This document shows positions 1 to 6,111 of a stretch of 6,111 bases of DNA, in pieces. This stretch comes from Nanohaloarchaea archaeon PL-Br10_U2g5 (lineage in GTDB: Archaea; Halobacteriota; Halobacteria; Halobacteriales; Haloferacaceae): positions 1-6,111 of the forward strand of contig LKMY01000116.1 in the NCBI GenBank assembly GCA_001564205.1. Direction: 5' to 3'. A program made the position numbers and the translations under genes. Below the pieces are notes generated by a model, which was given only the letters and a program-made list of their open reading frames with translations, was not told the origin of the DNA and did not search any database. Numbering within the stretch: position 1 is the first letter of the stretch; each line of letters starts with the position of its first letter.

Positions 1-41
1 AAGCTCGTACTCGCCGCGGTCGGAGGGCTGGACCAGGTGAC
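1..41. repeat. 41-base terminal direct repeat, left copy
   Basis: Identical over all 41 bases to 6071-6111, the other end of the window. Both copies lie in the same reading frame of the AglF-like gene, over the QPSDRGEYEL stretch. An exact match ending precisely at both window ends is what a circular or tandem-repeat contig with an assembly overlap looks like. Confidence 0.97.
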
Positions 42-156
42 ACGCGTGGAAGATAGCGGGCGTAAAGGTGTAGAAGCCGGTCATCACGAGGTTGCTCGGC
101 GGGTCGTCGGGCTTCTCGACGACCTCGTTCGGCTCCGTACATTTTTTAATGGACAT
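1..156 (-). pseudogene. AglF-like sugar-1-phosphate nucleotidyltransferase, N-terminally truncated (runs off the left edge)
   Basis: The minus strand reads in frame from an ATG at 156-154, preceded directly by an in-frame TAG, and stays open to base 1 (52 codons). After about ten unrelated-looking residues (MSIKKCTEPNE) it carries family hallmarks: VVEKPDDPPSNLV, the glycine-containing TGFYTFTPAIF strand, and DRGEYEL. These match the middle of RmlA/GalU/AglF-type enzymes that join a sugar-1-phosphate to a nucleotide; haloarchaeal AglF, a UTP-glucose-1-phosphate uridylyltransferase of the N-glycosylation pathway, is the closest match I recall. The first ~130 residues of the family, with the GxGTRLRP nucleotide loop and the Gly-Asp metal site, are absent, so the product could not be active. 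The frame continues exactly into 6070-5894 if the window ends are joined. Truncation is seen; the subfamily name is inference. Confidence 0.8.
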
Positions 157-234
157 CTAGTTCATACACCGATAGCGACGCCGCTAACCGTGATATAGTG
201 CGAGAACGTATCGATTCGACTGCCGTCAACCGTA

Positions 235-245
235 GTGGATAAATC
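235..245 (+). promoter_or_regulatory. Candidate leaderless promoter (TATA-like box) of glmU
   Basis: GGATAAAT places an A/T-rich core at 239-244, 25-30 bases before the ATG at 269. No Shine-Dalgarno sequence precedes that ATG. In haloarchaea this spacing means transcription starts at or within a few bases of the start codon. The box is weaker than the one before 2455. Confidence 0.55.
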
Positions 246-268
246 CTGTCCTGCCGTCAGCCTCGGAT

Positions 269-1480
269 ATGTACGGAGTCGTGCTCGCGGCCGGACGCGG
301 GACCCGAATGCGACCGCTGACGGACCGTCGCCCGAAACCGCTCTTACCGGTTGCGGATCGCTCGCTGCTCGAACGAGTGTTTGACACTGCTGTCGATGTG
401 ATCGACGAGTTCGTGGTCGTCACCGGCTACCGTGGCGAGGCGATCCGAGAGGCGATCGGCGAGTCGTACCGCGACCATCCGGTCAGCTACGTCGAGCAGG
501 CGGAGGCACTGGGGACGGCTCACGCCGTCGCGCAGGTCGAGCCCATCGTCGACGACGACTTCCTCGTGCTCAATGGCGACGTGGTCGTGGACGCGTCGCT
601 CCCCCGCGCGCTCGCCGATACCGACGGGACGGCGGTCGCGGCGACCGAGGTCCCGGACCCGCGGGCGTACGGTGTGCTCTCGACGGCCGACGACGGCTCG
701 CTCGCGGGGATCGTTGAAAAGCCCGACGACCCGCCGACGAACCTCGCGAACGTCGGCTGCTATGCGTTCGAACCTGCGGTGTTCGAGTACATCGACAGGA
801 CGCCCGAGAGCGAGCGCGGCGAGTACGAGATCACGACGACGATCGAGCTCCTGCTCGACGACGGCCACCGGATCGACGTGGCCCCGTACGAGGGCACGTG
901 GCTCGACGTCGGTCGCCCGTGGGAGCTGCTGGAGGCCAACGAGCTGGCGCTCGCGGAGCTGGAGGAGTCGGACGAAGCTGTTGCCGGCACCGTCGAGGAG
1001 AGCGTCCACCTGCACGGTCCGGTCGTCATCGAGAGGGGGGCGAGCGTGCGGTCGGGCGCCTACGTCGAGGGGCCGGCGCTGATCCGCGAGGGCGCGGAGG
1101 TCGGCCCGAACGCGTACGTCCGCGGGTCGACCGTGGTCGGTCCGGGCGCGCACGTCGGTCACTCGGTTGAGGTGAAGAACTCGGTACTCATGGCGGACGC
1201 GTCGGTCGGTCACCTCTCGTACGTCGGCGACTCGGTGCTCGGCCGCGAGGTGAACTTTGGCGCCGGCACGAACGTCGCTAACCTGCGACACGACGGCGCG
1301 AACGTCCGACTGACCGTCAAGGGGGACCGCGCTGACACCGGGCGGCGGAAGTTCGGGGCGATCGTCGGCGACGGCGCCAAAACGGGGATTAACACGTCGC
1401 TGAACGCAGGCATCAAACTGGGCGCGGGCGAGACGACGGGACCCGGGGAGGTGCTGACGCGGGATCGGCTCTCGGAGTAG
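269..1480 (+). CDS. glmU: Bifunctional GlmU: GlcNAc-1-P uridylyltransferase / GlcN-1-P N-acetyltransferase
   Basis: A 403-residue cytosolic enzyme for the last two steps to UDP-GlcNAc: acetyl transfer to glucosamine-1-phosphate, then UMP transfer from UTP. Residues 1-225 are the nucleotidyltransferase fold: AAGRGTRMRPLT (7-18), K23 in RPKP, LNGD (101-104), VEKPDDPP (149-156) and WLDVG (211-215). Residues ~245-395 form a left-handed beta-helix with repeated V/I-x-x-G hexapeptides. GHLSYVGDS (314-322) aligns with GHLTYLGDA of E. coli GlmU, so H315 and Y318 correspond to catalytic H363 and Y366; R285 and K303 fit R333 and K351. The lysine expected after DGAN is replaced, and NLRHDGANV through KTGIN follows the archaeal (Sulfolobus ST0452-like) form. 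The length equals the archaeal norm (about 400). Start chosen because the loop motif begins six residues in and a TATA-like box lies 25-30 bases upstream. It converges on vapC, 17 bases away. Confidence 0.93.
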   Translation: MYGVVLAAGRGTRMRPLTDRRPKPLLPVADRSLLERVFDTAVDVIDEFVVVTGYRGEAIREAIGESYRDHPVSYVEQAEALGTAHAVAQVEPIVDDDFLVLNGDVVVDASLPRALADTDGTAVAATEVPDPRAYGVLSTADDGSLAGIVEKPDDPPTNLANVGCYAFEPAVFEYIDRTPESERGEYEITTTIELLLDDGHRIDVAPYEGTWLDVGRPWELLEANELALAELEESDEAVAGTVEESVHLHGPVVIERGASVRSGAYVEGPALIREGAEVGPNAYVRGSTVVGPGAHVGHSVEVKNSVLMADASVGHLSYVGDSVLGREVNFGAGTNVANLRHDGANVRLTVKGDRADTGRRKFGAIVGDGAKTGINTSLNAGIKLGAGETTGPGEVLTRDRLSE

Positions 1481-1497
1481 TTGGGTGGATCTCGGTT

Positions 1498-1935
1498 CTA
1501 CACACCGTGGTCTCGGAATCGGTACAGGTCAACTTCGATAGGTAGATCGTCAAAATCATCGTCAGCCCCGGCGACGAGCGTCGCGTCACGTTGGCGGGCG
1601 AGCGCAACAGCGTATGTATCAGCAAGTGAGATGCTCCCATCGGCTTTCACTGCTGCTGCCAGTCGCCAGTCAGCCGCTTCAAGCTCCAAGCCCTGCCGTT
1701 CAAGAGTACGGATGTCTCGGTCAGCTTCCCGCAGCGAGGCGTCTGTCGGAACGTCATCGATGCCTTCGAACCGAGCAACGAGATAGAACACTTCACTCGC
1801 ATTTGTCTCGGTAAGGAATCCGTCAGTGTCGCCAGCGAAGACCTCGTCGAGAAGCTCAGCGACGGCTTCGTGGCCGGGTTCGTTGTACAGAAAGGCGATG
1901 ATCGCTTCAGTATCGAAGACGTAGCCGCCGCTCAT
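1498..1935 (-). CDS. vapC: VapC-type toxin, PIN-domain ribonuclease
   Basis: A 145-residue protein, a usual length for VapC. It shows the spaced acidic residues of a PIN domain: D8 in VFDTEAIIAFL, E48 in NASEVFYLVARF, D106 in SISLADTYAVALA, and D125 with neighbouring acids in LVAGADDDFDDL. These would bind Mg2+ and cut RNA; VapC proteins usually cleave tRNA or rRNA and block translation, but the target here is unknown. The start ATG (1935-1933) overlaps the stop of the antitoxin gene as ATGA, so the pair is translationally coupled. The gene ends 17 bases from the convergent glmU stop. Base composition is less GC-rich than the glm genes, which fits acquisition with its partner. All four acidic positions are present, so the toxin looks intact. 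The PIN assignment is firm; a toxin role rests on the antitoxin neighbour. Confidence 0.9.
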   Translation of the reverse strand: MSGGYVFDTEAIIAFLYNEPGHEAVAELLDEVFAGDTDGFLTETNASEVFYLVARFEGIDDVPTDASLREADRDIRTLERQGLELEAADWRLAAAVKADGSISLADTYAVALARQRDATLVAGADDDFDDLPIEVDLYRFRDHGV

Positions 1936-2228
1936 GCGTCCTTGGATGGGCGTAGCCGTTCAGCTCGTTCCTCTTCGTTGCGTTTTTCCTCATCCATCAT
2001 CCCACGAACCCGCTCCAGTACTTCGCCATGTTCGTGCTCGCCAGCGTGGATCCCATGTAGCTCATCCGGCGACGGAACCGGCTCAATGATGATACGGCCC
2101 TGCTCTTCGTAGACGAACACCTCGCCCGGCGTCTCAATCCCGAACTTTTCTCGCAGTCTCTTCGGAATCGTGGCCTGCCCCTTCTGAGACACGCGTACTA
2201 CCCTCGGTTCGTTTGTACTACTTGCCAT
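1932..2228 (-). CDS. vapB: VapB-type antitoxin, AbrB/MazE-like DNA-binding protein
   Basis: A 98-residue protein. Residues 9-52 form a swapped-hairpin AbrB/SpoVT domain: RVVRVSQKGQATIPKRLREKF, then GEVFVY and GRIIIEPV strands, the pattern of MazE/VapB DNA-binding antitoxins. Residues 53-98 are highly charged (HAGEHEHGEVLERV, EEKRNEEERAERL), probably helical, and likely the part that wraps and inhibits VapC (inference). Its TGA overlaps the vapC ATG by four bases, with the antitoxin first, the common order. A perfect 13-base palindrome lies just upstream of the ATG, a likely operator for self-repression. No ribosome binding site is seen, so the transcript is probably leaderless or short-leadered. 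The region is visibly lower in GC (33 of 60 bases in block 1981-2040) than the glm genes. Confidence 0.88.
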   Translation of the reverse strand: MASSTNEPRVVRVSQKGQATIPKRLREKFGIETPGEVFVYEEQGRIIIEPVPSPDELHGIHAGEHEHGEVLERVRGMMDEEKRNEEERAERLRPSKDA

Positions 2229-2230
2229 TG

Positions 2231-2243
2231 TTAGTAATACTAA
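2231..2243 (-). promoter_or_regulatory. Palindromic candidate operator of vapBC
   Basis: TTAGTAATACTAA is a perfect inverted repeat (TTAGTA, one central base, TACTAA), starting two bases upstream of the vapB ATG. A further TTAGTAA half-site lies at 2256-2262 inside the A/T-rich stretch TTTAGTAAC, about 30 bases before the ATG, where a TATA box would sit. Bound VapB-VapC at these sites would cover the start point and the core promoter. AbrB-family antitoxins are known to repress their own operons; binding here is inferred. Confidence 0.55.
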
Positions 2244-2290
2244 TACAGGTCTGTGTTACTAAAGCTACCGCAGTCAAACTATTTACGATG

Positions 2291-2300
2291 TTATATAATA
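2291..2300. promoter_or_regulatory. TATA-like A/T stretch in the vapB-glmU2 spacer
   Basis: TTATATAATA is the most A/T-rich block of the spacer and can be read on either strand. On the minus strand it lies ~63-72 bases before the vapB ATG and could be an upstream promoter with a leader of about 35-40 bases. On the plus strand no gene follows at the right distance. Direction and use are uncertain. Confidence 0.3.
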
Positions 2301-2339
2301 CTCCACGACTACTGTATCAGGAGCGCGGAAGCGGCTCTC

Positions 2340-2371
2340 AAAAAAGTCTCCGGTGTTGCGACACCGGAGAC
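2340..2371 (-). terminator. Hairpin followed by T-run on the minus strand
   Basis: GTCTCCGGTGT (2346-2356) and ACACCGGAGAC (2361-2371) form a perfect 11-base-pair stem with a TGCG loop. Read on the minus strand the stem is followed at once by six T residues (complement of 2340-2345), as in an intrinsic terminator. No minus-strand gene lies upstream to need it. It may end an antisense or small RNA, or be a remnant of a mobile element. The hairpin is certain; its function is not. Confidence 0.5.
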
Positions 2372-2375
2372 CGCA

Positions 2376-2388
2376 CTGGTTGAACCAG
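2376..2388. repeat. Small inverted repeat
   Basis: CTGGTTGAACCAG is a perfect palindrome with 6-base arms and one central base, four bases away from the larger hairpin. Together they would give a minus-strand RNA two consecutive stem-loops. It could instead be an operator for the glmU2-glmS promoter, which begins ~35 bases downstream. Confidence 0.45.
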
Positions 2389-2422
2389 CAGCCACGACGC
2401 GCTCGGACATCCAACCGCGAGC

Positions 2423-2432
2423 GATTTAAATT
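2423..2432 (+). promoter_or_regulatory. TATA box of the glmU2-glmS operon
   Basis: GATTTAAATT has its TTTAAA core at 2425-2430, 25-30 bases before the ATG at 2455, and no ribosome binding site precedes that ATG. This is the standard arrangement of a haloarchaeal leaderless promoter, and it fixes the start of the downstream gene at 2455 instead of the upstream in-frame ATG at 2353. The core is self-complementary, so it could also fire to the left. Confidence 0.75.
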
Positions 2433-2454
2433 GCGGGCGGGCGACGGTTGCGAC

Positions 2455-3639
2455 ATGAGCGACGACCCCGTGACGGCAGTAATCCTCGCCGCGGGCGAGG
2501 GACGGCGGTTAGAACCGCTGACGAACCGGCGACCGAAGCCGATGGTCCCCGTGGCGAATCGCCCGTTGCTCGAACACGTCGTCGAGGCCGTGACCGCGGC
2601 GGGGATAGAGCGGATCGTCCTCGTCGTCGGGTACAGACAGGAGCGCATCCGGAACCACTTCGGTGACGGCGATGACTGGGGCGTGACGATAGAGTACGTC
2701 GAGCAGCCGACGCAGCTAGGGACCGGCCACGCCGTCTTACAGGCCGAACCCGTTGTCGACGCCCCGTTCGTGGTGCTCAACGGCGACCGGATCGTCGACG
2801 CCGACGCGGTGTCGACCGTGCGCGACCGCCTCCGCGACGGCGATGGCCCCGTAATTACCGTCACCGCCGTGAAGACGCCCCGCGACTACGGCGTCGTCCA
2901 GCTCGACGGCGACCGCGTCGCGGCGATCGACGAGAAGCCCGAGGGACCGGTAGACACCAACCGCATCAACGCCGGCGTCTACGGCTTCTCCCCCGCCATA
3001 TTCGACGCGATCCGCGCGACGAACACGGCTGGAGAGCTGGCGCTCACCGCGACACTGAACGAGCTTGCCGACCGAGACGGAGTGACTGGCGTGGGGTACG
3101 ACGGGCGCTGGCTCGACGTATCGAACCTCTGGGACGTGCTCTCGGTCAACGCGGCGCTGATTCACGACAGCGACCACGCCCGCGACGCGTCCGTGGCGGG
3201 CGGGCGCGTCGCCGACACCGTCACCGTCTCTGACGACGTCGTCCTCGCCGGCAACGTCCGAATCGGGCCGAACGCCACGCTGAGCGGGGCGACAGCGGTC
3301 GGCAGTAACGTCACGGTCGCGGCCAACGCGGTCGTCGAGAACAGCGTGGTGCTCTCCGACACCGTCATCGAGCCGGGCGCGGTCGTCCGCGACGCCGTCG
3401 TCGCCGGCAACGCGCGGATCGGACCGAACGCGACTGTCGTCGGGGGTGACGCGACGGTCGTCGTCGGCGACGCCGTCCACCGCGGCGTGACGCTCGGCGG
3501 CGTCGTCGGCGACAACGCGTCGATCGGCGGCGGCGCGACGCTCACAGACGGCGCCGTGGTCGGCGGCGACGTGCAGGCCGAAGCGGGGGTCGTGATCGAC
3601 GGGCGAGTCGAGTCCGGCGCGGTCGTGCGGAGGGGGTAA
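2455..3639 (+). CDS. GlmU-like sugar-1-phosphate nucleotidyltransferase with left-handed beta-helix, no acetyltransferase signature
   Basis: A 394-residue paralogue of the upstream GlmU. Residues 1-230 are the nucleotidyltransferase domain: LAAGEGRRLEPLT (11-23), K28 in RPKP, LNGD (108-111), DEKPEG (159-164), NAGVYGF (172-178) and WLDV (219-222). The loop has Arg where most relatives have Thr (GxGTR becomes GEGRR). Residues ~245-392 are a beta-helix of V/I-x-x-(G/N) hexapeptides, unusually rich in Val, Ala and Gly. The GHLxYxGD acetyltransferase motif and the following Asn signature of GlmU are absent, so the domain is probably structural or binds another ligand. It likely makes a UDP- or dTDP-sugar, perhaps UDP-GlcNAc, in partnership with GlmS, whose ATG follows its stop by two bases. 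Start 2455 is chosen because of the TATA box 25-30 bases upstream; the 34 extra codons from 2353 run through a hairpin. Substrate is not determinable from sequence. Confidence 0.9.
   Translation: MSDDPVTAVILAAGEGRRLEPLTNRRPKPMVPVANRPLLEHVVEAVTAAGIERIVLVVGYRQERIRNHFGDGDDWGVTIEYVEQPTQLGTGHAVLQAEPVVDAPFVVLNGDRIVDADAVSTVRDRLRDGDGPVITVTAVKTPRDYGVVQLDGDRVAAIDEKPEGPVDTNRINAGVYGFSPAIFDAIRATNTAGELALTATLNELADRDGVTGVGYDGRWLDVSNLWDVLSVNAALIHDSDHARDASVAGGRVADTVTVSDDVVLAGNVRIGPNATLSGATAVGSNVTVAANAVVENSVVLSDTVIEPGAVVRDAVVAGNARIGPNATVVGGDATVVVGDAVHRGVTLGGVVGDNASIGGGATLTDGAVVGGDVQAEAGVVIDGRVESGAVVRRG
3629..3633 (+). promoter_or_regulatory. Ribosome binding site of glmS
   Basis: GGAGG, complementary to the 3' end of archaeal 16S rRNA, lies eight bases before the glmS ATG and overlaps the last codons of the preceding gene. 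As the only clear Shine-Dalgarno site seen in the window, it fits an internal operon gene translated from a polycistronic mRNA. Confidence 0.7.
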
Positions 3640-3641
3640 TC

Positions 3642-5501
3642 ATGTGCGGGATCATCGGGTACATCGGTCAGTTGCACGAGGGCGGAGAAGCGAAGGGAGC
3701 GACGGACGGCGGACCGCCCGAAAGCGTCGGCGGGATCGTCCACCGCGGCCTGAAGAACTTGGAGTACCGCGGGTACGACTCCGCGGGCGTCGCGCTCGTC
3801 AGCCCGACCAGCGGGCTCACTGTGGCGAAACGGTCGGGCGAGGTTGACGCGCTGCCGGTGCCGGACGTGCCCGACGCGACGCTCGGTGTCGGTCACACCC
3901 GGTGGAGCACGCACGGCCCGCCCACGGACGCCAACGCGCACCCGCACACCGACGAGGCGGGCGAGGTGGCGGTCGTCCACAACGGGATCGTCGAGAACTA
4001 CGAGACGCTCAAAGCGGAACTTTCAGACCACGAGTTCACGAGCGACACGGACACAGAGGTCATTCCCCACCTGCTAGCGGAGGCGCTCGCGGCCGATCCC
4101 GACGCCGACCTTCTCGCGGCGGTCCGACGCGTCGAGGACCGCTTGGAGGGGAGCTACGCGATTTGTGCGGTCCGCGAGGGTGACGATCGGGTGGTCGTCG
4201 CGCGCCGCGGGAGCCCCCTCGTCTTGGGCTGCGGCGAGGACGCCTCGTTCGTCGCGAGCGACGTGACGGCGTTCTTGGAACACACCCGCGACGTGACCTA
4301 TCTAGAAGACGGCGACGTGGCGTCCGTGAGAGCCGACGGCGTCTCCGTCTTTCACGACGGCGAGCCGGTCGACCGCGGGACCGAGCGGGTTACGTGGGAG
4401 GCCGACGCCGCGGAGAAGGGCGGCTACGAACACTACATGCGCAAAGAGATCCACGAACAGCCGGAGGCGCTCCGGCAGACGATCGCGGGGCGGCTCGATA
4501 TCGACGCCGGCGATGCCGACCTCGACGTCTCGTTCCCGCCGGGCTTTCTCGCCGACCTCGAAGAGATACAGATCGTCGCCTGCGGCACCTCGAACTACGC
4601 CGGGCGGTACGCGGCGCAGCTGTTCGAGGAGCTGTCGGGCGTCCGCGCAACCGTCGAGATCGCCAGCGAGTACGAGTTCGGCGCGGGCCGGAGCCCGGAC
4701 CGGACGCTCGTCGTCGCCGTGACCCAAAGCGGGGAGACGGCCGACACCCTCGGGGCGGTCCGGCGGGCGAACGCGGCCGGTGCGCGGACGTTCGCGGTGA
4801 CAAACACCCTCGGGAGCACGGTGACCCGCGAGGTCGACGGGACGGCCTTTATCAGGGCCGGCCCGGAGATCGGCGTCGCGGCGACGAAGACGTTCGCGTC
4901 GCAGGTGGCGACGCTCGCGATGCTCGCCGTGGCGATCGGTCGGGACCGCGGGGCGCTCGCTGCGAGCGACGCGCGGACGGTACTGGAGGACTTACAGCGG
5001 CTCCCGGGAGCGGTCCAGCAGGTGCTCGACGAGGAGCCCGTGGTGCTGGGGGCCGCCCGGGAGTTCCAGGACAGCGAGGCGTTCTTTTTCATCGGGCGCG
5101 CGCTGGGCGTGCCCGTCGCTCTTGAGGGTGCGTTGAAGCTCAAGGAGATCTCCTACGATCACGCCGAGGGGTTCGCGGCAGGCGAACTGAAACACGGGCC
5201 CCTCGCACTAGTGACGCCCGATACGCCCGTGTTGGCCGTGTTGACAGAAGCTGGTCGGGCCCGCGAGACGATGAACAACGTCACCGAGGCGCAGACGCGC
5301 GGCGCGCCCGCGTTGGGCTGTGTGAGCGCTGGGAGAGAGTACGCGACGCTCGACGCCTCGTTCACGGTTCCGGACGTGGGAATCGTCGAGCCGCTGGTGG
5401 CGAACGTTTACTTGCAGCTGTTCGCGTACCACGTCGCCAACGAGAAGGGGCGGCCGATCGACAAGCCGCGGAACTTGGCGAAGAGCGTGACGGTGGAGTG
5501 A
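3642..5501 (+). CDS. glmS: Glutamine--fructose-6-phosphate aminotransferase (isomerizing), GlmS
   Basis: A 619-residue cytosolic enzyme making glucosamine-6-phosphate from fructose-6-phosphate and glutamine, the committed step to UDP-GlcNAc. Residues 2-~235 are the class II glutaminase: C2 (nucleophile after Met removal) in MCGIIGYIG, LEYRGYDSAG (40-49), HTRWSTHG (85-92), HNGIVENYE (113-121) and D137 in SDTDTEV. KGGYEHYMRKEIHEQP (259-274) is the linker. Two SIS sugar-phosphate isomerase domains follow: ACGTSNYAGR (313-322), TQSGET (361-366), then ALEGALKLKEISYDHAEG (493-510) with K499 and E502, and H518 in ELKHGPLAL. The C-terminal KPRNLAKSVTVE holds the interdomain lysine K614 (E. coli K603). 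All key residues are present. Compared with the E. coli sequence as I recall it, about 16 extra residues sit between G6 and the LEYRGYD motif. It is co-transcribed with the upstream nucleotidyltransferase, starting two bases after its stop. Confidence 0.97.
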   Translation: MCGIIGYIGQLHEGGEAKGATDGGPPESVGGIVHRGLKNLEYRGYDSAGVALVSPTSGLTVAKRSGEVDALPVPDVPDATLGVGHTRWSTHGPPTDANAHPHTDEAGEVAVVHNGIVENYETLKAELSDHEFTSDTDTEVIPHLLAEALAADPDADLLAAVRRVEDRLEGSYAICAVREGDDRVVVARRGSPLVLGCGEDASFVASDVTAFLEHTRDVTYLEDGDVASVRADGVSVFHDGEPVDRGTERVTWEADAAEKGGYEHYMRKEIHEQPEALRQTIAGRLDIDAGDADLDVSFPPGFLADLEEIQIVACGTSNYAGRYAAQLFEELSGVRATVEIASEYEFGAGRSPDRTLVVAVTQSGETADTLGAVRRANAAGARTFAVTNTLGSTVTREVDGTAFIRAGPEIGVAATKTFASQVATLAMLAVAIGRDRGALAASDARTVLEDLQRLPGAVQQVLDEEPVVLGAAREFQDSEAFFFIGRALGVPVALEGALKLKEISYDHAEGFAAGELKHGPLALVTPDTPVLAVLTEAGRARETMNNVTEAQTRGAPALGCVSAGREYATLDASFTVPDVGIVEPLVANVYLQLFAYHVANEKGRPIDKPRNLAKSVTVE

Positions 5502-5503
5502 CG

Positions 5504-5526
5504 GCCGCTCGCGGCTGACGCCGTCA
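5504..5526 (+). terminator. Two adjacent small hairpins after the glmS stop
   Basis: GCCGC-TC-GCGGC (5504-5515) is followed without a gap by TGACG-C-CGTCA (5516-5526). Both are perfect short inverted repeats beginning three bases after the glmS stop codon. There is no T-run, so a role in ending the operon or protecting its 3' end is only a possibility; GC-rich DNA makes such short repeats common. Confidence 0.3.
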
Positions 5527-5631
5527 ACCGCAGTACGGGTAGTATTGGTTACGCCGTTCTCTCAATACAGCCGGAACAGGCCATATTATGCGGCTGTCAC
5601 AGACGCGGACCCGCTCGGGAGCCGCGGTCGC

Positions 5632-5831
5632 TGTACAGAGCCCGAGTCGGCGCTGGGATCGCGTTCGCTCGTCGTCCGCGAACTCTACTTCCTCGTTACC
5701 GGCTGGGTGGCTCAGTCTGCTGTGGACGACCGTTGCGTCGCTTCGCGCGGTCACAGTCGTGGGGCCCAGTCGCTGTCTGGATGCTCAACCGACTCCCGTA
5801 CGTCACGTCGCTGTACCGGTTTTACCGATAG
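5632..5831 (+). pseudogene. Frameshifted remnant of a YccF-domain membrane protein
   Basis: Three reading frames in turn give pieces of one recognisable sequence. From about 5632: EPESALGSRSLVVRELYFLVTGW (to 5706) in the first. Then 5708-5764 gives WLSLLWTTVASLRAVTVVG. Then 5766-5828 gives PVAVWMLNRLPYVTSLYR and FYR, followed by TAG at 5829-5831. Read together they match the C-terminal repeat of the YccF (DUF307) inner-membrane family: GWW..LLW...A.....T.VGLPV..WM.NRLP. The repair needs removal of one G near 5707 and addition of two bases near 5765. The first YccF repeat, expected upstream, is not visible in 5527-5630, so the gene is also truncated. YccF proteins are small membrane proteins of unknown function. 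The frames are seen; the family name is from memory of haloarchaeal homologues. The rest of the 392-base interval after glmS shows nothing else I can support. Confidence 0.6.
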
Positions 5832-5864
5832 CGGTGAGGTACGTGTTGCGACCTGAACTGCTCC

Positions 5865-5877
5865 GAGCGACTCGCTC
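5865..5877. repeat. Small inverted repeat between the YccF remnant and the AglF-like gene
   Basis: GAGCGACTCGCTC is a perfect palindrome with 6-base arms and one central base. It sits 16 bases beyond the stop of the AglF-like gene, on its 3' side, so it may help end that transcript; no T-run follows. Chance is a fair alternative in this GC-rich DNA. Confidence 0.3.
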
Positions 5878-5893
5878 GTCTCCCGGTGCCTCG

Positions 5894-6111
5894 TCAGTCG
5901 ACGACGGCTTCCGCCTCTCCGTCTGCGTCCGCTTCGCCGTTTGCTTCGTCGTCGAGTCGGTCCTCGGCGCGGTCGCGGTCCTCGGGGAACCCCACGTCAA
6001 TTCTCCATCCGTCCAGCCGAATCGCGTCGATGGTGCGACCGGACTGGATGAGCAGATCGATGGCGTCGGGAAGCTCGTACTCGCCGCGGTCGGAGGGCTG
6101 GACCAGGTGAC
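5894..6111 (-). CDS. AglF-like sugar-1-phosphate nucleotidyltransferase, C-terminal part (runs off the right edge)
   Basis: The minus strand is open from the right edge to a TGA at 5896-5894 (71 residues visible after two leading bases). It reads HLVQPSDRGEYELPDAID, LLIQSGRTIDAIRLDG, WRIDVGFPEDRDRAEDRL, then an acidic tail of D, E, A and G ending in AVVD. WRIDVG is the conserved W-x-D-x-G near the end of RmlA/AglF-type catalytic domains, where the Asp helps hold the metal. The acidic tail is a typical haloarchaeal adaptation. It lacks any beta-helix, unlike the two GlmU-type proteins, so it is the short ~245-residue kind. The first 41 bases from the edge equal bases 1-41, and the joined frame gives a 110-codon gene that lacks the N-terminal half; whether a complete copy exists elsewhere cannot be seen. 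The gene converges with the glmS operon. Confidence 0.85.
   Translation of the reverse strand, partial: HLVQPSDRGEYELPDAIDLLIQSGRTIDAIRLDGWRIDVGFPEDRDRAEDRLDDEANGEADADGEAEAVVD
6071..6111. repeat. 41-base terminal direct repeat, right copy
   Basis: Identical to 1-41. Overlapping the two copies closes the sequence into a 6070-base circle and keeps the AglF-like frame open through the joint (codon boundary between bases 1 and 6070 of the minus strand). Confidence 0.97.

Follow-up and report, generated by a model that had tools for sequence, protein, structure and literature searches.

The window, by which we mean the whole 6,111-nucleotide stretch analysed here, ends as it begins: bases 1-41 are identical to bases 6071-6111, and no longer border exists. 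Is it a closed unit of 6,070 bases, such as a circle or one member of a tandem array, or is it a linear piece of chromosome whose two ends fall in copies of the same gene? The original prediction, which had noted the identical ends, took them as a sign of a circular contig or a tandem amplification. We consider the linear segment more likely than a circle or tandem unit: the contig does carry the terminal repeat, and its likeliest cause is an ordinary one, a chromosomal segment cut at a multi-copy gene.

Gene content and ends of the window

The window carries the following features, given with coordinates, strand and the evidence for each.

1..41, no strand: left copy of the 41-bp terminal direct repeat (exact border, inside aglF homology)
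1..127, minus: left aglF piece, lacking the 5′ part of the gene (DNA matches at 2-127 to aglF copies; binned identity)
128..268, no strand: intervening stretch of 141 bases, from the aglF piece to glmU (in relatives, about 229-268 is conserved ahead of glmU)
269..1480, plus: glmU, for the archaeal bifunctional sugar-1-phosphate nucleotidylyltransferase/acetyltransferase (TIGR03992, Arch_glmU, 529.9 bits; cut-off 292.1)
1498..1935, minus: PIN-domain toxin gene, VapC-like (PF01850)
1932..2228, minus: AbrB/MazE-type antitoxin gene, VapB-like (PF04014, TIGR01439)
2455..3639, plus: gene for a GlmU-like sugar nucleotidyltransferase (TIGR03992, 275.3 bits, below the cut-off of 292.1)
3642..5501, plus: glmS (TIGR01135, 701.9 bits; cut-off 418.05)
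5613..5825, plus: yccF-like relic (3′ end of the gene), spread over three frames (PF03733 in an intact relative)
5894..6111, minus: right aglF piece, running off the window end, with the 3′ end of the gene and the stop codon (ORF; NF041313 positions 183-234)
6071..6111, no strand: right copy of the 41-bp terminal direct repeat (exact border, inside aglF homology)

The predicted glmU, vapBC and glmS are thus all present. The gene that had been called glmU2 is the exception, since its score of 275.3 bits falls under the cut-off of the archaeal GlmU model (292.1), and we refer to it as the glmU-like gene.

Similarity at both the DNA and the protein level indicates that the DNA is Halorubrum-like. 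Among the matches listed from 52 genomes of the genus of Halorubrum lipolyticum, the closest glmU DNA is 88% identical, and GlmS is 86% identical to that of H. lipolyticum and 85% to that of H. kocurii. The best GlmU-like protein in a large protein set (among the best 120 of 599 hits) is 94% identical and belongs to a cluster of nine member sequences with the source codes lgn and ena. Compared with the chromosomal glm locus of Halorubrum (glmU, the glmU-like gene, and glmS), the window has the same genes in the same order and on the same strand. It differs in having vapBC between glmU and the glmU-like gene, and a yccF relic and aglF pieces in its flanks. In relatives where both genes are seen in full, the glmU-like gene adjoins glmS, as it does here.

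The stretch at 5613-5825, which is matched in 21 of the 52 Halorubrum genomes, was considered as an RNA or as the remnant of a sugar transferase. Both candidates were dropped: no structured RNA was matched at the Rfam gathering thresholds, and the 3′ end of a yccF-like gene is matched in three different frames, which marks the stretch as a broken relic.

Joining the two ends (6111 to 42) gives a single open AglF-like frame of 110 amino acids on the minus strand, so that the two partial frames fuse just as had been predicted. Against the NCBIfam model for AglF (NF041313), however, the joined frame covers only positions 151-234 of 234 and scores 150.6 bits (cut-off 400). It is the C-terminal third of AglF only, cut off near base 127, and joining the ends therefore restores no gene. 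Apart from the border, the 6,070-base unit contains no same-strand exact repeat of 14 bp or longer.

The position of the cut can be followed in the alignment with four intact aglF genes. Identity per 15-base bin is 13-15 over bases 42-116, drops to 10-11 at 117-131, and is down to 6-7 at 132-146; DNA homology to these genes thus fades between bases 117 and 131. Any junction would accordingly lie within or beside 128..268, where the end of aglF near base 127 adjoins sequence from upstream of glmU. No direct joining of aglF to glmU appears among the matches listed from the 52 relatives' genomes; one of them, G031, also has an aglF scrap upstream of its glmU.

Copies of aglF in Halorubrum genomes

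Two or more copies of aglF are present in at least 19 genomes, of which 17 were compared (G014 and G022 were left out). The reference set comprises 38 copies from these 17 genomes, together with 2 single copies. Seven of the 25 within-genome pairs, one in each of seven genomes out of the 17, share an exact run of at least 41 bp (41, 45, 56, 62, 92, 102, and 152 bp). This bears on the earlier claim that a 41-base border is unlikely by chance: the claim holds against random coincidence, but not against paralogs of the same gene, given these counts. The multi-copy state that a repeat-bounded linear contig calls for is therefore present in relatives. At the window's own 41-bp site, one pair of the 25 is identical and two more differ by a single base. 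The 41-mer itself is found in 10 of the 52 genomes with one to three mismatches and never exactly, so the identity of the ends does not hold across the genus. These comparisons suggest that it is of a kind that same-genome paralogs can show. As a control, the two glm clusters of G002, the one genome examined in this way, share an exact run of 45 bp; aglF is therefore not the sole repeatable part of the locus, and the position of the ends is less telling.

Copies of aglF also lie close to the glm genes. We fetched glmU loci from 27 genomes and left out aglF matches below 45% identity; the flanks differ in length, so the counts are lower bounds. An aglF gene or a 3′ piece of one is found in the glm flanks of at least 7 of the 27 loci (eight pieces), as full copies in G001, G032, G037, and G043 and as 3′ pieces in G001, G018, G028, and G031. 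All eight lie on the minus strand when the glm genes are set to plus, as in the window. Not counted are two weak plus-strand matches to the N-terminal part, in G016 (52%) and G006 (46%), which we took for other nucleotidyltransferases.

The pieces in G001, G018, G028, G032, and G037 are located 1.9-8.3 kb downstream of glmS (the one in G018 is short, 27 residues at 59%). The copy in G043 is 1.6 kb downstream of glmU, in a fetched stretch that holds neither a glmU-like gene nor glmS, and the scrap in G031 has in-frame stops and lies on the minus strand 1,467 bp upstream of glmU. The glm locus of G028 is bracketed by two aglF sequences in direct orientation, a full copy (503840-503965) and a 3′ piece (569884-570008), which lie 66 kb apart and have 92 exact bases in common; a direct aglF pair around the glm genes is thus observed in a relative.

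The recurrence of 3′ aglF scraps near glm genes in a single orientation is an observation in its own right. Among the papers listed in literature searches, titles and opening lines of abstracts contained nothing on aglF repeats or circles at the glm locus.

A probable chromosomal segment between two aglF copies

Taken together, these sequence comparisons suggest that the window is probably a linear chromosomal segment that ends in two aglF copies. It would be a piece of a Halorubrum chromosome on which glmU, vapBC, the glmU-like gene, and glmS lie between minus-strand aglF copies or scraps, forming a direct repeat, and the two pieces would have an exact run of 41 bp in common. An assembler blocked by this repeat would retain it at both ends and stop there, and for this reason the contig would look closed. 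A loop forms in the assembly graph where a direct repeat matches or exceeds the assembler's word length, and a contig extended into the repeat from either side ends in a copy of it at each end.

The border, the truncation of aglF, its multiple copies with long exact runs between paralogs, and its pieces to either side of the glm locus of relatives are all observed directly. That the window's own genome has two such pieces, with the border as their common run, is what we infer from them.

We modeled this behavior in a toy graph of a linear chromosome (error-free, one strand), using real aglF paralog pairs in 20 runs. With k set to 31 or to 41, the pair from G002 (41-bp run) led to an extended contig whose border measured 41 bp. 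A de Bruijn k-mer overlap around a repeat cycle had been named as an alternative in the original prediction. At k = 55, the pairs from G037 and G042 gave borders of 62 bp and 56 bp, respectively. In all, 4 of the 20 runs ended with a border after extension, with k equal to the repeat length or a little shorter. The remaining 16 did not; among them is every one of the five runs on a pair that shares only 17 bp.

The place where the ends fall also bears on the question. Homology to aglF makes up 304 of the 6,070 bases, and a circle opened at random would break there about 5% of the time. According to the legend of Extended Data Fig. 3 in the CheckV paper, circular templates are seemingly broken at random, with repeats equal to k (e.g., 55, 77, 99) (PMC8116208). 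For viral contigs, CheckV finds terminal repeats mostly a good sign of complete genomes (PMC8116208). The window resembles the direct-terminal-repeat contigs that CheckV calls complete, in which each end carries 20 bp or more of repeat, in its exact 41 bp; it is unlike them in that its genes are purely chromosomal, its repeat lies inside a multi-copy gene, and 41 is not among the lengths given there as examples. The filters described there target low-complexity and highly repeated ends, not paralogs (PMC8116208).

Several points count against the linear segment. A complete match of 41/41 at the site is rare among paralogs (1 of 25 pairs), and the toy graph gave a border in only 4 of 20 runs. 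The abutment of aglF and glmU is absent from the matches listed for the 52 genomes. In addition, the two aglF halves appear to behave like one gene, and the truncation of aglF and the border would both follow from a single duplication or excision. The last three of these points also speak for the main alternative.

A closed unit of 6.07 kb as the alternative

The alternative that survives best, which we regard as possible though clearly less probable than the linear segment, is a closed unit of ~6.07 kb, either an excised circle or a tandem glm amplification, with a junction near base 127 at which a broken aglF is joined to the region upstream of glmU. Both the exact border and the open joined frame are expected for such a unit, and in relatives the required material is in place: G001, G018, G028, G032, and G037 have aglF downstream of glmS in the needed orientation. 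Because that aglF is on the minus strand, a duplication or excision running from inside aglF to upstream of glmU would give the order seen in the window. The truncation and the border would then have come from one event, and the absence of the aglF-glmU join from the matches listed for the 52 relatives is what a new junction predicts. Even the position of the ends would be explained if the 41-mer of the circle recurred in another aglF copy.

The behavior of the two halves was assessed by letting the left and right aglF pieces each rank the 40 reference copies. The two rankings correlate with rho = 0.47, and the top-ranked reference is identical for both, with ties present. In the controls, 40 single genes have a median rho of 0.43, and 50 within-genome chimeras have one of 0.12 (5-95%: -0.41 to 0.52). 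Similar rankings are expected for one gene and would be possible for two copies of one subtype.

Against a closed unit stands the absence of a replication gene from the frames scanned. Identical contig ends are found; Pfam detected no replication protein in the six main proteins and six alternative ORFs that were scanned (those six ORFs have no Pfam match). Nor is there a small plasmid or haloarchaeal-like viral record with such content. In a megablast search against 72,556 plasmid records, 13 had some similarity, the shortest of them 51,955 bases, and none covered 80% of the query in any one place; eight viral contigs encode a GlmS relative, with a best identity of only 40%. The earlier view that no replication initiator is present and that an ordinary plasmid is improbable agrees with the scan of these 12 frames and with the plasmid search. 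The low chance of a random break within the aglF part also weighs against a circle, and the whole signature can be mimicked by aglF paralogs.

For a tandem duplication that leaves the parent aglF intact, contigs should end at the junction near base 127, 86 bases away from the actual ends; on this argument we judge that form less likely. Gene amplification has reportedly occurred in mevinolin-resistant Haloferax, involving HMG-CoA reductase. Amplification of that type would give a head-to-tail unit.

Of the proposal of a circular contig or tandem amplification, the border, the joined frame and, but for glmU2, the gene content stand. Closure is not the best reading of the border and frame, given the multiple copies of aglF, the 41-bp runs between paralogs, aglF near the glm genes of relatives, and a joined frame that is still a fragment. 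Some other accident of assembly, such as a circle-like path built from the reads of several strains or from an aglF copy elsewhere, or a chimeric join of aglF to the glmU upstream region, seems very unlikely: the high similarity of aglF copies, within one genome and from genome to genome, would favor it, but the main genes have open frames without sign of a chimera.

These results matter for how contig ends are read. Contigs with terminal direct repeats are taken to be complete circles, and on a chromosomal segment the same signature can be produced by a conserved gene with several copies. If the circle proved true, an archaeon would have a unit of a central sugar pathway that can be excised or amplified. 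It is conceivable, if rather unlikely, that direct aglF copies or scraps flanking the glm locus act as crossover sites that yield the 6.07-kb circle or a tandem amplification and leave recurrent 3′ aglF scars near Halorubrum glm genes. The 3′ scraps in one orientation make aglF a possible crossover point for the exchange of surface-sugar genes.

The interval between glmU and the glmU-like gene

In the window, this interval holds:

1481-2454, vapBC-like pair

The top DNA matches to this region, at 86-89%, are in G118, G117, G153, and G057, all of them from the family search and none belonging to the set of 52 genomes that the genus search covered. In relatives, glmU is separated from the glmU-like gene either by a short gap or by one of ~7-11 kb (stretches L176, L179, L180, L183, L186, L187, L188, L191, L192, L197, and L202), and because of this the interval, the position of vapBC in the window, looks like an insertion site.

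A yccF-like relic

A further feature lies between glmS and aglF:

5613-5825, 3′-end relic of a yccF-like gene, spread over three frames

Intact yccF-like genes are seen in the relatives' stretches L122, L123, and L125 at a different location, close to a frame that, as named from its translation, is acyl-CoA synthetase-like.

aglF copies and fragments

The 80,506-base contig G006:C6 of one relative carries an aglF copy close to each end (L143 and L144); the two are in opposite orientations and have 152 exact bases in common. Near the glm genes of four genomes we find 3′ pieces of aglF that lack the 5′ part, all in a single shared orientation:

L203, 9108-9317
L178, 13704-13940
L181, reverse complement, 12188-12268
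L185, reverse complement, 8475-8612

These truncated pieces may be scars of exchange at aglF.
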